DNA of 64,000 nucleotides from assembly GCF_005403045.1 (NCBI RefSeq), contig NZ_BJCL01000007.1, forward strand, positions 62,001 to 126,000. The letters run 5' to 3'. Both the position numbers and the translations under genes were made by a program. Shown piece by piece: positions 1 through 64,000 of this stretch. Position 1 is the first letter of the stretch. Every line of letters starts with the position of its first letter. The stretch is from Pseudaquabacterium pictum. GTDB taxonomy: Bacteria > Pseudomonadota > Gammaproteobacteria > Burkholderiales > Burkholderiaceae_C. The notes beneath the pieces are model-generated. The model was not told the DNA's origin. It saw nothing but the letters and a program-made list of their open reading frames with translations, and made no database searches.

Positions 1-2
1 TG

Positions 3-617
3 CTGCTGTCGGCGCCGCTGGCGGTGGCGCGGGTGTCGCGCCACCGGGTGCTGGCCAGCGCGGTGTGGGCCTACACCTATGTGTTCCGCGGCACGCCACT
101 GCTGGTGCAGCTGTTCGTGGTCTACCACGGCCTGGCGCAGTTTCCGGCGCTGCGCGAGTCCATCCTGTGGCCGCTGCTGCGCGAGGCCTGGTTCTGCGCC
201 TGGCTGGCCTTTGCGCTGAACACCACCGCCTACACCACCGAGATCTTTGCCGGCGCGCTGCGCGCCACGCCGCATGGCGAGGTGGAGGCCGCGCGCGCCT
301 ACGGCCTGCAGGGCTGGCGGCTGTACATCCGCATCCTGCTGCCCAGCGCCTGGCGCCGCGCGCTGCCGCAGTACGGCAACGAGGTGGTGGGCCTGATGCA
401 TGCCACCGCCATCGCCAGCACCGTCACGCTGGTCGACATCACCCGCGTGGCGCGGGATGTCTATGCCAACAGCCTGCTGGCGTCGGAGGCCTTCGGCACC
501 GCTGCCGTCCTGTACTTCACGCTGACCTTCACCCTGGTGGGTGGCTTCAAGCTGCTGGAGTGGCGCTTCCTGCGCCACCTGCGGCCGCAGCGCCCCACCC
601 CTGCCCATGCACATTGA
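3..617 (+). CDS. Polar amino-acid ABC transporter permease (HisM/GlnP type), 5' partial
   Basis: Inner-membrane permease of a polar amino-acid importer. The reading frame is open from the first bases of the window, so the true start lies upstream; about 204 codons are present out of the roughly 230-240 usual for the family. The 'FRGTPLLVQL' segment and the later EAARAYGLQGWRLY stretch (the EAA loop that contacts the ATPase) are hallmarks of HisM/GlnP permeases, and several hydrophobic segments flank them. It ends TGA 11 bases inside the next gene (ATG at 607), so the two are translationally coupled. The ATPase partner is two genes downstream; the periplasmic binding protein is not in the window and is probably upstream. 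The substrate cannot be read from the sequence. Confidence 0.9.
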   Translation: MLSAPLAVARVSRHRVLASAVWAYTYVFRGTPLLVQLFVVYHGLAQFPALRESILWPLLREAWFCAWLAFALNTTAYTTEIFAGALRATPHGEVEAARAYGLQGWRLYIRILLPSAWRRALPQYGNEVVGLMHATAIASTVTLVDITRVARDVYANSLLASEAFGTAAVLYFTLTFTLVGGFKLLEWRFLRHLRPQRPTPAHAH

Positions 618-1721
618 CACCATCCACCTGATCCCCGCCGCGCCCGGCGTGCAGCACCGGCTGCAGGTGCTGCGCTTCGGCCCGGCCGGCGCCGCGCGCA
701 GCGCCACCATCCAGGCTGCGCTGCATGCCGACGAGGTGCCGGCCATGCTGGTGGCCCAGCAGCTGCGCCATCAGCTTGCGGTGCTGGAAGACGCCGGCCA
801 GCTGCTCGGCCAGATCCAGCTCGTGCCCTACGCCAACCCGCTGGGCCTGGGCCAGCTGCTGCTGGGCCAGCACCAGGGCCGCTTCGACCTGCGCGACGGC
901 GGCAACTTCAACCGCCACCATGTCGACCTGGCCGAGGCGGTGGCCCGGCAGGTGGGCCCGGCGCTGGGCACCGATGCCGCCACCAACCAGCGCCTGGTGC
1001 GCCAGGCCCTGCAGCAGGCGGCCGACGCGCTGCACACCCACAACGCGGTGCAGGACCTGAAGCACCGGCTGCTGCAGCTGGCCATCGGCAGCGAGGTGGT
1101 GCTGGACCTGCACTGCGACAGCGAGGCCGCCATGCACCTGTACACGCTGACGCCGCATGCCGCGCCGGGCAGCGAGCTGGGCGCGCTGCTGGGCGCGCGG
1201 GCGGTTCTGCTGGCCACCGAGTCGGGCGACGGCCCGTTCGACGAGGCCTGCAGCCGCCCCTGGCTGGTGCTGGCCGATCGCTTTGCCGACCGGCCCATCC
1301 CGCTGGCCTGCTTCAGCGCCACGGTGGAACTGCGTGGCGAGCGCGACACCGGCCACGGCCTGGCCCAGCGTGATGCCTGGGCGATCATCGAATTCCTGCG
1401 CCGCCGCGGCCTGGTGGCCGGCACGCCGGCGCCGTTGCCGGCGCCGCGTTGCGCGCCCACGCCGCTGGCAAGCTCGGAGCCGGTCACCGCGCCCTGTGCC
1501 GGCGTGCTGGTGTTCCATGTCGAGCCCGGCCAGGAGGTGGCCGCCGGTGAACTGGTGGCCGACATCGTCGACGTGGACAGCGGCGCCCACACGCCGGTGC
1601 GGGCCCGGTCGGCCGGCGTGCTCTATGCTCGCTGCGGCACACGCTGGGCCTGGCCCGGCAAGCGGCTGGCGAAGATCGCCGGCACCACGCTGCAACGCAC
1701 CGGAACCCTGCTGAGCCCCTG

Positions 1722-1722
<1 letters not shown>
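607..1722 (+). CDS. Succinylglutamate desuccinylase/aspartoacylase-family zinc deacylase
   Basis: Predicted zinc-dependent amidohydrolase of the AstE/AspA (M14-like) family, 371 aa, which removes acyl groups from N-acylated amino acids or related small molecules. The zinc site is visible as H40-x-x-E43 in 'ALHADEVP' and H169 in 'VLDLHCD'; 'NFNRH' near 100-104 resembles the substrate-binding Asn/Arg motif. The last ~70 residues form a lipoyl-like beta domain, as in many AstE-like proteins. The ATG at 607 was chosen because it opens the conserved N-terminus and overlaps the permease stop. The stop shares bases with the ATG of the ATPase gene (TGATG). Sitting between permease and ATPase, it probably processes the imported compound; the exact substrate is unknown. 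Confidence 0.85.
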
Positions 1723-2504
<782 letters not shown>

Positions 2505-2505
2505 C

Positions 2506-3591
2506 TCAGGCGGCCCGAAGTACGCTCGGATTCAACGCGAACTGCTTCTGCGCGAAGGCCCAGACCAGGCGTGACGCATCGGGCCCGGCCGGGTCGCTGA
2601 ACGGCTGGCTGGCGGCGCCGCCGCTCCAGGCATGGGCCAGGCCCTGCACCAGGGCCAGCGTGGCCACCGTGCGGCCACGGCGCTTGTAGTCGGTGACCAG
2701 CATGGCGTGGCGCTGGCCGCGCTGCACCCGGCGGGTGGCGCCCGGCAGCGCGCCAGCGGCGGTGGCCCAGGCCTGGGCCGCAGCGGCGCCGTTGGCCGGT
2801 GCCACCACACCGTCGGCGCTGCCGTGCAGCACCAGCAGCGCCGGCCAGCCGGTGGCCGGCATCGCGGCCATCGCCGCGGGGCTGCGGCGGCCCTGCATCG
2901 CACGCAGCGCGGTGAGGGTGGAGTGGGCCGTGCCAGGCGGGATGCCCGAGTGCATCACCACGCCGCTGAACCGATCCGGGTGGCGCACCGCCAGCAGCGC
3001 CGCCAGGCTGGCGCCGGCCGACAGCCCGGCCAGCACCACCCGCTGGCGGTCGCCGCCCAGCAGGCCGCAGACCTGGTCGATGGCCTGCAGCACCAGATCG
3101 GCCTCGGCCTGGGCGCGGCCGCGGTCGGTGTCGAACCAGTTCCAGCAGCCCTGGGCATTGGCCAGCCGGTCCTGCTCGGGGTAGAGCACCAGGAAGCGCT
3201 GCTGCGCGGCCAGGCGGTTCATGCGGGTGCTGGCGGCAAAGGAATCGGCATCCTGGGTGCAGCCGTGCAGCAGCACCAGCAGCGGCAGCCGCTCGCCGGT
3301 GCGCAGGCCGGGCGGGCTGTAGAGCCGCCAGCGCCGCGCACCGCCCGGCCCCAGGGCCAGGCCGGGGCGCCAGCTGCCGACAGCCGTGGCGGCCCGCGGC
3401 CGGGTGGGCACACGCTTGGCCGCGGCGCGCTTGGCCACCCCGCGCTTGGCGGCCGGACGGCGCGCGGGCTTGGCGGGCGTGGCCATGGCCTGCAGCAGCG
3501 CGGCCTGGCCGGCCTTCAGGGCCTGGCGGCCCAGGGTGGCGAAACTGCGGTTCAGGCTGCGCGCCCAGGCCGGGCGTCGGGGTCTCTTCAT
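2506..3591 (-). CDS. PHB depolymerase-family esterase
   Basis: Alpha/beta-hydrolase of the poly(3-hydroxybutyrate) depolymerase / feruloyl esterase-like family, 361 aa. After a basic Ala/Lys/Arg-rich region of roughly 80 residues comes 'LLVLLHGCTQDADSF', the family's oxyanion-hole motif with the HGC triplet, then the nucleophile elbow GLSAG and a later 'HGSADGVV' segment carrying the acid. The start at 3591 (MKRPRRPAW) is preferred over longer options because similarity to the family begins there. There is no obvious secretion signal, which favours an intracellular enzyme, and the lysine-rich N-terminus is typical of relatives in Burkholderiales. Substrate could be short-chain PHB oligomers or another ester. 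Divergent from the DUF3297 gene. Confidence 0.87.
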   Translation of the reverse strand: MKRPRRPAWARSLNRSFATLGRQALKAGQAALLQAMATPAKPARRPAAKRGVAKRAAAKRVPTRPRAATAVGSWRPGLALGPGGARRWRLYSPPGLRTGERLPLLVLLHGCTQDADSFAASTRMNRLAAQQRFLVLYPEQDRLANAQGCWNWFDTDRGRAQAEADLVLQAIDQVCGLLGGDRQRVVLAGLSAGASLAALLAVRHPDRFSGVVMHSGIPPGTAHSTLTALRAMQGRRSPAAMAAMPATGWPALLVLHGSADGVVAPANGAAAAQAWATAAGALPGATRRVQRGQRHAMLVTDYKRRGRTVATLALVQGLAHAWSGGAASQPFSDPAGPDASRLVWAFAQKQFALNPSVLRAA

Positions 3592-3670
3592 CGACCGATT
3601 CTGGGGGGTGGCGCCGATCGGCGCTGGCCGCACCGATACTGCGCACCCGTTCCAGCAGATTCTTCCGGCC

Positions 3671-3925
3671 ATGACCGACACCCCCGCCCTGCCCGACCGC
3701 CTGAGCGCCGACCCGCGCAGCCCGCACCACAACGCCGCCGTCTTCGAGCGCGAGGTGGGTGTGCGCATCAACGGCAAGGAGCGCTTCGACGTGCAGGAAT
3801 ACTGCGTCAGCGAAGGCTGGATCAGGATCCCCGCCGGCAAGGCGGTGGACCGCCGCGGCCAGCCGCTGCTGATCAAGCTCAAGGGCACGGTGGAGGTGTT
3901 CTACCGGGCGCCAGACGCCGGCTGA
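3671..3925 (+). CDS. DUF3297 family protein
   Basis: Small cytoplasmic protein of 84 aa. The whole length matches my memory of DUF3297: 'LPDRLSADPRSPHHN' at the start, 'VRINGKERFDVQEYCVSEGWI' in the middle and 'GKAVDRRGQPLLIKLKGTVE' near the end. The family is common in proteobacteria and has no assigned function that I know. The ATG at 3671 follows a cggcc stretch without a strong ribosome-binding site. It lies 79 bases from the divergently transcribed esterase. Confidence 0.82.
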   Translation: MTDTPALPDRLSADPRSPHHNAAVFEREVGVRINGKERFDVQEYCVSEGWIRIPAGKAVDRRGQPLLIKLKGTVEVFYRAPDAG

Positions 3926-4012
3926 CCGCCGACACGGCGCTGCAGCGCCGGCCCGCGTGAAGTGTTCACGGCCACCCCCCGCCGCTGCGGGGGACAGCCA
4001 CGGCGGCCCGCC

Positions 4013-4020
4013 TCCTAGAG
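4013..4020 (+). promoter_or_regulatory. Promoter-like TCCTA box upstream of PEP-CTERM gene
   Basis: TCCTAGAG sits 56 bases before the ATG of the PEP-CTERM gene at 4076, after a GGCGGCCCGCC stretch. TAGAGT fits a -10 hexamer. A very similar arrangement (CGGGCCCCGC then TCCTAAGC) occurs at the same distance from the unlinked PEP-CTERM gene at 56075, suggesting a shared promoter type. No convincing -35 is seen. Confidence 0.4.
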
Positions 4021-4075
4021 TTCAGTCCATCCGCAGCCGACGCCGGCTGCAACCTTCTGACCGGACTGAACCGAC

Positions 4076-4810
4076 ATGACCACCGCCCCCTTCCCGCACC
4101 GCATCACCGCCGCTGCCGCCCTGGTGCTGGCCGCCCTCGCCGCCCCCGCCGCGCACGCCGCCGTGGTGGCCCAGACCGCCGCCCCGATCAGCTTCACCGG
4201 CAACGGTGACAACCAGGCCACCGGCCTGTTCAGCGCGGCACAGACCGGCGACCTCTACATCGCCATGACCGTGCGTCTGGAAGCCGGCGACCTGGGTGCC
4301 AACAACTTCCTGGCCCTGTGGCTCGACAACGTCACCACCGGCGCCCACACGAACCGCCCCAACGTGGGCCTGAAGTCGAACGAGGGCTCGCCCGGTGGCC
4401 TCGACTGGATGGTGCGCGGCAGCGGTGTCACCGGCAGCTTCGCACCGGACCAGGCCACCATCGGCAGCACCGCCACCCTGTGGGCCCACCTGTACAAGGC
4501 CGGCAACGCCAACTACAACCGCTACGACCTGTGGGTGAACCCCACCGGCAGCTGGACCGACGTGCTGGCCACGACCCCGGAAGCCCGCAGCACGCTGAAC
4601 TCGGGACTGAGCAGCATCAGCGGCTACGGCTTCCGCACGGCCAACCTGTCGGGCAACGACCGCTTCACCGTGCAGTCGATGGTGATCAGCAACACCGTGC
4701 CGCTGAACCTGGTGCCGGTGAGCGCGGTGCCCGAGCCCGGCAGCATCAGCCTGGCCCTGGCTGGCCTGGCGCTGGTCGGCGCGATGGCGCGCCGCCGCCG
4801 CGCAGCCTGA
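4076..4810 (+). CDS. PEP-CTERM sorting domain protein
   Basis: Exported protein of 244 aa. Residues 1-28 form a signal peptide ending at 'AHA'. The C-terminus carries the PEP-CTERM tripartite signal: 'VPEPGS', a hydrophobic stretch, then an arginine cluster (ARRRR). This tag is recognised by exosortase (EpsH/XrtA), which transfers the protein to the cell surface or matrix in exopolysaccharide-producing bacteria. The middle is rich in Gly, Ala, Thr and Asn and probably forms a beta-sandwich (the segment from 'NNFLALWLDN' to 'NRYDLWVNP'), but I recognise no enzyme motif. It ends directly against the convergent hydrolase gene. No exosortase gene is present in the window. Confidence 0.88.
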   Translation: MTTAPFPHRITAAAALVLAALAAPAAHAAVVAQTAAPISFTGNGDNQATGLFSAAQTGDLYIAMTVRLEAGDLGANNFLALWLDNVTTGAHTNRPNVGLKSNEGSPGGLDWMVRGSGVTGSFAPDQATIGSTATLWAHLYKAGNANYNRYDLWVNPTGSWTDVLATTPEARSTLNSGLSSISGYGFRTANLSGNDRFTVQSMVISNTVPLNLVPVSAVPEPGSISLALAGLALVGAMARRRRAA

Positions 4811-5656
4811 TCAGCCCCTGGTCAGGCCATCCGCCAGCGCCGCCGCCAGCGCGGCGTTGAAGGCCTCGGCCGCCTCCCAGGCCACCCAGTGCCCGGCCTC
4901 GGGCACCAGCACCAGGCTGCGGTGCCCCGGCGCGGTGGCCAGCACCTGGCCGATCAGCGGCAGGCGCTGCGCGTACAGCACATCCAGCGCGCCCCAGATG
5001 CCGTGCACCGGGCAGGCCAGCTGCGGCAGCAGCCGCGCGACCGCATCGGTCAGCATCATGCGGCGCTGGCGCAGGCGGTCGCGTTCGACATTGGCTGCAT
5101 GCAGCGTCACGGCCAGCGGTGTGGCCGATGCGGCATGCGCCAGCATCAACTGCAGCAGGTTGTGGCGGTGCACCGCCAGGCGCGCGGGGCCGGGCGGCAG
5201 GCTGTCCCAGCGGCGCAGGTCCAGCGGCGGCAAGCGCTCGGCGCTGAGGCCGGGGCTGCCCACCAGCACCAGGCGGGCCACCCGCGCCGGCCGGGCCTGG
5301 GCCCACAGCCCGGCCACCAGCGCGCCGAACGAGAAGCCCACCACCGCCACCGGCGTGGCGCCCAGCAACTGCTGCAGGCCGGTCTCCAGCCAGCCGGGCA
5401 GCACATCGGCATCGCCGCCATCGGGCGGTGCGGCCGAATCGCCGAAGCCCGGCATGTCGGCCACCCACACCGCATGGCCGGCAGCGGCCAGCGGGGCGAT
5501 GTTGCGCAGCCAATGCGTCCAGCTGCCCGAGCCGCCGTGCAGCAGCACCACCGGGGCGCCACCGGCCGGGCCCCAGCGGTGCCAGACCAGATCGCCGTCA
5601 CCGCAAGGCGTGGTGTGGCGGGTGGCGGCGGCCAGCAGCGCATCAGGGTTGTCCAT
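4811..5656 (-). CDS. Alpha/beta-fold hydrolase
   Basis: 281 aa alpha/beta hydrolase. 'VVLLHGGSGSW' (residues 37-46) is the oxyanion-hole HGG motif, 'GFSFG' places the nucleophile at S109, and 'EAGHWVAWE' near 257 supplies the catalytic histidine. The pattern is that of small-molecule esterases, C-C hydrolases or haloperoxidase-like enzymes; the substrate cannot be told. Start at 5656 (MDNPD). A -10-like TAGACT lies only about 7 bases before the ATG on this strand, with no Shine-Dalgarno, so the mRNA may be leaderless. Divergent from the MFS gene at 5709. Confidence 0.85.
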   Translation of the reverse strand: MDNPDALLAAATRHTTPCGDGDLVWHRWGPAGGAPVVLLHGGSGSWTHWLRNIAPLAAAGHAVWVADMPGFGDSAAPPDGGDADVLPGWLETGLQQLLGATPVAVVGFSFGALVAGLWAQARPARVARLVLVGSPGLSAERLPPLDLRRWDSLPPGPARLAVHRHNLLQLMLAHAASATPLAVTLHAANVERDRLRQRRMMLTDAVARLLPQLACPVHGIWGALDVLYAQRLPLIGQVLATAPGHRSLVLVPEAGHWVAWEAAEAFNAALAAALADGLTRG

Positions 5657-5671
5657 GTCACCAGTCTAGAA

Positions 5672-5688
5672 GCCTGGCGGCGCCAGGC
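5672..5688. promoter_or_regulatory. 17-bp perfect palindrome in a divergent promoter region
   Basis: GCCTGGCG-G-CGCCAGGC lies in the 52-base gap between the divergent alpha/beta hydrolase (start 5656) and MFS transporter (start 5709). Its position suits an operator controlling both genes, but no cognate regulator is adjacent. Confidence 0.35.
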
Positions 5689-5708
5689 CTGCGACCATCG
5701 GTCCACCG

Positions 5709-6872
5709 ATGTCCGACAACCCCTCCCTTCCGTTGCGTGGTCCGCTGGGCGCGCTGATGTTCGGCAACTTCGTCGTCGCCTGCGGCGTGCTGGTGGTGCC
5801 GGGCATGCTGGACAAGCTGGCGCAGGACCTGCAGGTCAGCGTGCCCACCGCCGGCCAGCTGCTGAGCCTGGCCGCGCTGGCGATGTGCCTGGGCGCGCCG
5901 CTGTTCGCGGCGGTCACCTCGCGGGTCGACCGGCGGCTGCTGCTGACCGCGTCGCTGCTGGTGCTGGGCATCGGCCATGTGGCGTGTGCGCTGGCGCCCA
6001 GCTACACCGTGCTGGCGGTGCTGCGGCCGCTGTCGGTGCTGGGCGCGGCGGTGCTGACGCCGCAGGCCGCTGCCACCATCGGCCTGCTGGTGCCGGCAGC
6101 GCAACGGCCGGCGGCGGTGACCACGGTGTTCCTCGGCTGGTCGGTGGCGTCGGTGGTGGGCATGCCGCTGGGCAACCTGGTGGCCAACTGGCTGAGCTGG
6201 CGCGCCGGCTTCGGCCTGATCGCGGTGCTGGCGTTCGTGTCGGCGGCCATCGTGTGGCGGTCGGTGCCGGGCGGGTTGCGGGTGGCGCCGCTGTCGCTGC
6301 AATCCTGGCTGGACGTGGCCGGCAGCCCGCGGCTGCGGCGCATCCTGGGCACCACGCTGCTGTGGTGTGCCGGCCACTTCATGGTGCTGGGCTACGTCAC
6401 GCCGCTGTTCCGGCACTTCCTGGCGGCGCCGCCGGGCGTGCAGGCGGCGCTGCTGGGGGTGATGGGCCTCAGCGGCCTGGCCGGCAATGTGCTGCTGACA
6501 CGCTGGGTGGGCCGCATCGGGCCCGACCGCGGATCCCGTCTGGCACTGGGACTGGTGGCCGCCGGTCTGGCGCTGTGGTGCCTGTTCAGCCTGGTCACGC
6601 CCAGCCTGGCCGGCATGGCGCTGGTGGTGCTGGTGTGGGGCGGCGGCTCGTTCGCCTTCGTCTCGGCGCAGCAGGCGCGGCTGGCGGCGGCGGCGCCAGC
6701 GCTCGCGTCGGCCTCGATCGCGCTGAATTCATCGAGCCTGTACGCTGGCCAGGCGCTGGGAGCGACTGCCGGCGGCGCCTTGCTGGCGACGTTGGGGTAC
6801 GGCGCGCTGGGGCCGGCGGGGTTGGTGACGGTGCTGTTGGCGCTTGGTTTGTGTGTGCTGGCGGATCGGTGA
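5709..6872 (+). CDS. MFS transporter (drug/sugar efflux type)
   Basis: 387 aa polytopic inner-membrane protein with about 12 hydrophobic segments. The segment after TM2 ('SRVDRRLLL') matches the short cytoplasmic loop conserved in the major facilitator superfamily, and 'LRPLSVLGAAVLTPQAAATIG' is typical of the DHA1/AraJ-like efflux branch. The ATG at 5709 lacks a clear ribosome-binding site. It precedes the old-yellow-enzyme operon by 89 bases on the same strand and resembles the second MFS gene at 15069 in length, topology and the 'LGLPL/GMPLG' region. Substrate unknown; export of an aromatic or amide compound would fit the neighbours. Confidence 0.88.
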   Translation: MSDNPSLPLRGPLGALMFGNFVVACGVLVVPGMLDKLAQDLQVSVPTAGQLLSLAALAMCLGAPLFAAVTSRVDRRLLLTASLLVLGIGHVACALAPSYTVLAVLRPLSVLGAAVLTPQAAATIGLLVPAAQRPAAVTTVFLGWSVASVVGMPLGNLVANWLSWRAGFGLIAVLAFVSAAIVWRSVPGGLRVAPLSLQSWLDVAGSPRLRRILGTTLLWCAGHFMVLGYVTPLFRHFLAAPPGVQAALLGVMGLSGLAGNVLLTRWVGRIGPDRGSRLALGLVAAGLALWCLFSLVTPSLAGMALVVLVWGGGSFAFVSAQQARLAAAAPALASASIALNSSSLYAGQALGATAGGALLATLGYGALGPAGLVTVLLALGLCVLADR

Positions 6873-6947
6873 CATGACCCCTGTCCCGCGGACCACCACC
6901 GCTCCCGACTGACCACCAGGCGACACCCACGGCCCCGGCCCCGGGGC

Positions 6948-6953
6948 TAGAGT
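6948..6953 (+). promoter_or_regulatory. -10-like TAGAGT close to the oxidoreductase start
   Basis: TAGAGT ends 8 bases before the ATG at 6962. With a normal -10-to-start distance, transcription would begin at or next to the start codon, and no Shine-Dalgarno is visible. A leaderless transcript is a possibility. Confidence 0.35.
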
Positions 6954-6961
6954 CCGCCGAC

Positions 6962-8113
6962 ATGACCACCCCCCTGCTGTTCACCCCGCTGACCCTGCGC
7001 GACCTGGTGCTGAAGAACCGGGTGGTGGTGGCGCCGATGCACCAGTACGCCGGCGAGCGTGGCTTCGCCACCGACTGGCATCTGATGAACGCCGGCCGCT
7101 ATGCCGCCGGCGGCGCGGGGCTGTTCATCGTCGAATCGACCAAGGTCGAACGCCGCGGCTGCGGCACGGTGGGCGACCTGGGCCTGTGGGACGACGCCTT
7201 CATCCCCGGCCTGAAACGCATCGCCGACTTCACCCGCGCCTGCGGCGCCAAGGTCGGCATCCAGCTCGGCCACTCGGGCCGCAAGAGCCGCACCGGCCGG
7301 CCCTGGGAAGGCGGCCGCCCGTTGACGCCCGAGACCGCCAACGTGCCCGACTGGGACCGCTGGGAACTGGTCGCGCCCAGCGCCATCGCCCCTGACGCCC
7401 GCACACCCGTGCCGCGTGCGCTCAGCCGCAGCGAGATCGCCGCCGTGGTGCAAGCCTTCGCCCGCGCCACCGCCCGTGCCGAACAGGCCGGTTTCGACGT
7501 GGTGGAACTGCACGGCGCCCACGGCTTCCTGATCCACCAGTTCCTCAACCCGCAGTCCAACCAGCGCACCGACGACTACGGCGGCAGCGCTGCCAACCGC
7601 ATGCGCTTTGCGCTGGAGGTGGCCGAGGCCGCCCGCGCCGCCTGGCCGGCGCACAAGCCGCTGTTCATGCGGCTGTCGGTCGACGACGGCACCGGCTGGG
7701 ATCCGGCGGCCAGCGTGGGGCTGGCGCGTGAACTGAAGGCCCGCGGCATCGATGTGGTCGATTGCTCCGGCGGCGGTATGCTGCCCGGCCCGGTGCCGAA
7801 TGCGCCGCCGGCCTACGGCTACCAGGTGCCCTATGCCGCCCAGCTGCGGCAGGAGGCCGGCATCGCCACCATGGCCGTGGGCCTGATCGTGCATGCCCGG
7901 CAGGCCGAGGCCATCCTGCAGCAGGGCCAGGCCGACCTGGTGGCGCTGGCCCGCGAGCTGCTCTACAACCCCAACTGGCCGCTGGACGCGGCGCAGAAGC
8001 TGGGCGCCGATCCGCAGTTCGCCCTGGTGCCGCCCGCCGCCGGCTGGTGGCTGGACAAGCGCCGCGCCAGCGCGCCGGGCGTGCAGCCGTCCACCTTCGG
8101 CACCACCACCTGA
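6962..8113 (+). CDS. NADH:flavin oxidoreductase, old yellow enzyme family (YqjM/XenA-like)
   Basis: FMN-dependent ene-reductase, 383 aa, one TIM barrel. 'VVVAPMHQYAG' near residues 21-31, 'IQLGHSGRKS' near 100-109, 'ELHGAHGFLIHQFLNP' near 181-196 and 'QRTDDYGGS' are hallmarks of the YqjM (thermophilic-like) OYE subclass; the H-x-A-H pair binds the substrate carbonyl. Such enzymes reduce activated C=C bonds in enones, maleimides or nitro compounds with NAD(P)H. First gene of a tight run: 19 bases to a second OYE gene, then an amidohydrolase and a GST. Natural substrate unknown. Confidence 0.92.
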   Translation: MTTPLLFTPLTLRDLVLKNRVVVAPMHQYAGERGFATDWHLMNAGRYAAGGAGLFIVESTKVERRGCGTVGDLGLWDDAFIPGLKRIADFTRACGAKVGIQLGHSGRKSRTGRPWEGGRPLTPETANVPDWDRWELVAPSAIAPDARTPVPRALSRSEIAAVVQAFARATARAEQAGFDVVELHGAHGFLIHQFLNPQSNQRTDDYGGSAANRMRFALEVAEAARAAWPAHKPLFMRLSVDDGTGWDPAASVGLARELKARGIDVVDCSGGGMLPGPVPNAPPAYGYQVPYAAQLRQEAGIATMAVGLIVHARQAEAILQQGQADLVALARELLYNPNWPLDAAQKLGADPQFALVPPAAGWWLDKRRASAPGVQPSTFGTTT

Positions 8114-8132
8114 CACCTCCGTCTCCCACACC

Positions 8133-9224
8133 ATGCCCGACACCATCCCCCGCCTCAGCGACCCGCTGCCCTTTGCACGCGGCCCGGCCATGGCCAACCG
8201 CTTCATGCTGGCGCCGTTGACCAACTGGCAGAGCAACGCCGACGGCACGCTGGCCGATGCCGAGTACCACTGGCTGACGATGCGCGCCCGCGGCGGCTTC
8301 GCCCTCACCATGACCTGCGCCGCCCATGTGCAGCGCGGCGGCCAGGGCTTCCCCGGCCAGCTGGGCGTGTGGTCCGATGACCACCTGCCCGGACTGACGC
8401 GCCTGGCCGCCGGCATCCATGCCGGCGGTGGCGGCTCGTCGCTGCAGATCCAGCATTCGGGTCGCCGGTCCGACCGCGCACTCACCGGCGAGCAGCCGGT
8501 CTGCCCCTGGGACGATGCCGAGACCGGCGCCCGGGCGCTGACCACCGCCGAGGTGGAGCAACTGATCGAGGACTTCATCACCGCCGCGGTGCGCGCCGAG
8601 CGCGCCGGCTTCCACGGCGTGGAGCTGCACGGCGCCCACGGCTACCTGCTGGCGCAGTTCCTCGATGGCGAGAACAACCAGCGCAGCGACCGCTTCGGCG
8701 GCAGCTTCGTCAACCGCTGCCGGGTGCTGCACAGCATCATCGACGGCGTGCGCGCCCGCACCGGGCCGGCCTTCCAGCTGGGGCTGCGGCTGTCGCCCGA
8801 GCGCTTCGGCATCACCATGCCGGAATCGCTGGCGCTGGCCACCCAGGTGCTGGCCGACGGCAAGCTGGACTACCTCGACATGTCGCTGTGGGACTGCTTC
8901 AAGCCGCCGATCGATGCGGCTTTTGCCGACCGGCCGCTGATCGACCACTTTGCGGCCCTGCCGCGCGGCACCACCCGCCTGGGCGTGGCCGGCAAGATCA
9001 TGGATGCCGCCACCGCCCAGCGCTGCCTGGAGCACGGCGCCGACTTCGTGCTGATCGGCCGCGGCGCCATGCTGCACCATGACTTCGCTGCCCGCGCACT
9101 GGCCGATCCGGCCTTCCAGTGCGTGGAGCGTCCGGTGACGCGCGCCTGGCTGGAGAAGGAGGGCCTCGGCCCCGCCTTCATCGGCTACGTGGCCAGCACC
9201 TGGAAGAACTTCGTTTCCGATTGA
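8133..9224 (+). CDS. NADH:flavin oxidoreductase, old yellow enzyme family (second copy)
   Basis: 363 aa OYE-type TIM-barrel flavoenzyme, clearly divergent from its upstream neighbour. 'FMLAPLTNWQSN' at the N-terminus, 'LQIQHSGRRS' near 104-113, 'ELHGAHGYLLAQFLDGENNQR' and 'DRFGGSFVNRC' mark the family. The start at 8133 (MPDTIPRLSD) gives the standard N-terminus; longer in-frame starts would run back into the preceding gene. The 'PLTNWQSN' replacement of the usual PM-x-x-Y motif suggests a different substrate preference from the first copy. Co-transcribed with the neighbours on both sides. Confidence 0.9.
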   Translation: MPDTIPRLSDPLPFARGPAMANRFMLAPLTNWQSNADGTLADAEYHWLTMRARGGFALTMTCAAHVQRGGQGFPGQLGVWSDDHLPGLTRLAAGIHAGGGGSSLQIQHSGRRSDRALTGEQPVCPWDDAETGARALTTAEVEQLIEDFITAAVRAERAGFHGVELHGAHGYLLAQFLDGENNQRSDRFGGSFVNRCRVLHSIIDGVRARTGPAFQLGLRLSPERFGITMPESLALATQVLADGKLDYLDMSLWDCFKPPIDAAFADRPLIDHFAALPRGTTRLGVAGKIMDAATAQRCLEHGADFVLIGRGAMLHHDFAARALADPAFQCVERPVTRAWLEKEGLGPAFIGYVASTWKNFVSD

Positions 9225-9249
9225 ACCCATCCACCCCAAGGAGACACCC

Positions 9250-10983
9250 ATGGCTGACTACGACCTGATCCTGCGCGGCGGCACGGTGCACGACGGCCTG
9301 GGCTCCCCCGCCCGCGTGGCCGATGTGGCGGTGAAAGGCGGCCGCATCGCCGCGATCGCTCCGGTTGGCACGGTGGCCGGCACGGCGACCGAGGAGATCG
9401 ACGCCCGCGGCCTGCTGGTCACGCCCGGCTTCGTCGACGTGCACACCCACTACGACGGCCAGGCCACCTGGTCGCAGCGGCTGCAGCCGTCGTCGGGCCA
9501 TGGCGTCACCTCGGTGGTCATGGGCAACTGCGGCGTGGGCTTTGCGCCCTGCCGTCCGGCCGAGCGCAACCTGCTGGTGCAGGTGATGGAAGGCGTGGAA
9601 GACGTGCCCGAGGTGGTGATGACCGCCGGCCTGCCCTGGAACTGGGAGACCTTCCCCGAGTACCTGGACGCGCTGGCCGCGCGCCAGTTCGATGTGGATG
9701 TGGCGGCGCAGCTGCCGCATTCGGCGCTGCGGGTCTATGTGATGGGCGAGCGCGCCGCCGGCGGTGCGCCCACGGCCGATGACCTGGCCGCGATGCGCCG
9801 CCTCACCGCCCAGGCGATGGCCGCCGGCGCGCTGGGCGTCACCACCTCGCGCAACCTGATGCACCGCACCAAGGCCGGCGCACTGGCGCCCAGCCTGCAT
9901 TCGGAGGAAGACGAACTGGGCGCGCTGGCCGACGGCCTGAAGGACGCCGGCCGCGGCGTGTTCCAGCTGATCCCGGCGCCGATGGGCGATGCCGACGATG
10001 AATTTGCGCTGATGCGCCGCCTGGCCGAGCGCAGCGGCCGGCCGCTGTCGTACACCCTGATCCAGATGCCCACCGGCGACCGCGAGGCCTGGCGCAAGAG
10101 CCTGGCGGCGCTGAGCCAGGCAGCCGCCGACGGCCTGCCGATGCGTGCCCAAGTGGCGCCGCGCCCTGTGGGCATGTTCTACGGCCTGGACCTGAGCTTC
10201 CACGCCTTTGCCTACCACCCCAGCTACAAGGCCATCGCCCACCTGCCGCTGGCCGAGCGGGTGGCGCGCCTGCGCGACCCGGCCATGCGCGCCCGCCTGC
10301 TGTCTGAGCAGCCTCAGGACACCAACCCGGTGAACCTGAAGACGGTGAAGAGCTTCCAGTACAGCTACGCCTGGGGCTCCGACGCCGACTACGAGCCCGA
10401 CCTCTCGCAGCGGCTGGACCGCCTGGCCGAGGCCGCGGGCCAGTCGATCGAGGCATTCACCTACGACCTGCTGCTGGCCGACGATGGCCACGCCCTGTTC
10501 TACCAGCCCGGCGCCAACTACCGCGACGGCAACCTGGATGCGGTGCGCACCATGCTGGGCCACCCGCAGGCGGTGGTGGGCCTGGCCGACGGCGGTGCCC
10601 ATTACGGGATGATCTGCGACGCCAGCTTCCCCACCAGCTACCTGGCCCGCTGGGCCCGCGATGCGGCCGAGGCCGACCGCATCCCGCTGCCGCAGGCGGT
10701 GGCCGCGCTCACCAGCGTGCCGGCCAACCTGGCCGGCTTGGCCGACCGTGGCCGCCTGGTGCCCGGCGCCAAGGCCGACATCAACGTCATCAACCTGGCC
10801 CGGCTGCAGGTGCATGTGCCCACCGTCGTGCATGACCTGCCAGCGGGCGGGCGCCGCATGCACCAGCGCGCCAGCGGCTATGTGGCCACCATCGTGGCCG
10901 GCACGGTCACCTACCGCCACGGTGAAGCCACCGGCGCCCTGCCTGGCCGCCTGGTGCGCGGCAGCGTGGCCGTGACCGCCTGA
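9250..10983 (+). CDS. D-aminoacylase-type amidohydrolase
   Basis: 577 aa member of the N-acyl-D-amino-acid deacylase / amidohydrolase-3 family. The first metal site is visible as H65-x-H67 in 'DVHTHYDGQ' and C94 in 'MGNCGVGFAP', and 'GLADGGAHYGMICD' carries the late catalytic Asp. I do not see the HxR-E and SHLK motifs that supply the two middle histidines in classical D-aminoacylases, so the reaction may differ. Strong ribosome-binding site (aaggagacaccc) before ATG 9250. It lies between OYE and GST genes in one operon and is related to the gene at 13280-14971 on the opposite strand. Likely hydrolyses a C-N bond in an amide, ureide or cyclic imide. Confidence 0.85.
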   Translation: MADYDLILRGGTVHDGLGSPARVADVAVKGGRIAAIAPVGTVAGTATEEIDARGLLVTPGFVDVHTHYDGQATWSQRLQPSSGHGVTSVVMGNCGVGFAPCRPAERNLLVQVMEGVEDVPEVVMTAGLPWNWETFPEYLDALAARQFDVDVAAQLPHSALRVYVMGERAAGGAPTADDLAAMRRLTAQAMAAGALGVTTSRNLMHRTKAGALAPSLHSEEDELGALADGLKDAGRGVFQLIPAPMGDADDEFALMRRLAERSGRPLSYTLIQMPTGDREAWRKSLAALSQAAADGLPMRAQVAPRPVGMFYGLDLSFHAFAYHPSYKAIAHLPLAERVARLRDPAMRARLLSEQPQDTNPVNLKTVKSFQYSYAWGSDADYEPDLSQRLDRLAEAAGQSIEAFTYDLLLADDGHALFYQPGANYRDGNLDAVRTMLGHPQAVVGLADGGAHYGMICDASFPTSYLARWARDAAEADRIPLPQAVAALTSVPANLAGLADRGRLVPGAKADINVINLARLQVHVPTVVHDLPAGGRRMHQRASGYVATIVAGTVTYRHGEATGALPGRLVRGSVAVTA

Positions 10984-11006
10984 TTCCAGACCACGACGGA
11001 GACACC

Positions 11007-11618
11007 ATGACCCAACCCACCCTGTACGGCACCTCGGCCTCGCGCGCCCTGCGCGCGCTGTGGGGCATCGAGGAAACCGGCATCGCCTTCACCCACGTGC
11101 CCACCACCTACGGGCCCGACTCCAAGGCGCCCGAGTACCTGGCCGTCAACCCCAACGGCCGCATCCCGGCGCTGGTGGATGGCGACCTGACGCTGTGCGA
11201 GTCGATGGCGATCAACCTGTACCTGGCCAAGCGCTACGGCGGCGCGCTGTACCCGGCCAACCCGGCCGACGAGGCCCGCGCCTGGCAGTGGAGCGTGTGG
11301 GGCATCAGCGAGATCGAGCCGCTGCAGATGCAGATCGTGGTGCAGAAGCTGTTCACGCCGGAGGAGAAGCGCAACCCCAAGGTGGTCGAAGGCGCCACCA
11401 AGGGCCTGCAGCGGCCGCTGCGGGTGCTGGATGCCGCGCTGGCGCAGCGGCCCTACCTGCTGGGCGACCAGTTCAGCGTGGCCGATCTCAATGTGGCCGC
11501 CGTGATGCACCTGATGAAGAACATCGGCTTCGGCTACAGCGAGCACGCCCATGTGCAGCGTTGGGCCGATGCCTGCCACGGCCGCCCGGCCCTGGCCCGC
11601 GCACTCGCCCGGCCCTGA
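11007..11618 (+). CDS. Glutathione S-transferase family protein
   Basis: 203 aa cytosolic GST. The N-terminal thioredoxin-like domain has 'LYGTSASRALRALW' (the Ser/Tyr-type glutathione site), 'NPNGRIPALVDGD' with the cis-proline, and 'LCESMAINLYLAKRYGG' with the ES pair that binds the gamma-glutamyl group. The C-terminal helical domain contains 'GDQFSVADLNVAAVM', the N-capping box region. It follows the amidohydrolase by 23 bases with a 'acggagacacc' ribosome-binding site, so it is the last gene of the OYE-OYE-amidohydrolase-GST operon. Probably conjugates or isomerises an intermediate of that pathway. Confidence 0.9.
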   Translation: MTQPTLYGTSASRALRALWGIEETGIAFTHVPTTYGPDSKAPEYLAVNPNGRIPALVDGDLTLCESMAINLYLAKRYGGALYPANPADEARAWQWSVWGISEIEPLQMQIVVQKLFTPEEKRNPKVVEGATKGLQRPLRVLDAALAQRPYLLGDQFSVADLNVAAVMHLMKNIGFGYSEHAHVQRWADACHGRPALARALARP

Positions 11619-11620
11619 TT

Positions 11621-11645
11621 CCCGCCCCGCCGGCCAGCGGGCGGG
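11621..11645. terminator. GC-rich hairpin between convergent genes
   Basis: CCCGCCCCGC and GCGGGCGGG pair around a short loop with one bulge, just after the GST stop and before the end of the convergent membrane-protein gene. There is no T-tract, so it is at best a weak bidirectional terminator. Confidence 0.35.
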
Positions 11646-11648
11646 CTG

Positions 11649-12020
11649 TCAGTCGCGGCCCAGGCGCAGCACCAGGGCGATGCAGCCGAAGGTGATGGCC
11701 AGGGCCAGCTCTCCCACGGTGGTGATGGCCGCGGCGGCCACCACCCAGCCCGGCACCTCGCTGGCATGGGCGCCGGTGCAGACTGTCAGCAGGCTGCCGG
11801 CCAGCACGGTGTGCACCTTCGCGTAGTGCGGCATCCAGCGCCGCAGGATCTGCTTGTTGTGCTCCAGCGCCGCGCGCTCGGCGAAGAGGTCGCCACTGGG
11901 CGTGTCACACAGGCCCACCGGCAGCAAGTAGCGCTGCAGCAGCCGGCCGAAGCCCGGGCCGGCCGCATGGCTGGCCGCGTCACCAGCCGCTGGCAGATCA
12001 GGGGTGTCGGTCGATTCCAT
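11649..12020 (-). CDS. Hypothetical membrane protein
   Basis: 123 aa protein that I do not recognise. The N-terminal half is soluble and contains 'ERAALEHNKQILRRWMPHYAKVH'-like amphipathic sequence; the C-terminal half has two hydrophobic segments ('VHTVLAGSLLTVCTG' and 'WVVAAAAITTVGELALAITFGCIALVLRL') that probably form a membrane hairpin. The start at 12020 (MESTDTPDL) is chosen because AGGAG lies 5 bases upstream; the frame stays open further upstream but without a ribosome-binding site. Convergent with the GST gene and divergent from the catalase-like gene. Confidence 0.6.
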   Translation of the reverse strand: MESTDTPDLPAAGDAASHAAGPGFGRLLQRYLLPVGLCDTPSGDLFAERAALEHNKQILRRWMPHYAKVHTVLAGSLLTVCTGAHASEVPGWVVAAAAITTVGELALAITFGCIALVLRLGRD

Positions 12021-12058
12021 CGGCGCTCCTCGGCCCGGCAGGCTGCACATCGGCTGCA

Positions 12059-12095
12059 TTCTTCGCCGCGGCTGCCGCGGCAAACCGGCGAAGAA
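12059..12095. repeat. Nested inverted repeat in a divergent intergenic region
   Basis: TTCTTCGCCG (12059-12068) and CGGCGAAGAA (12086-12095) form a perfect 10-bp stem, and inside it GCCGCGG-CTG-CCGCGGC forms a second, competing stem. The element lies 39 bases from the start of the hypothetical membrane protein and 152 bases from the catalase-like gene. It could be a 5'-UTR hairpin or a protein site; function unknown. Confidence 0.45.
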
Positions 12096-12246
12096 CACAG
12101 CGGCACGGCGCCATCTTGCATCCGCCGGCGCGGCCCGCACACGGGCGATCCGCTGTCCGTTGTAAGGACCGCGCATCCAATCCGACCACCGTTGCGTAAC
12201 ACCCACCGGCGGCTCCGGCTGCCTTCTTCACTCCCCTCCGCCACGG

Positions 12247-13272
12247 ATGACCACCATGCCCCACCGCGCCGCCCTGCCCCGCCTGCTGACCGCCGCTGCC
12301 GCCGCCACCGCCGCCCTGCTGGCGGCCGCCCCCGCTGCCGCCCAGGTCGACCCCACCCGCTTCGTCGACACCTTCGAGCGCACCTTCGGCAAGTTCGAGG
12401 GCTTCCGCCGTTCCGGCGCCAAGGGCGTGTGCGCCGTGGGCAGCTTCGTCGGCAGCGCCGAAGGCCGCGCCCTGTCGGTGTCGTCGGCCTTCAGCGGCCA
12501 GCCGGTGCCGGTGGTGGTGCGCTTCTCGGTGGGCGGCGCCAACCCCAAGGCGCCCGACAACGCCCGCAGCCAGCGCAACCTGGCGCTGCAGTTCAACCTG
12601 CCCGGCGGCGAGACCTGGCAGATGGGCAACATCTCGGCGCCGGTGTTCGGCGCGGCCACGCCCGAGCAGTTCATCGGCCGGCTGGAATCGCTGATGCCCG
12701 ATGCGGAAACCAAGCGTCCCAACCCCGACAAGGTGAAGGCCTTCGCCGATGCCAACCCCGAGGTGCTGCTGCAGGGCAAGTACTTCGCCAGCCAGCCGGT
12801 GCCGGCCAGCTTCGGCAAGGTGAACTACTGGGGCGTGCATGCCTTCGGCTTCGTCGACGCTGCCGGCAAGAAGCAGTTCGGCAAGTGGATCTTCGAACCG
12901 GTGGGCGGCACGCAGACGCTGACCGACGACGAGGCCAAGGCCAAGGGCACCGATTTCCTGATCGACGACCTGCGCCAGCGCGTGGCCGCCGGCGGCGTGG
13001 CCTTCGACTTCAACCTGCAGCTGGCCCAGCCGGGCGACAAGCTCGACAGCGCGGTGACGCCGCTGCCCGACGACCGCAAGAAGGTGACGCTGGGCCGGCT
13101 GACGATCCAGTCGGTCTCGGCCGACGCCAGCGGCCCCTGCGTGGCCATCACCTACAACCCGATGATCCTGCCCAAGGGCGTGGAGCCGTCGGCCGACCCG
13201 ATGCTGGCCGCACGCGCTGCGCCTTATGCGGTGGGCCTGGGCCGCCGCCTGGGCGAAGGGCCCAAGCAGTGA
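12247..13272 (+). CDS. Catalase-family (SrpA-like) protein, probably lacking the catalytic His
   Basis: 341 aa, with an Ala-rich signal peptide (residues 1-32), hence periplasmic. The fold matches the small 'catalase family peroxidase' group (SrpA-like): 'FEGFRRSGAKGVCAVGSF', 'PVVVRFSVGGANPKAPDN', 'RNLALQFNLPGGETWQMG', and near the end 'DPMLAARAAPYAVGLGRR', where the haem-ligand Tyr is kept. In relatives I remember the first motif as RRNHAKG with the catalytic distal histidine; here it reads RRSGAKG, with Gly at that position. If so, haem may still bind but peroxide dismutation should be lost or altered. Start at 12247; an internal ATG at residue 4 is possible. Confidence 0.82.
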   Translation: MTTMPHRAALPRLLTAAAAATAALLAAAPAAAQVDPTRFVDTFERTFGKFEGFRRSGAKGVCAVGSFVGSAEGRALSVSSAFSGQPVPVVVRFSVGGANPKAPDNARSQRNLALQFNLPGGETWQMGNISAPVFGAATPEQFIGRLESLMPDAETKRPNPDKVKAFADANPEVLLQGKYFASQPVPASFGKVNYWGVHAFGFVDAAGKKQFGKWIFEPVGGTQTLTDDEAKAKGTDFLIDDLRQRVAAGGVAFDFNLQLAQPGDKLDSAVTPLPDDRKKVTLGRLTIQSVSADASGPCVAITYNPMILPKGVEPSADPMLAARAAPYAVGLGRRLGEGPKQ

Positions 13273-13279
13273 CGGTTGT

Positions 13280-14971
13280 CTAGCCGCGAACCAGACGCCC
13301 CGGCGTCTGGCCGGTCAGTTCGTCGTCGCGCAGCACCTCGGTGCCGGCCACGAAGGTGTGCCGGTACCCGCGGGCGCGCTGCAGCAGGCGGCGGCCGCCG
13401 GTGGGCAGGTCATAGACCACCTCCGGCGGCAGCAGGTCCAGCGCGGCGAAATCGATGATGTTGATGTCGGCACGCTGGCCCGGCGCCAGCCTGCCGCGGT
13501 CCGTCAGGCCGTAGACCGCAGCGGTGTCCTGCGTCTGCTTCTTCACCAGCGCCTCCAACGGCAGCTGCGGACCGCGGCGGCGGTCGCGCGCCCAGTGCTT
13601 GAGCAGGAAGGTGGGCCCGGCGCCATCGCAGATCAGGCCCACATGGGCGCCCGCATCGCCCAGGCCCATCACCGTGGCCGGGTCGGCCAGCATCTGCTGC
13701 ACCACGCCGAAGTCACCACCGGTGTAGTTCTCGAACGGGTGCAGCAGCAGGCCCTTGCCGTCGTCGGCCAGCAGCGCATCGAGTGCCAGCGCCCAGGCGC
13801 TGGTGCCGGCGCTGGCGGCGCGGGCGGCCAGGCTCTGCTCCGGCGCGGGCTCGTAGTCCAGCACCGGCGCCATGGCGAAGGTGCGGTGGAAGGCGGTGTC
13901 GAACCAGCGGGTCAGCGCGTCGGTGGGGCGCTCGTCGACGAGGCGCTGGCGCAGCGCGCCATCGGCCTGCAGGCGCTCGACACGCTGACGTGGTGTCAGC
14001 GGGCGCAGCGGTTCCCAGGCCGGGTGGTTGTCGAACGGGTTGCGGCTGGTCTCCAGGCCGAACAGCACGCCGATGCTCTTGGCGCCGACCTGGCCGGTCA
14101 CGTCCAGCCCGGCGCGGCGGGCGGCATGGATCTGGTCCAGCGTGCGGCGCCACAGGTCGGGCGCGTTGTCCACCTGCAGCAGCAGCAGCGACATCGGCCG
14201 GCCGGCGGCCTCGGCGGCCATGCGCAGGATCTCGAAATCGCCGTCGCCGAAATCGGAGTTGACCTCCAGCACGCCCTTGCCCGCGCGCCGCAGCGCACCG
14301 GCGATGGCGAACAGCTCGGGCTCGGCCGCCGTCAGGCTGGGGGTGTAGCGGCCATCACGCGCCCGGTGCTTGGTGGTGCGTGAGGTGGTGATGCCCAGCG
14401 CGCCGGCGCGCAGCGCCTCTTCGGCCAGCGCGCCCATCTGCGCCAGCTCGGCCTCGGCGGGCCGGGCCAGGTGCTCGGCGCCGCGCTCGCCCATGGCGTA
14501 GAAGCGCAGCGCGGCATGCGGCAGCTGGGCGCCGATGTCCATCGTGTACTGGCGGGCCTCCAGCGCGTCCAGGTACTCGGGGAAGGACTCCCAGTTCCAG
14601 CTGATGCCTTCGGCCAGCACCGTGCCGGGGATGTCTTCCACGCCCTCCATCAGGTTGATCAGGTAATCACGAGCGCCGGGCTTCACCGGCGCGAAGCCGA
14701 CGCCGCAGTTGCCGAACACCGCCGTGGTCACGCCATGCCAACAGCTGGGCGTGAGCGCGCTGTCCCAGGTGGCCTGGCCGTCGTAGTGGGTGTGGATGTC
14801 GACGAAGCCGGGCGTCACCAGCAGGCCGCTGGCGTCGATCACCCGCCGCGCCGCGCCCAGGCCGCTGCCCACCGCCACGATGCGCCCGCCCTGCACCGCC
14901 ACATCGGCCTGGCGGGCTGGCGCGCCGGTGCCGTCGACGACGGTGCCGCCCTGGATGAGGATGTCGTGCAT
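13280..14971 (-). CDS. D-aminoacylase-type amidohydrolase (second copy)
   Basis: 563 aa amidohydrolase related to the product of 9250-10983: both share 'LVTPGFVD(V/I)HTHYDGQATW', the NCGVGFAP metal motif, 'WNWE(T/S)FPEYLDAL' and a late 'D-GAH-G-ICD' motif. Here the metal ligands are H60, H62 and C89. As in the other copy, the middle histidines of classical D-aminoacylases are not apparent. Start at 14971 (MHDILIQGG) gives the standard N-terminus; the frame extends upstream without matching sequence. Divergent from the second MFS gene (15069), mirroring the association of the first copy with the MFS gene at 5709. Confidence 0.85.
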   Translation of the reverse strand: MHDILIQGGTVVDGTGAPARQADVAVQGGRIVAVGSGLGAARRVIDASGLLVTPGFVDIHTHYDGQATWDSALTPSCWHGVTTAVFGNCGVGFAPVKPGARDYLINLMEGVEDIPGTVLAEGISWNWESFPEYLDALEARQYTMDIGAQLPHAALRFYAMGERGAEHLARPAEAELAQMGALAEEALRAGALGITTSRTTKHRARDGRYTPSLTAAEPELFAIAGALRRAGKGVLEVNSDFGDGDFEILRMAAEAAGRPMSLLLLQVDNAPDLWRRTLDQIHAARRAGLDVTGQVGAKSIGVLFGLETSRNPFDNHPAWEPLRPLTPRQRVERLQADGALRQRLVDERPTDALTRWFDTAFHRTFAMAPVLDYEPAPEQSLAARAASAGTSAWALALDALLADDGKGLLLHPFENYTGGDFGVVQQMLADPATVMGLGDAGAHVGLICDGAGPTFLLKHWARDRRRGPQLPLEALVKKQTQDTAAVYGLTDRGRLAPGQRADINIIDFAALDLLPPEVVYDLPTGGRRLLQRARGYRHTFVAGTEVLRDDELTGQTPGRLVRG

Positions 14972-15068
14972 GGACGCGCTCCGTTGGTGGGGGTGCGGTT
15001 GATTCTGGCGGCCGCTGTCGGCGTCGGCCCGCGCCCAGGTGACAGCCGGCACGCAGGCGTCGACTACG

Positions 15069-16283
15069 ATGGCCCGCAGCATGGCGAGCGCGGCGACACC
15101 CCCCGGACACCACAGCCTTGGCCTGTGGTCGCTGTCGCTGGCGTACTTCACCATGGGCACATCGTCGATCGCGGTGGTGGGCCTGGTGCTGCCGATGGCC
15201 ACCGACCTGGGCGTGTCCCAGCCCGACGTGGCGGTGCTGATCACCGTCTTCGCCATCACCTTCGCGCTGGCCGCACCGCTGCTGCAGGTGGCCGCCGGCA
15301 GGCTGCCGCGGCGCACCCTGCTGCTGGGCGGCCTGGCCACCATGGCCGCCGGCTGCGTGCTGAGCGCGCTGGCACCCAGCTATGGCGGTGTGGTGGCGGC
15401 GCGGGTGCTGCTGGCGCTGGGCGCGGCAGCAGTGGGGCCCGTGGCCTCGGGCCTGGGCGCCGGCATGGTGCCGCCGGAGCGCCAGGGCCAGGCCCTGGCG
15501 GTGGTCTTCGGCGGCATGACGCTGGCCAGCGTGCTGGGCCTGCCGCTGACCGCCTGGCTGGGCGCGTTGTGGGGCTGGCGCACGATGTTCAATGCGCTGG
15601 CGGTGCTGGCCGTGGTGGTGACGCTGCTGGTGGCGGTGCTGGTGACCGACCGGCGCGCCGCGCCGGGCACCACGCTGGCCAGCTTCGGTCAGGTGTTCCG
15701 CCAGCGGGCGGCGGCCTGGGCGGTGGCGATGTCGGTGTGCCACATGTCGGCGCAATTTGCGCTGTTTGCGCTGGTGGCGCCCTATCTGCAGCAGCGCTAT
15801 GGCCTGCCGCCGGCGCAGCTGTCCCTGGCGCTGCTGGTGGGCGGGCTGAGCGGCGTGGCCGGCAACCTGCTGGCCGGCCGCCTGGGCGACCGCCTGGGTG
15901 CGGCGCGCAGCCTGCAATGGTCGGTGCTGGGCATGGGCTGCGCCAGCGGCGCGCTGCTGCTGCTGCCCGGCTTGCCCTGGCTGGGCATCGCCGCCTACGC
16001 AGCCTGGTCGCTGGCCGGCATGGGCTTCTACGCGCCGCAGCAGAAGCGGCTGATCGGCCTGGCGCCAGACTTGCGCAACCTGCTGCTGGCGATCAATGCC
16101 TCGGCGCTGTATGTGGGCATGTCACTCGGCGCGGCGGCCGGCAGCCAGGCCTGGCTGGACCTGGGGCCGTGGTCGCTGCCGGCGGTGGCGCTGGGCTTCG
16201 TGGGCTGCAGCCTGGGGGCGCTGGTGTTGTCGCGGCGGGCTGAACGGGCCGACCTGGTGGCCAGGATGGGTGCGCCCGCCTGA
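15069..16283 (+). CDS. MFS transporter (second copy)
   Basis: About 404 aa with roughly 12 membrane segments; MFS efflux branch. 'TDLGVSQPDVAVLITVFAITFALAAPLLQ' and the loop 'GRLPRRTLLLGG' are typical, and the C-terminal half ('GFYAPQQKRLIGLAP', 'LLLAINASALYVG') parallels the MFS protein at 5709 ('VSAQQARLAAAAP', 'SIALNSSSLYAG'), so the two are homologues. The start is uncertain: ATG 15069 or 15081 both precede the first membrane helix, and no strong ribosome-binding site decides; an earlier ATG at 15039 is less likely. Divergent from the amidohydrolase. Confidence 0.85.
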   Translation: MARSMASAATPPGHHSLGLWSLSLAYFTMGTSSIAVVGLVLPMATDLGVSQPDVAVLITVFAITFALAAPLLQVAAGRLPRRTLLLGGLATMAAGCVLSALAPSYGGVVAARVLLALGAAAVGPVASGLGAGMVPPERQGQALAVVFGGMTLASVLGLPLTAWLGALWGWRTMFNALAVLAVVVTLLVAVLVTDRRAAPGTTLASFGQVFRQRAAAWAVAMSVCHMSAQFALFALVAPYLQQRYGLPPAQLSLALLVGGLSGVAGNLLAGRLGDRLGAARSLQWSVLGMGCASGALLLLPGLPWLGIAAYAAWSLAGMGFYAPQQKRLIGLAPDLRNLLLAINASALYVGMSLGAAAGSQAWLDLGPWSLPAVALGFVGCSLGALVLSRRAERADLVARMGAPA

Positions 16284-16365
16284 CAGGGCGGCCACGGTGC
16301 TGGCGCCGCGCCGGTCCTGTGCGCAGCAGGCCCGCGTCCCCAACGTGCATGGACACCATCCTGCC

Positions 16366-16371
16366 TATACT
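16366..16371 (+). promoter_or_regulatory. Putative -10 box for the TPR protein gene
   Basis: TATACT, a near-consensus -10 in otherwise GC-rich sequence, 95 bases before the start codon at 16467. The -35 region (around 16343-16348) is not convincing. Confidence 0.4.
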
Positions 16372-16466
16372 CGGTTGCGGTCCACGCGGCGGCGCACCGA
16401 GCCCCAACAGCCGCCATCGCGCCGTCACGGCCCACCGATCCGCGCAGTACCCAAGCGAGCAGGGAG

Positions 16467-17771
16467 ATGACCATCCACCGAAAGATCATGACGGCGTCAG
16501 CGATCGCCGCCGCACTGCAGATATCGCTGGCCTCCGCGGCACCCATGATCCTGCAGGAAGTGCCGACGGGCCAACCCAGTCAGCCGAGCGTGTCAAAGCC
16601 GCGCATCGACGAAGGTCTGGCAGCGCTGGAGCAAGGCAATCTCGCTGCCGCCGAGACGGCGTTCAAGGCCGCGGTGGCGCTCGATCCCACGGCATCCGCC
16701 GGCTATCTGGGCCTGGCCGAAGCGGCCAGCCGCAAGGGCGACGACGCCCAGGCCGAGGCGTGGCTGCGCAAGGGGCTGCAAGCTGCTCCGCGTGACCTGC
16801 TGCTGTTGCTGAACATGGGCAAGTGGCTGGCCGCGAAAGGCCGGATCGCCGAGGCGGAAAAGTCCTTGACGCAGGCGGTCGAGGTCGCGCCGCAGTCGGC
16901 GCAGGCGCTCGCCATGCTCGGCGAGCTGTACCTGGCCCGGTCCGCCACGGTCGCCAAGGCCGAAGGCGTGTTCCGGCGGGCCATCGAGGTCGAGAAAGGC
17001 AATGTCCAGGCGCAGATCGGGCTCGCGCGCGCACTGGCCGGGCTCGGCAAGAACGCCGAGGCGCAAGCCGTGCTGGAAGGTGCTGCCAAGGCCGCGCCGA
17101 CCAATCCGCAGCCGCTGCATGCACTGGCGCGGCTGTGGGCCAGGCAGGGAAAATTCGACGAAGCCGTCAAGCACCACCAGCGCGCGATCGCGGTGGCGCC
17201 GGACTATCTGCAGGCCTACCTGGACCAGGGCGACCTGTACCTGGCGCGCAATGAGATCGACAAGGCCATTGCAGTCTTCCGCTCGGCGATCGGCAAGGTC
17301 AAGGATCCGGCACCCGTGCTGCTGCGGATCGGCGTGGCCAACGAAGGTGCCAGCCGGTGGCAGGAGGCGGAAGCCGCCTATGTCGAGGTGGTGAAGCGCG
17401 ATCCCGGTTCGTTCATCGCGTACAACAACCTGGCCTTCATGTCCGCCAACCGCAAGACCAACCTGGATCAGGGCCTGGTCTGGGCCCAGAAGGCCAAGGA
17501 GCTGGCACCGTGGTCCGCCAAGGTGCGCGACACCCTGGGCTGGGTCCAGCGGGCTCGGGGCGACCTGCCGGCCGCGGCCCGCTCGATCGAGGAAGCGGTC
17601 AAGCTGGAGCCCAAGGATCCGAACTTTCACTACCACCTGGGCATCGTGCAATCGGAACTGGGTCGGAAGCCAGCGGCCATCGCTGCCTTCAAGCAGGCGC
17701 TGCAGGTCGCGCCGAACTTCCGGCACGCCCAGGACACGCGGACGCGCCTCCAGGCACTGGGATCAAAATAG
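16467..17771 (+). CDS. Exported tetratricopeptide-repeat protein
   Basis: 434 aa. Residues 1-25 form a signal peptide ending 'LASA'; after a short linker, from about residue 48 to the end, the protein is a continuous TPR superhelix of about ten 34-residue units, recognisable from repeated 'A...G....A...F..A....P' patterns (for example 'GLAALEQGNLAAAETAFKAA' and 'LGRKPAAIAAFKQAL'). Periplasmic TPR proteins of this kind often act in exopolysaccharide or PEP-CTERM systems, but no partner domain identifies its role here. Start 16467 lies directly after AGCAGGGAG, unusually close; the alternative ATG at 16488 would shorten the signal peptide. GC content is lower than in the neighbours. Convergent with a PEP-CTERM gene. 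Confidence 0.82.
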   Translation: MTIHRKIMTASAIAAALQISLASAAPMILQEVPTGQPSQPSVSKPRIDEGLAALEQGNLAAAETAFKAAVALDPTASAGYLGLAEAASRKGDDAQAEAWLRKGLQAAPRDLLLLLNMGKWLAAKGRIAEAEKSLTQAVEVAPQSAQALAMLGELYLARSATVAKAEGVFRRAIEVEKGNVQAQIGLARALAGLGKNAEAQAVLEGAAKAAPTNPQPLHALARLWARQGKFDEAVKHHQRAIAVAPDYLQAYLDQGDLYLARNEIDKAIAVFRSAIGKVKDPAPVLLRIGVANEGASRWQEAEAAYVEVVKRDPGSFIAYNNLAFMSANRKTNLDQGLVWAQKAKELAPWSAKVRDTLGWVQRARGDLPAAARSIEEAVKLEPKDPNFHYHLGIVQSELGRKPAAIAAFKQALQVAPNFRHAQDTRTRLQALGSK

Positions 17772-17790
17772 CGTACCAAACGCCAGGCAC

Positions 17791-17820
17791 AAAAAAAACC
17801 GGCACCCGAGGGTGCCGGTT
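17791..17820 (-). terminator. Rho-independent terminator
   Basis: An 11-bp perfect inverted repeat (AACCGGCACCC / GGGTGCCGGTT) is flanked by eight A on the plus strand, so on the minus strand the hairpin is followed by a run of T. It terminates the VWA PEP-CTERM gene and may also stop transcription of the convergent TPR gene. Confidence 0.85.
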
Positions 17821-17881
17821 CTGCTTGGAGGCCAGCCGGGCTGCAGGTTGACCTGCCGCCCGCTTCCTCAACAGCGCCAGG

Positions 17882-18973
17882 TCAGGCGCGACGCCGACGG
17901 GCCGCCGCCAGACCGGCCAAGGCCAGACCAACCATGGCCAGCGAGCCAGGCTCCGGAACCTTGCCGGTCGTGAACCTGTCGCTCTCACGCGCGACGATGC
18001 CGCCGTCGACCAGCGCGAACGTGGTGAACGCCTTGTCGCCCGCGGCCAAGCGGGTGAAGGTCACGTCGTACTCGAAGGTCCGGTCGATGCTGCGGTCGTA
18101 CTTGCCGATCGCATCCGCGCCGACGCAGGCGCCAATGTCGGCCGACACGCAGACGGTCGAAACATCGATCTCGGGCAGGCCGCCACCCAGGTCATCGACC
18201 GTCACCTTGCCGTAGTTGGCAAAGCCGGAGGTGATGCCTGCCGTGATGGCGCTGACGAGCGACGCGGGCGACGTGCCGCCGGCGAACGTGGTACCGCCCA
18301 GCGCCGCGATGCTCTGGGTCAGGCTGCACTCGCCCGGCTCGCCGGAGAAGCAGTTGCCACCGAACTGCAGGCCGATCACGGTCACGTCCTTGGCGGCCAG
18401 GCTGGCAATCACGGTCGCTTCGTCGGTCCCCTTCATCGACGCATCGGACAGGACGAACATGAACCGGTTCGAGCCCGCGCGCCAGGCGAGGTTGTTGGTC
18501 GCGAGGTCGACGGCGGTGTCGCCCGACTCGGGGTAGTCGCCACCAAAGTCGGGGTCACCCAGGGTGACCGCGTTGATCGCGGAGATCGTCGTGGCACTGG
18601 TGGTGGTCAGGCCCGACCGGACCGCATCGCCCGCCAGCGCGCGCTCGGAATAGACGCCGACGCTTGACGCCAGGTCGCCGAAGGCGGACAGCGCGTTCAG
18701 GATATCGCCAGCAGCCGTCTTGGCATTGTTGATCACGCTGCCCATCGACCCCGAGGTGTCGATCAGGAAGTGGGCGTCGATGGTTGCGGCGGAGGGGCCT
18801 GCAGCCTCGACCACCACGGTCTTGCGGATCGTGACGCTCTCACCGACACCGAGCGATGCGCTGAAGCTGGTCGGCGAGATGGTGTCTGCAAACACCGTCG
18901 TCGACGCCAGCGCCATCGCGGCGGCGGTGATGAAACGGCCCAACTTCGGGACCGAACTGATTCGCTTGTACAT
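17882..18973 (-). CDS. von Willebrand factor A domain PEP-CTERM protein
   Basis: 363 aa exported protein. Signal peptide residues 1-29 ('VFAD'); VWA domain from about residue 65 to 260 with a complete-looking metal site: D72-T-S74-G-S76 (MIDAS), a later Thr region and 'FVLSDASMK'. A second beta-rich portion with the Cys pair 'CVSADIGACVG' follows, and the C-terminus has 'VPEPGS', a hydrophobic helix and an RRRR cluster: the PEP-CTERM sorting tag. Start 18973 (MYKRIS) is preferred because GGAGG lies 8 bases upstream. Likely an adhesive or matrix protein on the cell surface. A sigma-54-type promoter lies about 90 bases upstream. Codon use is less GC-biased than in the neighbours. Confidence 0.87.
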   Translation of the reverse strand: MYKRISSVPKLGRFITAAAMALASTTVFADTISPTSFSASLGVGESVTIRKTVVVEAAGPSAATIDAHFLIDTSGSMGSVINNAKTAAGDILNALSAFGDLASSVGVYSERALAGDAVRSGLTTTSATTISAINAVTLGDPDFGGDYPESGDTAVDLATNNLAWRAGSNRFMFVLSDASMKGTDEATVIASLAAKDVTVIGLQFGGNCFSGEPGECSLTQSIAALGGTTFAGGTSPASLVSAITAGITSGFANYGKVTVDDLGGGLPEIDVSTVCVSADIGACVGADAIGKYDRSIDRTFEYDVTFTRLAAGDKAFTTFALVDGGIVARESDRFTTGKVPEPGSLAMVGLALAGLAAARRRRA

Positions 18974-19063
18974 ACGAACGCCTCCACAGGATTGACACAA
19001 GAAAAGCCAAAGGTGACCGATGGATACATCCATCGAGACCGCAGGCCGCTTGGGAAGCCAATC

Positions 19064-19080
19064 CGCATATCCTGTGCCAG
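19064..19080 (-). promoter_or_regulatory. Putative sigma-54 (-24/-12) promoter for the VWA PEP-CTERM gene
   Basis: On the minus strand the sequence reads CTGGCACAGGATATGCG. It matches the sigma-54 consensus TGGCAC-N5-TTGC with exact GG-to-GC spacing and a single T-to-A change in the -12 element. The start codon is about 90 bases downstream. PEP-CTERM genes in other betaproteobacteria are reported to be under the PrsK/PrsR-RpoN system, which supports the assignment. Confidence 0.6.
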
Positions 19081-19240
19081 TCAGACCCCCTAACTTCTTA
19101 ACTCATTGATTTTGCAGAAGAATCTCCGAGAATCCCCGATGTCTTCGGGAGCGCTGCGGGACTGACGTGTCGGCAATGTAAAGAAGATCGACGCAGGTTT
19201 ACAAACCATCAGAACGCCCCAGGCAGCGACGCGTCCGCCC

Positions 19241-21070
19241 TCACTCCACCGTCACACTCTTTGCCAGGTTCCGTGGCTTGTCCACATCCGTCCCCCGCGC
19301 GCAGGCCGTGTGGTAAGCCAGCAGTTGCAGCGGCACCACATGCAGGATGGGTGACAGCGCCCCGTAGTGCTCGGGCATGCGGATCACCTGCACGCCGGGT
19401 TCGCTCTTGATCTCCGTGTCGCTGTCGGCAAACACATACAGCTCGCCGCCGCGGGCGCGCACTTCCTGCAGGTTGCTCTTCAGCTTCTCCAGCAGGGCGT
19501 CGTTCGGGGCGATGGTCACCACCGGCATCGCGCTGGTCACCAGGGCCAGCGGGCCGTGCTTCAGTTCACCGGCCGGGTAGGCCTCGGCATGGATGTAGCT
19601 GATCTCCTTGAGCTTCAGCGCTCCCTCCAGCGCAATCGGGTAGTGCATGCCGCGGCCCAGGAACAGCGCGTTCTCCTTGCGCGCAAACTCGCCCGCCCAG
19701 GCGATGACCTGCGGCTCCAGCGCCAGCACCGCCTGCACCGCCGCCGGCAGGTGCCTCAGGGCCTTGATGTGGGCGGCCTCCTGCGCATCGGTCAGCTTGC
19801 CGCGGCTCTGCGCCAGCGTCAGCGTCAGCAGGAACAGCGCCACCAGCTGGGTGGTGAAGGCCTTGGTGCTGGCCACGCCGATCTCCACACCCGCATGCGT
19901 CAGGAAGTTCAGCTTGCACTCGCGCACCATCGCGCTGGTGGCCACGTTACAGATGGTCAGGGTGTGGGCCATGCCCAGGCCGCGTGCATGCTTCAGCGCA
20001 GCGATGGTGTCGGCGGTCTCGCCGCTCTGGCTGATGGTGACGACCAGGGTGCGCGGGTCGGGCACGCTGTCGCGGTAGCGGTATTCGCTGGCGATCTCCA
20101 CGCTGCAGGGGATGCCGGCGATGCTCTCCAGCCAGTACTTGGCGGTGCTGCCGCTGTAGTAGCTGGTGCCGCAGGCCAGGATGAGCACGCGGTCGATGTC
20201 CTTGAACACCTGGTGGGCGCCGTCGCCGAACAGCTCGGGCATGATGCCGGCCACCGATTCCAGCGTGTCGGCGATCGCCCGCGGCTGCTCGAAGATCTCC
20301 TTCTGCATGTAGTGCTGGTAGGGCCCCAGCTCGGCTGCGCCGGTGTGGGCGTGCACGGTGCGGACCTCGCGCTGCACCCGCTCGAAGCTGCCGTCGGCCT
20401 GGCGCGCGGTGATCCAGTGCTTGCCCAGCTGCAGGTCGACGACGTCGCCCTCTTCCAGGTAGACGATCTGGTCGGTCACGCCGGCCAGGGCCATGGCGTC
20501 GCTGGCCAGGAAGGTCTCGCCCTGCCCCACGCCCAGCACCAGCGGGCTGCCTTCGCGCGCGCCCACCACGCGGTGCGGCTCGTCGCGGCAGAACACGGCG
20601 ATGGCATAGGCGCCCTTCAGCCGGGTGGTGGCGCGCTGCACCGCGTCGAACAAGTCACCGTCGTACAGCTGGTGCACCAGGTGGGCGATCACCTCGGTGT
20701 CGGTCTGGCTTTCGAAGACGTAGCCCTTGTTCTGCAGCTCGGCGCGCAGTTCGTCATGGTTTTCGATGATGCCGTTGTGAACCAGGCCGATGCGCTTGCC
20801 TGAAAAATGCGGGTGGGCGTTGTGCACGGCCGGCGCGCCATGGGTGGCCCAGCGGGTGTGGGCGATGCCGGTGCCGCCTTGCACGCCGTCCTGCGCAATC
20901 TGGGTGTCCAGCTCGGCCACCCGGCTGGTGCTGCGGGTGCGGCGCAGTTCGCCGCCCTGGTGCACCGCCACGCCGCAGCTGTCATAGCCGCGGTATTCCA
21001 GCCGCTTCAGGCCCTCGACGAGGACGGGGACGATGTTGCGGGTGCTGACGGCGCCGACGATGCCACACAT
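19241..21070 (-). CDS. glmS: Glutamine--fructose-6-phosphate aminotransferase (isomerising)
   Basis: Makes glucosamine-6-phosphate from fructose-6-phosphate and glutamine, the first step to UDP-GlcNAc for peptidoglycan and LPS. 609 aa, the same length as the E. coli enzyme as I recall it. Cys2 in 'MCGIVGAV' is the N-terminal glutamine amidotransferase nucleophile; 'TRWATHGAP' and 'HNGIIEN' line that site. Two SIS sugar-isomerase domains follow ('[10 protein letters not shown]', 'SQSGETADT'), and the conserved C-terminus 'LAKSVTVE' is intact. No glmS ribozyme precedes it, as expected outside Gram-positives. Divergent from the Lrp-family regulator, 138 bases apart. Confidence 0.97.
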
Positions 21071-21180
21071 GGTGTTGGTTCCTGAAGTTCAGACAGGGGC
21101 GCATCGTAGTCAACAGCCAAAGAAAGAAGCGTGCGAAATGCACCGCCTCATGCAATGTTTCGTCGAATCTGTTGAGTCGT

Positions 21181-21193
21181 GCAATTTTATTGC
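21181..21193. promoter_or_regulatory. Putative Lrp-family operator
   Basis: GCAAT-TTT-ATTGC, a perfect 13-bp inverted repeat in an AT-rich patch, ends 15 bases before the start of the Lrp/AsnC regulator gene. Size, AT-rich centre and position suit autoregulation by an Lrp-family protein. Confidence 0.5.
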
Positions 21194-21208
21194 CACAATC
21201 AGGTTCTC

Positions 21209-21697
21209 ATGGCTGATTCCATCGAAACCAATCTGCTCGATGCCGTCGATCTGCGCCTGCTGGCCCTGCTGCAGGACGATGCATCACGTTCCAACCAGGC
21301 GTTGGCCGAGGCGGCGCATGTCTCGCCGGCCACCGCACTGCGCCGGGTGCGGCGGCTGGTGGAGGCCGGCATCATCGAGCGGCAGGTGGCCATCGTGGCC
21401 CCGGGCAAGGTGGGCGGCTTGAGCGTGATCGCCGAGATCACGCTCGACCGCCAGGGCGCCGAGCATGTGGCCGCCTTCGAGGCCCGCGCAGTGGCTGAGA
21501 GCCCGGTGCAGCAGTGCTACCGCGTCTCGCCCGGGCCCGATCTGGTGCTGGTGCTGTGGCTGCCCGACATGGCGGCCTACCACGCGCTGGTGCAGCGCCT
21601 GTTCACCCAAGATGCCAATGTGCGCAACGTCAAGGCCTTCTTCGCCACCCACCGGGCCAAGTTCGCGCCGGCGGTGCAACTGGGCACTACAGCCTGA
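21209..21697 (+). CDS. Lrp/AsnC-family transcriptional regulator
   Basis: 162 aa. The N-terminal winged helix-turn-helix starts 'LDAVDLRLLALLQDDASRSNQALAEAAHVSPATALRRVRRL' and the C-terminal RAM/ligand domain starts near 'GGLSVIAEITLDRQG', with 'VQQCYRVSPGPDLVLVLWLPD' the usual ligand-sensing segment. Such feast/famine regulators respond to amino acids and often control a neighbouring gene, here possibly glmS or itself. Start 21209 (MADSIETN) gives the standard N-terminus; the upstream in-frame ATG at 21179 overlaps the putative operator. Its 3' end overlaps the convergent rlmI gene by 11 bases. Confidence 0.9.
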   Translation: MADSIETNLLDAVDLRLLALLQDDASRSNQALAEAAHVSPATALRRVRRLVEAGIIERQVAIVAPGKVGGLSVIAEITLDRQGAEHVAAFEARAVAESPVQQCYRVSPGPDLVLVLWLPDMAAYHALVQRLFTQDANVRNVKAFFATHRAKFAPAVQLGTTA

Positions 21698-22868
21698 GCA
21701 GCGCCAGGCCCTTCAGGTACTCGCCCTCGGGAAATTCCAGCGTCGTCGGGTGGTCGGGCGCACCCTCCAGCCGCTGCAGGATGGCGGCGTTGACCCCGGC
21801 GTCGATGCCGGCACCAGCCACGATCTTGTGGAACAGGTCGGCGGAGATGCCGCCCGAGCAGCTGAAGGTCAGCAGCAGGCCGCCCGGCGCCAGCAGCTTC
21901 AGCCCCAGGCGGTTGATGTCCTTGTAGGCGCGGGCGGCGCGCTCGGCATGGGCCGCCGTGGGCGCGAACTTCGGCGGGTCGAGCACGATGGCATCGAAGC
22001 TGCGGCCTTCGGCCAGGCATTGGCGCAGGTAGGCATTGACGTCGGCATCCACGAAGGCATGCGCGGTGTCGTCGAAGCCGTTGCGGCGCAGGTTGTCGCG
22101 CGCCTGGTCCAGCGCCGGGGCCGATGAATCCACCGTGGTGACCTGCTGCGCGCCGCCAGCCAGCGCCGCCACGCTGAAGCCGCCGGTGTAGCTGTAGCAG
22201 TTCAGCACCGTGCGGCAGCCCAGCTGGCGCACCAGCTGGGCAAAGCGGTGGCGGTTCTCCCGCTGGTCCAGGTAGTAGCCGGTCTTGTGGCCCAGGGCCA
22301 CGTCCAGGCCCAGCTGCCAGCCATGCTCGGTGATGGCCAGCGCGGTGGCGCCGCTGCCGCGCAGCCAGCCGGTGCGCTCGGGCAGGCCTTCCAGCGCGCG
22401 CACGCTGGCATCGCTGCGCTCGTACAGGCGGGTCAGGCCGGTGATGGCCAGCAGCGCATCGGCGATCACGTCGCGCCAGCGCTCGATGCCGGCCGAGCCG
22501 AACTGCACGCTCAGCACGTCGCCATAGCGGTCGACGATCAGGCCGGGCAGGCCGTCGGCCTCGCCGTGCACCAGGCGCTGGCCGTCGCTGGCGATGCCCA
22601 GGCGGGCACGCAGCGCGATGGCCTGCTGCAGCCGCCGGGTGAAGAAGCCGGCGTCGATGCGCTGGGCCTCGTCAAAGCTCCAGGCCCGCACGCGGATGGC
22701 CGAGCTGGGGCTGTAGGCGCCCCAGGCCAGGAAGCTGCCGTCGGCCGCCTCCACCCGCACCAGCTCGCCGGCATCGGCGCTGCCGCGGGCGATGCTGCCC
22801 TCGAACACCCAGGGGTGGCGGCGCAGCAGCGAGCGTTCCTTGCCCGCACGCAGGCGGATGGCCTTCAT
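21687..22868 (-). CDS. rlmI: Class I SAM-dependent rRNA methyltransferase, RlmI-like
   Basis: 393 aa, matching 23S rRNA (cytosine-5) methyltransferase RlmI (m5C1962 in E. coli). An N-terminal PUA domain ('RLRAGKERSLLRRHPWVFEGSI') is followed by a central beta domain ('HGEADGLPGLIVDRYGDVLSVQ') and a Rossmann methyltransferase domain: SAM motif I 'VLNCYSYTGGFSVAAL', motif IV 'DAIVLDPPKFAP', and 'LLTFSCSGG' with the catalytic-type Cys. Start 22868 overlaps the stop of the upstream DJ-1/PfpI gene by four bases (ATGA), so the two are translationally coupled. Acts on ribosomal RNA in the cytoplasm. Confidence 0.9.
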   Translation of the reverse strand: MKAIRLRAGKERSLLRRHPWVFEGSIARGSADAGELVRVEAADGSFLAWGAYSPSSAIRVRAWSFDEAQRIDAGFFTRRLQQAIALRARLGIASDGQRLVHGEADGLPGLIVDRYGDVLSVQFGSAGIERWRDVIADALLAITGLTRLYERSDASVRALEGLPERTGWLRGSGATALAITEHGWQLGLDVALGHKTGYYLDQRENRHRFAQLVRQLGCRTVLNCYSYTGGFSVAALAGGAQQVTTVDSSAPALDQARDNLRRNGFDDTAHAFVDADVNAYLRQCLAEGRSFDAIVLDPPKFAPTAAHAERAARAYKDINRLGLKLLAPGGLLLTFSCSGGISADLFHKIVAGAGIDAGVNAAILQRLEGAPDHPTTLEFPEGEYLKGLALLRL

Positions 22869-23473
22869 GCGGCCGCCGCCAAACTGGGCCCGATGTGCTG
22901 CATCGCGCGGTCGACGAAGGCCTGCTTCTCGCCCACCGGTGCCACGTAGTGCAGCGCGGCGCGGGCCGCCGCCTCGCCTTCGCTGCGGGCGATCAGCCAG
23001 GCCGCCAGGTAGGGCGCAGCCAGGCAGCCACCGGCGGTGGCCACATTGCCTTCGGCGAAGAAGGGCTGGTCCAGCACAGCGATGCCGGCCTCCTGCACCC
23101 AGGGCTTGGTGGTGAGGTCTGTGCAGGCCGGCACGGCGCCCAGCACGCCCAGCTTGGCCAGGATCAGGGTGCCCGAGCACTGCGCAGCGATCAGCTGGCG
23201 GCGCGGGTCCAGCTGCAGCTGCGCCATCAGCGCGGCATCGGCCACCACCTCGCGGGTCTGCATGCCGCTGCCCACCAGCACCACATCGGCCGTGGCCACG
23301 GCATCCAGCCGCGACTGGGCCTGCACCGTCACGCCGTTCATCGAGGTGACGCTGGCCTCGGGGCAGCACAGCGTCACCCGCCAGCCGGGGCGCTGGATGC
23401 GGTTCAGGATGCCCAGGGCGACGAAGGAATCCAGCTCGTTGAAGCCCTGGAAGGTGAGGATGGCGATGTGCAT
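22865..23473 (-). CDS. DJ-1/PfpI-family protein
   Basis: 202 aa, class I glutamine amidotransferase-like fold. 'MHIAILTFQGFNELDSFVALGIL' opens the fold with the conserved Glu in 'NELD', and 'LIAAQCSGTLILAKLG' holds the nucleophile-elbow Cys. The group includes isonitrile hydratase-like and ThiJ/PfpI proteins; which activity applies cannot be said. Start 23473 (MHIAIL) is the standard N-terminus; a longer start at 23506 adds no conserved sequence. Coupled to rlmI by a 4-base overlap and placed 29 bases after xerC. Confidence 0.82.
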   Translation of the reverse strand: MHIAILTFQGFNELDSFVALGILNRIQRPGWRVTLCCPEASVTSMNGVTVQAQSRLDAVATADVVLVGSGMQTREVVADAALMAQLQLDPRRQLIAAQCSGTLILAKLGVLGAVPACTDLTTKPWVQEAGIAVLDQPFFAEGNVATAGGCLAAPYLAAWLIARSEGEAAARAALHYVAPVGEKQAFVDRAMQHIGPSLAAAA

Positions 23474-23502
23474 GGTGGACGTCGGCGCGGGGGGCCGGAT
23501 TG

Positions 23503-24429
23503 TCACTTGCGCCGGGCGCGTGGATGGGCGGCGTCGTAGGCCTTGGCCAGGTGCTGGAAGTCGAGCTTGGTGTAGACCTGGGTGGTGGTGATGCTGGCGT
23601 GGCCCAGCAGCTCCTGCACCGCGCGCAGATCCCCGCTGCTCTGCAGCAGGTGCGAGGCGAAGCTGTGCCGCAGCATGTGCGGGTGCACGCCGGTGGCCAG
23701 ACCCGCATCCCGCGCCAGGCTCTGCAGCCGGGTGCGCACCTGGCTGTCGGACAGGCGGGTGCCGCGGTTGCTGACGAACAGTGCCGGCTCATCAGGCCGG
23801 GCCAGCGTGCCACGCAGCGCCAGCCAGGCGGCCAGGGCCTGCAGCGCCGGGCCGCCCACCGGCACGCTGCGGCGCTTGCGGCCCTTGCCCAGCACATGGG
23901 CGGTGGCATCGGCCGCGTCCACCCAGCCGGCGGCGGTGGTGCTGGCGGCCACGTCCAGCCCGGTCAGCTCACCCACCCGCAGGCCGCTGCTGTAGAGCAG
24001 CTCGACGATGGCATGGTCGCGGGCGGCCAGCGCCGGGTGTTCGGTGCGCGGCATCTGCTGGGCCAGAGCCACCGCATCGTCCACGCCCAGGGCCTTGGGC
24101 AGCGGCTTGGGCGCCTTGGGAGGGCGGATGCCGTCCACCGGGTTGTGCGTCACCAGGCGCTCGCGGCCCCAGTGCTTGTACAGCCCGCGCCAGGCGGCCA
24201 GCGCGATCGCGATGCTGCGCGGGCCGAGGCCCCGTTCACGCAGCCGCGCCGCCCAGCCGCGGATGTGGTGGGCCTGGGCCTGGCCCAGCGCCACCGCCTC
24301 GTCATCGGCCAGCTGCTGCAGCCAGCCCAGCGCGTCGCCGTACATCGCCAGCGTGCGCGGCGCCAGGCGGCGCTCCACCCGCAGGTGCTGCAGAAAGGCC
24401 TGCAGCGCCGGTGCCAGCGGCGCCGGCAT
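23503..24429 (-). CDS. xerC: Tyrosine recombinase XerC
   Basis: 308 aa site-specific recombinase that resolves chromosome dimers at dif together with XerD. An N-terminal core-binding SAM-like domain (residues ~5-95) is followed by the catalytic domain with the full tyrosine-recombinase set: Arg in 'SSGLRVGELTGLD', Lys in 'GKGRKRRSVPV', 'HPHMLRHSFASHLL' (H-x-x-R), His in 'LGHASITTTQ' and the nucleophile Tyr in 'QVYTKLD'. The order dapF - DUF484 - xerC is widely conserved in proteobacteria, which separates XerC from phage integrases. Start 24429 (MPAPLAPAL) lies 5 bases after the DUF484 stop. Confidence 0.95.
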   Translation of the reverse strand: MPAPLAPALQAFLQHLRVERRLAPRTLAMYGDALGWLQQLADDEAVALGQAQAHHIRGWAARLRERGLGPRSIAIALAAWRGLYKHWGRERLVTHNPVDGIRPPKAPKPLPKALGVDDAVALAQQMPRTEHPALAARDHAIVELLYSSGLRVGELTGLDVAASTTAAGWVDAADATAHVLGKGRKRRSVPVGGPALQALAAWLALRGTLARPDEPALFVSNRGTRLSDSQVRTRLQSLARDAGLATGVHPHMLRHSFASHLLQSSGDLRAVQELLGHASITTTQVYTKLDFQHLAKAYDAAHPRARRK

Positions 24430-24434
24430 GGTGC

Positions 24435-25115
24435 TCAGGCCGCCGGCAGCAAACGGCTCAGCGCAGCGCTGGCCACCTCGCCGATGCGCATCAGGAACTC
24501 GGTGCCCATGTCGGCGCTGTAGCGGGTGGGGTCGGGCGAGCCCAGCACCAGCAGGCCGAAGGCCGGGCCGTCCTCGGCCGAGCGCAGCGGCACCAGGGCC
24601 ACCGACATCACGGTGTCGGCATCCTCCAGCCAGGCGGCCGGTGCAAAGCCGGTGTTCAGGCCGCAGTAGGGCAGCGCCAGGCCGCTGGCCAGCTGTTGCA
24701 CCTCGTCGCCCACCTCGGCCGCCCAAGGCTGGCCGGCCAGGGCCGCATCCACGCCCCACAGCCGGATGGCCGCCTGCGGGATCAGGAACTCATGCTGCAG
24801 CGACTGCACCAGCGTGGTGGGCAGCGCCTCGGGTGCGCGGGCCAGCAGGATGGCGCGGATGAAGCGGTGCAGCCGGTCGGCGATGGCCTCGTTCTCGCGG
24901 CTGTGGCGGATCATGGCCATGCGCTCGCGCTCCAGGACCTTGATCTTGTCGCGCAGCATCTGCATCTGCCGTTCCTGCAGCGACACGGCGCGCTGGCCAT
25001 GCGGGCTGGTCAGCTGGATGCTGGCCAGCAGCTCGGCCTGGCGCTCGAAGAAGCCCGGCGTGTTGGCCAGGTAGTTGGCGATGTCGCCCTCGGTGATGGC
25101 ACCTTGAATCGTCAC
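24435..25115 (-). CDS. DUF484 family protein
   Basis: 226 aa cytoplasmic protein with a GAF-like fold. The N-terminus '[27 protein letters not shown]' is the family signature, followed by a coiled-coil-like segment ('[21 protein letters not shown]') and the GAF-like half ending '[17 protein letters not shown]'. The function is not established; the gene nearly always sits between dapF and xerC, as here. It overlaps the end of dapF by four bases, indicating one transcript. Confidence 0.9.
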
Positions 25116-25966
25116 AGTTCAATCTCTCCCTGGTAGACCGTCTCGGCCGGGCCTGTCATCAGCACATGGGCGTCGTCGCCGGCCCATTCGATCGTCAGCA
25201 GCCCGCCGCGGGCCTGCACGTCCACCTTGCGGTCCAGCCAGCCCAGGCGGATGCCGGCCACCACCGCCGCGCAGGCGCCGGTGCCGCAGGCCAGGGTCTC
25301 GCCGGCATCACGCTCGTAGACCCGCAGCGCCACCTGGCCGCGGTCCAGCACCTGCAGGAAGCCGGCATTCACCTTGCGCGGGAAGCGCGCATGCTGTTCC
25401 ACCAGCGGGCCGAGTTCGGCCACCGGCGTCTCGCCCACATCGGCCACCCGCTGCACCGCATGCGGGTTGCCCATCGACAGCACCGCCACCTGCACCTGGC
25501 GGCCTTCGGCCAGCTCCAGCGGCCACAGCTCGAAGCCGCCCTGGGGACGCGGCTGCAATCCGGTGGCATCGAAGGGCACACGGGCCAGGTCGAACACCGG
25601 CTTGTTCATGTCCACCGTCACCCGGCCATCGGGCTGCAGGTGCAGCTGCAGGCGGTTGTTGACGGTGTCCACCGTGACGGTGGGCTTGGTCGTCAGCCCC
25701 TGGTCGTGCACGAAGCGCACGAAGCAGCGGGCGCCGTTGCCGCAGTGCTCGACCTCGTCGCCGGTGTTGTTGAAGATGCGGTAGCCGAAGTCGGCATCGG
25801 CGCTGCGCGCCGGCTCGACGACCAGGATCTGGTCGGCGCCCACGCCGAAGCGGCGGTCGCCCAGGTGGCGCAGCTGCTCCCTCGTGAGTTGCAGCGGGGT
25901 GCGCGTGGCGTCGAGCACGACGAAGTCGTTGCCCGCGCCCTGCATCTTGGTGAACTTCACTTGCAT
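25112..25966 (-). CDS. dapF: Diaminopimelate epimerase
   Basis: Converts LL- to meso-diaminopimelate for lysine and peptidoglycan synthesis. 284 aa, of usual length, with the two pseudo-symmetric halves and both catalytic cysteines: C75 in '[12 protein letters not shown]' and the second in '[16 protein letters not shown]'. The N-terminus '[17 protein letters not shown]' is near-invariant in the family and fixes the start at 25966. First gene of the dapF-DUF484-xerC group; the two acyltransferase genes lie just upstream on the same strand (7 bases between), so all may be co-transcribed. Confidence 0.97.
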
Positions 25967-25973
25967 GCCGGGA

Positions 25974-26876
25974 TTATCCGGCCCGGGGGCCATACAGCGA
26001 TGCCTCGCCCTCAGGCCGGGTCTTGAAGCGCTTGTGGACCCACAGGTACTGCGCCGGGTTGCGGCGGATCTCCGCCTCGATCCAGCGGTTCATCGCCAGC
26101 GCGGCGGCTTCGTCGTCCTCGCCGGGGAAGCCGTCGATGGGCGGCAGGTAGCGCACGCGGTAGCCGCCGCCGCCGGGCAGCATCTCGGCCACCACCGGCT
26201 GCACCAGCATGCCCAGGCTGCGGGCCATGCGCGCCGGCGCCAGCAGCGTGGCCGCCGGCACACCGAAGAACGGCACGAAGGCGCCGTCCTTCATGCCGAA
26301 ATCCATGTCGGGCAGGTTGAAGAAGGCGCTGCCGCGGCGGATGGCGCGCACCAGCGGCAACGCCCGCTCGCTGCGGGCAAAGATTTCGGCATTGCCGAAG
26401 CGCAGCCGGCCGGCGCGCATCGCGGCGTCGAACACCGGGTTGCTCTGCGCCTGGTACATCGACACCGCATGCCGCTGCTGGAACAGCAGGCAGGCGATGC
26501 CGGCCGCGTCCAGCGCCAGGAAGTGCGGCACCAGCCACATCACCGGCTTGTCGCTGCGCTCGGCCAGGCCGACATCGCCTTCCACATGGATCATCGACTT
26601 CAGCCGCTCGGCGCTGGCGTACCAGAGCAGGCCACGCTCCAGCAGGCTGCGGGCCAGCCAGCCGAAATGGTCGCGCACCAGGCCCTGGCGGGCGTCGGCA
26701 TCCAGCTCGGGCAGGCACAGCTCCACATTGCGCAGCGCGATGCGCCGACGCGAGCCGGCCAGCCTGTACAGCACCGCGCCCAGGCCGCGGCCCAGCGCCG
26801 CCTGCACCACCAGTGGCAGCTGCTGAAACAGCCACAACGCGCCCAGCACGGCCCGCGCGGCCAGCGTGCCGATCAT
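25974..26876 (-). CDS. Lipid A biosynthesis acyltransferase (LpxL/LpxM family), HX4D type
   Basis: 300 aa inner-membrane acyltransferase that adds a secondary acyl chain to the lipid A precursor. A hydrophobic N-terminal helix precedes the catalytic motif '[10 protein letters not shown]', that is His-X4-Asp, where the family has H-X4-D/E; '[27 protein letters not shown]' is the conserved glycerophosphate-binding region. Start 26876 overlaps the preceding acyltransferase gene by four bases, so both are translated from one message. Whether it is the LpxL or LpxM step cannot be read directly; tandem pairs like this are common in Burkholderiales. Confidence 0.88.
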
Positions 26877-27760
26877 GGCGCAGCCTCCTCGCCGGTGGCG
26901 TGGTGGGCACGGCGCGGCTGCTTGTAGCGGTTGTAGCCCCACAGGTACTGGCCCGGGCAGGCGCCGATCAACTGTTCCATCGCCTGGTTGACGGTGGTAG
27001 CGCAGGCGATCTGCAGCGCCTCGTCATCGGCGGCGGTGGTGGGCAGGGCCGGGCCGGGGCTGACGCGCAGCACCCAGCCGCGGCCGGCCGGCAGGCGCTC
27101 GGCCCAGATCAGCAGCAGGGCGGCACCGGTCTGCTGCACCAGGCGGGCGGCCAACGTCATGGTGTAGGCCGGGCGGCCGAAGAACGGCGCCCACACACCC
27201 ATGCCATCGGGCGGCACCTGGTCGGGCAGCAGGCCCACCGCCTCGCCGCGGCGCAGCGCGCGGATCATCTGCCGCACACCGGCCAGCGCCGCCGGCACCG
27301 TGGCCAGGCCAGGGCGGGCGCGGGCGGTCTCCTCCAGGCTGCGCAGCCAGGGCTGGCGCGCCGGACGGTACATCGCCGTCAGCTTGGCGCGGTGGCCGAA
27401 GCGCTCGGCGATCGCCTGCGCGCAGACCTCGAAGCAGCCGAGATGCGGCGTCAGCAGCACCAGGCCGCGGCCATCGTCCAGCGCCTGGGCGATCAGCGCG
27501 TCGCCCTGCCACTGCACCGCCGTGCCCAGCGGCCGGCCGACCGGGCGCAGCCACAACCAGGGCAGCTCGGCCACCATGCGGCCGGCCTCGGCCACGGCCT
27601 GGCGGCGCACCTGCGGGCCGTGACCGGCCTGGGCCAGATGGGCGCGCACATGGTGGCGGTAGGTGGGCGATGTCAACCACGCCAGCCACCCCAGACAGGT
27701 GCCCAGCGCGTGCAAAGTGGGCAAACCGCGCCGCGACAGCCAGCGGATCAGCGAAAGCAT
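26873..27760 (-). CDS. Lipid A biosynthesis acyltransferase (LpxL/LpxM family), HX4E type
   Basis: 295 aa, paralogous to the downstream gene. An N-terminal membrane anchor ('[13 protein letters not shown]') is followed by '[13 protein letters not shown]' with the catalytic His-X4-Glu, and '[33 protein letters not shown]', the conserved acceptor region. Uses acyl-ACP to acylate the 2'- or 3'-linked hydroxyacyl chain of lipid A at the inner membrane. Start 27760 (MLSLIRW) is the first gene of the acyltransferase-dapF-xerC run and is divergent from metK; only seven bases separate its ATG from the metK -10 box. Confidence 0.88.
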
Positions 27761-27766
27761 GTTTCG

Positions 27767-27772
27767 TATACT
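27767..27772 (+). promoter_or_regulatory. metK promoter -10 box
   Basis: TATACT, a near-consensus -10 hexamer in the divergent lpxL-like/metK gap. It predicts transcription starting near 27779, which is the first stem of the structured leader. The -35 (around 27744-27749) is poor. Confidence 0.6.
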
Positions 27773-27776
27773 GGCA

Positions 27777-27945
27777 GCATCGCCGAGTTAAAGGACAACT
27801 TGCGGGGCGATGCGGGAGAGATCTCGCCGTGTGGATGGTGCCGAGGCACTGCACACACCAAATACCGCTAAAGCGTTCGCCGCCATTCCAGATGTTGAAG
27901 TTGCGGTTGAAACGGCGACGCGGCTTTTCAACCAACCTGGAGTGT
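27777..27945 (+). promoter_or_regulatory. Structured 5' leader of metK (candidate riboregulator)
   Basis: About 167 bases of untranslated leader begin with three consecutive stems. Stem 1 pairs GCATCGCC (27777-27784) with GGCGATGC (27806-27813), with an inner AGTT/AACT stem capped by AAAGGAC. Stem 2 pairs CGG-GAGA with TCTC-G-CCG (27813-27829). Stem 3 pairs GTGTG with CACAC (829-856 region) around GTGC-CGAG-GCAC. An alternative long-range pairing CTTGCGG (27799-27805) with CCGC-TA-AAG (27865-27873) competes with stem 1, as expected of a switch. It does not match the SAM-I, SAM-II, SAM-IV, SAH or glycine consensus as I know them. Confidence 0.5.
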
Positions 27946-29139
27946 ATGCAAGTGGCGAACGACTATCTCTTCACCTCTGAATCGGTGTCCGAGGGCCATC
28001 CGGACAAGGTGGCCGACCAGATCTCCGATGCCATCCTCGACGCGATCTTCGCGCAGGACCCGCGCAGCCGCGTGGCCGCCGAGACGCTGACCAACACCGG
28101 CCTCGTGGTGCTGGCCGGCGAGATCACCACCAACGCGCACGTCGACTACATCCAGGTCGCGCGCGACACCATCAAGCGCATCGGCTACGACAACACCGAG
28201 TACGGCATCGACTACAAGGGCTGCGCGGTGATGGTCTGCTACGACAAGCAGAGCAACGACATCGCCCAGGGCGTGGACCATGCCAGCGACGACCACCTGA
28301 ACACCGGCGCCGGCGACCAGGGCCTGATGTTCGGCTACGCCTGCGACGAGACGCCCGAGCTGATGCCCGCGGCCATCCACTACGCCCACCGCCTGGTGGA
28401 GCGCCAGGCCGAGCTGCGCAAGAGCGGCAAGCTGCCCTTCCTGCGCCCCGATGCCAAGAGCCAGGTCACGCTGCGCTATGTGGACGGCAAGCCGGTGAGC
28501 GTGGACACCGTGGTGCTGAGCAGCCAGCATGCGCCCGAGTACAGCCTGGGCAACAAGATGACCGAGGCCTTCTACGAGGCGGTGCGCGAGGAGATCATCA
28601 AGCCGGTGCTGCCGGCGGCCTGGCTGAACAACGACACCAAGTACCTGATCAACCCGACCGGCCGCTTCGTCGTCGGCGGCCCGCAGGGCGACTGCGGCCT
28701 GACCGGCCGCAAGATCATCGTCGACACCTACGGCGGCGCCTGCCCGCACGGCGGTGGCGCGTTCTCGGGCAAGGACCCGTCCAAGGTCGACCGCAGCGCC
28801 GCCTATGCCGCGCGCTACGTGGCCAAGAACGTGGTCGCCGCCGGCCTGGCGCGCCAGTGCCAGGTGCAGGTGGCCTACGCCATCGGCGTGGCCCGGCCGA
28901 TGAACATCACCGTCTACACCGAAGGCACCGGCGTGCTGCCGGACGACAAGCTGTCGGCCATCGTGGCCGAGGTGTTCGACCTGCGCCCGAAGGGCATCAT
29001 CCAGATGCTGAACCTGCTGCGCCCGATCTACCAGAAGACCGCCGCCTACGGCCACTTCGGCCGCGAAGAGCCCGAGTTCACCTGGGAGCAGCGCGACCGC
29101 GTGGATGCACTGCGCCAGGCGGCTGGCCTGAAGGGCTGA
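27946..29139 (+). CDS. metK: S-adenosylmethionine synthetase
   Basis: Makes SAM from methionine and ATP. 397 aa, close to the usual ~385-400. '[20 protein letters not shown]' holds the ATP-binding His/Asp, '[12 protein letters not shown]' is the methionine-site hexapeptide and '[21 protein letters not shown]' the phosphate loop. The start at 27946 (MQVANDYLF) is selected by GGAG six bases upstream and by the conserved N-terminus; the open frame upstream is untranslated leader. A strong terminator follows. metK, ahcY and metF in this window together cover the activated methyl cycle apart from methionine synthase. Confidence 0.98.
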
Positions 29140-29164
29140 GACCGCACCCGCGCTTCCACAGCGC

Positions 29165-29194
29165 AAAGGGCGGCCCGCGGGCCGCCCTTTTTTT
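29165..29194 (+). terminator. Rho-independent terminator of metK
   Basis: AAAGGGCGGCCC and GGGCCGCCCTTT form a perfect stem closed by a CG dinucleotide, followed by a run of seven T in total. It starts 25 bases after the metK stop. Confidence 0.92.
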
Positions 29195-29209
29195 GTTTGG
29201 GTGCAGGCT

Positions 29210-29581
29210 TCAGGCCATGCCGCAGAACCGGCGGAACGGCCCCAGCACCGCCTCGCCGCGGAAGGGCTTGACGATCCAGCCGGTGACACCCACCTCGCGG
29301 CCGCGGGCGCGGATGGCGCTGTTGTCCTCGGTGGTGAGCATGACTATGCGCACATCGCGCTCGCCCATCTCGGTGCGGATCTTCTGCGCCATCGTCAGCC
29401 CATCCATGTTGGGCATGTTGATGTCGCTGACGATCAGGCGGATGTCCGGATCCAGGCGCAGCTGCGCCAGGCCGTCGCGGCCATCGCTGGCCACGGCCAC
29501 CGCAAAGCCGTTGTTGCTCAAGAAGGTGGAGACGATCTCGCGCATCGTGCTGGAGTCGTCAACGACCAGGACCTGGGCCAT
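29210..29581 (-). CDS. CheY-like single-domain response regulator
   Basis: 123 aa receiver domain with nothing attached. All key residues are present: acidic pair D8-D9 ('VLVVDDSSTMR'), phosphoacceptor D53 ('LIVSDINMPNMDG'), the switch Thr in 'MLTTED' and K105 in 'WIVKPF'. This is the pattern of PilH/CheY-type regulators. It lies 51 bases downstream of the CheX-like gene on the same strand, so the two probably form a phosphorylation/dephosphorylation pair; the kinase is elsewhere. Confidence 0.93.
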   Translation of the reverse strand: MAQVLVVDDSSTMREIVSTFLSNNGFAVAVASDGRDGLAQLRLDPDIRLIVSDINMPNMDGLTMAQKIRTEMGERDVRIVMLTTEDNSAIRARGREVGVTGWIVKPFRGEAVLGPFRRFCGMA

Positions 29582-29632
29582 GGTGGGGAACCTCTGGATG
29601 GGGAATGGGATGGCGCAGGCCGCGAGGCCTGC

Positions 29633-30592
29633 TCAGAACAGTTCCAGCTCGCCGGTGGCCGCCGGGGCCTCGGCGGGCTGCGCGAATTCGCTGAACTTCT
29701 CGGGCGACCACAGCAGGTTGAAGATCAGCCGCTGCACGATGATCAGTGGCGGCAGGCCCGGGCGGCGCGGGTCGGACAGCTGGTAGCGGATGCACAGCTG
29801 CGGATCCTGCGAGCCGAAGGAGATGTACTTCTGCTCGTGGTTGATGACGATGGGCACCTGGGTCTGCTGGTTGGCGAAGGCCTCGGGCGGGATGTAGCGG
29901 TTCTTGAACGCGCCCCAGATCAGGTTGGTGGTCTCGCCCAGCAGGTGGTTGAGCTCGCGGAAGTTCAGATCGCCGCCCACGCCCTCGTAGCCGAAGCCCT
30001 GCAACATGCCCTGGCGCAGCGCACTCTCCTCGGTCTGCAGCATCATGTAGCCGCGGCACCAGGTGCTCTCCAGCGGGATCAGCGTGGACACCTGGCCGAA
30101 GATGATGCGGTCGTGCACCACATACGGCGTCTCGTTGTCGACGCTGGCGTGCGGAAACATCGAGCGCATCGCGCCGGTGGTCAACGCGACGATGCCGTTG
30201 ACCAGCTCGGTGGGGTAGCGCAGGCTGAACAGGCTCTTGTCGACCGCCTCGCGCAACGTGGCCAGGTCGGTCCAGGCATGGGCGACGGCGCGGACCAGGT
30301 CCTCGGGCAGTGCGGCATGGGTGCTGCGGCGCAGGAAGATCGGCAGCTCGGGCCGCTGGCGGTGGATGGCGCGCACCAGGGCCAGCGCGTCGCCGCTCTC
30401 GCAGGGCAGGTCTTCGGCGAGCAGCACGCCCCCCAGGTCCTTGTGCTGGCCCAGCGTGGCCAGCGCATCGCCGGCACTGCGGGGCAGCGCCACCAGGCCC
30501 AGCGACTGCGCAAAGTCCCACAGCACCTGGTAGTGGCGGGGGTCGTGCTCGAGCAGCAGCACCTTGGCTGCGAGCGTGGAGTCCTCGGACAT
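29633..30592 (-). CDS. CheX-like phosphatase fused to a degenerate receiver domain
   Basis: 319 aa. Residues ~10-125 look like a receiver fold ('AAKVLLLEHDPRHYQVL', 'GGVLLAEDLP', 'LPIFLRRS'), but the phosphoacceptor position (four residues before P63) is Ala59 and the C-terminal Lys motif is not seen, so it is probably not phosphorylated. Residues ~125-310 match CheX/CheC-like chemotaxis phosphatases: 'ELVNGIVALTTGAMRSMF' and the catalytic E220-x-x-N223 in 'LLGETTNLIWGAFK'. Start 30592 (MSEDSTLAAK) is preferred over longer starts without conserved sequence. It likely dephosphorylates the CheY-like protein encoded next to it. Confidence 0.78.
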   Translation of the reverse strand: MSEDSTLAAKVLLLEHDPRHYQVLWDFAQSLGLVALPRSAGDALATLGQHKDLGGVLLAEDLPCESGDALALVRAIHRQRPELPIFLRRSTHAALPEDLVRAVAHAWTDLATLREAVDKSLFSLRYPTELVNGIVALTTGAMRSMFPHASVDNETPYVVHDRIIFGQVSTLIPLESTWCRGYMMLQTEESALRQGMLQGFGYEGVGGDLNFRELNHLLGETTNLIWGAFKNRYIPPEAFANQQTQVPIVINHEQKYISFGSQDPQLCIRYQLSDPRRPGLPPLIIVQRLIFNLLWSPEKFSEFAQPAEAPAATGELELF

Positions 30593-30689
30593 GGTGGTGG
30601 CGCGCGTGGTCGGTGGATCGGACGGTGCAGGCCGGTGCCGGCACCTCGAACCCGGGTTATCGGCCGCGCACGCCGGCAATTGAGGGCCG

Positions 30690-31892
30690 TCAGGCCCGCC
30701 GCGGCTTCACCCTGGACGCCGCCAGCTTGGCCTGGGTGCGCGCCACCTCCACGTCGGCGTCGTGCACCAACGCCACGCCCATGCGGCGCTTGACAAAGCT
30801 CTCGGGCTTGCCGAACAGGCGGATCTCGCTGTTCGGCACCCGCAGCGCGTCGGCGACGCCGTCGAAGGCGATGCCGGTGGCATCGACGCCGCCATAGACC
30901 ACGGCGCTGGCGCCGGGGCTCTTCAGCGTGGTGTCCACCGGCAGGCCCAGGATGGCGCGGGCATGCAGCTCGAACTCGTTCTGCCACTGGGTGATCATCG
31001 TCACCATGCCGGTGTCGTGCGGGCGGGGGCTGACCTCGCTGAACCACACCATGTCACCCTGGACGAAGAGTTCGACGCCGAACAGGCCCTGGCCGCCGAG
31101 GTTGTCGGTCACCGCCTTGGCGATCTGGCGCGAACGCTCCAGCGCCACCGCGCTCATCGGGTGCGGCTGCCAGCTCTCGACGTAGTCGCCGCTGACTTGC
31201 ACATGGCCGATCGGGTCGCAGAAGTGGGTCTCGATCTGGCCACTGGCGCCCAGGGCGCGCACCGTCAGCTGGGTGATCTCGTAGTCGAAGGCGATGAAGC
31301 CCTCGACGATCACCCGGCCGGGGCCGACGCGGCCGCCGGCCATGGCGTGGTCCCAGGCGGTCTGCACGTCGGCCGGGCCGTCGATCTTGCTCTGGCCCTT
31401 GCCGCTGGAACTCATCACCGGCTTGACGATGCAGGGGTAGCCGATCCCCCCGTCAATCGCCGCCTGCAGCTCGGCCAGCGAATCGCAGAACTTGTACGGG
31501 CTGGTCGGCAGGCCCAGGGTCTCGGCAGCCAGGCGGCGGATGCCCTCGCGGTCCATGGTCAGCCGGGCGGCGCGGGCGGTGGGGATGCAACGGATCTGGC
31601 CGGCAGCTTCCATAGCCTCCAGCACCGGCGTGGCAATGGCCTCGATCTCGGGCACCACCAGGTCGGGCTTCTCGGCCTCCAGCAGCGCGCGCAGCTGCGC
31701 CGGATCGCTCATCGTGATGGTGCGGGCATGGTGGGCCACCTGCTGGCCAGGGGCGTTGTCGTAGCGGTCGACCGCGATGGTCTCCACGCCCAGGCGCTGC
31801 AGGGCGATCAGCACCTCCTTGCCCAGCTCACCGCTGCCCAGCAGCAGCACACGGGTGGCAGACGGGGACAGCGGGGTTCCGAGGGTGGTCAT
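30690..31892 (-). CDS. purT: Formate-dependent phosphoribosylglycinamide formyltransferase
   Basis: Purine synthesis enzyme that formylates GAR from formate and ATP, replacing the folate-dependent PurN step. 400 aa ATP-grasp protein. The N-terminus '[24 protein letters not shown]' closely follows E. coli PurT and fixes the start at 31892 rather than 31919. '[16 protein letters not shown]' is the ATP-grasp loop and '[30 protein letters not shown]' the metal and ribose site. Single gene, divergent from the YcaQ-family gene (62 bases). Confidence 0.96.
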
Positions 31893-31954
31893 GGGCGGCG
31901 GATGCAGGGGTTGCGACAAGCGGACATTCTCGCCGCCACTGCTAGGCTGGCGGC

Positions 31955-33049
31955 ATGCCGGCCATCACCCTCGACCACCTGCGCCACCATGCCGTGGCGC
32001 GCACGCTGTTTGCGCCCACCACGCTGCCGCAGGCCATCGCCCGCCTGGGCTTCGTGCAGGCCGACCCGATCCGCGCCCCGGCCCGCGCGCAGGACCTGAC
32101 GCTGCGCCACCGCGTCAGCGGCTACCGCGCCGGCGATCTGGAGGCCCGCTACCCACGGCTGGCCATCGAGGAAGACTTCTTCGTCAACTACGGCTTCCTG
32201 CCGCGCGCCATCCAGGCCCTGATGCACCCGCGCACGGCGGCCAGCACCTGGCCGGCGGCCCGCCAGCGCCAGGCGGCGGCGGTGCTGGATTTCGTGCGCG
32301 AACGCGGCGTGGTGCACCCGCGCGAGGTGGACGCGCAGTTCCAGCACGGCAAGGCCAGGAACTGGTTCGGCGGCAGCAGCAATGCCAGCACCCAGCTGCT
32401 CGATGCGATGCACTTCCGCGGCCTGCTGCGCATCGCCCGGCGCGAGGGTGGCGTGCGGCTGTACGCCCCGCGCATCGACAGCGGCCCACCGCCCGACCCG
32501 CAGGCCGCGATGGACGCGCTGGCCGATGTGGTGCTGGCCAAGTACGCGCCGCTGCCGCAGCCCAGCTTCAGCATGCTGGTGCACCGGGTGGGCCATGGCG
32601 CGCCGCAGTGGCAGCACCTGTGCAAGGCCACGGTGCTGCGCGCGCGCCAGCGGCATCCGCAGGTGGAGATCGACGGCGTGCGCTGGCTGTGGCCCGATGG
32701 CGAAGCCCCGGCCTCACGCCGCCATGCCAGCCGGGCGCAGGCCGATGTGGTGCGGCTGCTGGCGCCGTTCGACCCCATCGTCTGGGACCGCCGGCGTTTT
32801 GCCCTGCTGTGGGGCTGGGACTACCGCTTCGAGGCCTACACGCCGGCGCCCAAGCGCATCCGCGGCTACTACGCGCTGCCGCTGCTGTGGCGCGACCGGG
32901 TGATCGGCTGGGGCAACCTGGCAGTGCAGGACGGCGCGCTGGTGGCCGACATCGGCTTCGTCGGCGGCCGGCCGCCCGATGACGCCGGCTTCGCCGCCGC
33001 GCTGGACGACGAACTGCAGCGCCTCAGCGGATTCCTCGGCCTCGCCTGA
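31955..33049 (+). CDS. YcaQ/AlkX-family winged-helix DNA glycosylase-like protein
   Basis: 364 aa member of the HTH_42 (YcaQ) family, whose characterised members unhook DNA crosslinks. The N-terminal '[31 protein letters not shown]' contains the Q-A-D37 (QxD) motif implicated in catalysis, and the later '[21 protein letters not shown]' and '[45 protein letters not shown]' segments are strongly conserved family blocks. Activity on crosslinks is inferred from the family only. A -10-like TAGGCT ends 7 bases before the ATG with no Shine-Dalgarno, so the transcript may be leaderless. Confidence 0.87.
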
Positions 33050-33052
33050 GCC

Positions 33053-33501
33053 TCAGCGCTGGCCCTGGCGGCCCACCACCCTGGGACCGATGAGCTGCCC
33101 CAGGGCAGACACGGTGGTGAAGCCGGTGATGTCGCGCGGCCAGGCCGCGGCCGGCAGGTTGTGGCGCACCAGCGCGGTGGTGCTGGCCACCACCGACAGG
33201 AACACCGCGCCGAACAGTGCGCCGGAACCGAAGACCGCCAGCGCCTGCGGGCTCAGCACCGGCAGCATGTAGAAGCCGGTGATCGCACCCTCGCCCAGCC
33301 GCTGCCCGCGCAGCAGGGTGATGATGAAGGTCATGTGGCCGATGTCGCCCAGGCCGAAGCAGCAGTAGCCGGCCAGCGCCCAGCGCCCGCGGCATCAGCA
33401 ACGCGCCCAGCAGGTAGACGGCAGCGTTGCCGGTGTTCCTCGCGCCAGCGGTGAAGCAGGACCAGCGCCAGGGCCTGGCGCAGCACCGCGGCCGCGGTCA
33501 T
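33053..33501 (-). pseudogene. Decayed YbfB/YjiJ-type MFS transporter gene
   Basis: Read on the minus strand, three blocks typical of a YbfB/YjiJ-family transporter occur in the right order but in different frames and with large deletions. 'MTAAAVLRQALALVLL' starts at 33501 with an ATG overlapping the HAD gene stop (TGA). A second block 'NTGNAAVYLLGALLMPRAL' lies around 33437-33380. A third, frame-shifted, reads 'GRWALAGYCCFGLGDIGHMTFIITLLR' and continues to 'LFGAVFLSVVASTTALVRHNLP' and 'LGQLIGPRVVG', stopping at 33053. About 150 of the usual ~390 residues remain. The original gene was coupled to the HAD phosphatase gene. Confidence 0.8.
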
Positions 33502-34343
33502 GCCGCCGTGCGGGCCGACAGCAGCGCGGCGGCCAGCTCGGCGAAGCCGTCACCGCGCTCAGCCTGGGTGACATAGCCCGGAAACGCCTGCAACTGCGGC
33601 ACGAAGCGGGCAATGTTGGCCACGCCCACCGTCAGCGGCAGGGCCTGGAACATCGCCTGGTCGTTGGTGCTGTCGCCCACGTAGACCCACTCGGCCGGGT
33701 TCCAGGCCCGGCCCAGCGCCTGCTGCACCGCCCAGCGCGCGCCGCTGGGCTTGTCGTGGTCGCCGATCCAGCCGTTGACGTGGATGGAGCTGACGGTGGC
33801 CGTCAGGCCATGGGCCTGCATCACCGCCACCACCTGGGCGATCTGCACGGCATCGAGGTGCGCGAACTCGCTGTGGTCGATGGCGATGTCGGTCAGGCGG
33901 CCGGCGCTGTCCTGCGCCAGCGTGGCGCCGGGCACCTGGGCCAGCACCGCCTGGGCGCAGGCCTGCAGCCGGCGCTGGTGGGCGGCGCGGGTGGCGGCAT
34001 CAGCGACGAAGTCGATCTGCAGCCGCCCGCCCTGGCGGCGCAGCATCACGGCGCCGTTCTCGGCCACGATGGCGGCCACCGGCCAGGCCAGCGCAAACGG
34101 CTCGCTCCAGCCGGCCGGCCGGCCGGTGATGGCCACCACCGGCACGCCGGCCGCGGCCAGCTGCTGCAGTGCCGCCAGCGCGGCGGGCGCGATGGCGCCG
34201 TCCTGGGTGAGGGTGTCGTCGATGTCGGTGAGCACACCGTGCAGCCGGGCCAGTTGGGTGGCCGGCAGCGTGGCCAACGGGCGCAGGCGGCCGGCGGCGG
34301 CTTCGGGCAAGGCCGTCAGGTGCGGAGAAGCAGGCCGCGTCAT
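33498..34343 (-). CDS. HAD-IIB family hydrolase
   Basis: 281 aa phosphatase of the haloacid dehalogenase superfamily. Motif I is D40-I-D42-D-T44 ('GVLTDIDDTLTQDG'), motif II 'VVAITGRPAGW', a Lys in 'GDHDKPSG' and motif IV 'VYVGDSTNDQAMF'. The layout with a C2B cap between motifs II and III matches Cof/mannosyl-3-phosphoglycerate phosphatase-like enzymes, so a sugar or polyol phosphate is the likely substrate. Start 34343 (MTRPASPH) is first of several options. The stop overlaps the ATG of the MFS pseudogene downstream. Confidence 0.88.
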   Translation of the reverse strand: MTRPASPHLTALPEAAAGRLRPLATLPATQLARLHGVLTDIDDTLTQDGAIAPAALAALQQLAAAGVPVVAITGRPAGWSEPFALAWPVAAIVAENGAVMLRRQGGRLQIDFVADAATRAAHQRRLQACAQAVLAQVPGATLAQDSAGRLTDIAIDHSEFAHLDAVQIAQVVAVMQAHGLTATVSSIHVNGWIGDHDKPSGARWAVQQALGRAWNPAEWVYVGDSTNDQAMFQALPLTVGVANIARFVPQLQAFPGYVTQAERGDGFAELAAALLSARTAA

Positions 34344-34384
34344 CGCGGCAGTCTCCCACAGGGGTGGGTGCAGGCCGCCGGGGG

Positions 34385-34398
34385 TTGATGCCGATCAA
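34385..34398. promoter_or_regulatory. FNR/Anr-type box upstream of ppk2
   Basis: TTGAT-GCCG-ATCAA is a perfect match to the FNR consensus TTGAT-N4-ATCAA. Its centre (34391.5) lies about 42 bases before a start predicted from the weak -10 GAACAT at 34422-34427, the class II FNR position, and 80 bases before the ppk2 ATG. The HAD gene begins 42 bases away on the other side. Confidence 0.65.
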
Positions 34399-34471
34399 GA
34401 CATGCTGGACCCGAGGCGCGGGAACATGGCGCTGTCACCACCGATTCATCGCGCTGTCACCGGAGCACGGC

Positions 34472-35635
34472 ATGGCCAAGGACACCCCCGCCCCCACCAG
34501 CACCGCTGCCAACGCCGCGCCGCGCAAGCCCCGCAGCCCGCGCCGCAGGGTGGCCGCCGGCGACACTGCGCCGCTGCTGCAGCCGGCGGCCATCGCTGCC
34601 CACATGGCCGACCGCGCCACCACCGGCGCCCGCACCGAGCAGGCCATGGCCCTGGCCGATGTGCTGGCCCGCCATGCCCAGGGCCAGAGCGCCGGCACGG
34701 TGCTGGCCGAACTGCAGGCGCTGATGGACGGTGCCTCGCCCGACGACCGCAAGGCGCTGCGCAAGCTGCTGTTCCAGCCCGCGGCCACGCCGGCCGAGGC
34801 CGATGCCGACACCGCCCTGTCGCCGGGCTGGCGCGAAGGCCAGTACCCCTACAAGAACCTGCTGTTGCGCCGCCGCTACGAGCAGCAGAAATACCGCCTG
34901 CAGGTGGAGCTGCTGAAGCTGCAGGCCTGGGTGAAGGACACCGGCGCGCGGGTGGTCATCCTGTTCGAGGGACGCGATGCCGCCGGCAAGGGCGGCACCA
35001 TCAAGCGGCTGATGGAGCATCTGAACCCGCGCGGCGCCCGCGTGGTGGCGCTGGAGAAGCCCAGCGAGGTGGAGCGCGGCCAGTGGTACTTCCAGCGCTA
35101 CATCCAGCACCTGCCGACCCGTGGCGAGATCGTGCTGTTCGACCGCAGCTGGTACAACCGCGCCGGTGTCGAGCGGGTGATGGGCTTCTGCTCCGATGCC
35201 GAGTACGACGAGTTCCTGCGCCAGACGCCGGAATTTGAACGCCAGCTGGTGCGCAGCGGCGTGCACCTGTTCAAGTTCTGGTTCTCGGTCAGCCGCGCCG
35301 AGCAGCGCCGCCGCTTCAAGGAACGCAAGCTGCATCCGCTCAAGCAGTGGAAGTTGAGCCCCATCGACCTGGCCAGCCTGGACAAGTGGGACGACTACAC
35401 CCGCGCCAAGGAGGCGATGTTCCTGCACTGCGACACCAGCGACGCACCCTGGACGGTGATCAAGAGCGACTGCAAGAAGCGCGCACGCCTGAATGCCATG
35501 CGCTACCTGCTGCACCGCCTGCCCTATGCCCGCAAGGACCTGGCCGCCGTCGGCGCGGTCGATCCGCTGATCGTCGGCCGGCCCAGCCTGGTGCCCAGCA
35601 TCGGCGACGACCAGCTCGCCGGCAACGCCGGCTGA
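34472..35635 (+). CDS. Polyphosphate kinase 2 family protein
   Basis: 387 aa PPK2 nucleotide kinase that transfers phosphate between polyphosphate and (d)NDP/NTP. After a ~110-residue Ala/Arg-rich, probably disordered N-terminal extension the PPK2 domain begins '[23 protein letters not shown]'; Walker A is '[16 protein letters not shown]' (165-180) and the lid/Walker B module is '[19 protein letters not shown]'. '[19 protein letters not shown]' is typical of class I PPK2 (ADP to ATP). Start 34472 is set by GGAG eight bases upstream. A perfect FNR-type box suggests induction when oxygen is low. Confidence 0.92.
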
Positions 35636-35639
35636 TGGC

Positions 35640-35672
35640 GCAGCCGCCCCCCCCGCGAACAGGGGGGGCTGC
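35640..35672 (+). terminator. Hairpin downstream of ppk2
   Basis: GCAGCC-G-CCCCCCCC pairs with GGGGGGGCTGC across a GCGAACA loop. Very stable stem four bases after the ppk2 stop, but no T-run follows; probably limits read-through into the ahcY riboswitch. Confidence 0.5.
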
Positions 35673-35725
35673 CATTCGTGGGATCTGTCACATCCCGGCG
35701 CTGCACGCGGTCGGCGGCACGTGCT

Positions 35726-35731
35726 TAGAAT
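35726..35731 (+). promoter_or_regulatory. ahcY promoter -10 box
   Basis: TAGAAT in 'gtgcTTAGAATgcggg' predicts a start near 35738, directly before the riboswitch. The -35 region is weak, which is common in this genome. Confidence 0.55.
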
Positions 35732-35740
35732 GCGGGCCTG

Positions 35741-35812
35741 TTTCGAGGAGCGTTGCAAGGCCACCCCCCGGCCCCAGGCTCGAAACCACTTCCCAGTGCA
35801 ACGTCGCTCACC
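35741..35812 (+). promoter_or_regulatory. S-adenosylhomocysteine (SAH) riboswitch
   Basis: Matches the SAH riboswitch consensus. The 5' side reads CGAGGAGCGTTGCAAGG. A P2 hairpin GGCC-accccccC-GGCC follows, then CAGGCTCG, and the 3' strand TGCAACGTCGCTCA closes P1 with AGCG-TTGCA. CGAG (35744-35747) can pair with CTCG (35779-35782) as the pseudoknot. It lies 87 bases before the ahcY ATG. SAH riboswitches turn expression on when SAH accumulates. Confidence 0.93.
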
Positions 35813-35898
35813 CCCAGTTCTTGCCGCGGGTGCGTGTCTTTCCCCCCCTCTGTCACCGCTTGCAGCAAGCTGTTCGGGCCATTTCCGGAGCCACATCC

Positions 35899-37332
<1,434 letters not shown>

Positions 37333-37414
37333 CCCCCCCGAAGCGCCTGCGGCGCTCCCCCCCAGGGGGGCGACGCCAGCGGCCCGGCGAAGCCGGTTCC
37401 GCGGCGTCCGTTTG
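37333..37414 (+). repeat. Dispersed intergenic repeat, copy A (ahcY/metF)
   Basis: 82-base element beginning at the first base after the ahcY stop. It contains three stems in order: GCGCC-TGC-GGCGC, CCCCCC-A-GGGGGG and CCGGC-GAA-GCCGG, then TTCCGCGGCGTCCG. Copies B (41834-41916) and C (47150-47231, inverted) share the same order. All three lie between co-directional genes. Confidence 0.85.
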
Positions 37415-37482
37415 ATCTGCAGCGCCCTGGTGGCGCTGCTTTCATTTCTGCGCGCGACACACGCGCCCAACTGGAGAGCCCC

Positions 37483-38313
37483 ATGGCCCAGTTTCCGATC
37501 AGCATCGAGTTCTTCCCGCCGAACACGCCGGTGGGCAGCGAGAAGCTCAAGACCGTGGTGCAGGACCTGAGCATCCTGCAGCCCGAGTTCTTCAGCGTGA
37601 CCTACGGCGCAGGCGGTGCCACCCGCGACAAGACGCTGGCCACGGTGCAGGCCATCGCCGCCCTGGGCCACGAGGCCGCGCCGCACCTGAGCTGCGTGGG
37701 CAGCACGCGCGAGGGCATCGCGGAGATCCTGGCCACCTACCGGGCCCAGGGCATCCGACGCATCGTGGCGCTGCGTGGCGACCTGCCCAGCGGCACCGCG
37801 GTGGCCGGCGAGTTCCGCTATGCCAGCGAACTGGTGCGCTTCATCCGCGAGACCCAGGGCCCTGACTGGCACATCGAGGTGGCGGCCTACCCCGAGTACC
37901 ACCCCGAGCAGCGCTATGCCGCCAAGGACCTGCAGCACTTCGCAGACAAGGTGAAGGCGGGTGCCGATTCAGCCATCACCCAGTTCTTCTTCAACCCCGA
38001 TGCCTACTTCCACTTCGTGGACGCGGTGGGCAAACTGGGCGTGAACGTGCCGATCGTGCCGGGCATCATGCCGATCCACAACTTCGCCCGCATCGTGCAG
38101 TTCGCCCAGCGCGACGGCATCGAGATCCCGCGCTGGGTGATGCTGAAGATGGAGGGCTACCTGGACGACACCGCGTCGATCCGCGCCTTCGGCATCGACG
38201 TGGTGGCCCAGCTGTGCCAGCGCCTGATCGACGGCGGCGCACCGGCCATCCACTTCTACGCGCTGAACCAGAGCGCGCTGACGCTGGAAATCTGCAGCCG
38301 GTTGAAGCGCTGA
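37483..38313 (+). CDS. metF: Methylenetetrahydrofolate reductase
   Basis: FAD-dependent reduction of 5,10-methylene-THF to 5-methyl-THF, the methyl donor for methionine synthesis. 276 aa TIM barrel, like E. coli MetF. 'SIEFFPPNTPVGSEKL' holds the catalytic Glu, 'FFSVTYGAGGATRDKT' and 'ALRGDLPSG' line the flavin and folate sites, and 'AGADSAITQFFFNPDAYFHF' is a strongly conserved block. Ribosome-binding site ctGGAGagcccc. It follows ahcY after a 150-base gap filled largely by repeat copy A, so it is probably co-transcribed under SAH control. Confidence 0.97.
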   Translation: MAQFPISIEFFPPNTPVGSEKLKTVVQDLSILQPEFFSVTYGAGGATRDKTLATVQAIAALGHEAAPHLSCVGSTREGIAEILATYRAQGIRRIVALRGDLPSGTAVAGEFRYASELVRFIRETQGPDWHIEVAAYPEYHPEQRYAAKDLQHFADKVKAGADSAITQFFFNPDAYFHFVDAVGKLGVNVPIVPGIMPIHNFARIVQFAQRDGIEIPRWVMLKMEGYLDDTASIRAFGIDVVAQLCQRLIDGGAPAIHFYALNQSALTLEICSRLKR

Positions 38314-38414
38314 GCTTCAGTTTGGGGCTCGTTGCGGGCCTTGCCTGCGTTGATTCGAGCGATCGCGCTGAAGATGGCGAACCGGCAAGTTCCGCTTCGA
38401 GCCCAGAGCAGCCC

Positions 38415-39326
38415 TCACACCACCGCGGCCTGCGCCCGCAACCAGGCTGCCAGCGCCTGGGCATCCGGGCGCTGGGCGGCGCCCGGGGCCAGGATCAGGA
38501 AGTAGGCGCGCGCCGTGGCCGTGGCCTCACCGAAGGGCACGACCAGTTGCCGCTTCTTCAGCAACCCGTCAATCAGCGGACGGCGGCCCAGCGTGATGCC
38601 GTGGCCGGCCACCGCGGCGGCAATGGCTTCGTTGTAGCTGTTGAAGGTCAGCCGCGCCACCGGCTGCAGGTGCGGCTGGCCAAGCTGGCGCAGCCAGGGC
38701 TCCCATTCCAGCGGCATGCTGGTGCCGCCCGGATCGGCCACCTGCAGCAGCGTGTGGTGGACCAGATCGGCCGGCTGGGCCAACGGATGCGGCTTGCGCC
38801 GCAGCAGCGCCGGGCTGCACACCGGCACCAGCGCCTCGCCAAACAGGCGTTCACCCGCCGCACCGTCCATCGGCTGGTAGCGCACGGCCAGGTCGAAGCC
38901 GTCGCGCTGCAGGTCACGCCTCTCGAAACTGGCATCGAGCCGCACGTCCACGCCCGGATGGTCGCGGGTGAACCCGGCCAGCCGCGGGATCAGCCACAGC
39001 GCGGCGAAGCTGGGCGTGGTGGTCAACGCCAGCGGCGCCGGCGCGACCGGGGCGCGGATGGCGTTCACCGCCTCGGTGAGCTGGGCCATCGCAGCGCGGG
39101 TGGCGGCCAGCAGGCGCTCGCCAGCGGGCGTCAACGCCAGCGCGCGGTGGCGGCGCTCGAACACCGGCACGCCCAGCGCCGCCTCCAGCGCCTGCACCTG
39201 GCGGCTCAGCGCCGACTGGGTGATGAAGCGTTCCGCCGCCGCGGCGGTGATGCTGCCGCGGCGGGCCACCGCTTCGAAGGACACCAGCAGATCGAGTGGC
39301 GGCAGCCGCTGGGCAGGGTTTGACAT
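38415..39326 (-). CDS. LysR-family transcriptional regulator
   Basis: 303 aa. An N-terminal winged helix ('LDLLVSFEAVARRGSITAAAAERFITQSALSRQVQALEAALG') is followed by the type 2 periplasmic-binding effector domain ('LALTTTPSFAALWLIPRLAGFTRDHPGVDVRL', 'GFDLAVRYQP'). This resembles GcvA-like LysR proteins. Start 39326 (MSNPAQRLPP) places the helix-turn-helix at the usual distance. It is divergent from the DUF2917 gene across 126 bases, the standard arrangement for regulation of the neighbour and itself; no clear T-N11-A palindrome could be assigned. Confidence 0.92.
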   Translation of the reverse strand: MSNPAQRLPPLDLLVSFEAVARRGSITAAAAERFITQSALSRQVQALEAALGVPVFERRHRALALTPAGERLLAATRAAMAQLTEAVNAIRAPVAPAPLALTTTPSFAALWLIPRLAGFTRDHPGVDVRLDASFERRDLQRDGFDLAVRYQPMDGAAGERLFGEALVPVCSPALLRRKPHPLAQPADLVHHTLLQVADPGGTSMPLEWEPWLRQLGQPHLQPVARLTFNSYNEAIAAAVAGHGITLGRRPLIDGLLKKRQLVVPFGEATATARAYFLILAPGAAQRPDAQALAAWLRAQAAVV

Positions 39327-39452
39327 GCGCCGGGAGAATGCGTTGGATGCAAATTGAGCGTTTGTCAGGCTGTCAGCGCAGCTGAAGAATGCATGCACAG
39401 CCCCGGAGATCGCATGCCATCACATGCATCCGGCGCATTCAAGGAGTCTGCC

Positions 39453-39764
39453 ATGCATCTCGACATCCACCAAGCCCTGGTGCCGCTCACCAGCCCCATG
39501 CCGCTGCGCCTGGCCGGCGCCCGCGGCACCCGCGTGCGCAGCCTGGCCGGCACACTGTGGGTCACCACCGACGGTGATCTGCGCGACCAGGTGCTGGAGC
39601 GCGGTGAATCGCTGGTCATCGACAGCGACGCGCCGGTGCTGGTCACGCCGCTGGGCGGCAGCGCCACCGTGGGCCTGAGCGACGTCGGCCAGCCCGCCGC
39701 CGCGCCGGCCAGGCCATCGGCCTGGCGGCAGCTGCTGCGCCCCGGCCGCCTGGCCGCGGCCTGA
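39453..39764 (+). CDS. DUF2917 domain-containing protein
   Basis: 103 aa, cupin-like small beta protein. 'LRLAGARGTRVRSLAGTLWVTTDGDLRDQVLERGESLVI' is the DUF2917 core ('G..LWVT..G...D..L..G..'), a family common in Burkholderiales, often next to LysR regulators, and without known function. The start at 39453 is supported by aAGGAGtctgcc. Its stop codon and that of the convergent fructokinase share TGATCA at the centre of a GGCCTGATCAGGCC palindrome. Confidence 0.82.
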   Translation: MHLDIHQALVPLTSPMPLRLAGARGTRVRSLAGTLWVTTDGDLRDQVLERGESLVIDSDAPVLVTPLGGSATVGLSDVGQPAAAPARPSAWRQLLRPGRLAAA

Positions 39765-40691
39765 TCAGGCCAGCTCGGCGCGGCGCGGCAGGTCGGCGCC
39801 GCGCCGGCTGCAGGTGATGGCGGCGGCGCGGGCGGCAAAGCCCAGCGCCTCGGCCAGCGCCGTGTTGTCGATGGCGGCCAGTGCCGCGGGCGTGAGCCGG
39901 CCGGTCTCGGCCGCCCAGGTCAGCAGGGCGGCCTGGAAGGTGTCGCCGGCGCCCACGGTGTCGGCCACGGCCACCTTCACCGGTGGCGTGTGGACGCTGC
40001 CGCGGGCGGTGAAGCCGACCGCGCCGTCGGCGCCGCGCGTCACCACCACCAGCGGCGTGCCGGCGGCCAGCGCATCGGCGGCGAACTGGGTGATGCTGCG
40101 GCCCGGGTACAGCAGGCCCAGGTCCTCGTCACTGACCTTCAGCAGGTGGGTGCGCGGCAGCATCCACTGCAGCGTGGCCCGCCACACATCCAGGTCGGGC
40201 TCGACATTGGCTCGGATGTTGGGGTCGTAGCTGATCACGCTGCGGCGGTGTTCCCGTTCGACCAGCGTCCGCTGGGTGGCGCCCACCGGCTGCACCACCA
40301 TCGCATAGCTGCCGAGGTGAAAGCAGTTGGCCTCGGCCGGGATGGCCTCCAGGTGCTCGGCACGCAGCAGCCGGTCGGCACAGCCCTGGCCGTAGAAGGC
40401 ATAGCTGGGCACACCGCGTGCGTCCAGGCCGATCAGGCTCAAGGTGGTGGGTGCATCGATGCGGGCGGTGGCACGGGCGTCGATGCCCTCGTCGTCCAGC
40501 GCCTGCATCAGCCGCTCGCCGGCAAAGCCGGTGCCCACGCCGCCGCAGAAGCCCACCGGCTGGCCCAGCCGCGCCAGGCCCAGGGCCACGTTGAACGGGC
40601 TGCCGCCGATGCGGCCGTCGAAGCCCAGGCCGGTGGGCGTGCTGCCGGTGGCGAACACGTCGAACAGCGCTTCTCCGCAGACGATGAACAT
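39765..40691 (-). CDS. PfkB-family carbohydrate kinase (fructokinase-like)
   Basis: 308 aa ribokinase-fold sugar kinase. The N-terminal substrate region 'CGEALFDVFATG', 'IGGSPFNVALGLARLGQPVGFCGGVG' and the ATP-site 'VADTVGAGDTFQAALL' with the catalytic Asp identify the family; the pattern is closest to fructokinases. Start 40691 (MFIVCGEAL). It is divergent from a fructose-type ABC operon and close to a shared operator, so it probably phosphorylates the imported sugar to feed glycolysis. Confidence 0.88.
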   Translation of the reverse strand: MFIVCGEALFDVFATGSTPTGLGFDGRIGGSPFNVALGLARLGQPVGFCGGVGTGFAGERLMQALDDEGIDARATARIDAPTTLSLIGLDARGVPSYAFYGQGCADRLLRAEHLEAIPAEANCFHLGSYAMVVQPVGATQRTLVEREHRRSVISYDPNIRANVEPDLDVWRATLQWMLPRTHLLKVSDEDLGLLYPGRSITQFAADALAAGTPLVVVTRGADGAVGFTARGSVHTPPVKVAVADTVGAGDTFQAALLTWAAETGRLTPAALAAIDNTALAEALGFAARAAAITCSRRGADLPRRAELA

Positions 40692-40720
40692 GGTGGGGCT
40701 CTCCGGGTTATCCATTAATC

Positions 40721-40733
40721 AATCAACTTGATT
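40721..40733. promoter_or_regulatory. Putative ROK-repressor operator
   Basis: AATCAA-C-TTGATT, a perfect 13-bp palindrome in an AT-rich island between the divergent fructokinase and frcB genes. It overlaps the -35 of the frcB promoter. The ROK regulator at the end of this operon is the obvious candidate ligand-responsive repressor. Confidence 0.55.
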
Positions 40734-40756
40734 TATTTAAACACGCTGCGCAGAAT
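40728..40756 (+). promoter_or_regulatory. Promoter of the sugar ABC operon
   Basis: TTGATT (40728-40733), 17-base spacer, CAGAAT (40751-40756): a good sigma-70 match with exact spacing. The start codon of frcB is 82 bases downstream of the -10. The operator palindrome covers the -35. Confidence 0.6.
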
Positions 40757-40838
40757 GGCGCCATCCGTTGAATCCCCAACGGCAGCGGCCAACAACGATG
40801 TTCACGAGTGGCCCCACCCCACCCCCAGGAGACTGACC

Positions 40839-41831
40839 ATGCGCGCACCCCTTCTTGCTTCCGTCCTGGCCCTGGCCGCCGGCGCTGCCGTTGCACAGGC
40901 CCAGCCGGTGATCGGCCTGATCACCAAGACCGAAACCAACCCGTTCTTCGTGAAGATGAAGGAAGGCGCGGCCGAGGCGGCCAAGGCGCAGGGCGCCAAG
41001 CTGCTCAGCGGTGCGGGCAAGACCGACGGCGACAACGCCGGCCAGGTGACGGCGATGGAGAACATGATCGCCGCCGGCGCCAAGACCATCCTGATCACGC
41101 CCAGCGACAGCAAGGCCATCCTGCCGGCGATCAAGAAGGCCCGCGACAAGGGCGTGATGGTGATCGCGCTGGACAGCCCCACCGACCCGGTGGACGGCAC
41201 CGACGCGCTGTTCGCCACCGACAACTACCAGGCCGGCGTGCTGATCGGCCAGTACGCCAAGGCGGCGCTGGGCGGCAAGCCGGCGAAGATCGTCACGCTG
41301 GACCTGTTCCCCGGCCACCCGGTGGGCGCACAGCGGCACAACGGCTTCTTGAAGGGCTTCGGCCTGGCCGCGCCCGATGCCAAGAGCAACGAGTTGGGCA
41401 AGGCCGCCGAGGTGGTGTGCATGGCCGACAGCTTCGGCGACCGCGCCAAGGGCCAGACCGCGATGGAGAACTGCCTGCAGAAGGCCGGTGACGTGAACGT
41501 GGTCTACACCATCAACGAGCCCGCCGCCGCCGGTGCCTACAACGCATTGAAGAAGGCCGGCAAGGAGAAGGGCGTGGTCATCGTCTCGGTGGACGGCGGC
41601 TGCGCCGGCATCGCCGACGTGGGCGCCGGCATCATCGCCGCCACCAGCCAGCAGTACCCGCTGAAGATGGCCGCGATGGGCGTCGAAGCCGGCGTGGCCT
41701 ATGCCAAGACCGGCAAGAAGGTCAGCGGCTACACCGACACCGGGGTCACGCTGATCGCCGCCAAGGCGCTGCCGGGCGTCGACAGCAAGGACGTCAAGAC
41801 CGGCACGGACCTGTGCTGGGGAAAGAAGTAA
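40839..41831 (+). CDS. frcB: Sugar ABC transporter substrate-binding protein (FrcB-like)
   Basis: 330 aa periplasmic binding protein of the ribose/fructose class (Peripla_BP_4). Signal peptide residues 1-20 ('AAVAQAQ'). The mature start 'PVIGLITKTETNPFFVKMKEGA', 'AMENMIAAGAKTILITPSDSKAI', 'IALDSPTDPVDGTDALFATDN' and 'NVVYTINEPAAAGAYNAL' resemble rhizobial FrcB (fructose, mannose, ribose). A cysteine pair in 'ELGKAAEVVCMADS' and 'AMENCLQKAG' may form a disulphide. Ribosome-binding site ccaGGAGactgacc. First gene of the frcBCA operon; repeat copy B follows directly. Confidence 0.85.
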   Translation: MRAPLLASVLALAAGAAVAQAQPVIGLITKTETNPFFVKMKEGAAEAAKAQGAKLLSGAGKTDGDNAGQVTAMENMIAAGAKTILITPSDSKAILPAIKKARDKGVMVIALDSPTDPVDGTDALFATDNYQAGVLIGQYAKAALGGKPAKIVTLDLFPGHPVGAQRHNGFLKGFGLAAPDAKSNELGKAAEVVCMADSFGDRAKGQTAMENCLQKAGDVNVVYTINEPAAAGAYNALKKAGKEKGVVIVSVDGGCAGIADVGAGIIAATSQQYPLKMAAMGVEAGVAYAKTGKKVSGYTDTGVTLIAAKALPGVDSKDVKTGTDLCWGKK

Positions 41832-41833
41832 GC

Positions 41834-41916
41834 CCACCCCGTAGCGGCTGACGCCGCTCCCCCTCAAGGGGGCGACCCCAGTGGCCCGGCGTAGCCGGTT
41901 CCACGGGGTCCGCTTG
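41834..41916 (+). repeat. Dispersed intergenic repeat, copy B (frcB/frcC)
   Basis: Starts two bases after the frcB stop. Same stem order as copy A with compensating changes (GCGGC-TGAC-GCCGC, CCCCCT-CA-AGGGGG, CCGGC-GTA-GCCGG), which argues that the RNA fold is what is conserved. The most diverged of the three copies. Confidence 0.8.
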
Positions 41917-41987
41917 ACAGGCGCGCGGTGCGCGCCAGCGGGGTGCTGCGCACCGCCGCGGTTCACTCACTCCAGCCAGGACGCCCC

Positions 41988-42932
41988 ATGAAACTCCCAC
42001 CGATCGGCCAGCTCGGGCCGTTCATCGCGCTGGTCATCGCCTGCGCCTTCTTCGCCACGCAGAGCGACCGCTTCCTGACCGGCGCCAACCTGAGCCTGAT
42101 CCTGCAGCAGGTGATGGTGGTGGGCGTGATCGCGATCGGCCAGACGCTGATCGTGCTGACCGCAGGCATCGACCTGTCCTGCGGCATGGTGATGGCACTC
42201 GGCAGCATCGTGATGACCAAGCTCGCGGTGGAGATGGGCCTGCCGGCGCCGCTGGCCATCCTGTGCGGCGTGGGTGTCACCGCGCTGTTCGGTCTGGTCA
42301 ACGGGCTGCTGGTCACACGGGTGAAGCTGCCGCCGTTCATCGTCACCCTGGGCACGCTGAACATCGCCTTCGCGATCACCCAGCTGTACTCCAACGCGCA
42401 GACGGTGACCGACGTGCCGCCGCTGATGACCTGGCTGGGCAACACCTTCTCGATCGGCGGCACCGAGGTCGGCTTCGGCGCGGTGCTGATGGTGCTGCTG
42501 TACCTGGGCACCTGGTTCTGGCTGCGCGAGACGGCCGCCGGCCGCCATGTCTACATGGTGGGCAACAACCCCGAGGCGACACGCCTCGTCGGCATCCCCA
42601 CCGACCGGGTGCTGCTGGGCGTCTACGTGCTGGCCGGCGTGTTCTACGGCCTGGCCAGCCTGCTCAGCGTGGCCCGCACCGGCGTGGGTGACCCCAACGC
42701 CGGCCAGACCGAGAACCTGGACGCCATCACCGCCGTGGTGCTGGGCGGCACCAGCCTGTTCGGTGGCCGCGGCGTGATCCTGGGCACGCTGATCGGCGCC
42801 ATCGTCGTCGGCGTGCTGCGCAATGGCCTCACGCTGATGGGCGTGGCCTCGGTCTACCAGGTGCTGATCACCGGCATCCTCGTGATCGCGGCGGTGGCCG
42901 TCGATCAACTGTCCCGCAAGGGCGCCCGCTGA
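41988..42932 (+). CDS. frcC: Sugar ABC transporter permease (FrcC/RbsC-like)
   Basis: 314 aa inner-membrane permease of the branched-chain-permease-like (BPD_transp_2) family, with about eight to ten membrane segments. 'IGQTLIVLTAGIDLSCGMVMALGSIV' and 'GLVNGLLVTRVKLPPFIVTLGTLNIAFAI' are signature regions of RbsC/FrcC, and 'GNNPEATRLVGIPTDRVLLGVYVLAG' is the loop contacting the ATPase. Start 41988 (MKLPPIGQ) after cagccAGGacgcccc. Separated from frcB by 156 bases holding repeat copy B, and followed by the ATPase after 20 bases. Confidence 0.9.
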   Translation: MKLPPIGQLGPFIALVIACAFFATQSDRFLTGANLSLILQQVMVVGVIAIGQTLIVLTAGIDLSCGMVMALGSIVMTKLAVEMGLPAPLAILCGVGVTALFGLVNGLLVTRVKLPPFIVTLGTLNIAFAITQLYSNAQTVTDVPPLMTWLGNTFSIGGTEVGFGAVLMVLLYLGTWFWLRETAAGRHVYMVGNNPEATRLVGIPTDRVLLGVYVLAGVFYGLASLLSVARTGVGDPNAGQTENLDAITAVVLGGTSLFGGRGVILGTLIGAIVVGVLRNGLTLMGVASVYQVLITGILVIAAVAVDQLSRKGAR

Positions 42933-42952
42933 ACCCGGCAGGAGCACACACC

Positions 42953-43741
<789 letters not shown>

Positions 43742-43748
43742 GGCCGGC

Positions 43749-44204
43749 ATGCTGAAGGGCATCGACCCGCTGCTCACGCCGGATCTGCTGAAGGTGCTGG
43801 CCGAGATGGGCCACGGCGACGAACTGGTGATTGCCGACGCCAACTTCACCGCCGCCAGCCTGGGCCGTGGCAAGCCGGTCGTCCCGCTGGCCGGCGTGGG
43901 CGTGCAGCGCGCCTGCGAGGCGGTGCTGAGCCTGCTGCCGCTGGACGCCATGGTCGACCAGCCCGTGGCCTGCATGCAGGTGGGCGGCACGCCGGCCGGC
44001 TACCGCAGTGCGCAGCAGCGCACGCTGATGGCCGCGCTGGAAGCGGCCGGCCATGCCACGCCCGCACAATGGCTGGCGATGGAGCGCTTCGCCTTCTACG
44101 ACCGCGTGAAAGCCGCCTTCGCCATCGTGCACACCGGCGAGCTGCAGCCCTGGGCCAATGTGATCCTGAAGAAGGGCGTGCTGGGTGAACCGCTCCAACC
44201 CTGA
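43749..44204 (+). CDS. RbsD/FucU-family sugar mutarotase
   Basis: 151 aa. 'MLKGIDPLLTPDLLKVLAEMGHGDELVIADANF' is the family N-terminus with the catalytic-type His22, and 'RFAFYDRVKAAFAIVHTGELQPWANVILKKGVL' the conserved C-terminus with the Tyr and active-site Glu region. FucU/RbsD proteins speed anomer exchange of the imported sugar. It fits the operon as the step between import and phosphorylation. The preferred sugar is unknown. Overlaps the ROK gene by 20 bases. Confidence 0.9.
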   Translation: MLKGIDPLLTPDLLKVLAEMGHGDELVIADANFTAASLGRGKPVVPLAGVGVQRACEAVLSLLPLDAMVDQPVACMQVGGTPAGYRSAQQRTLMAALEAAGHATPAQWLAMERFAFYDRVKAAFAIVHTGELQPWANVILKKGVLGEPLQP

Positions 44205-45426
44205 CCTGCTGGCCGCCGCCGACGCACTGCGCCTGAAGCCCCGCGGCTCCAGCCAGGGCGGGCTGCGCCAGTACAACGAGCGGGTGGTGCTGCAGGCCAT
44301 CCGCCTGCATGGCGCGCTGCCCGGCGCCGAGATCGCCCGCGTCACCCAGCTCACCGCGCAGACCGTCAGCCTGATCACCAAGCGGCTGGAGGCCGACGGC
44401 CTGCTGCTGCGCGGCGCACCGCAGCGCGGCAAGGTGGGCCAGCCCTCGGTGCCGCTGCGGCTGAACCCCGACGGCGCGCTGGCCATCGGCATCAAGGTGG
44501 GCCGCCGCAGCATGGACGTGCTGCTGGTCGACTTCACCGGCGCGGTGCGCCAGCGCTGGACGCTGGACTACCGCTACCCCGACCCTGACCAGCTGCTGGC
44601 CGAGATCACCGCCCGCCTGGCCGGGATCACCACGCAGCTCAGCGCCGATGCCCTCGCCCGGGTGCAGGGTGTGGGCATCGCCGCGCCGTTCAGCCTGGGC
44701 GGCTGGCAGACGCTGCTGGACATGCCGCCCGCCGTGGCCGCCCGCTGGCCGCAGGTGAACCTGCGCGCCGAGGTGGCTGCCCGCACCGAGCTGCCGGTGT
44801 CGCTGATCAAGGACACCGCCGCCGCCTGCGTGGCCGAGCTGGTGGCCGGCCGCGGCCGCAGCGTGCAGAGCTTCCTGTATGTCTTCGTCGACACCTTCAT
44901 CGGCGGCGGCCTGGTGCTCGACAGCCACCTGCGCGCCGGCCTGCATGGCAATGCCGGCGCCATCGGCTCGCTGCCGATGGGCCTGGCGGGCAGCGCAGGC
45001 GCCGCGCCAGCCCAGCTGCTGAGCGTGGCCTCGCTGGCCAACCTGGAGGCCCGCTATCGCGCCCATGGGCTGGATGCCGCCGCGGTGGCCGACGACCGGG
45101 CCCTGCAGTCCGGCTGGCTGCCGCACACCCAGGCCTGGCTGGCCGAGGCCGCCGCTGCGGTGGCGCTGGCCGTCAACAGCGCCGCCTGCCTGCTCGACCT
45201 GGAGAGCGTGATCGTCGACGGCTCGTTCAGCCGGCCGCTGCAGGCCGCCCTGGTGGCCACGCTGCAGCAGGCGCTGGACGGCTACAGCTGGGAGGGCGTG
45301 ACCCGCCCGGCGCTGCTGCCCGGCACCATCGGCTCCGATGCCCGTGCCCTGGGCGGCGCGCTGCTGCCGCTGCATGCCAACTTCTCGCCCGACCGCGACC
45401 TGTTCCTGAAGATCGCGGTCGACTGA
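44185..45426 (+). CDS. ROK-family transcriptional repressor
   Basis: 413 aa with a GTG start inside the end of the mutarotase gene. An N-terminal MarR-like winged helix ('NERVVLQAIRLHGALPGAEIARVTQLTAQTVSLITKRLEADGLL') is joined to a ROK sugar-kinase-like domain ('LAIGIKVGRRSMDVLLVDFTG', 'VFVDTFIGGGLVLDSHLRAGLHGNAGAIGSLPMG'). The Cys-rich zinc motif usual in ROK proteins is not seen. It probably represses the frc operon and the divergent fructokinase through the AATCAACTTGATT palindrome, released by the imported sugar or its phosphate. Confidence 0.9.
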   Translation: MNRSNPDLLAAADALRLKPRGSSQGGLRQYNERVVLQAIRLHGALPGAEIARVTQLTAQTVSLITKRLEADGLLLRGAPQRGKVGQPSVPLRLNPDGALAIGIKVGRRSMDVLLVDFTGAVRQRWTLDYRYPDPDQLLAEITARLAGITTQLSADALARVQGVGIAAPFSLGGWQTLLDMPPAVAARWPQVNLRAEVAARTELPVSLIKDTAAACVAELVAGRGRSVQSFLYVFVDTFIGGGLVLDSHLRAGLHGNAGAIGSLPMGLAGSAGAAPAQLLSVASLANLEARYRAHGLDAAAVADDRALQSGWLPHTQAWLAEAAAAVALAVNSAACLLDLESVIVDGSFSRPLQAALVATLQQALDGYSWEGVTRPALLPGTIGSDARALGGALLPLHANFSPDRDLFLKIAVD

Positions 45427-45479
45427 CACCGCCCAGCCCAGGGATGGGCAGCGCCGGCGACACACGCCAGACTCGGTAG

Positions 45480-45890
45480 ATGTCCGCCCGACCGAGCCTG
45501 CCCATGCGCCCCCTGCCCCGCGGCTTCACCCTGATCGAACAGCTGGCCGTCATCAGCCTGGTCGGCACCGCCTCGGCGGCAGCCCTGCCCGCCCTGGCCG
45601 ACCTGCAGTCGCGCGCGGCCGACACCACGCTGGCCACCCTGGCTGCGGCCGCCAGCTCGGCCATGGCGTTGAACCAGGCCGGCTGCCTGGTGACCAGCCA
45701 GCAGGCCGTGGACGGCAAGTGCCAGCCGGTGCGTGACTGCACCGACGTGGCCACGCTGTGGATGGGCGAGATCCCGACCGGCTATGCCGTGCTGCCGCAG
45801 CCCTTGGCGGCGCATGGCAGCCAGTGCACGCTGCAGCGCCTGCAGGATGGCGCCCGTGCCGCCTTCCACGGCGCGGCCACCGGCGGCTGA
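45480..45890 (+). CDS. Type IV pilin/pseudopilin-like prepilin
   Basis: 136 aa. 'RGFTLIEQLAVISLVGTASAAALPAL' is a class III prepilin signal: cleavage after Gly, Phe at +1 and Glu5 of the mature protein, then the hydrophobic helix. After an Ala-rich helix the small globular domain has three or four cysteines ('AGCLVTSQQAVDGKC', 'VRDCTD', 'SQCTL'). Processed by the prepilin peptidase and assembled by a type IV pilus or type II secretion system elsewhere; here it stands alone. Either ATG 45480 or 45504 could be the start. Confidence 0.8.
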   Translation: MSARPSLPMRPLPRGFTLIEQLAVISLVGTASAAALPALADLQSRAADTTLATLAAAASSAMALNQAGCLVTSQQAVDGKCQPVRDCTDVATLWMGEIPTGYAVLPQPLAAHGSQCTLQRLQDGARAAFHGAATGG

Positions 45891-45909
45891 CCGGTCAACC
45901 AGCCAGCGC

Positions 45910-46845
45910 TCAGTCGTTCATCAGCTGCAGCAGGCTGGGGCCGCGGCCGACGTCGGGCAACTCGGGCGGCGTCCAGGTCACGCCTTCCTCGGCGGCCCAG
46001 CGGGCCAGCGTGCCGTCGTCGCGGGCGCGGCTGATCACCGCGTCCAGCGCCGGGCGCACGGTGGCGTCGGAGGCCAGCGTGACGAAGCCCAGGTTCATGC
46101 CCAGCGGACGTCGCCAGACGGCGGCCTCGAGCCGGACACCGGGATGCTGCACCCGCCAGCCGTCGAACAGCGCCAGCGGCGCCATCACCGCGTCGAAGCG
46201 CGGCGCCGTGCCGGCGGGCGGCGCGGCCAGCTCGTCCAGCGGGTTCTCGCGCTGGTTCAGCGTCACCACGCGGCTGCGCAGCGTGCCGAACTTCCAGCCC
46301 ATCGCCACCGCGCCACCCAGCGTGCCGGCCACCACGCCGATCTTGCGGCTGCCCAGATCGTTCAGGCTGGCCAGCGGCGGTGCGCCGGCCGGCAGCACCA
46401 CGCCCAGCGCGGTGCCGATGTAGCCACGGCTGGGCGCCATGGCCTGCAGGGGGATGTAGGGCCGGTCACGCCGGCGCTTGGCGCCAGGGTAGTCGGGCGT
46501 GCGCGCGCTGGGGCGGGTGGGCGGGCCGAACTCGCCGGTCACCAGCGGGAAGCCGCTGACCGCGTCGCAGACGCCCGCCGCGAGCAGCGCCGCCACCTCG
46601 TGGGTGAGCGTGCTCTCCTTCTCGTAGGACGTCTCGAAGGGCACCAGCTTCAGCGGGCGGCCCAGGGCATCGGCCGCGGCCTGGGCGATGCGCACGTCCA
46701 GCCCGCGCGGCTGGCCGGCCACCAGGTGCGACAGCGGCGGGTTGTCGGCGGCCACGCACACCGCCAGCGGCGCGGGCTGGGCCAGCGCGGCGCCACCGGC
46801 CAGGGCTGCGACCCAGGCCAGCGCGCGGCTAGTTCTCCTTGCCAC
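45910..46845 (-). CDS. XoxJ/MxaJ-like quinoprotein-associated periplasmic binding protein
   Basis: 311 aa with a signal peptide (residues 1-22). Solute-binding-protein family 3 fold: 'LAVCVAADNPPLSH', 'GLDVRIAQAAADALGRPLKLVPFETSYEKES', 'VCDAVSGFPLVTGEF'. This matches the 'quinoprotein dehydrogenase-associated' ABC-like binding proteins (XoxJ/MxaJ), thought to help maturation of PQQ alcohol dehydrogenases rather than transport. Third gene of the dehydrogenase - cytochrome c - XoxJ-like operon; it overlaps the cytochrome gene by 17 bases. Confidence 0.85.
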   Translation of the reverse strand: MARRTSRALAWVAALAGGAALAQPAPLAVCVAADNPPLSHLVAGQPRGLDVRIAQAAADALGRPLKLVPFETSYEKESTLTHEVAALLAAGVCDAVSGFPLVTGEFGPPTRPSARTPDYPGAKRRRDRPYIPLQAMAPSRGYIGTALGVVLPAGAPPLASLNDLGSRKIGVVAGTLGGAVAMGWKFGTLRSRVVTLNQRENPLDELAAPPAGTAPRFDAVMAPLALFDGWRVQHPGVRLEAAVWRRPLGMNLGFVTLASDATVRPALDAVISRARDDGTLARWAAEEGVTWTPPELPDVGRGPSLLQLMND

Positions 46846-47236
46846 CGCGGCTACCCACGTAGGCCCACAGCACGGCCAGTTGCTCCGGCGTCAGCGCATC
46901 CTTGAACGAGGGCATGTTGCCCTTGCCCTGGACCACGCTTTGATGGAAGCGCTCCGCCTGGTCGGTCGGGAACTTGCGCAGGTCATACACCGTGGTGCCG
47001 GCATTGACCATGTTGCGGCCGTGGCACTGCGAACAGGTGCGGTGGAACTGCTCCCGCCCGGCCTCGATCTGCGCGGCCTCGAACCGCCCACCCGTGGCTT
47101 GCGCCAGGGTGGACAGCGGCAAGATCGCCAGCAGGACAACGGCCGAACCAAGCGGCCGTCGCGGAACCGGCTTTGCCGGGCCGCTGGCGGCGCCCCCCTG
47201 GGGGGGAGCGCCGCAGGCGCTTCGGGGGGGGATCAT
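46829..47236 (-). CDS. Cytochrome c (XoxG-like) with a repeat-derived N-terminus
   Basis: 135 aa class I c-type cytochrome, the probable electron acceptor of the PQQ dehydrogenase. C68-S-Q-C71-H72 binds haem and M108 in 'GNMPSF' is the likely axial ligand. The ATG at 47236 overlaps the dehydrogenase stop (ATGA). The first ~30 codons are the dispersed repeat read in frame; they supply 'KPVPRRP', the charged region of the signal peptide, before the hydrophobic core 'AVVLLAILPLSTLA'. No other ATG or GTG start exists between repeat and core, so the repeat appears to be part of the gene. Confidence 0.82.
   Translation of the reverse strand: MIPPRSACGAPPQGGAASGPAKPVPRRPLGSAVVLLAILPLSTLAQATGGRFEAAQIEAGREQFHRTCSQCHGRNMVNAGTTVYDLRKFPTDQAERFHQSVVQGKGNMPSFKDALTPEQLAVLWAYVGSRGGKEN
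47150..47231 (-). repeat. Dispersed repeat, copy C, inside the cytochrome c reading frame
   Basis: Minus-strand copy, about 90% identical to copy A by eye, between the PQQ dehydrogenase stop and the cytochrome signal peptide core. It keeps the GCGCC/GGCGC, CCCCCC/GGGGGG and CCGGC/GCCGG stems and has no stop codon in the cytochrome frame. Confidence 0.85.
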
Positions 47237-48903
47237 TTCAAGGCGAAGGTCCAGACCGAGCCACCCGCAGGCGTGGCGGCCATGCGCTCGTCACCCAGCA
47301 GGGCCCACACGCCGCCGGCACCGGCGGTGATGGTGACGTACTGCTTGCCCTTGTGCTCCCAGGTCACCGGCAGGCCGATGATGCCGGTGCCGACATTGAA
47401 CTCATAGAGCTTCTTGCCGCTGGTGGCGTCGACGGCCATGAACTCGCCGGTGGCCGCGCCGGTGAACACCAGGTTGCCCGCGGTGGACAAGGTGCCGGCC
47501 ATGCTCGGCTGGCCGGGCCAGGCCATCTGCCACTTGCTCTTGCCGGTCATCGGGTCGATGGCGCTCAGGTAGCCGTGGGGCTGGTCCTTGGGCATCATCA
47601 CGCCGCGGAAGTTGATGCCCAGGTACCACTCGCCGCGCTTGTACTCGGGCTTGGCCAGCTGGTACGGCCAGGCGATGTTCAGCGTGTTGGCATAGGCCAG
47701 GCCGGTGGCCGGGTTCCAGGACATCGGCGTCCAGTTCTTGCCGCCCAGCACCGACGGCCAGACCATCTCGTCGCCACCAGCACGGATGTTCTTGGTGACC
47801 TGGCTCTCCACCGGCCGGCCGGTGGCCATGTCGATCTTGTCGGCCCAGTTCACCTTCACGTAGGGGTTGGCGGCCAGCAGCTTGCCGTTGGCGCGGTCGA
47901 GCACGTAGAAGAAGCCGTTGCGGTTGGCCTGCGCCAGCACCTTGCGCGGCTTGCCGTCGATCTTGATGTCGACCAGCATGCCCACCTCGGTGGCGTCGTA
48001 GTCGTACGGGTCGTTCGGGCTGAACTGGTAGTGCCAGACCAACTCGCCGGTCTTCGGCCGGATGGCCACCACCGAGCACACGTACAGGTTGTCGCCCATG
48101 CGCACCGTGGGGTTCCAGGGACCGGCATTGCCGGTGCCCCAGTACACCAGATCGAGGTCGGGGTCGTAGGCACCGGTCAGCCAGGTGGGCGCGCCGCCCT
48201 TGCTGTGGGTGTCGCCGGGCCAGGTGTCGCCACCCTTCTCGCCCGGGGCGGCCGTGGTGTAGAACTTCCACAGGTGCTTGCCGGTGGCCGGATCCCAGCC
48301 GTCGATGAAGCCGCGGGTGCCGTACTCGCCGCCGGCGATGCCGGTGATCACCACGCCGTTGGCGATCAGCGGCGCACTGGTCATCGCATGGCCGTCCTGG
48401 TAGTTGGCGGCCTTCATCTTCCACAGCGTCTTGCCGGTCTTGGGGTCCATCGCCATGACGTGGGCATCCAGCGTCACGCGGAACAGCTTGCCGTCGTAGA
48501 TGGCCGCGCCGCGGTTCAGGATGCCGCAGCAGGCGTACTTGAACACGTCCTGCGGCAGCTCGATCTCCTGCTTCCACAGCTGCTTGCCGGTGAGCGGGTC
48601 GAGCGCCACGGTGCTGTTGAAGGTGGTGACGTACATCACCCCCTCATGGATGATGGGCTGGCTTTCCTGGCCCTGCGGATTGTTCAGGCTGTAGCTCCAG
48701 GCGGGCTGCAGCTTGGCGGCGTTGCCGGCGTTGATCTGCTTGAGCGGGCTGTAGCGCTGGTTGTTGTAGCCCATGCCGTAGGTCAGCACATCGCCGGGCG
48801 TGCTGGCGTCGGCCTTCAGCGCGGCAGCGGATTGCGCCAGCACCGGGGGTGCGGTCAGGGATGCCAGGGCCGCACCGGCGGCCAGCCATCGGGTGATGTT
48901 CAT
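47233..48903 (-). CDS. PQQ-dependent alcohol dehydrogenase, lanthanide-type metal motif
   Basis: 556 aa periplasmic quinoprotein (eight-bladed propeller); signal peptide residues 1-23. Tryptophan-docking repeats ('ALDPLTGKQLWK', 'AMDPKTGKTLWKM', 'GWDPATGKHLWKF') recur, and the adjacent C125-C126 pair that forms the rare vicinal disulphide over PQQ is present. Metal ligands are E193, N259 and catalytic D301; D303 two residues later ('PYDYDATE') is the extra Asp characteristic of lanthanide-dependent XoxF/ExaF/PedH enzymes, where calcium enzymes have Ala or Ser. Start 48903 follows GAGGAGAcagtgccc. Oxidises primary alcohols or aldehydes and passes electrons to the cytochrome encoded next. Confidence 0.9.
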   Translation of the reverse strand: MNITRWLAAGAALASLTAPPVLAQSAAALKADASTPGDVLTYGMGYNNQRYSPLKQINAGNAAKLQPAWSYSLNNPQGQESQPIIHEGVMYVTTFNSTVALDPLTGKQLWKQEIELPQDVFKYACCGILNRGAAIYDGKLFRVTLDAHVMAMDPKTGKTLWKMKAANYQDGHAMTSAPLIANGVVITGIAGGEYGTRGFIDGWDPATGKHLWKFYTTAAPGEKGGDTWPGDTHSKGGAPTWLTGAYDPDLDLVYWGTGNAGPWNPTVRMGDNLYVCSVVAIRPKTGELVWHYQFSPNDPYDYDATEVGMLVDIKIDGKPRKVLAQANRNGFFYVLDRANGKLLAANPYVKVNWADKIDMATGRPVESQVTKNIRAGGDEMVWPSVLGGKNWTPMSWNPATGLAYANTLNIAWPYQLAKPEYKRGEWYLGINFRGVMMPKDQPHGYLSAIDPMTGKSKWQMAWPGQPSMAGTLSTAGNLVFTGAATGEFMAVDATSGKKLYEFNVGTGIIGLPVTWEHKGKQYVTITAGAGGVWALLGDERMAATPAGGSVWTFALK

Positions 48904-49089
48904 GGGCACTGTCTCCTCGAGGTGGATGGTCCGTGCAACTGCCACGGCCGTCGGGAATCTTTCCCGGCATCGCATGGTGGGTGTTTGCAGCGCTGATGTC
49001 CATGCGTCCCGGGCTTTCCCTAGTGCGTGGGGCCCACAGTGCCTGCCTACAGTGCAGGCGGCGTGCATTGCAGGCCCGGCTGGCGTGGT

Positions 49090-49110
49090 GGTGTTGCACG
49101 GTGCAACACC
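49090..49110. promoter_or_regulatory. 21-bp perfect palindrome, putative GAF-Fis regulator site
   Basis: GGTGTTGCAC-G-GTGCAACACC lies in the 242-base divergent region, 35 bases before the regulator start and 187 bases before the dehydrogenase start. TGTTGCAC/GTGCAACA arms resemble upstream activating sites of AcoR-type Fis regulators as I recall them. No -24/-12 promoter was found near it. Confidence 0.65.
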
Positions 49111-49145
49111 GCAGGCCGCCGTCTGCCGACGCCACAGGACCGCCG

Positions 49146-50291
49146 ATGACCAGCACCTCCGAATTGCAAGCCCGGCTGCAGACCGTGCGCGGCCACTACC
49201 GCATCAGCCCCTGGATCCAGCCGCGCGACGACGAGGCGCCGCTGCTGCGCTCCTGGCAGCGCTGCCGCGACGCCGGCATGCGCGAGCATGAGCGCATCAG
49301 CTTCGAGCTGGTGTCGCGCACGCTGCTGGCCACGCTGGACGACGAGCATGGCGCGCTGGTGCGGTCAGCCCGGCCCGAGACCGAGCGCCTGGCCCAGGCG
49401 CTGCGCGGCACCGGCAGCGCGGTGCTGATGTTCAACGCCCGCGGCGTGGTGATCGACCGCCTGTGCCATGAGGCTGCCGCGCCGGCACCGCTGCTGCAGG
49501 CCACCCGCAAGGGTGTCAACCTGGCCGAGCGCTGCGTGGGCACCAGTGCCCCGGCGATCAGCCTGGCCGAGGGCGTGCCCTACCTGGTGGGCCGCGATGC
49601 GCACTTCTTCGACAACGTGCGGCCGTTCTTCTGCGTGGCCGCGCCGATCGACGGGCCCGATGGTCGCCGCCTGGGCGCGCTGGACATCACCAGCTACGAC
49701 CAGGTGCCCGGCTTCGATGTGTTCTCGCTGGTCATGGACGCGGCGGCGGCCATCGAGAACAGCCTGTTCCAGCCCGGTCCCGACCGGCTGCTGGTGCACT
49801 TCCATCCGCGCGCCGAACTGCTGGGCACGCCGATGGAAGGCCTGCTGCAGGTGGATGCCGCAGGCACCGTGACCGGCGCCAACCGCATGGCCGCACGGCT
49901 GCTGTGCACACCCCGCAGCGCGCTGCTGGGCCAGGCCTTCTGCGCGCTGTTCGACCGCCGGCTGCACGGCCTCTTCGCCCAGCCCAGCCGCCAGCGCGCC
50001 GACCTGGTGGAAATGCAGACGCATGTGGGCCTGCAGGTGATGGCCCGCTTCGAAGGCGAGGATGCCCGTGAGGGCCTGCGCCAGCTGCTGCAGGCCGACA
50101 GCGGCAGCGCCATGCCGGCCGCCACCACAGCGGCGGAAGCCCCGGCCAGCCTGCGCACGCTGGAATGCCAGGCCATCGAGCGCACGCTGGCGGCCATGGG
50201 CGGCAATGTCTCGGCCACGGCCAAGGCCCTGGGCATCAGCCGCAACACCATCTACCGGCGCCGGCAGGAGGCCGCCGGCCCGGCCGGTTGA
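49146..50291 (+). CDS. GAF-Fis (AcoR-like) regulator lacking the AAA+ domain
   Basis: 381 aa. 'LLRSWQRCRDAGM' opens an AcoR-like GAF sensor (residues ~60-200: 'GRDAHFFDNVRPFFCVAAPIDGPDGRRLGALDITSY'), followed by a PAS-like stretch ('GLLQVDAAGTVTGANRMAARLL') and a C-terminal Fis helix-turn-helix ('TLAAMGGNVSATAKALGISRNTIYRRRQE'). AcoR proteins are normally ~640 aa with a sigma-54-interacting AAA+ domain containing GAFTGA; here the PAS region runs straight into the HTH. It cannot activate sigma-54 in the usual way and probably works with sigma-70 or as a repressor. Faces the PQQ dehydrogenase operon. Start 49146 sits after ccacaggaccgccg. Confidence 0.85.
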   Translation: MTSTSELQARLQTVRGHYRISPWIQPRDDEAPLLRSWQRCRDAGMREHERISFELVSRTLLATLDDEHGALVRSARPETERLAQALRGTGSAVLMFNARGVVIDRLCHEAAAPAPLLQATRKGVNLAERCVGTSAPAISLAEGVPYLVGRDAHFFDNVRPFFCVAAPIDGPDGRRLGALDITSYDQVPGFDVFSLVMDAAAAIENSLFQPGPDRLLVHFHPRAELLGTPMEGLLQVDAAGTVTGANRMAARLLCTPRSALLGQAFCALFDRRLHGLFAQPSRQRADLVEMQTHVGLQVMARFEGEDAREGLRQLLQADSGSAMPAATTAAEAPASLRTLECQAIERTLAAMGGNVSATAKALGISRNTIYRRRQEAAGPAG

Positions 50292-50294
50292 ACC

Positions 50295-51164
50295 TCAGCG
50301 CGGGCGCTTCCAGACCGGCGGCACGATCCTGCCGCGGCGCGCCGCCATGACCACCAGCGCGATGCCGGTGGTGGTGCACAGCACCAGCGCCAGCACCGAC
50401 GACTCGACCCCGAACTGGCCGCCGGTCAGCAGGTCGGGGCCCTGGACGGTGGACCGGACCAGGCCGGGTGCGGCGTCGTTGCCGGAGACGATGCCCGAGA
50501 AGATCGCCGACTGGGTGTAGTTCCACGCCATGTGGAAGCCGATGCTCAGCCACAGCCGGCGCGTCAGCATGTAGGCGCCGGCCAGCAGGATGCCGGCCTC
50601 GACGGCGATGAACATCGCACCTTCGAGCGTGCCCTGCGGGTTCATCAGGTGCGACAGCCCGAACACCAGCGACGACACGACCAGTGCCGCCCAGCTGCCG
50701 AACCAGGTCTCCACCGCGCCGAACAGCACGCCGCGGAACAGCAGTTCCTCGAAGACGCTGGAGCTGATCGCCATCGCCACCGCCGGGACCAGGTAGCTCC
50801 ATGGATTCAGCCCGGTGATGCGGAAGATGCCCAGGGCCATCAGGATCAGCTCGCAGGCGGTGTACAGGCCCGCGCCGACCAGCAGGCCGATGCCGAACTC
50901 GCGCGCCATGCCCTGGGTGGACAGCTCAGCGGCCGACCGGCGCTGGATGAAGTGCGCATGGCCGACATAGACCGCGAAGCCGGCGATGGCCAGTGCGATG
51001 GTGTGCTGCACCGCCTTGACCGGCTCGGCGGCGTAGCTGGTCATCACGTCGCCGTTCAGGCCCATCAGCAGCAGCAGCAGGAAGCCCAGCAGCAGGATGC
51101 GCGCCGGCGGTGATGCGAGGATGCGGCGCAAGGGGCCGAGGTGGGTGTCGGGCAGGGTCGTCAT
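50295..51164 (-). CDS. CPBP-family intramembrane metalloprotease
   Basis: 289 aa with about eight membrane segments. The CPBP (CAAX protease/bacteriocin-processing) motifs are present: 'SSSVFEELLFRGVLFG' (EExxxR), 'VVSSLVFGLSHLMNP' (FxxxH) and 'LSIGFHMAWNYTQ' (HxxxN). Such proteins cleave substrates within the membrane; no substrate is evident. Start 51164 (MTTLPDTHL) is supported by the position of the first helix; AAGGA lies about 11 bases upstream. Ends 3 bases before the convergent GAF-Fis gene. Confidence 0.88.
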   Translation of the reverse strand: MTTLPDTHLGPLRRILASPPARILLLGFLLLLLMGLNGDVMTSYAAEPVKAVQHTIALAIAGFAVYVGHAHFIQRRSAAELSTQGMAREFGIGLLVGAGLYTACELILMALGIFRITGLNPWSYLVPAVAMAISSSVFEELLFRGVLFGAVETWFGSWAALVVSSLVFGLSHLMNPQGTLEGAMFIAVEAGILLAGAYMLTRRLWLSIGFHMAWNYTQSAIFSGIVSGNDAAPGLVRSTVQGPDLLTGGQFGVESSVLALVLCTTTGIALVVMAARRGRIVPPVWKRPR

Positions 51165-51294
51165 CGGTGCACGGTCCTTCTCGGTGGTGGGTCCAATCAT
51201 GCAGGGACGCGGCCTGCGGCGCCATGGCGCGGACACCAGGATACGGCGCCACGGCGCCCGGCAAGACAGCAGCCACACGCGGGTTTGCCACCTC

Positions 51295-51322
51295 TTGTCA
51301 TTTTGTAATTACAGGATTATCG
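51295..51322 (+). promoter_or_regulatory. Promoter of the malonate operon
   Basis: TTGTCA (51295-51300) followed after 16 bases by TTATCG (51317-51322). The predicted start is almost at the matR ATG (51330), so the message would be near-leaderless. The MatR-type palindrome lies between the two boxes. Confidence 0.5.
51304..51313. promoter_or_regulatory. Putative MatR operator
   Basis: TGTAATTACA, a perfect 10-bp palindrome; with flanks TTGTAATTACAG it resembles FadR-subfamily GntR sites (T.GT...AC.A). It sits in the promoter spacer 17 bases before the regulator's start, ideal for autorepression. Confidence 0.6.
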
Positions 51323-51329
51323 TGACGGC

Positions 51330-52010
51330 ATGTCTGATCCCATCCCCCTGCACGGCACCAGCCTGCACGACGGCGTGGCCGCCCGGCTGCGTGAGCTGGT
51401 GTTCCAGCATGAACTGCCCCCCGGCCTGTTCATCGACGAACTGGCGCTGGCCGCACGCTGGCAGATCAGCCGCACACCCCTGCGCGAAGCGCTGAAGGTG
51501 CTGGCCGCCGAGGGCCTGGTGGAGCTGGTGCCGCGCCGCGGTGCCCGGGTGGTGGCGCTGACCGACGCCGACGCCGAGCAGCTGTTCCCGGTGATGGCGA
51601 TGCTGGAAGGCCGCTGCGCGCTGGAGGCCACCCGCCGTGCCAGCATCGACGACCTGGCCCAGCTGCAGTCCCTGCACGACAAGCTGGAACGCGCCGCCGC
51701 CGCGGCCGATGCCGACGGCTACTACCGCGTCAACCACGACTTCCATTCACTGGTGCAGGCGATCGCCGCCAACCGCTGGCTCGACCGCGCCACCGGCGAC
51801 CTGCGCCGCTTCATGCGGCTGTGGCGGGGCCGCCAGCTGCAGCTGCCCGGGCGCATCGCCGCCTCGCTGAACGAGCACCGGGTGCTGATGGACGCGATGC
51901 AGCAGCGCGACGCCGACCGCGCCAGCCGCGCGATGCACGACCACCTGATGGCCCAGCTCGTCGCCCTGAAGGCGCTGCAGGCCCTGGAACAGGCGCGCCA
52001 ACATGCCTAG
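51330..52010 (+). CDS. matR: GntR-family (FadR/FCD) regulator of malonate genes
   Basis: 226 aa. The winged helix 'ELPPGLFIDELALAARWQISRTPLREALKVLAAEGLVELVPRRGARVV' is followed by an all-helical FCD ligand domain with metal-site residues ('NHDFHSLVQAIAANRWL', 'EHRVLMDAMQQRD', 'MHDHLMAQL'). Its 3' end overlaps the malonyl-CoA decarboxylase gene by 8 bases. In Rhizobium the corresponding GntR protein MatR represses matABC until malonate is present; the same role is inferred here from gene order. Confidence 0.88.
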   Translation: MSDPIPLHGTSLHDGVAARLRELVFQHELPPGLFIDELALAARWQISRTPLREALKVLAAEGLVELVPRRGARVVALTDADAEQLFPVMAMLEGRCALEATRRASIDDLAQLQSLHDKLERAAAAADADGYYRVNHDFHSLVQAIAANRWLDRATGDLRRFMRLWRGRQLQLPGRIAASLNEHRVLMDAMQQRDADRASRAMHDHLMAQLVALKALQALEQARQHA

Positions 52011-53331
52011 AACCGCCACCCTCCCCCGCAGCCCGTCCGACCGCCTGCTGCGCCCGCTGCTGCTGGATTGCCGCCGCCTGCTGTCCGAGCGCGGCGAGGC
52101 CAACGGCCCGGGCATCGCCGCCGGCATCGTGCAGCAGATCGATGCGCTGGCCGACGAGCCGCGCACCCGTTTCTTCGACGCGCTGGCGCGCGACTTCTCG
52201 CCCGATCCGCAGCAGGTGCTGGCCGCTGCGCTGGCCTATGCCAAGGCACCGGCCCACAGCGCCCACCTGGTGGCGCTGACCCAGGCGGCCGAGCCGCCGC
52301 GGCAGGAGCTGTTCCGCCGCCTCAACCGCGCCCCCGGCGGCACCGCCGCCATCGTGCGGCTGCGCCGGGCGCTGCTGGAGCGGCTGCCGCGCCACCCGGC
52401 GCTGGCCGGCGTGGAGCACGACATGCTGCACCTGCTGGGCAGCTGGTTCAACCCCGGCTTCCTGCAGATGCGCAAGGTCGACTGGAACTCGCCCGCGCAG
52501 CTGCTGGAGCAGATCATCCGCCACGAGGCGGTGCATGAGATCGACGGCTGGGACGACCTGCGCCGCCGCCTGCAGCCCGACCGCCGCTGCTTCGCCTTCT
52601 TCCATCCGCAGCTGCCGGATGAGCCGCTGATCTTCGTGGAGGTGGCGCTGCTGCCCGAGATGGCCGGCGCCATCGCGCCGCTGATCGACAAGAAGAGCAC
52701 GCCGCTGCCACCCGAGCAGTTCAAGGTGGCGGTGTTCTATTCCATCAGCAACTGCCAGCCCGGGCTGCGCGGCGTGTCGATGGGCAACTTCCTGATCAAG
52801 CGGGTGGCCGAGCAACTGAAGCGCGAGCTGCCGCAGCTGCGCACCTTCTGCACCCTGTCGCCCATCCCCGGACTGATGGGCTGGCTGCAGAAGCTGTGCA
52901 GCCCGGGCCAGGACGCGGCCCAGGTGGGCGGCGCGCTGGCCGGCCTGCCGGCGGCGGCCACCGAGCGTGCGGTGCATGCGCTGGCCGTGCTGCGCGAGGC
53001 CGCCGGCCATGAGCTGCAGGGCCTGGCGCAGCAGGCCAGCCTGGCGGCGCTGCCGTCGGACGCCCACCATGCGCTGTGGCGCCTGGCCGCGCTGTACCTG
53101 GTGCACCGCAGCCCGCAGCCGGGCGGTGACCCGGTGGCCCGCTTCCACCTCGACAACGGCGCCCGGCTGGAGCGGCTGAACGCCCAGGCCAACCTGGCGC
53201 CCAAGGGCCTGAAGCAGTCGGCCGGGCTGATGGTGAACTACCTCTACGACCTGGCGCGCATCGAACATTGCCACGACAAATTCGTGCAGGGCCGGGTGGT
53301 ACATTCCCGCGCCCTGTCGACCCTGCTCTGA
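52003..53331 (+). CDS. matA: Malonyl-CoA decarboxylase
   Basis: Converts malonyl-CoA to acetyl-CoA and CO2. 442 aa: a helical N-terminal domain ('FDALARDFSPDPQQVLAAALAYAKAP') and a GNAT-fold catalytic domain with 'EAVHEIDGWDDLRRRLQPDRRCFAFFHPQLPDEPLIFVEVAL', 'GVSMGNFLIKRVAEQL', the catalytic-type Ser in 'FCTLSPIPGLMGWL', and the C-terminal His in 'ARIEHCHDKF'. The enzyme is soluble. Start 52003 (MPRTATL) overlaps matR. With the synthetase downstream it converts malonate to acetyl-CoA at the cost of one ATP. Confidence 0.93.
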   Translation: MPRTATLPRSPSDRLLRPLLLDCRRLLSERGEANGPGIAAGIVQQIDALADEPRTRFFDALARDFSPDPQQVLAAALAYAKAPAHSAHLVALTQAAEPPRQELFRRLNRAPGGTAAIVRLRRALLERLPRHPALAGVEHDMLHLLGSWFNPGFLQMRKVDWNSPAQLLEQIIRHEAVHEIDGWDDLRRRLQPDRRCFAFFHPQLPDEPLIFVEVALLPEMAGAIAPLIDKKSTPLPPEQFKVAVFYSISNCQPGLRGVSMGNFLIKRVAEQLKRELPQLRTFCTLSPIPGLMGWLQKLCSPGQDAAQVGGALAGLPAAATERAVHALAVLREAAGHELQGLAQQASLAALPSDAHHALWRLAALYLVHRSPQPGGDPVARFHLDNGARLERLNAQANLAPKGLKQSAGLMVNYLYDLARIEHCHDKFVQGRVVHSRALSTLL

Positions 53332-53400
53332 GACGTTGCGAGAGACCGCATCACGCGAAGAACAGCGGGCGCCAGAGCCCGCACCATGACAGGAGACACC

Positions 53401-54387
53401 ATGAAGAACGCACGCACCGCACGCCGCGCCTGCCTGGCCGCCGCTGCCCTGGCCCTGGCTGCCCCCTGGCAGGCCGCCACCGCCCAGGCCTGGCCCACCA
53501 AGCCGGTCAACATCATCGTGCCCTTCCCCGCCGGTGGCGGCACCGATGCCTTTGCCCGGCCGCTGTTCGCCGCCATGGCCAAGGCCAGCGGCAAGCAGTT
53601 CATCATCGACAACAAGGGCGGTGCCGGCGGCACGCTGGGCGCCGGCCTGGCCGCCCGCGCGGCACCCGACGGCTACACCTTCTTCATGGGCGCGGTGCAC
53701 CATGCCATCGCGCCGTCGATGTACCCCAAGCTCGACTACAACATCGAGAACGACTTCATCCCGGTGGGCCTGGTCAGCAGCGTGCCGCAGGTCATCGTGG
53801 TGAACCCGCAGCGCGTGCCGACCACCGACCTGAAGGGCTTGCTGGAATTCCTGCGCAAGAACCCCGCCAAGCTCAACTACGGCTCGGCCGGCAACGGCAC
53901 CAGCCACCACCTGGCCGGCGAGCTGTTCAAGCTGCAGACCAAGACCTTCATCACCCACATCCCCTACCGCGGCGCCGGCCCGGCCCTGCAGGACCTGATC
54001 GCCGGCCAGGTGGACCTGATGTTCGACGGCCTGGGCTCGTCGGCCGCGCACATCAAGAACGGCCGCATCAAGGCGCTGGCGGTGGCTTCGCCCACCCGCG
54101 CGCCCGGCTTCCCCGACGTGCCCACCAGCACCGAGGGCGGCGTGCCGACGTACCAGGTGGCCACCTGGTACGGCCTGTGGGCGCCCAAGGGCACGCCGCA
54201 AGCCGCTGTCGACGCGATGACCGCCGAGCTGAAGAAGGCGCTGGGCAGCGACGAGCTGAAGACCGCCTGGGCCGGCCTGGGCGCCAACCCGCCCAACCTG
54301 TGGGGGCCGGACTTCGGCCGCTTCGTCGGCAGCGAGATCAAGCGCTGGGCCGATGTCGTCAAGGGCTCTGGAGCCAAGCTGGACTGA
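53401..54387 (+). CDS. Tripartite tricarboxylate transporter substrate-binding protein (Bug/TctC)
   Basis: 328 aa periplasmic protein; signal peptide residues 1-29 ('ATAQA'). 'WPTKPVNIIVPFPAGGGTDAFARPL', 'IDNKGGAGGTLGAGLAARAAPDGYTFFMG' and 'INYGSAGNGTSHHLAGELFK'-like segments are hallmarks of the Bug family. Ribosome-binding site caGGAGacacc. Placed between the decarboxylase and synthetase genes, it should capture malonate, but no TctA or TctB membrane subunits are nearby; orphan Bug proteins are abundant in Burkholderiales. It replaces the MatC carrier of the Rhizobium operon. Confidence 0.9.
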   Translation: MKNARTARRACLAAAALALAAPWQAATAQAWPTKPVNIIVPFPAGGGTDAFARPLFAAMAKASGKQFIIDNKGGAGGTLGAGLAARAAPDGYTFFMGAVHHAIAPSMYPKLDYNIENDFIPVGLVSSVPQVIVVNPQRVPTTDLKGLLEFLRKNPAKLNYGSAGNGTSHHLAGELFKLQTKTFITHIPYRGAGPALQDLIAGQVDLMFDGLGSSAAHIKNGRIKALAVASPTRAPGFPDVPTSTEGGVPTYQVATWYGLWAPKGTPQAAVDAMTAELKKALGSDELKTAWAGLGANPPNLWGPDFGRFVGSEIKRWADVVKGSGAKLD

Positions 54388-54390
54388 GCG

Positions 54391-55944
54391 ATGACCGCGA
54401 ACGCCAACCTCTTCGTCGCGCTGCGCGCGGCCTTCCCGGCCGATCTGACGGCCACCGCCGTCGAGGTGGCCGACGGCCCCCACGCCGGCGCCCACTACAG
54501 CTGGGCCGACCTGGACCGCGGCACGGCCATGCTGGCCAACCTGCTGCAGAGCCTGGGCCTGCCCGCCGGCAGCCGGGTGGCGGTGCAGACCGAGAAGAGC
54601 GTCGAGGCGCTGATGCTCTACCTGGCGGTGCTGCGGGCGGGCCACGTGTTCCTGCCACTGAACACCGCCTACCAGGCCGCCGAGATCGGCTACTTCATCG
54701 GCAATGCCGAGCCGGCGGTGGTGGTGTGCTCGCCGAAGAACTTCGCCTGGGTCAGCCGCATCGCGTTTTCCGCCGGCACCGGCCATGTGTTCACCCTGGG
54801 CGAGGCACGGGATGGCACGCTGCTGGAACGCGCCGCGGCCCAGCCCGACCAGCACACGCCGGCGGTGCGCACCGCCGACGACCTGGCCGCCATCCTCTAC
54901 ACCAGCGGCACCACCGGGCGCAGCAAGGGTGCGATGCTCAGCCATGGCAACTTGGCTGAAAACGCGCTGACGCTGAAGGCCTACTGGGACTGGCAGCCTG
55001 GCGACGTGCTGATCCACGCGCTGCCGATCTTCCATGTGCACGGCCTGTTCGTCGCCAGCCATGGCGCGCTGCTCAACGGCAGCAAGATGGTGTGGTTCGG
55101 CAAGTTCGACCCCAAGGCCACCATCGCCCGCATGGCCGGCGCCACGGTGATGATGGGCGTGCCCACGCTGTATGTGCGCATGCTGGCCGAGCCCACGCTG
55201 ACGCGCGAGGCGGTGCAGACGATGCGGCTGTTCATCAGCGGCTCGGCGCCGCTGCTGGTGGAAACCTTCGACAGCTGGACCGAGCGCACCGGCCATGTGC
55301 TGCTGGAACGCTACGGCATGAGCGAGACGGTGATGCTGACCAGCAACCCCTGCCGTGCGGCCGACGGCCCGCGCCGCCGCGGCACCGTGGGCCCGGCCCT
55401 GCCCGGCGTGCAGCTGCGGGTGATCGACGATGCCGGCACGCCCTGCCCCACCGGCACCATCGGCCACATCCAGGTGCAGGGCCCCAACGTGTTCGCCGGC
55501 TACTGGCGCATGCCGGAGAAGACGGCCGAGGAGTTCACCGTCGATGAACAGGGCCAGAAGTGGTTCAAGACCGGCGATGTCGGCAAGGTGGAGGCAGACC
55601 GCTACGTCACCATCGTCGGCCGCAGCAAGGACCTGATCATCAGCGGCGGCTACAACATCTACCCCGCCGAGATCGAGGGCTTCCTCAACGACATGCCCGG
55701 CGTGGCCGAGTCGGCGGTGATCGGCGTGCCGCACCCCGACTTCGGCGAAGGCGTGGTGGCCGTGGTGGTGGCCCACCCGGGCGCCACGCTGGACCCGGCG
55801 GCGATGATCGGCCAGCTCAAGGCCAGCATCGCCAACTTCAAGGTGCCCAAGCACCTGTTCGTGGTGGCCGACCTGCCGCGCAATGCCATGGGCAAGGTGC
55901 AGAAGAACCTGCTGCGGGAGCAGCACCGGGCCCTCTTCGGCTGA
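54391..55944 (+). CDS. matB: Malonyl-CoA synthetase
   Basis: 517 aa adenylate-forming ligase making malonyl-CoA from malonate, ATP and CoA. P-loop 'LYTSGTTGRSKGAMLSH', 'HALPIFHVHGLFVA', 'LLERYGMSETVML' (A5 motif), 'WFKTGDVG' and the C-terminal catalytic Lys in 'RNAMGKVQKNLL'. The family is MatB by context and by the 'HALPIFHVHGLF' segment typical of malonyl-CoA synthetases. Starts 3 bases after the TctC gene. Last gene of the operon; a hairpin follows. Confidence 0.93.
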   Translation: MTANANLFVALRAAFPADLTATAVEVADGPHAGAHYSWADLDRGTAMLANLLQSLGLPAGSRVAVQTEKSVEALMLYLAVLRAGHVFLPLNTAYQAAEIGYFIGNAEPAVVVCSPKNFAWVSRIAFSAGTGHVFTLGEARDGTLLERAAAQPDQHTPAVRTADDLAAILYTSGTTGRSKGAMLSHGNLAENALTLKAYWDWQPGDVLIHALPIFHVHGLFVASHGALLNGSKMVWFGKFDPKATIARMAGATVMMGVPTLYVRMLAEPTLTREAVQTMRLFISGSAPLLVETFDSWTERTGHVLLERYGMSETVMLTSNPCRAADGPRRRGTVGPALPGVQLRVIDDAGTPCPTGTIGHIQVQGPNVFAGYWRMPEKTAEEFTVDEQGQKWFKTGDVGKVEADRYVTIVGRSKDLIISGGYNIYPAEIEGFLNDMPGVAESAVIGVPHPDFGEGVVAVVVAHPGATLDPAAMIGQLKASIANFKVPKHLFVVADLPRNAMGKVQKNLLREQHRALFG

Positions 55945-55949
55945 GCGCG

Positions 55950-55973
55950 CCGGCCGCACATTTGCGCGGCCGG
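55950..55973 (+). terminator. Hairpin downstream of matB
   Basis: CCGGCCGC and GCGGCCGG form a perfect 8-bp stem with an 8-base loop six bases after the matB stop. No T-tract follows, so termination may be partial. Confidence 0.45.
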
Positions 55974-56010
55974 AGGGCATCTGATCCGGGGCTTGCCAGG
56001 CGGGCCCCGC

Positions 56011-56018
56011 TCCTAAGC
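56011..56018 (+). promoter_or_regulatory. Promoter-like TCCTA box upstream of PEP-CTERM gene
   Basis: TCCTAAGC after CGGGCCCCGC, 56 bases before the ATG at 56075; the same layout as the box at 4013 before another PEP-CTERM gene. TAAGCT could be the -10. Confidence 0.4.
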
Positions 56019-56074
56019 TGGCGGGCATCGCCGGCGGGTTTGCGCGCCGCGCACGACACCGCCGGAGACCCCCG

Positions 56075-56848
56075 ATGCACCCCGCCCAGAGACTGGCCCT
56101 GGCCGCCCTGGCCTGGCTGGCCGCCACCGGCAGCCTGGCCGCTGACCCGACGGTCTACAACGACGACATTCCCCACGGCACGGCGCGCTTTGACGCGGTG
56201 GTGGCCGATGCGGGCGCGGTGCTGCAGCTGCAGCCGCTGCGGCTGCTGGAGGACGGCGCCCGCCAGTTCATGCTGCCCGACTTCACCATCCGCGCCGGTG
56301 ATGGCCGTCCGCGCCTGGTCGACGACGACTACAACCAGCTGCGCGCCTCCGGCCATGCGGGCGCGCTGTCGGGCGAGGCGGTGGCCATCGTGCCGTCCAC
56401 ACCGGCGGTCGGTGCGGGGCTGTCTTTCCAGTTCAAGCAGCCGGTCAACGCCTTCGGCATCGAGGTGGGCGACTGGGGCACCTGCTGCTTCGCGTCCAGC
56501 CTCTTCATCGCCTTCGACGGCGGCGCCGTCCGGCAGGTGGCCACCGCGCGCAGCGCCAGCGACAACCCGGGCATGGCGCGTTACGGCCAGGCCACCAATT
56601 TCATCGGTGCGATCGACACCAGCGGCCAGTTCCAGCAGATCACGCTGTACGGCGACGGCGTGGGCGAGTACCTGGTGGCCGGCGGCACCATCCGCTATGC
56701 CAGCCTGCCGCTGGGCAGCGTGACGGCCGTGCCGGAGCCGCCCGCCGTGGCGCTGTGGCTGGCCGGCCTGCTGGCCCTGGCCCATCTGCGCCGCCGCCGC
56801 GGCGCCCAGCGCCAGCCGCGCTGGAACGGCCTGCCCCGCATGCACTAG
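56075..56848 (+). CDS. PEP-CTERM sorting domain protein
   Basis: 257 aa exported protein. Signal peptide residues 1-22 ('SLAADP'). The middle ('YNDDIPHGTARFDAVVADAGA', 'FKQPVNAFGIEVGDWGTCCFASSLFIAFDGG') looks like a single beta-sandwich domain with a Cys-Cys pair; I do not recognise an enzyme. The C-terminus is 'VPEPPAVALWLAGLLALAHLRRRRG', a PEP-CTERM tag, followed by an unusual extra tail of about 16 residues after the Arg cluster. Cell-surface or matrix role inferred from the tag. Ribosome-binding site gccGGAGaccccc. Confidence 0.85.
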   Translation: MHPAQRLALAALAWLAATGSLAADPTVYNDDIPHGTARFDAVVADAGAVLQLQPLRLLEDGARQFMLPDFTIRAGDGRPRLVDDDYNQLRASGHAGALSGEAVAIVPSTPAVGAGLSFQFKQPVNAFGIEVGDWGTCCFASSLFIAFDGGAVRQVATARSASDNPGMARYGQATNFIGAIDTSGQFQQITLYGDGVGEYLVAGGTIRYASLPLGSVTAVPEPPAVALWLAGLLALAHLRRRRGAQRQPRWNGLPRMH

Positions 56849-56873
56849 CCGGGCCGCTGGCAGGGGCGGCCGC

Positions 56874-57701
56874 TCAGCCGCCGCCTTGCGCCTTGGCGAA
56901 GCGCGCATCGCGCCAGGCGATGGCCTCGCGCATGCCGCGTTCCCGCGCGATGTCCATGAAGGCGCGCTTGTCGGGTGAGCCATGGCTCTCGATGGTGTGG
57001 TCGATGTCCAGCGCCATGCGCAGCGCGGTGGGCATGCCCTGGATGTCGTAGGTGCGGTTCAGCGCCTTCTTGGTCTGCGCCACCAGGTTCGGGTCCATCA
57101 GCGCCATGCCACGCGCGGTGCGCAGCGCCTCGGTCAGGTGGGTGCCGGGCGCCACCACCCGGCTCACCAGGCCCATGGCCAGCGCCTCGCGCGCGGGGAT
57201 GCGGTCGTCGGCCGACAGGATGATGCGCTTGGCCTGCTTGGGGCTGGTCATCCAGGGCAGCAGCAGCGTCACGATGCCGGCGCCGAACTTCAGCTCGGGC
57301 TCGCCGAAGGTGGCGTCCTCGTCGGCGATGGTGATGTCGCAGGCCATGGCCAGCTCGAACGCGCCCGCCAGGCAGGCGCCATGCACCGCGGCGATGGTGG
57401 GCTTGGGGCTGTTCCAGAACCGCATCGTGGTGTCGAAGTCCAGGTCGAGGATGGCGCGCCACACCGCATCGCCCTCGGGCTTCTGCGCCATCTGGGCCTT
57501 CAGGTCGAAGCCGGATGAAAACGCCCGGCCGGCACCGCTGACCACGATCACCCGCACGTCGGCATCGGCCTCGGCCTGGTCCATCGCGGCGTTGATCTCG
57601 TGCAGCGCGCCGGCATGCAGCGCGTTCAGCCGCTCGGGCCGGTTCAGGGTGAGCTGGGCGACATGGTCGGCCACGCTGTAGGTGATGGATTGGAAGCTCA
57701 T
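56874..57701 (-). CDS. Enoyl-CoA hydratase/isomerase family protein
   Basis: 275 aa crotonase-fold enzyme. 'VAQLTLNRPERLNALHAGALHEINAAMDQ' is the family N-terminus, 'VVSGAGRAFSSGFDLKAQ' the first oxyanion-hole loop, and 'AVHGACLAGAFELAMACDITIADEDATFGEPELKFG' the second, with Glu in the usual catalytic place ('GEPELKF'). It acts on an acyl-CoA thioester in the cytoplasm. Downstream of the acyl-CoA ligase gene on the same strand (22-base gap), so probably co-transcribed. Start 57701 (MSFQSITYSV). Confidence 0.9.
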   Translation of the reverse strand: MSFQSITYSVADHVAQLTLNRPERLNALHAGALHEINAAMDQAEADADVRVIVVSGAGRAFSSGFDLKAQMAQKPEGDAVWRAILDLDFDTTMRFWNSPKPTIAAVHGACLAGAFELAMACDITIADEDATFGEPELKFGAGIVTLLLPWMTSPKQAKRIILSADDRIPAREALAMGLVSRVVAPGTHLTEALRTARGMALMDPNLVAQTKKALNRTYDIQGMPTALRMALDIDHTIESHGSPDKRAFMDIARERGMREAIAWRDARFAKAQGGG

Positions 57702-57723
57702 CGCATGTCCTGGGTGGGGGATG

Positions 57724-59199
57724 TCAGGGGTCCAGCGGCCGGGTCTGGCCGGCGGCGATCAGCGCGCCCAGCGCGCCACGGTCGGCCTTGCCGGTGCGGC
57801 CCAGCGGCAGCGCGTCGGCCACATGCCAGGCATCGGGGTGCTTGAACTTCTCCAGCCGGCCGGCCAGGTGCTGGCGCAGTGCGGCCACGGTCAGCGCCGT
57901 GCCGCTGCGCGGCACCACCAGCACATGGATGCGCTCGCCCAGGACCGCGTCGGCCACGCCGGTCACCATGGCGGCGGCAACGTCGGGGTGGGCGCTGAGC
58001 GCCTGCTCCACTTCCACCGGCGTCAGCTTGTGGCCGCCGCGGCTGATCAGCTCCTTCTGGCGACCCATCAGCTCGACCAGGCCATCGGCATGCTGGCGCG
58101 CCAGGTCTCCGGTGCGGAACCAGCCGTCCTGGAAGGCGGCGGCGGTGAGATCCGGTGCATCCAGGTAGCCGGCCAGCAGGAACGGGCTGCGCAGCTGCAG
58201 CTCGCCCACGGCGCCCGGTGCCACCGGTGCGCCGGCGGCATCGGCGATGCGGTGCTGCACCTGCGGTGACGGCCGGCCGATGCAGCCGGGGCGTTGGGCT
58301 GCATCGGCCGGGAAGGCGAAGAAATCGCAGGTGGACGTCTCGGTCAGGCCGTAGATGTCGATCAGCTGGGTGCCGCTGAACTGCTGGCGCAGCGTGGCGG
58401 CCAGCGACAGGCCCAGCAGCTCGCCGCCGATCAGCATCTGCCGCAGGCTGCCCTGCTGCACCACCCGAGCGATGGCCGGCGCCAGCGACGGATCGGTCAG
58501 CACCATGCGCATCATCGTGGGCACCAGGCCCACCTGGGTGATGCGCTCGCGGGCCAAGGTGGCCAGGAAGCCGGCGGCATCGAAGCTGGCCGCCATCACC
58601 AGCGTGCCGCCGCGCAGCAGCGTCAGCAGGGCCACCCACAGGCCGAAGCCGAAGCTCAGGTTCAGCACCAGCAGCGTGCGGTCGGTGGGCTGGAACTGCA
58701 GCAGGCCGTCGATCTGCTGCAGCTTGCCGCCGAAGGCCGCATGGGTGAGGACCACGCCCTTGGGCTGGCCGGTGGAGCCCGAGGTGAAGATGATGAAGGC
58801 GGCGCTGTCCAGCAGCGGGCGCGGCCGCGGCGGGGTGGCGGCCCAGCGTTGCAGCGCAGGGGCGGCGCTGGCATCGGGCCAGTCGAGCCCCAGGCGCGCG
58901 CCGGTGCGCTGCTGCAGCGCGGTCAGCAGCGCTTGGGGCGTGCTGCGGTGCACCGCCACCACCACGCCACCGGCCAGCCACACCGCCAGCAGCGCTGCGA
59001 CGTCGCCCGGCTGGTTGGACACCATCACCAGCACCGGCTCGTCGGCTTGCAGGCCGGCGGCGCGCAGTTGCGCTGCCGCGGCGCTGGCCTGGTCGGCCAG
59101 GGCGCGGTAGCTGACCTGCGCCGCCGGCGCCTGCAGCGCCACGGCACCGCTGAACTGGCGGCAGGCCTGCAGCAGCGCGGCACCCAAGCGATCGGACAT
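57724..59199 (-). CDS. AMP-dependent acyl-CoA ligase
   Basis: 491 aa adenylate-forming enzyme. 'FIIFTSGSTGQPKGVVLTHAAF' is the P-loop, 'QLIDIYGLTETSTCDFF' motif A5, 'GWFRTGDLARQ' motif A7, and 'PLGRTGKADRGAL' holds the catalytic Lys. It activates a carboxylic acid as CoA ester; the acid is unknown. Start 59199 (MSDRLGAALL) is fixed by ccaGGAGacacc; the frame extends upstream without conserved sequence. Divergent from the saccharopine dehydrogenase-like gene; likely feeds the carboxylase and hydratases around it. Confidence 0.88.
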   Translation of the reverse strand: MSDRLGAALLQACRQFSGAVALQAPAAQVSYRALADQASAAAAQLRAAGLQADEPVLVMVSNQPGDVAALLAVWLAGGVVVAVHRSTPQALLTALQQRTGARLGLDWPDASAAPALQRWAATPPRPRPLLDSAAFIIFTSGSTGQPKGVVLTHAAFGGKLQQIDGLLQFQPTDRTLLVLNLSFGFGLWVALLTLLRGGTLVMAASFDAAGFLATLARERITQVGLVPTMMRMVLTDPSLAPAIARVVQQGSLRQMLIGGELLGLSLAATLRQQFSGTQLIDIYGLTETSTCDFFAFPADAAQRPGCIGRPSPQVQHRIADAAGAPVAPGAVGELQLRSPFLLAGYLDAPDLTAAAFQDGWFRTGDLARQHADGLVELMGRQKELISRGGHKLTPVEVEQALSAHPDVAAAMVTGVADAVLGERIHVLVVPRSGTALTVAALRQHLAGRLEKFKHPDAWHVADALPLGRTGKADRGALGALIAAGQTRPLDP

Positions 59200-59342
59200 G
59201 GTGTCTCCTGGCAAGCGGGTGATCTTCAGCGCCAGGCCGCTGCAACGCCATTGACGGAAACGCCCAGGCCCCGGTTGCACCGCTGCAGCGCGGCGCGGCG
59301 AGAATCCGCGCTCCTCCACACCCACACGGAACAGGTGCGCCC

Positions 59343-60530
59343 ATGCCCAAGGAATTCGACATCGTCGTGCACGGCGCCACCGGCTTCACCGGCCGGCTGG
59401 TCATCGAGTACCTGCTGACCCGCGGCGACACCGGCCTGCGCTGGGCCATGGGCGGGCGCAGCATCGAGAAGCTGGCCGCCGTGCGCGATGAAGTGGGCGC
59501 GCCCGCCAGCACGCCGCTGGTGGTGACCGACAGCGCCGACCCTGCCAGCCTGGCCGCGCTGATGGCCCGCACCCGCCTGGTGCTGACCACCGTGGGCCCG
59601 TACCAGCTGTACGGCAGCGCCCTGGTGCAGGCCTGCGCAGTACACGGCGTCGACTATGTCGACCTGTGCGGCGAGCCGGCCTGGATGCGCCAGATGATCG
59701 ACGCCCACCATGCCGCGGCCCAGGCCAGCGGCGCGCGCATCGTCTTCAGCTGCGGTTTCGATTCCATCCCGTTCGACCTGGGCGTGCTGATGCTGCAGGA
59801 CCAGATGGTGCAGCGCTTCGGCGCGCCGGCACCGCGGGTGCGCGGCCGGGTGCGCAAGATGAAGGGCACCTTCTCCGGCGGCACCGCCGCCAGCCTGAAG
59901 GCCACGATGGCCGCGGCCGCCACCCAGCCGGGCGTGCTGGACCTGCTGCGCAACCCGTTTGCGCTGACGCCGGGCTTCGAGGGACCGAAGCAGCCGTCGG
60001 GGAACAAGCCGATGGTCGATGAGGCCCTCAGCGATGGAACTGGCACCGACACCTGGGTGGCGCCGTTCGTGATGGCGGCGATCAACACCCGCAATGTGCA
60101 CCGCAGCAACTTCCTGCTCCAGCAGGCCTGGGGAGCCGACTTCGTCTACGACGAGATGCTGGTCACCGGCCCGGGCGAGAAAGGCCAGGCCATCGCCGAG
60201 GCGGTGGCCGCCGACAAGAGCCTGGCCAGCGACGACGGCCCCAAGCCGGGCGAAGGCCCGTCGCGCGCCGAGCGCGAGGCCGGCTTCTACGATGTGCTGT
60301 TCCTCGGCACCGGCCGCAACGGCGAGACCCTGCGGGTGGGTGTGCAGGGCGACCGCGACCCGGGCTACGGCAGCACCTCGAAGATGATCGCCGAGTCGGC
60401 GATGTGCCTGCTGCAGGACGCCACCAGCACGCCGGGTGGCATCTGGACCCCGGCGGCTGCCATGGGCCAGCGGCTGATCGACCGGCTGCAGGCGCATGCC
60501 GGCCTGCGCTTCGCCGTCGAAGCCCCCTGA
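59343..60530 (+). CDS. Saccharopine dehydrogenase-like NAD(P)-binding oxidoreductase
   Basis: 395 aa. 'FDIVVHGATGFTGRLVIEYLL' is a Rossmann-type dinucleotide loop (GATGFTG), followed by 'DPASLAALMARTRLVLTTVGPYQLYG' and 'CGEPAWMRQMIDAHHAAAQASGARIVFSCGFDSIPFDLG', the pattern of the trans-acting enoyl reductase / saccharopine dehydrogenase-like family (actinobacterial relatives act in polyketide lipid synthesis). A reductase acting on a CoA- or carrier-bound enoyl group would fit the neighbours, but this is inference. Convergent with the biotin-carrier gene (5 bases apart). Confidence 0.85.
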   Translation: MPKEFDIVVHGATGFTGRLVIEYLLTRGDTGLRWAMGGRSIEKLAAVRDEVGAPASTPLVVTDSADPASLAALMARTRLVLTTVGPYQLYGSALVQACAVHGVDYVDLCGEPAWMRQMIDAHHAAAQASGARIVFSCGFDSIPFDLGVLMLQDQMVQRFGAPAPRVRGRVRKMKGTFSGGTAASLKATMAAAATQPGVLDLLRNPFALTPGFEGPKQPSGNKPMVDEALSDGTGTDTWVAPFVMAAINTRNVHRSNFLLQQAWGADFVYDEMLVTGPGEKGQAIAEAVAADKSLASDDGPKPGEGPSRAEREAGFYDVLFLGTGRNGETLRVGVQGDRDPGYGSTSKMIAESAMCLLQDATSTPGGIWTPAAAMGQRLIDRLQAHAGLRFAVEAP

Positions 60531-60535
60531 AGCGG

Positions 60536-60757
60536 TCAGCTGGCGACGACCGCCAGCACCTGGCCTTCGCTGACCGGATCGCCCTCGCCGACCAGCAGCT
60601 CGCGCAGCGTGCCGCCGGCGGGCGCATCCAGCGGGATCTCCATCTTCATCGACTCGATGATCAGGATGGTGTCGCCTTCGGCGAGGCTGGCGCCTGCCTG
60701 GCGCTCGACCTTCCAGACGGTACCGGTCACTTGGGATTCGATGCGGTGGATGGCCAT
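60536..60757 (-). CDS. Stand-alone biotin carboxyl carrier protein
   Basis: 73 aa, only the biotinyl domain. The biotinylation motif 'ESMKME' places biotin on K38, with the usual flanking Gly and Pro ('APAGGTLRELLVGEGDPVSEGQVLAVV'). It is the mobile carrier for a biotin-dependent acyl-CoA carboxylase; the carboxyltransferase gene starts 152 bases away in the opposite direction. The biotin carboxylase subunit is absent from the window and must be encoded elsewhere or shared. Confidence 0.92.
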   Translation of the reverse strand: MAIHRIESQVTGTVWKVERQAGASLAEGDTILIIESMKMEIPLDAPAGGTLRELLVGEGDPVSEGQVLAVVAS

Positions 60758-60909
60758 GCGCGGGTGTCCTGCAGGAAGGGGTCAGACAGGGCGCCACGGT
60801 ACGCCAGCCGGCCCGGCGGCCCGCCCCGGGAAAGCACTGCAAAGTGGGCGACAGCCGGCCGCCACCAACAGGCGCACGCTGCAGGGGACTCCACCGCAGA
60901 GGCCACCGC

Positions 60910-62469
60910 ATGACCTGGACCCCCGAACTCGACGAACTGGCCAGGCGCACCGCCATGGCCCACCAGATGGGCGGAGCCGACAAGGTCAAGCGCCAGCACG
61001 ACGCCGGCCGCCTCACGGTGCGCGAGCGCATCACCGGCCTGCTGGACAAGGACAGCTTCCACGAAGTGGGCGCGCTCTCCGGCATCGGCACGTACAACCC
61101 CGACGGGTCGGTCCAGGACGTGACACCGGCCAACTGCGTGTTCGGCCGCGGCCGCATCGACGGCAAGCCGGTGGTGGTGGTGGGCGACGACTTCACCGTG
61201 CGCGGCGGTTCGGCCGATGCGTCCATCGCTGCCAAGCCGCTGATGGCCGAGGACATGGCCGCCGACTTCCGCCTGCCCATCATCCGCATCATCGAAGGCT
61301 CGGGCGGCGGCGGCTCGGTCAAGACCATCGAGACCAAGGGCGCCAGCAACCTGCCCGGCGGCATCGGCGAAAGCTCACGCGGCTTCTACATGATGACCGC
61401 CAACCTGGCCCAGGTGCCGGTGGTGGGCCTGGGCCTGGGCTCGGTGGCCGGGCTGGGCGCGGCGCGGCTGGCGTCCAGTCACTTCTCGGTGATGACACGC
61501 GATTCGGCGATGTTCGTCGCCGGCCCGCCGCTGGTGGCCCGCCTGGGCCAGACACTGACCAAGCAGGAACTGGGCGGCGCCGACATCCAGACCAAGGCCG
61601 GCGCCATCGACAACATGGCCGAGACCGAGGAAGACGCCTTCGCCCAGGCACGGCGCTTCCTGTCCTACCTGCCGTCGTCGGTGCACGGCTTGCCGCCGGT
61701 GCTGGCCCCCACCGACGACCCCGCGCGCGCCGACGAGAGCCTGATGAAGGCCGTGCCGCGCAACCGCCGCAGCGTCTACAAGATGCGGCCGATCATCCAG
61801 AGCGTGGTCGACCAGGGCAGCTTCTTCGAGATGGGCGCCAACTTCGGCCGCAGCATCATCGCCGGCCTGGCCCGCATCGACGGCCATCCGCTGCTGCTGC
61901 TGGCCAGCGACCCATACCACTACGGCGGCGCCTGGAGCGCCGACACCTGCCAGAAGGTGATCCGCTACATCGACCTGGCCGAGACCTTCCACCTGCCCAT
62001 CGTCTACCTGATGGACTGCCCCGGCTTCATGATCGGGCAGGAGGCCGAACGCACAGCCACCATCCGCATGGGCGTGCGCGCCATGGCGGCCCAGAGCCAG
62101 ACCACGGTGCCGTGGTGCACGGTGATCATCCGCAATGCCTTCGGCGTGGCCGGTGCCGCGCACAAGCCGTTCAACCGGCTGAGCCTGCGCTATGCCTGGC
62201 TGTCGGCCTACTGGGGCAGCCTGCCGCTGGAAGGCGGCATCGAGGCCGCCTACCGCGCCGACATCGAGGCCGCCGACGACCCCAAGGCCGAGCTGCTGAA
62301 GATCGAGGCCCGGCTGAACGCGCTGCGCTCGCCGTTCCGCAGTGCCGAGAAGTTCTGGGTCGAGGAGATCATCGATCCGCGCCAGACGCGCAAGCAGCTG
62401 GTCGACTTCATGCACCTGGCCGAGCCGCTGCGCACGCCGGGCAAGACCAGCTTTGCAATGCGCCCCTGA
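60910..62469 (+). CDS. Acyl-CoA carboxylase carboxyltransferase subunit (PccB/MccB-like)
   Basis: 519 aa carboxyltransferase with both N and C crotonase-like halves, as in PccB. 'GADKVKRQHDAGRLTVRERITGLLD' is the standard opening; 'IIRIIEGSGGGGSVKTIE' and 'VVGLGLGSVAGLGAARLASSHFSVM' form the acyl-CoA site and 'LIYLMDCPGFMIGQEAE'-like sequence the biotin site. Start 60910 (MTWTPELDELARRT). Co-transcribed with an enoyl-CoA hydratase 13 bases downstream. Substrate (propionyl-, methylcrotonyl-, geranyl-type or other acyl-CoA) not determinable from motifs alone. Confidence 0.9.
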   Translation: MTWTPELDELARRTAMAHQMGGADKVKRQHDAGRLTVRERITGLLDKDSFHEVGALSGIGTYNPDGSVQDVTPANCVFGRGRIDGKPVVVVGDDFTVRGGSADASIAAKPLMAEDMAADFRLPIIRIIEGSGGGGSVKTIETKGASNLPGGIGESSRGFYMMTANLAQVPVVGLGLGSVAGLGAARLASSHFSVMTRDSAMFVAGPPLVARLGQTLTKQELGGADIQTKAGAIDNMAETEEDAFAQARRFLSYLPSSVHGLPPVLAPTDDPARADESLMKAVPRNRRSVYKMRPIIQSVVDQGSFFEMGANFGRSIIAGLARIDGHPLLLLASDPYHYGGAWSADTCQKVIRYIDLAETFHLPIVYLMDCPGFMIGQEAERTATIRMGVRAMAAQSQTTVPWCTVIIRNAFGVAGAAHKPFNRLSLRYAWLSAYWGSLPLEGGIEAAYRADIEAADDPKAELLKIEARLNALRSPFRSAEKFWVEEIIDPRQTRKQLVDFMHLAEPLRTPGKTSFAMRP

Positions 62470-62482
62470 AGGAGCCCGCACC

Positions 62483-63313
62483 ATGGCCGACACCGACATC
62501 CTGTACGACGTTTCGCAGCGCATCGCCACCGTCACGCTGAACCGGCCCGACCGGCTGAACGCCTACACCGCCAGCCTGGGCGAGCAGCTGCGCGCCGCGA
62601 TGCGCCGCGCCACCGACGACCCCGGCGTGCGGGTGATCATCCTCACCGGCGCGGGCCGCGGCTTCTGCGCCGGCGCCGACATGGACAACCTGGCCGCCGG
62701 CACCGCCAGCGGCGGCGCCACGTTGGCGGCCGAGAACCCGAAGGCTCTGCCGCAGCCGTTCGACCCCGCCAGCAGCCCCGACTACCAGACGGTGCACAGC
62801 TACTTCCCGGCCGTGCCCAAGCCGATCATCGCGGCCATCAACGGCGCCTGCGCCGGCCTGGGCCTGGTGTACGCGCTGTACTGCGACCAGCGCTTTGCCG
62901 CAGCCGGCGCCAAGTTCACCACCGCCTTCGCCCGCCGCGGGCTGATCGCCGAGCACGGCATCAGCCACACGCTGCCGCGCCTGGTGGGGCTGAGCAAGGC
63001 GCTGGACCTGCTGGTCTCGGCCCGCAAGTTCGACGCCGACGAGGCGCTGCGCCTGGGCGTGGTCGACCGGGTGCTGCCGCCCGACCAGCTGATGGCGGCC
63101 ACCCGCGCCTACGCGCTCGACCTGGCCGACAACGTGTCGCCACGCTCGATGGCGGTGATCAAGCGCCAGCTCTGGGCGGTGGATCAACTGAGCATGCGCC
63201 AGGCCATCGAGGTCGGCAACCAGGAGATGCTGGCCAGCTTCGGCAGTGAAGACTTCAAGGAAGGCGTGGCCCACTTCGTGGAGAAGCGGCCGGCTGCGTT
63301 CACCGGGCGCTAG
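62483..63313 (+). CDS. Enoyl-CoA hydratase/isomerase family protein
   Basis: 276 aa crotonase. 'IATVTLNRPDRLNAYTASLGEQLRAAM' opens the fold, 'LTGAGRGFCAGADMDNLAAG' is the first oxyanion-hole segment, 'AAINGACAGLGLVYALYCDQRFAAAGAKFTTAFARRGLIAEHGISHTLPRLVG' the second with the catalytic-region Glu. AAGGAG eight bases before the ATG supports start 62483 over longer frames. Probably hydrates the unsaturated acyl-CoA handled by the carboxylase upstream, in the manner of leucine/isovalerate or terpenoid acid degradation, though other acids are possible. Confidence 0.9.
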   Translation: MADTDILYDVSQRIATVTLNRPDRLNAYTASLGEQLRAAMRRATDDPGVRVIILTGAGRGFCAGADMDNLAAGTASGGATLAAENPKALPQPFDPASSPDYQTVHSYFPAVPKPIIAAINGACAGLGLVYALYCDQRFAAAGAKFTTAFARRGLIAEHGISHTLPRLVGLSKALDLLVSARKFDADEALRLGVVDRVLPPDQLMAATRAYALDLADNVSPRSMAVIKRQLWAVDQLSMRQAIEVGNQEMLASFGSEDFKEGVAHFVEKRPAAFTGR

Positions 63314-63360
63314 ACCCTCCGCCAGGTCCGAGATCCCCTGCGCTGCACGGCGGCGCCGAT

Positions 63361-63383
63361 ACACTGGTTGCGACAACCAGTGT
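63361..63383. promoter_or_regulatory. 23-bp perfect inverted repeat upstream of the S9 peptidase gene
   Basis: ACACTGGTTG-CGA-CAACCAGTGT, 20 bases before the start codon at 63404. It could be a repressor operator or a hairpin in the 5' UTR; TACACT within it also resembles a -10 box. Confidence 0.5.
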
Positions 63384-63403
63384 CCAAGGGGAAAGGAACA
63401 CGG

Positions 63404-64000
63404 ATGCGCAGCTTGATCGGCCGCCTGTTGCTCGCGTTTGGCATCGCGGGGCTGGTCTGTGCCACTGCAGCGGCCCAGCGGCGCCCTGCGGATGTGCCGG
63501 TGGCGGATTTCTTCAAGCGTCCCGCGCTGGACCAGGTCAAGCTGTCACCCGACGGCAGCCGCATCGCGATGCTGGTGCCCGGCCCGGACGGACGCAACGC
63601 GCTGGCCGTGGCCGATGTCGCGACGCCTGGCAAGCGGGTCGGCATCGCCAAGTTCAGCGATGCCGACATCCTGACGGTCCACTGGGTCAACGACCGTCGG
63701 CTGATCATGTCGCTGATCGATTTCCAGGCGCCAACCGGCGAGCAGCTCTTCGAGGGTCTGTATGCCGTCAATGCGGACGGGAGCGACTTCGTGTTCCTGG
63801 TCGGCCGCGGCCGCGGCTTCGAGAGCGAAGGCCATCTGGCGATCCGTCCGCTGCGCTGGAACCATGAATTCGTGCGCACCGTGCAGGATGGCTCGGACGA
63901 CGTGATCGTGCGGCGCTTCGAGATCTGGCGATTCGACGGCAACCCGCTCCCGACCACCCTGTTGCGCCTGAACACGGCGACGAAGGCAACCCGCGAACTG
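63404..64000 (+). CDS. S9-family (prolyl oligopeptidase-like) peptidase, 3' partial
   Basis: 199 codons before the window ends, so only the N-terminal part is seen. 'MRSLIGRLLLAFGIAGLVCATAAAQ' is a signal peptide. The mature start 'VPVADFFKRPALDQVKLSPDGSRIAMLVPGPDGRNALAVADV' is typical of the seven-bladed propeller that precedes the catalytic domain in DPP-like S9 peptidases, with 'WVNDRRLIMSL' and 'LYAVNADGSDFVFLVG' as following blades. The catalytic Ser/Asp/His would lie beyond the window, so activity cannot be judged. Ribosome-binding site gaAAGGAacacgg. Confidence 0.8.
   Translation, partial: MRSLIGRLLLAFGIAGLVCATAAAQRRPADVPVADFFKRPALDQVKLSPDGSRIAMLVPGPDGRNALAVADVATPGKRVGIAKFSDADILTVHWVNDRRLIMSLIDFQAPTGEQLFEGLYAVNADGSDFVFLVGRGRGFESEGHLAIRPLRWNHEFVRTVQDGSDDVIVRRFEIWRFDGNPLPTTLLRLNTATKATREL

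Follow-up and report, generated by a model that had tools for sequence, protein, structure and literature searches.

N-termini derived from REPs and MITEs are already known. In Yersinia, a YPAL/RU-2 MITE forms part of the predicted signal peptide of YPO1552 (Delihas; PMC2229807). Some GTAG- and CGTC-tagged REPs provide ORFs with TAG stops, and some are located at NH2 termini (PMC3733652). Rickettsia palindromic elements (RPE-1) of 105-146 bp are found within protein genes (PMC2229807, PMC3733652). For E. coli, REPs positioned within 15 nt of a stop codon were counted as 446/4,072 (ca. 11%), and a study cited in the same source gave 260/496 (PMC12306157). REP units are 20-40 bp in size (PMC3733652) and as a rule occur in >100 copies per genome (PMC2817692).

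The locus examined here is located in a 64,000-nucleotide stretch of DNA from Pseudaquabacterium pictum (hereafter, the window), and with high confidence we explain it as follows: a REP-like, stop-adjacent repeat of ca. 84 nt fell into a tight gene junction and is read as the dispensable N-terminus of a cytochrome. Like YPAL/RU-2, the repeat is a small mobile palindromic element that contributes, in frame, to a predicted signal peptide. The Yersinia case concerns a putative new exported protein, whereas conserved genes are affected here, with their n-regions apparently exchanged or extended; overlapping or adjoining stop-start junctions, empty sites in relatives, and the involvement of several genes also distinguish the present system. 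With the GTAG/CGTC REPs it shares short palindromes near gene ends, some of them at NH2 termini or providing TAG stops. It differs from them in its length, in its three consensus stems, and in the lack of a Y1 transposase match in the genome; further, capture is backed here by phase and by empty sites. At the place corresponding to the tag, 6/37 copies read GTAG and 22/37 GAAG. RPE-1 is likewise a palindromic element in frame in conserved protein genes. However, RPEs lie within such genes, while the position of this repeat behind stop codons brings it into contact with the start of the following gene or, for two copies, with the end of the preceding one. The E. coli REPs are similar in being stem-loops close behind stops; the corresponding figure here is 84 of 104 copies, in a fixed orientation. 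Measured against REPs in general, the repeat is long (ca. 84 nt with three stems) and less abundant (ca. 37 copies here, up to 73 in a congener). No description of it was found among the titles and abstract openings of open-licence papers that were searched. We believe that three aspects are new: a stop-adjacent, oriented repeat that is spread family-wide, filled and empty sites with the phase kept, and recurrence.

The cytochrome c precursor gene (46829-47236, minus strand) was present in the ORF list with 135 residues, which include a CSQCH haem motif and a PF13442 domain (E = 5.7e-12). The gene upstream (47233-48903, minus strand; also in the ORF list) codes for a PQQ-dependent alcohol dehydrogenase of the methanol/ethanol family, as judged by a TIGR03075 match of 637 bits vs. 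a cut-off of 480; its start was placed at the internal ATG that opens its signal peptide. The dehydrogenase TGA (47235-47233) overlaps the cytochrome ATG (47236-47234) to yield ATGA. This overlap had been reported in a first-pass annotation, and it was confirmed in both the sequence and the ORF list. Inspection by eye identified no clear Shine-Dalgarno sequence ahead of this ATG. The same annotation had called ca. 28 in-frame codons a repeat copy followed by the signal-peptide core, and residues 3-30 indeed match the ca. 84-nt repeat in the repeat alignments (47147-47230, minus strand). The hydrophobic core, SAVVLLAILPLSTLAQA, begins directly thereafter at residue 31. Together with the AQA cleavage region, it occupies residues 31-47 (47096-47146, minus strand) according to the translation and hydropathy. 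Composition alone (basic n-region, hydrophobic core, AXA-type site) was used to judge the signal peptide; it has the make-up of a Sec signal peptide, with an n-region charge of +4, a core (VVLLAILPLSTL) having a mean hydropathy of 2.55, and AQA. Among the basic residues, R5, K22, R26 and R27 are coded by the repeat.

The ATG at 47236 is the sole in-frame ATG, GTG or TTG from the upstream in-frame stop to the signal core. The window sequence contains none of these codons in frame between the repeat and the core, as had been stated for ATG and GTG; the first canonical alternative is a TTG (47120-47122, minus strand) at residue 39, which is inside the core. A member of a structured repeat family is therefore located in frame between the only canonical start, at which initiation would occur, and the export signal, and to this extent the proposal that a REP-like element has become coding sequence is upheld. 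At the other end of the gene, the cytochrome stop overlaps the GTG start (46845) of the next listed ORF (overlap 46829-46845), which has a weak, sub-cut-off match to a solute-binding protein family. Overlapping junctions may thus be used by the operon at either end of the cytochrome gene.

As suggested at first pass, the repeat was sought in orthologous cytochrome genes. The dehydrogenase-cytochrome pair was detected in 10 of the 21 genomes of the genus (including this one, G000). Six of the ten (G000, G306, G300, G305, G309, and G314) have the repeat in the same place, in phase with a start at the stop codon; it is absent from the site in the other four (G310, G312, G308, and G296). The filled sites vary in form. 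In G306, a second palindromic element has been inserted, and the region is 27 codons longer than in the window; G305 has a GTG start; G309 has a degenerate copy and a GTG start; and G314 has further inserted sequence. At the empty sites of G310 and G312 (L075 and L074, respectively), the same ATGA start leads straight into a normal signal peptide, and the same ATGA without a repeat was found in the orthologues L012, L015 and L017 (other genera), L031, and L033. Because empty sites have this ATGA, the start (47234-47236, minus strand) and the coupling predate the repeat, which is ruled out as the source of the start codon; on the sequence comparison, it entered an overlapping start that already existed. 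Thus, where the repeat had been credited with start, coupling and basic n-region, the n-region is retained and the other two are ancestral.

In 20 further orthologues beyond the ten, BLAST (E 1e-4, at which a very degenerate copy could escape) located the repeat only in Hydrogenophaga L029, a metagenome-assembled genome, where it is out of phase and followed by a new ATG. Repeat copies flank the cytochrome gene in this record (4001-4070 and 4529-4604). Duplicate records were counted once (L010=L027=L081, L015=L032, L017=L034, L021=L079, and L022=L080); L036 and L037 were left out as non-orthologues. For the hydrolase gene discussed below, L140 was left out, since its match begins too deep in the protein for the start to be read. 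The flanks differ between empty and filled sites. In a tree constructed from 400 dehydrogenase codons, the window and G306 form a pair, with G310 (empty) as their sister, and G312 (empty) groups with G300 (filled). When copies from G000, G300 and G011 were compared, the best match to the window copy was a further copy from the same genome (96%), whilst the G300 copy was about equally distant from several G000 copies. On the tree and the copy similarities, the six cytochrome insertions may stem either from one insertion with losses or from several.

According to the preferred explanation, the ATGA overlap would be the older feature, and a repeat copy would later have settled behind the dehydrogenase stop; because stop and start overlap, it would have landed past the start codon but ahead of the export signal. 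Ribosomes finishing the dehydrogenase would restart at the ATGA and read on through the repeat, which would yield residues 3-30, as is suggested by the open frames of most copies and by the phase kept at this site. In the filled genes here, the core follows immediately on the repeat, and a longer, basic n-region therefore seems to have taken the place of the native one (the n-regions of empty sites are shorter). Cleavage of the signal peptide would be expected to take the repeat-coded part with it, and this would be why the cytochrome tolerates that part. Initiation at the ATG at 47236, reinitiation, export, cleavage, and replacement of the n-region are all steps that we infer. The lack of a clear Shine-Dalgarno sequence counts against this explanation, and so does the fold: a very stable structure right behind the start could, as modeled, lower translation. 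For the window copy alone, the best prediction (-50.4 kcal/mol, z -2.6) has stems 1 and 2 rearranged relative to the consensus.

Two other copies of the repeat are present in the window, both on the plus strand. One (37333-37416; L094) was identified in the repeat alignments directly behind a TGA stop; the other (41835-41918; L095), identified by the core pattern and alignments, is 2 nt behind a TAA stop. The captured copy (47230-47149) and the former (37333-37414) are 94% identical across 82 nt. A BLAST search of the genome, in which 40 of 180 candidates were scored, yielded at least 37 matches, including one fragment. A 28-nt core pattern had 38 matches in the genome, 36 of them with at most one mismatch; the reversed control pattern had 0. 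At this stringency (≤1 mismatch), the core was present in 159 genomes of a 299-genome sample of the family (87/141 genera, up to 70 copies) and in 21/21 genomes of the genus (1 to 73 copies each). An Rfam search with six repeat loci returned two sub-threshold matches, neither of which covers the repeat. In a plasmid collection, four records (in Variovorax, Comamonas, and Diaphorobacter) contained partial matches, and no annotated gene lay beneath any of them. The Y1 transposase (RAYT, PF01797) has 0 matches in G000, and a resident PF01797 RAYT is thereby ruled out as the mobility source within this genome. PF01797 was present in 13 of the 21 genus genomes; its presence does not track repeat copy number, and it was not found in the repeat-rich G011, G306, G310 and G312 (the last three being 70-88% complete). 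At one site (L104 1441-1611, minus strand, G000:C19:54546-54710), a single stop codon is followed by two copies arranged head to tail. In three records a second palindromic element seems to have been inserted in the first with the frame left open (L073 1339-1499; L079 from 2089 downward, minus strand; L126 1289-1445).

The positions of 104 copies from five genomes were scored (36/37 copies in G000 and, in regions chosen by the analyst, 21/37 in G011, 24/42 in G300, 13/14 in G059, and 10/13 in G085), and coding frames were assigned using a codon model trained on the window alone. A same-strand coding stop was located ≤15 nt from the 5' anchor of the repeat in 84 copies (33/36, 15/21, 19/24, 11/13, and 6/10 per genome, respectively). 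The mirror control, i.e. an opposite-strand coding stop ≤15 nt from the 3' end, gave 6/104. With a limit of ≤40 nt, the values were 88 vs. 14. In nearly every copy, the coding frame ends a few bases from the first C-run. The element is stop-adjacent and oriented like the upstream gene; either targeting or selection may account for this. In L099 (G000:C7:178287) and L114 (C24:52307), the best-scoring upstream coding frame extends into a CCCCGTAGCG variant of the repeat and terminates at its TAG, such that the upstream gene appears to owe its stop and final residues to the repeat.

The palindromic stem-loop fold is also conserved. A three-stem structure was drawn from one copy and then tested on an alignment of 37 copies, in which it pairs 93.2% of cells (stem 1, 81.5% only); control structures slid along the alignment pair just 39 to 52%. 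Compensatory changes on both sides of pairs were found in 52 cells vs. 15.1 in shuffles, and covariation was 0.161 vs. 0.059 (0/500 shuffles as high in either case). Further pair types showed no excess (18 vs. 17.9). Stop adjacency in one orientation and these compensatory changes could mean that the element persists behind the dehydrogenase stop because of a function in RNA, such as ribosome stalling or mRNA stability or processing, with the coding as a passive by-product; a role of this kind has been proposed for the E. coli REPs located within 15 nt of stop codons (PMC12306157). This is compatible with the preferred explanation, and we consider it a reasonable possibility, although one to which we give distinctly less than even weight. 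The empty sites of G310 and G312, which have 42 and 73 copies elsewhere, imply that the repeat is not needed at this site. Further, conservation of the fold could equally serve mobility, and the shuffles ignore kinship among the copies.

In this genome, two further genes for exported proteins have captured the repeat in phase. One codes for a lipoprotein-like protein, has its start in an ATGA overlap, and reads MSSPPKRLRRSPPGGRPQRPGRAGSAAAAWLAALALTGC. The other, a PF00561 hydrolase gene, starts just behind a TGA and reads via the repeat and an inserted element to AAAAWVGALLCLAPLLASA. Both use a different frame of the repeat than does the cytochrome. The lipoprotein was found in eight genus genomes: the repeat is in phase in four (G000, G306, G311, and, in degenerate form, G227), and four are empty. 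In G311, the frame switches within the repeat yet stays open. The hydrolase was found in 15 genus genomes, and its start region was readable in 14; the repeat is present in two (G000 and G306), with a shortened copy and a GTG start in G306.

Open frames through the repeat are not special. Of 36 copies, 34, 34 and 28 are open in the respective frames and 26 in all three, and frame openness was accordingly rejected as evidence in itself. Phase is what chance does not give. It was kept in 12/12 repeat-bearing genus orthologues at the three loci; three of the 12 are genes of this genome that were chosen for their captured look, and the other nine (9/9) were chosen by the mature protein alone. A length change free of the frame would keep the phase one time in three. 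The haem-motif index in the six filled cytochrome orthologues is 70, 75, 77, 97, 97, and 135; it varies while the phase stays, so the phase has survived several length changes. Because these changes are not all independent and three cases were preselected, no exact probability is given.

The kept phase bears on a second alternative, in which the repeat is an untranslated intercistronic hairpin and the cytochrome starts behind it, at the TTG at 47122 or at a non-standard codon. A published caution holds that translation may start downstream of many REPs assigned to NH2 termini, which would make these REPs extragenic (PMC3733652). Moreover, an ATG follows the repeat in Hydrogenophaga L029, G300 and G314, and a TTG just precedes the core in G309; the repeat need not be translated in these three congeners and may be untranslated there (3/6 filled orthologues). 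Yet G000, G306 and G305 have neither ATG, GTG nor TTG from the end of the complete repeat to the core, and the same holds for 4/4 repeat-bearing lipoprotein orthologues. If translation began at the window's TTG, the mature part would be preceded by no more than MPLSTLAQA, which is short for a signal. With the phase kept as well, we regard this alternative as unlikely. It is very improbable that the insertion inactivated the cytochrome gene and left an open frame by chance: the composition of the copies keeps most of their frames open and a strong hairpin lies behind the start, but the haem motif is intact, the phase was kept through length changes, and the mature part is under purifying selection (dN/dS 0.16-0.27 in 7/7 congener comparisons, including that with the repeat-bearing sister G306).

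An automated scan of the 104 copies identified seven captures in the five genomes, which is a lower bound obtained with arbitrary thresholds. The first-pass annotation had presented the cytochrome as a visible case of a REP-like element turned coding; this understated the matter, as capture recurs at other genes. In addition to the cytochrome, lipoprotein and hydrolase, the scan returned UrtC and SpoVR (both in G300), a DsrJ-like multihaem protein (G059), and a GspJ-like pseudopilin (G085). UrtC and SpoVR pass their NCBIfam cut-offs, and the DsrJ and GspJ matches are below cut-off; in all four, the captured part falls outside the family profile. In UrtC, the repeat begins five codons past the ATG. 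Orthologues were compared for the cytochrome, lipoprotein and hydrolase; each of these four other captures comes from a single genome. The notion that capture is limited to exported proteins was rejected, given SpoVR and the membrane permease UrtC. We tentatively propose, at a little short of even confidence, that the repeat has a built-in preference for the bases behind stops and so, where genomes are dense with overlapping or adjoining genes, is a recurrent generator of N-termini, replacing signal-peptide n-regions, the fronts of prepilin leaders, and the fronts of membrane and cytosolic proteins, in at least two frames and in numerous genera of a single family.

Within one genus, the same locus occurs filled, empty, nested and degenerate. 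These versions make it possible to trace directly how a mobile repeat turns into coding sequence, and they join two topics that are usually kept apart, i.e. repeats behind stops and new N-termini by insertion. They also carry a warning for annotation: start calls in repeat-rich genomes may be wrongly "corrected" past or into the repeat.

Elsewhere in the window, positions 9260-9866 and 14364-14967, separated by ca. 5 kb, match each other in inverted orientation with 71-84% similarity over ca. 600 nt, and they are probably paralogous genes on opposite strands.
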